A stretch of 12,561 nucleotides of DNA from an uncultured Pseudomonadota bacterium. GTDB lineage: Bacteria; Myxococcota_A; Polyangia; HGW-17. The notes below the pieces were generated by a model. The model did no database searches and had not been told where the DNA came from. It worked only from the letters and a program-made list of their open reading frames with translations. The position numbers and the translations under genes are program-made. The DNA lies in the NCBI GenBank assembly GCA_938004375.1, contig CALKWH010000471.1, forward strand, positions 1-12,561, in the 5' to 3' direction. Position 1 is the stretch's first letter; each line of letters begins with the position of its first letter. Positions 1 through 12,561 of this stretch are shown here, piece after piece.

Positions 1-51
1 ATACGATATCGTATTCGGTTACTGGAGTTCAGACGTGTGCTCTTCCGATCT
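1..51 (+). other. Illumina P7/index/read-2 adapter (not genomic)
   Basis: Bases 1-9 match the end of the Illumina P7 oligo with one G-to-T difference at 7. Bases 10-17 (CGTATTCG) sit exactly where an 8-base index belongs. Bases 18-51 match the TruSeq read-2 adapter with one G-to-T difference at 20. The genomic insert therefore begins at 52. This is library sequence left on an untrimmed contig end, oriented as expected for read-through of a short insert. Any start codon placed inside it, such as the GTG at 37, is false. Confidence 0.97.
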
Positions 52-753
52 AATGATAATTCGGTAAAATGCTGGGGATACAATGGGTACGGTCATCTGG
101 GAGATGGCACCTATATAAGTAGCCGACTCCCTGTTCAATGTGTTGATTTGGTTAATGTGTCAAAGATTTCTTCGGGACAATATCATAATTGCGCATTGTT
201 GACCGATGGTTCCATCAAGTGTTGGGGATCCAACGGCAGAGGACAACTCGGATTGTCAGGAAGTGGTTATTACAATATAGCTCAAACAGTGAGTGGAATT
301 TCTTCTGTGCTTGATGTGGCGGTGGGTGGTGAACACACTTGCGCTGTGACGAACTCGGGTAGTGTTTATTGCTGGGGATGGAATATCTATGGACAATTAG
401 GAGACGGAAGTTATGTTGATAAGTCGGTTCCCACAAACATTTCAACCATCAATAATGCAAATAAAGTTGCAGCAGGGCGTATGAGTTCTTGTGCAATAAA
501 GGTGAACGGCACAATATCATGCTGGGGGCAAAATACTTACGGTGAATTGGGAAATGGCCTCACGGAAGATTCAAATATTCCGGTCGATGTTATTTCAATA
601 AGCGATTCAACATTTGTTGCTCTTGGATATGGTTTTGCGTGTTCATTGAGTGCAAATAAAAAAACGATCAAATGCTGGGGGAAGAATGATGCTGGTCAAT
701 TAGGAGATGGCACAAATATAAATAGATTGTCACCCGTTGTCGTGCTGCAATAA
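52..753 (+). CDS. RCC1-repeat (beta-propeller) protein, 5' end missing
   Basis: An open frame runs from the adapter junction to TAA at 751-753. It encodes five RCC1-type blades spaced about 45-50 residues apart, marked by CWGYNGYGHLGDG, CWGSNGRGQLG, CWGWNIYGQLGDG, CWGQNTYGELGNG and CWGKNDAGQLGDG. A small C-A motif precedes each (HNCALL, HTCAV, SSCAI, FACSL), as is usual for bacterial secreted or surface RCC1 proteins. A full propeller has about seven blades, so at least two blades and any signal peptide lie beyond the contig edge. The last blade ends naturally a few residues before the stop. The DNA is clearly AT-richer than everything right of about 1100, so this segment may come from another genome or a transferred region. 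RCC1 family membership is firm. The binding partner is unknown. Confidence 0.88.
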   Translation, partial: NDNSVKCWGYNGYGHLGDGTYISSRLPVQCVDLVNVSKISSGQYHNCALLTDGSIKCWGSNGRGQLGLSGSGYYNIAQTVSGISSVLDVAVGGEHTCAVTNSGSVYCWGWNIYGQLGDGSYVDKSVPTNISTINNANKVAAGRMSSCAIKVNGTISCWGQNTYGELGNGLTEDSNIPVDVISISDSTFVALGYGFACSLSANKKTIKCWGKNDAGQLGDGTNINRLSPVVVLQ

Positions 754-793
754 AGAAATATTTGATATATATATTAAGACTTAAGCTCTATAA

Positions 794-1117
794 CTTACGG
801 AACAACTTAGCGCCGGTGTTGACGTTCAGCACCTAAGGATCACTCAAGCTGGACTGGCGTGGTGCTTGGGATATAACGCCTAGTTACAACCGGGGGATGG
901 TACATAAGCGAATAAACTCATTCCAACAGCCATTTCGCTGCCACCAGGGAAGAACTTTTCAGTGATTTGTCCAGGTGGCAACCGCACAATTGCCATCGCG
1001 CAAGGCGGAACGGCTTGGTGTTGGGGCAAGAACGACTATGGGCAACTTGGGGACAATTCCACGACAAACAGCCTTACAGCGGTGGCGAGTCCCAACGTAT
1101 CGATGAGGATTTTCTGA
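794..1117 (+). pseudogene. Decayed RCC1-repeat segment
   Basis: In one frame this stretch reads as two more RCC1 blades with damage. The first contains AWCLGYNA, a stop at 881-883, then LQPGDGT and a stop at 905-907. The second is clean and contains AWCWGKNDYGQLGDNSTT and SLTAV. The expected first blade would be AWCWGYNAYGQLGDGTY, so the two stops fall exactly where tyrosine codons are expected and the second Trp of WCW is Leu. RCC1 similarity fades at about 1096 and the frame stops at 1115-1117. The codon use is GC-richer than in the intact RCC1 gene upstream, so it is not simply that gene's 3' end. The 40 bases between them (754-793) are AT-rich with nothing recognisable. The damage could be true decay or base errors in a thinly covered contig end. 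Confidence 0.7.
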
Positions 1118-1155
1118 TCCGGAATCGAAGACGCCAGGCCCTTGAGCTCGGCGAG
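1087..1155 (-). pseudogene. Fragment of a Fic protein N-terminal region
   Basis: Read on the minus strand from 1155, this gives 23 codons beginning LAELKGLASSIPDQKIL and ending near IDTLGL. It closely fits the Fic N-terminal (Fic_N) helix that normally precedes the inhibitory [S/T]xxxE[G/N] helix, as in the family pattern aLaeLkGla..ip...li. The inhibitory helix and everything after it are absent: at its lower end the sequence runs directly into the oppositely oriented RCC1 segment. It is one frame off from the adjoining Fic C-terminal piece. It cannot be a working gene. Confidence 0.62.
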
Positions 1156-1162
1156 CCTTGCG

Positions 1163-1315
1163 CATGACGAGGTCGATCTTCGTGTAGGGGTTCATGAAGA
1201 GGTGGTCGACCAGCTCCGCACGGTAGAAGCGATGGGCGTCCCAGATCCGCTGTCGGTAGTCGCTGATGGCTGCGGAGATCGCGGTGACGGCCTGGAGGGT
1301 CTCAGCGGCGGTGGA
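1163..1315 (-). pseudogene. Fragment of a Fic protein C-terminal region
   Basis: The 51 codons contain AAETLQAV, YRAELVDHLF and NPYTKIDLVM. This matches the helix that follows the Fic fold and the start of the C-terminal winged-helix domain seen in many class II Fic proteins (family pattern TAEETL...Y...L...LF..PYTri..v). The catalytic HxFx(D/E)GNGR core is absent and the winged helix is cut after its first helix. It is preceded in the same frame by a LuxR-like piece and followed, one frame off, by a Fic N-terminal piece. Neither join is natural, so I call it a remnant or chimeric piece. Confidence 0.6.
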
Positions 1316-1384
1316 CAACTCCGTGAGCCGCGCCTCGTGGGGCTTCACGTGCCCGGGGTCCCGGCGCGAGAAAGACGGCTGATT
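1316..1384 (-). pseudogene. 23-codon fragment of a third LuxR paralogue
   Basis: This reads NQPSFSRRDPGHVKPHEARL plus TEL. It aligns without gaps to residues 151-173 of LuxR regulator 2 (DQASFSRRELERVQPHEARL plus LEL): 15 of 23 residues and 53 of 69 bases agree by my hand count. Similarity stops abruptly on both sides. It runs in frame into the Fic C-terminal piece. The bases from 1385 to 1415 show nothing I recognise and lead to the stop of Fic protein 1. Confidence 0.55.
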
Positions 1385-1415
1385 CCTCGCGCGATTGGGG
1401 CGGCCATCGCGGTCA

Positions 1416-2939
1416 TCACCTTTCCGCAGGCGACATCGTGGAGGCCACCGCGCGTTCCAGGGAGACCAGTTCGTCATCGGTGAGAAAGGCGAAGTGGGAG
1501 GCCCTCTTGGCGGCGGACAGGCGGCCCTGGTTCTGCAGGCAGAAGCGGATGAAGAGATCGAGCAGTCGGTCGGGCAGGTCCACGAGCTCCCGAATCCCGG
1601 CGCGGGCGGCCTCGTAGGAGGACAGAAACGAGAGCTCGGAGACCAGTTCGTGGTCAATGGTGCGTTCGACGAAGCCAAAGAGCGCTTCGGCCTGCGGGGT
1701 CATGTCGATGAAACGGTACCAGTCGGCGGCGTCAGCCAGGACCGTCATGCGGCCGAGCTCGTCGAGCCGGTATTCGATTAGGCGCATCAGGGGGCGGGAG
1801 AACGCCTCCAGGGAGGCGTCGTACTCGGTCGGCTCGCGCAAGAGGACGGCGGACACAGGAAACATGAGGTCCTGGGGGGTGAAGCCGCGCCGCGCGAGGA
1901 TGTTGTGGATCAGGAAGCGATGGATGCGGCCGTTGCCGTCCTCGAAAGGATGGAGAAAGACGAACCCCCAGGCGACGACCGCGGCGTGGATCACGGGGGA
2001 GATTTCGCTGTCCTGGAGGCGGCGGTGCGCGGCGATCCAGCCCGCCAGGAGGTCGGGAAGTTCCCCCGGGGCGGGCGGCACGTAGTGGATCCGCTCCCGG
2101 TTCCAGTTCACGGTTTCGCCAACATAGTTCTGGGTCCGGCGAACCTGCTCCTCGGCGAAGCGCGGGTCGACGATGCGGTTCTGCAATTCGATCAACCGGT
2201 CTTTTTCGCAGAAATCATCGCGGCAGGCCAGCTCCAGCAGCGCCACGAACCGTTCGACGCGGTTGGCCGACAACGTGAGGCGTTCGAGCTCGAAGGAAGA
2301 GCGGGTCTCCTTGGTGTAGAGGTAGGCGGTGGCGCGCTTCAACAGCTCCGCGGGGTAGGCAGCGGCCACGCGCCGACATCGGCCCGAGAGGTCGGCGGCC
2401 TCGTACGCCGCGAGCTTCGGGGTGCGCCTGACCAGCGGGCAGAAGCGCGCGGTTCCGGGCAGGTTGTCCTCCACCCTCTGGCGCCGGATTCGCAGGCCGG
2501 GCCGGCACGTGTAGTATTTCTCGGGGTCCAGCAGCGGGATGTAATTGCCTTGCTTCAGGTCCGGGATCGGCAGGGCGCGGCCGGTCAGCGCCTCGTACCA
2601 GTACCAGAGCCGCCGCGCATAGATGCCGGTCGGCTTGGCGCGCAGCCAGGCCAGTATTTCAGGTTCATCGACGTTCCGGAAGATCCGGGTGAGCAACGCC
2701 GGATTCGTGCCGTCATACTTGAGCGCGAATTCCAAGTGCTCCAACACGGCCTCGCCGGGCCAATAGGACGCCGGAAAAAACTCCTCGACCCGGTCCGGGT
2801 GGTTTACCACGCGGTGAGGACCCCGGAGCAACACGCGGGACTGGTGCCAGTTCGGGATGACCTCCAGGCCGAAGCGCGCAATCAAGGCGTCGTAGCCCGC
2901 AGGACGCCAGGAGGCTGGGGATTTGTCATCGGTTAACAA
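1416..2939 (-). CDS. Fic-domain protein 1 (507 aa, long form)
   Basis: Fic enzymes usually transfer AMP from ATP to a Ser, Thr or Tyr of a target protein. The catalytic loop is complete: HPFEDGNGRIHR at residues 330-341 fits HxFx(D/E)GNGRxxR. The substrate-clamping flap lies near IHYVPPAPGELPDLL (284-298). The candidate inhibitory helix is at 212-220 (TRSSFELER). It keeps the key Glu219 but has Arg220 where [S/T]xxxE[G/N] expects Gly or Asn. About 200 residues of N-terminal sequence precede the Fic fold, and a helical tail follows it, making it longer than the usual 330-400 aa. The TTG start at 2937-2939 is chosen because a perfect AGGAGG lies 7 nt upstream; no ATG fits. The last gene of the minus-strand cluster, it is driven from a 64-bp control block also found before Fic protein 2. 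Targets are unknown, and toxin, self-regulator or housekeeping modifier are all possible. Confidence 0.9.
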   Translation of the reverse strand: MLTDDKSPASWRPAGYDALIARFGLEVIPNWHQSRVLLRGPHRVVNHPDRVEEFFPASYWPGEAVLEHLEFALKYDGTNPALLTRIFRNVDEPEILAWLRAKPTGIYARRLWYWYEALTGRALPIPDLKQGNYIPLLDPEKYYTCRPGLRIRRQRVEDNLPGTARFCPLVRRTPKLAAYEAADLSGRCRRVAAAYPAELLKRATAYLYTKETRSSFELERLTLSANRVERFVALLELACRDDFCEKDRLIELQNRIVDPRFAEEQVRRTQNYVGETVNWNRERIHYVPPAPGELPDLLAGWIAAHRRLQDSEISPVIHAAVVAWGFVFLHPFEDGNGRIHRFLIHNILARRGFTPQDLMFPVSAVLLREPTEYDASLEAFSRPLMRLIEYRLDELGRMTVLADAADWYRFIDMTPQAEALFGFVERTIDHELVSELSFLSSYEAARAGIRELVDLPDRLLDLFIRFCLQNQGRLSAAKRASHFAFLTDDELVSLERAVASTMSPAER

Positions 2940-2946
2940 GGGGCCG

Positions 2947-2952
2947 CCTCCT
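2947..2952 (-). promoter_or_regulatory. Shine-Dalgarno site fixing a TTG start
   Basis: AGGAGG on the minus strand, 7 nt before TTG at 2937-2939. The full consensus match at ideal spacing is the main reason for accepting the rare start codon of Fic protein 1. Confidence 0.8.
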
Positions 2953-2974
2953 GTGAAAAGACGTATGAAACATG

Positions 2975-3003
2975 AGAATCAATTACATTCCGGCACTTGT
3001 CAA
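2975..3003 (-). promoter_or_regulatory. Possible second promoter of Fic protein 1
   Basis: On the minus strand a consensus TTGACA (3003-2998) is followed after 17 nt by GATTCT (2980-2975), which matches the -10 consensus at only three positions. It lies in an AT-rich leader between the upstream control block and the gene. If used, it would give an operator-independent transcript with a leader of about 30 nt. The evidence is the -35 box and spacing only. Confidence 0.3.
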
Positions 3004-3058
3004 TATTTTTCATTATTTCGAGATGTGCATGAGCGCCTTCACGGCGGATGTCGTCATT

Positions 3059-3122
3059 GTTAACGGTCGTGAACAAAGCAGGTTCGGCTATTAACGCAAG
3101 AACGTATTTGCGTTAATAGTTG
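3059..3122 (-). promoter_or_regulatory. Operator/promoter block, copy 1, upstream of Fic protein 1
   Basis: This is a 64-bp block with 55 identical positions to the block at 6500-6563 and no gaps. It contains a perfect inverted repeat, arms CTATTAACGCAA (3088-3099) and TTGCGTTAATAG (3108-3119), with an 8-nt spacer. Reading towards fic, the inner arm carries a -35 box TTGCGT (3099-3094), then 16 nt, then TGC-TTTGTT with the -10 hexamer at 3077-3072. The repeat therefore covers and extends upstream of the -35 box, the usual place for a repressor or class II activator. A second conserved dyad, GTTCAC-N4-GTTAAC, falls at the expected start of transcription. The block begins 19 nt after the LuxR regulator 1 stop, so the hairpin could also affect the upstream transcript, but no U-run follows it. 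The regulator is not known. Confidence 0.72.
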
Positions 3123-3141
3123 GCAAACGCCGGCCGTCAAC

Positions 3142-3291
3142 TCACTCCCGCAGCGCCCTCATCAACTCGACGCGGGTGGACACGCCGAACTGCGCGTAGA
3201 TGGCCTTGAGGTGCGAGCGCACGGTCTCCGGGCTCATGCCCAGGGCGCGGGCGGCCTCGGTGATGGTGGCGCCTTCGACGAGGGCGGTGGC
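3142..3291 (-). repeat. HTH-coding direct repeat, copy in LuxR regulator 1
   Basis: These 150 bases differ from 4217-4366 at only 8 positions by hand count (about 95% identity), and the first 140 at 6. The rest of the two genes is much more diverged. The repeat covers the last 50 codons, which make up most of the DNA-binding domain. Confidence 0.85.
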
Positions 3292-4137
3292 CACGGCGCG
3301 CTGGCGGTCGGAGAGACGGGCCAGCGCAGGCACGGGCTGGGCGGCGGCGGGGACCACCCGGGCATGGATGGATTCGCCGTCCCGGCCCACCAGCCGGGTG
3401 AGGGTGACCGCGTGGCGTCGCACGAAGAGCTCGCGGCGGGACTCGGAGGAGCGGGCGAAGTCGCGGGCGGCCGCGCGCAGATCCGCGCAGACGTGGTCCT
3501 CGCGGAACCACGCGGGGGCGTCGGCCGAGGCCTGCACCACGCGGCCCTCGTGGTCGAGCACGCCCACCGCGCCGCCTGGCGGGATCGAGAAGCGGTGGCG
3601 GGCCATGGAGCGGGCGAACAGGTCGAGAATCGGGCGCTCGTGGGCGCGCACGCGGGCCAGGTCCGCGCGGGTGAACCGCGGCTGGTCGGCGGTGCGGTAG
3701 ACGCCGGCCCAGCCGGCGAGATGGCCGTCGATGAGCACGTGGGTGCCGATGAAGTCCACGAGTCCCAGCGGCGCGAAGAAGCGGTGGTAGATGGCGAGCT
3801 CCCCGAAGGCCGCCGTGGGCGTGAGCACGAAGACGTCCTCGAAGCTGGGGTTCTCGAGGATGTTGTCGACCTCGCGGCCGTCCTCGCGCCGGCCCATGTC
3901 CAGGATGCACACGCCCTCGTTGGCCACCGAGGCGGCGACGAAGGCGGGAGGACCGAAGGCCTGCAGGTCCACGTAGTACGGTCTCCCCTCGTGCATGACC
4001 ACGCAGTACAGCAGGCCGCGGTCGGCGCGGGCCAGCGCCCCCACCAGTTCGAGCAGGGCCAGGCGCGCTGGCAGGGGGGCGTCCTCGAGGGTGGCGGCGA
4101 TTTCATCGAGGCGTTTTTGGACTTCTTTGGGATTCAT
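3142..4137 (-). CDS. LuxR-type transcriptional regulator 1 (331 aa)
   Basis: The C-terminus (about residues 274-331) is a LuxR/GerE-type helix-turn-helix containing LSDRQRAVATALVEG, AARALGMSPETVRSHLKAIY and FGVSTRVELM. The N-terminal part of about 180 residues is a sensor domain I do not recognise by name; a GAF-like fold is plausible. The segment around 186-265 (GAVGVLDHEGRVVQASADAP) looks PAS-like. There is no receiver domain with phospho-Asp and no obvious autoinducer-binding domain, so the signal is unknown and the protein is probably a cytoplasmic DNA binder. The ATG at 4135-4137 has GAGG 8 nt upstream. It lies 79 nt after the LuxR regulator 2 stop on the same strand, probably co-transcribed, and is followed directly by the Fic protein 1 control block. 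It aligns with regulator 2 over all 331 residues without gaps, so the pair is a tandem duplication. Confidence 0.9.
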   Translation of the reverse strand: MNPKEVQKRLDEIAATLEDAPLPARLALLELVGALARADRGLLYCVVMHEGRPYYVDLQAFGPPAFVAASVANEGVCILDMGRREDGREVDNILENPSFEDVFVLTPTAAFGELAIYHRFFAPLGLVDFIGTHVLIDGHLAGWAGVYRTADQPRFTRADLARVRAHERPILDLFARSMARHRFSIPPGGAVGVLDHEGRVVQASADAPAWFREDHVCADLRAAARDFARSSESRRELFVRRHAVTLTRLVGRDGESIHARVVPAAAQPVPALARLSDRQRAVATALVEGATITEAARALGMSPETVRSHLKAIYAQFGVSTRVELMRALRE

Positions 4138-4216
4138 GGGTGCGTCCTCATTCTGGCCGCGGTCCGTTCAAGGACCTGCGGTGGTCGTTTGGCGCTCAGG
4201 AACATGACGCGTCGGC

Positions 4217-4366
4217 TCACTCCCGCAGGGCCTTCATCAACTCGACGCGGGTGGACACGCCGAACTGCGCGTAGATGGCCTTGAGGTGCGAGCGGACGGT
4301 CTCCGGACTCATGCCCAGGGCGCGGGCGGCCTCGGCGATGGTGGCGCCCTCGACGAGGGCGAGGGC
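4217..4366 (-). repeat. HTH-coding direct repeat, copy in LuxR regulator 2
   Basis: Partner of 3142-3291. Synonymous positions are conserved as well as coding ones, so recent gene conversion or very recent exchange explains it better than protein-level selection alone. Confidence 0.85.
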
Positions 4367-5212
4367 GACGGCTCGCTGGCGTTTGGACAACTGCGTCAAC
4401 GCCGGCACCGGTTGCCCCGCCGTGGGCGTCAGGTGCACGTAGACGTTGGGACCGTCCGGGCCCACCAGGCGCGTCAGTCTCACCGCGAGGCGGCGCACGA
4501 ACAACTCCCGCGCGTGCTCGCCCGAGCTCACGAACGCCTTCGCCTGCGCGCGCAGCTCCGTGCAGATGCGCCCTTGCGCGAGCCATTCCGGTGCGTCGGC
4601 GCTGGTCTGCAAGACGGTCCCCTGGTCGTCGAGCACCGCCACGGCGCCGGTGGTGGCCAGCTGCCAGCGATCGCACGGACAAGTAGCGAGGAACAACTCC
4701 AGCAGCCGGGCCTCGTGGGGCTGCACCCGCTCCAGCTCCCGGCGCGAGAACGAGGCCTGGTCGAAGCTGCGGTAGACCCCCGCCCAGCCGGCGATTTTCC
4801 CGTCGATGAAAAAGTAGCTGCCGAGCAATGACCGGATTTGAAGCGGCCCGAAGAAGATCCGGTACCCGGAGAACTCGCGGAACCATTCCGACTCCCCGAT
4901 CGAGAAGCCCGGCTTCAGAAAGGGGTTGTCCAGCAGCACCTCGCCGAGGGTGCCGTCCTCTTTTCGGAAGAGCTCGTCCATGCAGGTTCCGTCGTGGCCC
5001 TTCACCGTGTCGACGTAGTCCTGCGGACCCATCCCCTGCATGTCCACGGAGTAGGGCCTCCCCTGGCGCATGACGATGTTGTAATAAAGTCCCCTGGGTG
5101 CGTCGACGAGCTCCCCCATCAACGTCAAAAGCGCCAGGCGCGCGTCGAACGGCCTGCGGTCGGTGTAGGCCGCGATCGCGTCGAGCCGGGCCTGGATTTC
5201 CTGTGTTTTCAT
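4217..5212 (-). CDS. LuxR-type transcriptional regulator 2 (331 aa)
   Basis: This has the same architecture as regulator 1: an unnamed sensor region (about 1-180), a PAS-like segment (about 186-265, GAVAVLDDQGTVLQTSADAP) and a LuxR/GerE HTH (about 274-331). The HTH is nearly residue-identical to that of regulator 1 and has the same recognition region (SPETVRSHLKAIY). The sensor halves share roughly half their residues, which suggests different signals but the same DNA sites. An in-frame ATG at 5281 would add 23 residues. I prefer the ATG at 5210-5212 because AAGGAG lies 8 nt upstream and because this start makes the two paralogues exactly equal in length. The 97 nt upstream are AT-rich and separate it from Fic protein 2. 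Residues 151-173 resemble the stray fragment at 1316-1384. Confidence 0.9.
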   Translation of the reverse strand: MKTQEIQARLDAIAAYTDRRPFDARLALLTLMGELVDAPRGLYYNIVMRQGRPYSVDMQGMGPQDYVDTVKGHDGTCMDELFRKEDGTLGEVLLDNPFLKPGFSIGESEWFREFSGYRIFFGPLQIRSLLGSYFFIDGKIAGWAGVYRSFDQASFSRRELERVQPHEARLLELFLATCPCDRWQLATTGAVAVLDDQGTVLQTSADAPEWLAQGRICTELRAQAKAFVSSGEHARELFVRRLAVRLTRLVGPDGPNVYVHLTPTAGQPVPALTQLSKRQRAVALALVEGATIAEAARALGMSPETVRSHLKAIYAQFGVSTRVELMKALRE

Positions 5213-5302
5213 GGGTCTTTCTCCTTCGGAACGGGGGATTACGCCCACTGCCCATCGAAAATTGACTATCATAAAGACCAACTAAAATCAATGTATTTTG
5301 AC

Positions 5303-5333
5303 AAAAAATTCACCCGTTCGGGGGATGGAACGG
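5303..5333 (-). terminator. Weak intrinsic terminator-like hairpin at the end of Fic protein 2
   Basis: On the minus strand CCGTTC (5333-5328) and GAACGG (5319-5314) pair around an 8-nt loop, and six T's follow at 5308-5303. The stem is only 6 bp, overlaps the last codons and stop of Fic protein 2, and lies five bases from the T-run. At best it gives partial termination before LuxR regulator 2. The rest of the 5213-5302 gap is AT-rich and probably holds the luxR2 promoter, but I could not settle on -35/-10 boxes. Confidence 0.35.
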
Positions 5334-6488
5334 CGGCTCGGTGCCCTCGGCGAGGATCGAGAGATAGCGGTCATAGACGAAGACCCGGTCGCGCTGGCGG
5401 CCCGTGATTTCGCGCAGGATGCCCAGGTGCACGAGCGCCTCCACCGCCCGGGAGGCGGTCGGGAAGGACACGCCGAGCCGGGGCGTCAGATTCTGGATGG
5501 ACACGAGGGGCGTGGCGCGCAACAGATCGAAGGTGCGGGCGAGGGTCGCGCCGCCGCGTCCTTTCGCGTTCAGGCGCACGGCGTCCTCGTGGAACAGGGC
5601 TTGAAGGCGTCGGGCGGTGGATACGGCCAGGGTCGCCGTCTCGACCACCCCGGTGTAGAAAAACTCGAGCCATTCGCCCCAGGCGCCCTCTCGCCGAACC
5701 GCGTCGAGCAGTTGGTAATACTGGGTGCGATGCTGCTTGAAATACAGGCTCAGATACAGAAGCGGCCGGGCCAGCACCCCTTCGTGATGGAGCATCAGCG
5801 AGATCAGCAGGCGTCCCACGCGGCCGTTGCCGTCCAGAAAAGGGTGGATGGTCTCGAACTGCACGTGGGCGAGGGCCGCCCGGGTCAAAGGCGAGGAGGA
5901 CGGCTCCTGCTCGTTGAGGAATTTCTCGAGGGCGGCCATGCACTCGGGCAGTCGATGCGGCGGGGGCGGCACGAAGTGCGCGTTCCCGGGGCGGGTGCCG
6001 CCGATCCAGTTCTGGGAACGTCGGAATTCCCCCGGCTGCTTGTCCGCGCCCCGGCCGTGGGAGAGCAGGCGATGGTGGACCTCGCACAGGAGCCGGTTGC
6101 ACAGGGGGAAGCCCTCCTGCAGCCTTCGGATGCCATGCTCGAGCGCGCCGACGTAGCCGGACACCTCCTCCACGTCGTCGAACGGAACGCCCGGAGCGCC
6201 GTCGAGCTCGTACAGCAGCAGGTCGGACAACGACGACTGGGTGCCTTCGATCTGACTGGAGAGCACGGCCTCACGCCGGATGTAACTGTAAAGAAACAGA
6301 TCCGGCTCGGGTAACAGTGCCCCGATGGCGTCGAGGCGTCCGCAGGCCAGCAGGGCCTGTTCATGCAGCCGCGCGAGCTTGGAGCTCGGATCCGGCGGCA
6401 GGTCCGGCGGGAGCGGGTTCGGGACGAACGCCCGCACCGCCTCTCCGGTGGTCGTGTCGATTTCATAGTTGCCGCTGAGGCCGTTCAT
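5310..6488 (-). CDS. Fic-domain protein 2 (392 aa) with C-terminal winged helix
   Basis: This is a typical class II Fic protein with parts in the standard order. A Fic_N region contains ACGRLDAIG (48-56). The intact inhibitory motif SSQIEGT is at 77-83, with Glu81 expected to block ATP gamma-phosphate binding. The flap region is HFVPPPPHRLPE (171-182), and the complete catalytic loop HPFLDGNGRVGR is at 215-226. The C-terminal winged helix-turn-helix is at about 315-375 (FDLLRATPLVSI, TPRLGVSFPTASRAVEALVHLGIL). The likely reaction is protein AMPylation, normally self-inhibited. The ATG at 6486-6488 has AGGGG 6 nt upstream, inside a perfect GGGGTTCCCC palindrome that may mask it. It is preceded by the 64-bp control block (6500-6563) and followed by LuxR regulator 2. 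The winged helix makes autoregulation through that block possible, but this is inference. Confidence 0.93.
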   Translation of the reverse strand: MNGLSGNYEIDTTTGEAVRAFVPNPLPPDLPPDPSSKLARLHEQALLACGRLDAIGALLPEPDLFLYSYIRREAVLSSQIEGTQSSLSDLLLYELDGAPGVPFDDVEEVSGYVGALEHGIRRLQEGFPLCNRLLCEVHHRLLSHGRGADKQPGEFRRSQNWIGGTRPGNAHFVPPPPHRLPECMAALEKFLNEQEPSSSPLTRAALAHVQFETIHPFLDGNGRVGRLLISLMLHHEGVLARPLLYLSLYFKQHRTQYYQLLDAVRREGAWGEWLEFFYTGVVETATLAVSTARRLQALFHEDAVRLNAKGRGGATLARTFDLLRATPLVSIQNLTPRLGVSFPTASRAVEALVHLGILREITGRQRDRVFVYDRYLSILAEGTEPPFHPPNG

Positions 6489-6498
6489 GGGGAACCCC
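6489..6498 (-). promoter_or_regulatory. Palindromic ribosome-binding site of Fic protein 2
   Basis: GGGGTTCCCC on the minus strand touches the ATG directly. The likely Shine-Dalgarno AGGGG lies in its left half, so a short perfect hairpin could hide it. The loop would be tight at two bases, which makes the effect uncertain. Confidence 0.3.
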
Positions 6499-6499
6499 T

Positions 6500-6563
6500 G
6501 TTAACGCTTGTGAACATAGCAGTTCTGGCTATTAACGCAAGAGTCTATTTGCGTTAATAGTTG
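6500..6563 (-). promoter_or_regulatory. Operator/promoter block, copy 2, upstream of Fic protein 2
   Basis: Second copy of the 64-bp block. The inverted-repeat arms at 6529-6540 and 6549-6560 are identical to those of copy 1, while six of the nine differences from copy 1 lie in the spacer and between the -35 and -10 boxes. Towards fic it gives TTGCGT (6540-6535), 16 nt, then an extended -10 TGC-TATGTT with the hexamer at 6518-6513. Transcription would start near 6506 within GTTCAC-N4-GTTAAC, leaving a leader of about 20 nt. Conservation of arms, spacing and dyad, against drift of other bases, supports protein binding rather than mere recent duplication. Confidence 0.78.
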
Positions 6564-6595
6564 ACGGGTTCGCTCCGGCGGCCGCTTCTTCTCCC

Positions 6596-7207
6596 TCACG
6601 GCTCCCAGGTGTAGCGCGTGGAGCAGTCCTCGCCCAGCAGGTGGCAGAAGTGGTCGCGCACCGCGGGGAAGTCCATGAAGTCGTAGTCGTACATGGGACC
6701 GTAGGAGGTCAGGATTTCTTCGCCCGGGGCGAGGTCGCGGGTGGCCTGGAAAGCGACGTAGGGGCGCCGGCACATGGTGAAGCCGCGGGCGTTCTGGAAG
6801 CCGGTCTCGCGGCCGTTGAGGGTGCGGGGGGCGAAGTTGATCTTGCTCGCGCGGCCGCCGTGGACGCGGCCGTCCAGGGCGTCGTAGGGCCACAGATCCC
6901 ACTTGGCGCAGGGCGGGGCGGCGAAGAGGTAGCCGCGCTCGGCCTTGGGGAAGCGGTCGTGGAAGACGAGCTTGCCGCCCATCTCGGCGATGATTTCGCC
7001 TTTTTTGATGGGCACGGCGGCGAACAGGCCGTTTCCGGCGCCGGGGATCCGCGACGGGGCGACGGTGGTCTTGGCGTCCAGCGACGGGTCGCCGTGGAAC
7101 ACGCGGGTGCGGAACAACCAGGCGCAGGTGGCGGGCACGACGACGGCGACGGTCAGCGCGACCGCGAGCAGTACGCGCTGTTTCCCGGTGGTGAAGAGGC
7201 GGGGCAT
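6596..7207 (-). CDS. Membrane-anchored SET-domain protein (203 aa)
   Basis: SET domains are S-adenosylmethionine-dependent protein lysine methyltransferases. After a single N-terminal membrane segment (about residues 11-32) come the N-SET motif PGAGNGLFAA (55-64), KKGEIIAEMGGKLV (68-81), and the C-SET motif GEEILTSYG (162-170) with the catalytic-type Tyr169. The usual NHS motif of the cofactor site is not present; the equivalent stretch reads SKINFAP (121-127), followed by GFQNARGF (136-143). Activity is therefore uncertain, although many bacterial SET proteins vary here. The domain would face the periplasm if the N-terminus is cytoplasmic. ATG at 7205-7207 is preferred over an in-frame TTG at 7243, which abuts a hairpin. 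Neither start has a convincing Shine-Dalgarno. It ends 33 bp before the Fic protein 2 control block on the same strand, so read-through into fic is possible. Confidence 0.75.
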   Translation of the reverse strand: MPRLFTTGKQRVLLAVALTVAVVVPATCAWLFRTRVFHGDPSLDAKTTVAPSRIPGAGNGLFAAVPIKKGEIIAEMGGKLVFHDRFPKAERGYLFAAPPCAKWDLWPYDALDGRVHGGRASKINFAPRTLNGRETGFQNARGFTMCRRPYVAFQATRDLAPGEEILTSYGPMYDYDFMDFPAVRDHFCHLLGEDCSTRYTWEP

Positions 7208-7243
7208 GGGGGGCAGGGTGCCACGGGGGGGAGCCCCGGTCAA

Positions 7244-7292
7244 CCCCCCGTAGACTGCGGGGCTGCGAAGCAGCCCGGCAGTCTACGGGGGG
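7244..7292. repeat. Long perfect hairpin in divergent spacer
   Basis: Arms CCCCCCGTAGACTGC (7244-7258) and GCAGTCTACGGGGGG (7278-7292) pair perfectly over 15 bp. After one G-G mismatch, GGGCTGC and GCAGCCC pair over 7 more around a GAA loop, so 49 bases form one cruciform. No T-run follows on either side, so it is not a standard terminator. It lies between the divergent SET and export-protein genes. It could be a REP-like palindrome or a bidirectional transcription barrier. Confidence 0.75.
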
Positions 7293-7327
7293 CTAACATA
7301 TGTGGAAGATTCAAATTTATGCTAGAC

Positions 7328-7344
7328 GGGTAGGTCCCCTACCC
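7328..7344. repeat. Short perfect hairpin
   Basis: GGGTAGG and CCTACCC form a 7-bp stem with a TCC loop. It sits 35 bp from the large hairpin, in the leader of the plus-strand export-family gene. Another small dyad, CCCC-TGCC-GGGG, follows at 7366-7377. Function unknown. Confidence 0.5.
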
Positions 7345-7475
7345 GGGGGAACAGAAAACAGATGACCCCTGCCGGGGAACCATGATAAACAGGCCCGGGT
7401 GCGAGCGAGGCGCCCCACGCAACCATGCCCCATACCCGGCCGCACCTCCCCCAGCTTCCCCACTTGCACATCCCC

Positions 7476-8144
7476 ATGAACAATGACCATGCGCTTCCGT
7501 TGTGGGGCCGGGTGCTGCTCACGGTGGGGCCCATTCTGGGGTACGGCGTGCTGCTGCTCCTCGCGGGGTTGATCTATGACTACAAGACCGTACTGTTTTT
7601 GATCAGCATGTTCATCGGGGCGTTCATCGGCGGCGGCAAGTTGATCGTGTTCGCGGGCGCCGTCGAGGGCGCGCCGGTGGGCATCTGGGCGCTCGCCGGG
7701 GTGGTGGTCTGGGGTGATCTGGCCACAGCCTGCTTTTTGGTAGCCAACATCGAGGCCCTCAACCGCATCCCGGCCCTGGGGCCGAAGATCGCCGCCGCCC
7801 ACGAGGCCGGCCACCGGGTCCTGATGAACCAGAGCTGGATGCGCCGGGCCGCCTTCTACGGCATGATCGTCTTCATCGCGCTGCCGTTCCAGGGCACGGG
7901 ATCGGTCATCGGCGTGCTCATCGGCCGGATCCTGGGGCTCACGCGCACCGCCATGGTGCTCGCGGTCATCGCCGGTTCTTCGCTGGGCGCGCTGGCGATG
8001 GCGTTGCTCGCCCACTTCGGGCGCGCCGAGGTGGCCGCCATCGCGAAGAACCCGTGGCTGGGCTTCCTGACCCTGGGGCTGGTCCTCCTGGCCATGTGGT
8101 ACTTCGGCCGCAAGTTCATGGGCGAGACGCCCAAGCAGGATTGA
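7476..8144 (+). CDS. Small multidrug-export-family membrane protein (222 aa)
   Basis: This is an integral inner-membrane protein with about six hydrophobic segments (roughly residues 12-30, 38-60, 66-92, 126-152, 157-178 and 195-211). The central pattern ALPFQGTGSVIGVLIGRILG (135-154), with small residues and a P-F/L-x-G-T-G turn, is typical of the Sm_multidrug_ex family (PF06695). The substrate of that family is not well established despite its name. An upstream in-frame ATG at 7425 would add 17 His/Pro-rich residues. I prefer ATG 7476 because it starts just before the first membrane segment, though neither has a clear ribosome-binding site. It is transcribed away from the SET gene and ends 71 bp before the serine dehydratase gene, which has its own apparent promoter. 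Confidence 0.72.
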   Translation: MNNDHALPLWGRVLLTVGPILGYGVLLLLAGLIYDYKTVLFLISMFIGAFIGGGKLIVFAGAVEGAPVGIWALAGVVVWGDLATACFLVANIEALNRIPALGPKIAAAHEAGHRVLMNQSWMRRAAFYGMIVFIALPFQGTGSVIGVLIGRILGLTRTAMVLAVIAGSSLGALAMALLAHFGRAEVAAIAKNPWLGFLTLGLVLLAMWYFGRKFMGETPKQD

Positions 8145-8164
8145 CTCCGGGTCACCGGGGTCGA

Positions 8165-8193
8165 TTGACAATCACCGCGTGAATCGGGATACT
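8165..8193 (+). promoter_or_regulatory. Sigma-70-type promoter of the serine dehydratase gene
   Basis: A consensus TTGACA (8165-8170) is followed after exactly 17 bp by GATACT (8188-8193), which matches the -10 consensus at four of six positions. Transcription would start near 8200, only a couple of bases before the ribosome-binding site, giving a very short leader. Confidence 0.55.
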
Positions 8194-8201
8194 CGCCGGC
8201 G

Positions 8202-8207
8202 AGGTGA
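8202..8207 (+). promoter_or_regulatory. Ribosome-binding site deciding the serine dehydratase start
   Basis: AGGTGA lies 8 nt before ATG 8216. An in-frame GTG at 8204 overlaps this site and so cannot be the start. Confidence 0.65.
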
Positions 8208-8215
8208 ACCACGCC

Positions 8216-10432
8216 ATGAGAGCTCCCCTTGATCCCACCGCGCTACTCGACTTCGTGAGCGCCCAGGGCGTCGATGACGCCGAGGCGTTCTGCCGCGCCT
8301 TGCCCCGCGCCTACTTCGACACCGCCGACCCGGAGGATTACCGCCAGCACGACCTGTTCCTGCGGCGTTTCCTGCGGGCGCCGGATCAGCCGTGCCTGCT
8401 GCGCACCCGGGGCGACATCGAGCAGTTCGTCTTCCACGAGTACGACGCGACCAAGCTGCGCGCCCAGCTCGCCGAGGCCACGCGCCAGCTCGCGGCCGAC
8501 GAACTGTTGTACCGGACCTTCGTGAACCGCGACCTGGGCTTCATGCTCACGGCCGTCTACGCCGACGTCATGCGCAGCGCCCGGGCCGCCGAGTTCACGC
8601 CGCCCGCCTTCGCACCGCACCGGGGTCGCTTCTTCGACGAGCGCGGCCGGCTGAGCTCGCACCTGTTCACCGAGCGCGCGGACGAGGGCCGCACCCTGAT
8701 CATCCGGTGCGTCAACGTGGCCCACCGCACCATGCTCGCCAACCTCTGGGAGACCCTCGACTCCCATCAACTCGACGTGGCGCTCGTTCAGGTCTGGCGC
8801 CTGCGCGGCGTCGAGCCCCGCATCGCCTCCTTCTTCGAGCTGCGGGTGCGGGTCACGCGGCCGGTGGACGACGAGGCGTTTGCCTCCCTCGAAGCCGACT
8901 TCGCGCGTTACATCCAGCAGTACACGGTGCCCATGAGCCTCTTCGACCTGGTCGGCCCGTCCATGGTCGGCCCCTCGAGCTCGCACACCGCCGGCGCCAA
9001 CCGCATCGGCCAGATCGCCCGCGGCTTCGTCCTGGCGTGCATCGCCCGGGGCGAGACCGTGCGCGAGGTCGAGGTGCGTCTTCTGGGCTCGTTCCGCGAT
9101 ACGGGCGTGGGGCACAAGACGCCCTCGGCCCTCGGTGGCGGGCTCTGGGGCCTCGCCACCGACGACGAGACCATGATCGCCCACGGGGAGCCGGATTTCC
9201 TGCGCGAACACGGCATCGACTTCGGCGGGCAGGTCGCCCGCTTCGCCGGGTTCACCCGGGGCACCGCGGCGGACGACGCGCGCTACGCCCACGAGAAGAA
9301 CGGCAACATCGCCGAGGTCGTGTTCACCACCGACCGCGGGGTCCACACCGTCACCGGCTTCTCCATCGGCGGCGGAAACGTGGAGGTTCGCCACTTCGAC
9401 GGGCCGCTGGACTTCCCCATCGACGGCAAGCGGGACCTGTGGCTCGACGGGACCCGGGTGGTCGACGCGCCCGACGCCGCCGGAGCGTGGCCGGTGATCC
9501 GCGGCATCTTCGGCGAGTCCACCCCCGTCACCGGCTACGTCATGCCCTTCAACACCTTCGAAGAGCTCGTCGAGCACTGCGCGGCCGGCGGGCGCGGGCT
9601 CGTCGACGTGGTGCTCGAGGTGGAGCGCGGTCTGCAGGCGTCCACCGCCGACGCCGTCTACGCCCAGATGGGGCGCTACTGGACGATCATGCGCCGCTCG
9701 GTGGCCCAGGGCGTGAAGAGCCGCGAACCTTCGCTGCTGGGGCTCTCGGGGGACGGCGCGGCCAAGGTCCACGGGTTTCTGGGCGCCCACCCGCTGTTCG
9801 ACACGCTCTGGGGGCGGGCGGTGGCCTACGCGACCGCGGTCAACGAGCTCAACGCCAAGAGCGGGGTCATCGTGGCGTGCCCCACCGCGGGCTCCTGCGG
9901 CATCCTGCCGGGGGTGCTCGCGGCCTACGAGGAGCTCGCCGCCCCCGACGAGCGCCGCCTGATCGAGGCGCTGATGGTCGCCGGCTTTCTGGGCATGCTG
10001 CTGTTCAACGACGTGTCCACGGCCGGGGCCGACTACGGCTGCCAGGCCGAGGTCGGGGCCGCCGCCGCCATGGCCGCCGCCGCGCTGTGCCACCTCGAGG
10101 GGGGGGACGTGTCCGCCGTGGTCCACGCCTTCACCCTGGCGATCAAGAACAGCCTGGGGCTGATCTGCGATCCCATCGCCGGGCTGGTCGAGGTCCCGTG
10201 CGTGAAGCGCAACGGCGTGTACTCGTCGGTGGCCATCTCGGCCGCGCTCATGGCGCTCTCGGGGGTCACCTCGTTCGTGTCCCCCGACGAGGTGATCCTG
10301 ACCATGCGCGAGGTGGGCGAGCGTCTCAACGTCGATTACAAGGAGACCGCCCGCGCCGGCCTGGCCAAGACCCGCGACGGCAAGCGTGTCGAGCGCCGTT
10401 TCGAGGGCGAGGTCCGCCGGTTCTTCGGGTGA
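8216..10432 (+). CDS. sdaA: L-serine dehydratase, iron-sulfur type, single chain with N-terminal extension (738 aa)
   Basis: This enzyme deaminates L-serine to pyruvate and ammonia in the cytoplasm using a [4Fe-4S] cluster. The core starts at about residue 240 (MSLFDLVGPSMVGP). It has the substrate motif SSSHTAG (254-260), GSFRDTGVGHKT (291-302), AKSGVIVACPTAGSCGILPG (547-566), and three candidate cluster cysteines at 609 (YGCQAEVG), 651 (ICDPIAG) and 662 (EVPCVKRN). Their spacing of 42 and 11 is the same as that reported for the Legionella enzyme. The chain ends RRFFG, so the C-terminal cysteine 'tail' known from that enzyme is missing. The first 239 residues are not part of ordinary serine dehydratases, which are about 450-460 aa. 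Residues about 158-232 (GRTLIIRC, LANLWETLD, VALVQVWRLRG, FFELRVRVTRP) fit an ACT amino-acid-sensing fold. Residues 28-45 (ALPRAYFDTADPEDYRQH) recall the linkers that precede ACT domains in GlnD and large glutamate dehydrogenases. It has its own promoter and is followed after 40 bp by a coiled-coil protein gene. Confidence 0.95.
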   Translation: MRAPLDPTALLDFVSAQGVDDAEAFCRALPRAYFDTADPEDYRQHDLFLRRFLRAPDQPCLLRTRGDIEQFVFHEYDATKLRAQLAEATRQLAADELLYRTFVNRDLGFMLTAVYADVMRSARAAEFTPPAFAPHRGRFFDERGRLSSHLFTERADEGRTLIIRCVNVAHRTMLANLWETLDSHQLDVALVQVWRLRGVEPRIASFFELRVRVTRPVDDEAFASLEADFARYIQQYTVPMSLFDLVGPSMVGPSSSHTAGANRIGQIARGFVLACIARGETVREVEVRLLGSFRDTGVGHKTPSALGGGLWGLATDDETMIAHGEPDFLREHGIDFGGQVARFAGFTRGTAADDARYAHEKNGNIAEVVFTTDRGVHTVTGFSIGGGNVEVRHFDGPLDFPIDGKRDLWLDGTRVVDAPDAAGAWPVIRGIFGESTPVTGYVMPFNTFEELVEHCAAGGRGLVDVVLEVERGLQASTADAVYAQMGRYWTIMRRSVAQGVKSREPSLLGLSGDGAAKVHGFLGAHPLFDTLWGRAVAYATAVNELNAKSGVIVACPTAGSCGILPGVLAAYEELAAPDERRLIEALMVAGFLGMLLFNDVSTAGADYGCQAEVGAAAAMAAAALCHLEGGDVSAVVHAFTLAIKNSLGLICDPIAGLVEVPCVKRNGVYSSVAISAALMALSGVTSFVSPDEVILTMREVGERLNVDYKETARAGLAKTRDGKRVERRFEGEVRRFFG

Positions 10433-10472
10433 TCCCGGAAGACGCCGGACCGGCCTGATGGAAGGAGGAGCC

Positions 10473-11183
10473 ATGAGGAACGAGGGAAACGTGCTGATGC
10501 GGGCGCTGCCCTGGGTGCTGACCATCCTGGTCTCGGTGTTCGCGTTCGTCGGGTGGGCCCAGTACCGGTCGGCGCGGAAGAAGCTGGCTGCCCGCGCCGC
10601 GTGCGAGGAGCCGTCCGGGACCGCGGCCGCCCCTGCCGACGACCGGATCCCCGCCGACGCGCCCCGTCCCGACGCGCTGGAGGTCCGCCGCCCGAACACG
10701 CCTGCGTCCGGCCCCGCGGTCCCCGAGGCCTGCCTGGCCCTGCCGGCGGTGCAACTGGAGATCCGGCGGCAGGCCGACCTGCTGGCCGAGGAGCGCTCCG
10801 AGCAGCGGGTGGAGGATTACCAGAAGGAGGAGCAGGAGCGCCGGACCCAGCGCCGTCAGCACTTCATGGAGAACTTCGAGGTGGCCTCGGCCAACGCGGT
10901 GAACGCCTACGCCCGGGAGGCCCGCCTCGACGAGGCGGTCACGGTGAAGTTGCATCAGGCCATCGAGGACGGCATCCAGAAGCAGCGGGAGCTGCAGGCG
11001 AAGGTGAAGAACGGCGAGCTCACCGGCCGGGAGGCCCGGGAGCAGGGTCGCCAGTTGATGACCGAGGGCCGGGCCAAGGCGGTGGAGCTCCTCGGTGAGC
11101 CGGGCGCGGACCGGTTCTTCAAACTGCTGGGCGAGGAGATGCAGAAGGAGTTCGAAAGGCGTCCGCCCGCCCAGGACGAGTGA
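10473..11183 (+). CDS. Single-pass coiled-coil protein of unknown function (236 aa)
   Basis: I do not recognise a named family. Residues 11-28 (ALPWVLTILVSVFAFVGW) form one membrane anchor after a short N-terminus. Residues about 40-85 are a Pro/Ala-rich linker with cysteines at 44 and 87. From about 95 to 230 the chain is highly charged and helical (QADLLAEERSEQRVEDYQKE, QAIEDGIQKQRELQAKV), ending ELLGEPGADRFFKLLGEEMQ. This resembles the helical periplasmic proteins common in Myxococcota, so a periplasmic location is inferred. ATG 10473 is chosen over upstream in-frame starts because AAGGAGG lies 4 nt before it. The gap to the serine dehydratase stop is 40 nt with no terminator, so co-transcription is likely. 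Nothing visible links its function to serine breakdown. Confidence 0.75.
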   Translation: MRNEGNVLMRALPWVLTILVSVFAFVGWAQYRSARKKLAARAACEEPSGTAAAPADDRIPADAPRPDALEVRRPNTPASGPAVPEACLALPAVQLEIRRQADLLAEERSEQRVEDYQKEEQERRTQRRQHFMENFEVASANAVNAYAREARLDEAVTVKLHQAIEDGIQKQRELQAKVKNGELTGREAREQGRQLMTEGRAKAVELLGEPGADRFFKLLGEEMQKEFERRPPAQDE

Positions 11184-11203
11184 GCGCGCCGTCCCAGGCC
11201 CGG

Positions 11204-12514
11204 TCAGTCCGGGATGCAGCCGCTGGTGTCAAACTGTAAGCAGTATTGGCTGCACCGCAGGACGCCACCGTTCGGATAACCGGCCGACTCGCAGGTGTTG
11301 GCACCCACGTTTTCCCCGTCGCACAACTCTCCGAAGGCGGTCTGGATGACCCCGTCTCCACAGTATCCGTTGGCCTCGCAGACCGTCAGGTTGTAGGTGC
11401 AGTCGGCGTTGCAGGAGAGGCCAGAACCGTAAAAATCGAAGAAGGGGCAGTCGTTGTTGGCCAGGTCGCTCCCCTCGCACGCCTCGTACATCTGCTGGCG
11501 GATCCCGTCGCCGCAGCGGCCGGCAGCCAGGCAGGGCGAGAGGTCGGGCGTGCAGTCGGCGGTGCAGGCCTGGTTGTTCCCGTGATAGCCCAGGAGCGTG
11601 CAGGAGGGGTTCCCGGGGAAGAGCGGCCCGTCGCAGCCCTCGTATTCCAGCTGCAGGACGCCGTCGCCGCAAGAGCCGGTGGCCTCGCAGGCCGAGAGGT
11701 CCAGGTGACAGTTTTCGTCGCAGACGGCCTCGCCGGCGTGAAAGTCGGTTTCCGCGGCGCAGGTGAAGCCCCCCAGATTTTCCCCGTCGCACTCCTCGCC
11801 GAAGGCGTCCTGGACAACGCCGTCGCCGCAGCGGCCCACGGCCGCGCAGCCGGACTCGTCGAAGGCGCAGTCGTCCCCGCACAACAGTTGGCCTCCGTGG
11901 TAGCCCAGCCCTTCGCAGGTCTGTCCCTGCAGGTCGGTCCCCTCGCACACCTCACCATAGAGCTCCTGGATCTCGTCGTCCCCGCAGCGGCCGAACGCCG
12001 CACAGGGCTCGAGGTCATACGCGCAGTCCTGGTCGCACCCGAGCTGGCCGCCGTGGTACCCCAGGCTCTCGCAGGTCTCCCCGTGCAGGTCCTGACCCTC
12101 GCAGTCCTCGAAGGGCGCATGAATGACGTCGTCGCCGCAGATGGCCGACACCTCGCAGCCGGCGCCGTCGAAGCGGCAGCGGTCGTTGCAGGCCAGGGTG
12201 CCGCCGCCCATGCCCAGGTTCTGGCAGGACTGGCCGTCGAGGTCGGCACCGTCGCACTGTTCGGCTGCGTCACGCTGGATCACGCCGTCGCCGCAGCGCC
12301 CCGAGCACACGGTCAGGTTCAGGGTGCAGTCGGCGTTGCAGGTGATGGGACCGGCCTGCAGGTGGTAGCCCAGGTCGGCGCACGCCGTGACCGTGAGCGC
12401 CGCGCCGTCGCACGCCTCGCCGGGGTCGAGGAACCCGTCTCCGCAGGAGTCCCGGGTCTTGACGGTGGTCTTGCAGGCGCTGAACGTTAGCATAGTACAA
12501 AATATTAGGACGGT
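11204..12514 (-). CDS. Cysteine-rich repeat lipoprotein, 5' end missing
   Basis: Eight tandem repeats of about 45-50 residues each begin with a CGDG/CGDD motif and continue through C[DE]G, a TC-like cysteine, LxC, DC and a closing C, giving about six cysteines per repeat. Examples are CGDGVIQRDAAEQCDG, CGDDVIHAPFEDCEG and CGDGVIQTAFGELCDG. These fit the myxococcal cysteine-rich repeat/DUF4215 group, found on secreted and surface proteins. The codons beyond the ATG at 12493 remain open to the adapter edge and read TVLIFCTMLTFSAC, the hydrophobic core and lipobox of a lipoprotein signal peptide. So that ATG is internal and the true start lies outside the contig. Lipid attachment is expected at the cysteine of FSAC. 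It converges on the coiled-coil gene with only 20 bp between the stops. The ligand is unknown. Confidence 0.85.
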   Translation of the reverse strand, partial: TVLIFCTMLTFSACKTTVKTRDSCGDGFLDPGEACDGAALTVTACADLGYHLQAGPITCNADCTLNLTVCSGRCGDGVIQRDAAEQCDGADLDGQSCQNLGMGGGTLACNDRCRFDGAGCEVSAICGDDVIHAPFEDCEGQDLHGETCESLGYHGGQLGCDQDCAYDLEPCAAFGRCGDDEIQELYGEVCEGTDLQGQTCEGLGYHGGQLLCGDDCAFDESGCAAVGRCGDGVVQDAFGEECDGENLGGFTCAAETDFHAGEAVCDENCHLDLSACEATGSCGDGVLQLEYEGCDGPLFPGNPSCTLLGYHGNNQACTADCTPDLSPCLAAGRCGDGIRQQMYEACEGSDLANNDCPFFDFYGSGLSCNADCTYNLTVCEANGYCGDGVIQTAFGELCDGENVGANTCESAGYPNGGVLRCSQYCLQFDTSGCIPD

Positions 12515-12561
12515 AGCTCGGAAGCGCGTCGTGTAGGGAAAGAGTGTAGATCTCGGTGGTC
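12515..12561 (-). other. Illumina P5/read-1 adapter, reverse complement (not genomic)
   Basis: The 47 bases match the reverse complement of the Illumina universal adapter with two A-to-C differences (12517, 12525). With the left-end adapter this brackets the contig in the orientation expected for untrimmed read-through. Genomic sequence ends at 12514. Confidence 0.97.

Follow-up and report, generated by a model that had tools for sequence, protein, structure and literature searches.

A SoFic-like Fic protein as the probable reader of a four-half-site operator array repeated at a fic-luxR-luxR-fic locus

Which protein reads a DNA block that stands upstream of two unlike fic genes, and does this block couple their expression? 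The question is raised by the window, a stretch of 12,561 nucleotides from an uncultured bacterium. The locus comprises four genes on the minus strand: fic2 (5310-6488, 392 aa, a SoFic-like class II Fic enzyme with a C-terminal winged helix), luxR2 (4217-5212, ATG start, 331 aa), luxR1 (3142-4137, 331 aa, a GerE-type regulator of a rare family) and fic1 (1416-2939, 507 aa, TTG start with AGGAGG upstream). This gene set agrees with the initial annotation, and the paralogy assigned to the two LuxR proteins was borne out by 54% identity of the products. The order fic-luxR-luxR-fic also stood; its description as symmetric did not, as the two blocks repeat each other in the same orientation (direct repeats) and transcription runs block-fic2-luxR2-luxR1-block-fic1. 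Downstream of fic1, fragments of a third luxR (1307-1393, minus strand; 59% identity over 29 aa, E 1.4e-5) and of a third, SoFic-like fic (1157-1237, minus strand; Pfam E 1.6e-4, below Pfam's cut-off) were found. Where fic2 stops, ahead of luxR2, a terminator-like hairpin is present (5311-5333, minus strand), in a region where five terminator-like sites were found and 2.3 were expected by chance.

Block A, the putative fic2 operator array, covers 6499-6563, and block B, the second copy upstream of fic1, covers 3058-3122 (both minus strand). The shared block measures 65 bp with 56/65 identical positions, a small correction to the 64 bp and 55 positions given before, and identity drops to about 18-35% in the flanks. 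The perfect 12-8-12 inverted repeat was confirmed as the same palindrome in both blocks (6529-6560 in block A). Its arm, CTATTAACGCAA, is present in four exact copies in the window (0.20 expected; four were reached in 0/200 shuffles), with no others at up to two mismatches. The repeat unit exceeds the palindrome, and two more half-sites downstream of it complete the array TATTAA-N18-TTAATA-N11-TATTAA-N8-TTAATA. The half-sites lie at 6554-6559, 6530-6535, 6513-6518 and 6499-6504 in block A (4/24 mismatches to the family array) and at 3113-3118, 3089-3094, 3072-3077 (TTTGTT) and 3058-3063 in block B (5/24 mismatches). Block A is separated from the fic2 ATG by 10 bp, block B from the fic1 start codon by 118 bp. 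Judged from the sequence and the family logo, a putative fic2 promoter (6513-6540, minus strand; -35 TTGCGT at 6535-6540, -10 TATGTT at 6513-6518, 16-nt spacer) falls within the array. The -35 box claimed earlier is, like the -10 box, weak by consensus, and the promoter scan lists none.

An array with at most 7/24 mismatches was found before 46 of 77 Fic2 relatives from many phyla, compared to about 0.3 expected in shuffles, the consensus having been derived from those very relatives; 31 of the 77 had more than seven mismatches. The 77 are what remained of 80 after three with a missing 5' end or less than 100 bp upstream had been removed. A consensus-free count of perfect 6-bp inverted repeats at spacing 18 yielded 30/77 (3.2 in shuffles), with spacings of 11, 13 and 16 equally common (27-31/77). 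In a search of 30 genomes the exact outer palindrome turned up at 14 places, and at 12 of these a fic2 relative follows directly. None of 23 Fic1 relatives carried the array, and no LuxR relative was found at E 1e-3 in 226 fetched loci, some of which are short or genome repeats. Therefore, the array belongs to Fic2. The expectation that the block would precede orthologous fic genes thus held for most fic2 relatives tested and failed for fic1. An exact three-half-site pattern had no match in 264 genomes of one phylum (reversed control, 1), despite fic2 relatives in 61 of them; this pattern is too strict because the arms vary by lineage. At least 120 stretches of viral contigs matched it. We read these as chance matches because the 80 loci tested had a median GC of 0.38 and no relative of fic1, fic2, luxR1, luxR2, SET or the next protein (E 1e-6). 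The exact palindrome of the window had no match among viral contigs, and viral scans with Fic1 and LuxR2 revealed no relative.

By its motifs Fic2 is a predicted class II Fic AMP-transferase. The Fic motif HPFLDGNGR (residues 215-223) shows no variation in two alignments, of 41 and 34 sequences, and neither do E81 and G82 of the inhibitory motif SSQIEG (S77-SQI-E81-G82). The PADLOC SoFic profile PDLC03963 matched the protein over its full length (394 bits, residues 17-380). We call it SoFic-like, not an equivalog, because it scored 152.8 bits against NCBIfam NF046030, below the curated cut-off of 550. Its fold matched the SoFic structure 3zcn at TM 0.78-0.82, close to the top match 7cb8. A winged helix-turn-helix was predicted at residues 313-380 (pLDDT 81-93), so that Fic2 appears to combine a Fic domain with a C-terminal winged helix, as do CccR-like proteins.

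Arg347 (codon 5448-5450, minus strand) falls in the recognition helix predicted from the model (residues 342-354). This residue co-varies with base 7 of the half-site, the base after TATTAA. Base 7 was scored as C if at least one outer arm carried C. Overall, all 10 loci with Arg (window included) had C, as did a single one of the 86 with a non-Arg residue. Operators could be called at 75 of 95 loci; these 95 comprised the window, 18 plasmid loci and the 77 relatives, after exclusion of one that lacked a usable frame. Of the 75, 66 (window included) entered the column scan after nine had been dropped for position or arm quality. The first set gave Arg with C in 8/8 loci (window included) and non-Arg with C in 1/58 (Fisher 1.6e-9). 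When protein columns were scanned against operator positions 1-9, residue 347 and base 7 formed the top pair (z 15, next 11; 60 permutations), the Arg-C pattern having been noticed by eye ahead of the scan. For a hold-out the prediction was recorded beforehand. Six genome repeats and eight unusable loci were removed from 76, leaving 62 tested, and an operator was called in 30; Arg went with C in 2/2, these being the only Arg cases, and non-Arg with C in 0/28. The third half-site, unused in finding the rule, showed Arg with C in 8/9 and non-Arg with C in 3/78, with 9/96 loci left out for fewer than 3/6 matches, including one Arg case (L142). Exceptions to the rule are one Lys locus with C in one arm (L026) and one Arg locus with A in the third half-site (L017). 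Parsimony counted 5 changes for Arg, 6 for C and 6 for the joint state, and the proteins of an Arg, C-type locus (L036) and a Lys, A-type locus (L023) are 90% identical. A partial Mantel test of operator distance versus helix distance (r 0.11-0.12, p 0.03-0.04) was left out as evidence because an N-terminal control region scored above the helix (0.18, p 0.004).

We consider it likely, at a probability of roughly 0.8, that the block serves Fic2 as its operator, through which a Fic2 dimer represses its own gene and of which a second copy stands before fic1. The dimer would bind the inverted half-sites over its own -35 and -10 boxes, with Arg347 reading the base after TATTAA, here a C. Bound Fic2 would repress fic2 and keep a potentially toxic AMPylating enzyme scarce until a signal relieved the repression. 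Since the array belongs to Fic2 and residue 347 co-varies with an operator base, Fic2 very probably represses its own gene, as is known for the Fic-HTH protein CccR. Three regulators had been proposed for the block; the array distribution and the coupling of residue 347 favor the winged helix of Fic2, and no support was found for either LuxR protein. The accompanying statement that no described system has this layout does not hold for autorepression by a Fic-HTH protein via a widely spaced palindrome. According to the accessible text of the report on CccR of Yersinia pseudotuberculosis, the protein represses its own promoter via a wide-spacer inverted repeat near the -35 and -10 boxes and needs to dimerize (PMC9755527). 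Both proteins are class II Fic enzymes with a C-terminal HTH, and in fic2, too, an inverted repeat overlies the putative promoter of the own gene. They differ in the operator, which is AGATAATCAT-N26-ATGATAATCT for CccR and TATTAA-N18-TTAATA plus two further half-sites for Fic2; neither the CccR sequence nor its N26 spacer was found in the Fic2 array. CccR is moreover a secreted effector, and the accessible text describes no second fic target (PMC9755527).

The role of block B is less clear-cut. Fic1 matched the PADLOC family PDC-S24 (PDLC04966) over its full length (590 bits, residues 12-503). We take this label to denote a phage-defence candidate; its name was not found in the literature searched. 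The structure predicted for Fic1 is of limited quality (mean pLDDT 70.7), and a fold search with it gave no match at E ≤0.001, with Fic proteins ranking first. Because the second array copy has the same code, C at base 7 in all four half-sites, Fic2 most likely also occupies block B. Whether it would thereby control fic1 stands at about even odds. The co-regulation of both fic genes suggested initially is thus a possibility, against which stand the Fic1 relatives without the array, the 118 bp gap and a potential promoter of fic1's own: a TTGACA between block B and the fic1 start (2998-3003, minus strand) may be its -35 box, though the promoter scan lists none. In an exploratory search, a GTAATNATTTTC-like motif was present at up to two mismatches in 9/24 members of the Fic1 family (window included) versus 1.1 in shuffles; the window itself has three mismatches.

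Only somewhat less probable than even is a relic origin of block B. It would then be inert or in decay, left over as the operator of an earlier fic2-like gene, and fic1 would have come later with its own promoter. Block A would remain the operator of Fic2, and the earlier gene may survive in part as the SoFic-like fragment found downstream. The absence of the array from the 23 Fic1 relatives, the TTGACA and both fragments downstream of fic1 are consistent with this. So is the third, -10-like half-site of block B, which is weaker, having lost a conserved A, and an intact C-type array without obvious target at L023:14322, 6.4 kb from a Lys-type fic2 array. When only the 6-bp half-sites were counted, 1/24 positions differed between the blocks versus 8/41 elsewhere, which is not significant (p 0.14). 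Against a relic, 1/36 positions in arms plus half-sites differed versus 8/29 in the rest (p 0.008), which suggests selection at both blocks until recently, and all four half-sites of block B match Fic2's own code.

Joint control of the fic genes by LuxR1, LuxR2 or both, through binding to the block, is highly improbable, and we rejected it on distribution. Both genes sit between the blocks and encode GerE domains, and the pair may recur, as two relatives (P0004 and P0011) were both encoded on 2057-base contigs, possibly one contig. However, the array precedes fic2 relatives although the 226 loci fetched, some of them short or genome repeats, yielded no LuxR relative at E 1e-3, and no block arm lies in front of luxR1 or luxR2. 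The family is also rare: 13 proteins among 7999 candidates scored, two of them the window's own, and 0/282 genomes of one phylum with a match at E 1e-30 in a search run without a positive control. With Fic2 as the reader of its own operator, luxR1 and luxR2 would be bystanders. The least credible reading has the block as a REP-, MITE- or attC-like element (dispersed repeat or recombination site) that lies near fic by accident. It would fit a pair of nearly identical copies that end sharply after 65 bp and the isolated copies at L023:14322 and L121, but was rejected together with an RNA element or tRNA, as no Rfam family and no tRNA was found in the window, 12 of the 14 palindrome places in the 30 genomes precede fic2 relatives and the block sequence tracks residue 347 of the adjacent protein.

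Fic2 resembles SoFic (structures PDB 3eqx, 3zcn and 9tch) in its full-length profile match, its fold and the presence of a C-terminal domain, and differs from the solved protein in sequence (about 25% identity). In the accessible part of a 2025 paper, Sofic is an anti-phage protein whose toxicity reportedly requires contact of the C-terminal domain with the enzyme domain, and an antitoxin, AS1, is encoded downstream (PMC12249575). Activation on infection is called elusive there and leaky expression was suggested to be toxic; no description of an operator was found in the main text as far as accessible (PMC12249575). CbFic2 of Coxiella burnetii is, like Fic2, a class II Fic protein with a winged HTH, and its enzyme state is altered by DNA binding (PMC10628234). 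Its N-terminal domain (DUF4172) is unlike that of Fic2, it was assayed with random DNA, and no operator was found described in the accessible text (PMC10628234). An unlikely extension of the Fic2 operator is that Fic2, moored on DNA, acts as a safety catch on itself while repressing the unrelated Fic defence gene fic1 as well. The winged helix proposed to read the array corresponds to the C-terminal domain whose contact with the enzyme domain Sofic toxicity reportedly requires (PMC12249575). On DNA, Fic2 would accordingly be kept harmless. If true, release would free the enzyme and simultaneously de-repress fic2 and fic1, so that a two-enzyme AMPylation response would be governed by one operator code.

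A Fic2-type operator was not found described in the literature searched, with most subscription journals and all bioRxiv preprints outside reach. A four-half-site operator conserved across phyla and read by the C-terminal domain of the enzyme would explain low levels of Sofic-type proteins, and a self-read operator would offer a direct handle on their induction. Under the Arg347-C/Lys347-A rule the operator sequence would be predictable from the protein sequence, and natural variants would be suited for testing it. The second array makes cross-control of two defence-associated Fic enzymes testable at a single locus.

A 65-bp stretch at positions 3058-3122 (block B) recurs in the same orientation at 6499-6563 (block A) with 56 of 65 positions identical, and the palindrome CTATTAACGCAA-N8-TTGCGTTAATAG is present in both. 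The palindrome arm occurs in four exact copies, and no further match with two or fewer mismatches exists anywhere in the window; in 200 shuffles the mean was 0.20 and four copies were never reached. Immediately beyond the block ends, identity between the copies falls to 18-35%. The two repeated blocks of the initial annotation are real, and its gene set matches the genes found, all on the minus strand: fic2 (5310-6488), luxR2 (4217-5212), luxR1 (3142-4137) and fic1 (1416-2939). The layout, which had been called symmetric, is not: both blocks point the same way, and in the direction of transcription the order is block A, fic2, luxR2, luxR1, block B, fic1. Fragments of two further genes, a third luxR and a SoFic-like third fic, come after fic1. 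These fragments (1157-1393) share one frame downstream of fic1 and comprise 1307-1393 (luxR, 59% identity over 29 aa) and 1157-1237 (SoFic-like C-terminal domain).

Several other features of the window were recorded. Between the luxR 3' ends (3135-3351 and 4210-4426) DNA identity is 87%, against 54% for the LuxR proteins overall; gene conversion or constraint on the DNA-binding domain may account for this. The LuxR family (P0002-P0014) is rare, with 13 proteins, including the window's two, among 7999 candidates scored from 5.8 billion. A 28-nt inverted repeat with a 3-nt loop (89% complementary) lies at the start of the SET-domain gene (7239-7297). Within region 1-1300, GC content climbs from ∼0.43 near 900 to 0.67 near 1300, possibly an insertion boundary or an assembly join; by eye, the low-GC side carries an RCC1-like gene and decayed repeats. 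The contig ends (1-51 and about 12525-12561) are probably artefacts, because both resemble Illumina adapter sequence.

Relatives of Fic2, a class II Fic protein with a C-terminal winged helix, were found at 80 loci, with many phyla named in the titles; none of these loci gave a tblastn hit (E 1e-4) to LuxR1, LuxR2 or the SET protein. Many carry an inverted repeat ∼50-90 bp upstream of the start codon. Its usual form is TATTAA-N18-TTAATA-N11-TATTAA-N8-TTAATA, a predicted operator array of four half-sites in alternating orientation. At up to 7 mismatches in 24 the array was present in 46 of 77 usable relatives (shuffle expectation ∼0.3); the fic2 and fic1 blocks differ from its consensus at 4 and 5 positions, respectively. 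Since the consensus was derived from the very sequences scored, perfect 6-bp inverted repeats were also counted whatever their sequence. At spacing 18 these occurred in 30 of 77 loci, against 3.2 in shuffles (maximum 7, 30 shuffles). Spacings 11, 13 and 16 gave 27-31 of 77 too, as expected for arms longer than 6 bp and a third site pairing with the second. The N18 spacing is kept in at least seven of the 18 plasmid relatives (L087, L089-L092, L094, L095), with TATTTAA-type or mixed arms; none of the 10 tested matched the fixed consensus, read in the orientation of the gene, with seven or fewer mismatches.

Thirty whole genomes that carry a fic2 relative were searched. Exact TATTAA-N18-TTAATA occurred at 14 places across 13 of them (reversed control, 3), and 12 of these places lie immediately upstream of a fic2 relative, one being a second fic2 paralogue in genome G005. 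In the genomes searched the pattern behaves as a near-private operator and not as a dispersed repeat. Of the remaining two places, one is at L023:14322 (genome G009), where an intact array with C after TATTAA has no obvious target; it comes after two short genes, by eye an antitoxin-like one and one resembling a PIN toxin, and the A-type array of a Lys-type fic2 is 6.4 kb away. The other is an array-like site in genome G002 (L121, near 1500) that adjoins a gene resembling, by eye, a phage ATPase. A further array-like site, L067:9860, lies 0.7 kb past a fic2 relative.

The base after TATTAA (base 7) follows the protein. Arg in the helix SFPTASR347AVEAL goes with C there, as was first spotted by eye, before any scan. 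When protein columns were compared with operator positions 1-9 at 66 loci including the window, residue 347 and base 7 were the top pair (z 15, 60 permutations; runner-up 11). C was present in at least one outer arm in 8/8 Arg and 1/58 non-Arg loci, and Lys had A in both arms in 27/28. The prediction was then recorded before new loci were fetched from three phyla. Under the same calling rule 30 of 62 usable loci yielded an operator call, in which C occurred with Arg in 2/2 and with non-Arg in 0/28, and A in both arms with Lys in 9/11. The third half-site, unused until then, had C with Arg in 8/9 and with non-Arg in 3/78 (p 2.5e-8). On a tree from residues 1-300, with the helix left out, there were five changes of Arg and six each of C and of the joint state, a count that lowers phylogenetic dependence without removing it. 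Two proteins that share 90% identity, L036 and L023, have Arg with a C-type and Lys with an A-type operator, respectively. In the structure model, residue 347 falls in helix 342-354 of the predicted winged helix (block pLDDT 81-93). A broader Mantel test was non-specific and was excluded from the evidence.

Operator calling made no use of the third half-site, which in a logo built from 96 operators reads TATTMA, with ∼1 bit at four to five of its six positions. From logo and sequence, its block A counterpart TATGTT (6513-6518, minus strand) is a putative -10 box, 16 nt after a putative -35 box, TTGCGT (6535-6540, minus strand). Both boxes are consensus-weak and the promoter scan lists none. 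A repressor bound to the array would mask both. Separate transcription of fic2 and luxR2 is suggested by a terminator-like hairpin (5311-5333). Binding and repression are inferences, and so is any phage-defence role.

Block B looks foreign to fic1, because none of 23 Fic1 relatives has the array (best, 9 mismatches). It may equally be a recent relic or a working second target. Block B and the fic1 start codon are 118 bp apart, with TTGACA at 2998-3003 between them, and the third half-site of block B is weaker, TTTGTT. Against a dead relic, blocks A and B differ at 1/36 arm and half-site positions but at 8/29 elsewhere (p 0.008), although the contrast is not significant when restricted to the 6-bp half-sites (1/24 versus 8/41, p 0.14). 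All four block B half-sites read C at base 7, Fic2's code. Right after block B, a 14-codon ATG frame (3013-3057, minus strand) is a possible leader peptide or chance. Fic1 relatives (L081-L085, L096-L113) seem, in an exploratory comparison, to share another AT-rich upstream motif, GTAATNATTTTC-like and sometimes in direct repeats.

Fic1 matches PADLOC PDC-S24; Fic2 matches PADLOC SoFic over its full length but falls below the NCBI SoFic cut-off. For Sofic, toxicity of leaky expression was suggested and the C-terminal domain was given a role (PMC12249575); 'autoregul', 'hth' and 'upstream' have zero occurrences in the main text of that paper. CccR, likewise a class II Fic and one that ends in an HTH domain, has been shown to repress its own promoter via AGATAATCAT-N26-ATGATAATCT near -35 and -10 (PMC9755527), so the mechanism proposed for Fic2 is already known in kind. 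A conserved operator of the Fic2 family was not found in the literature searched. Apparently new are the family-wide operator, the rule linking residue to base, and a second operator copy at a different fic gene.
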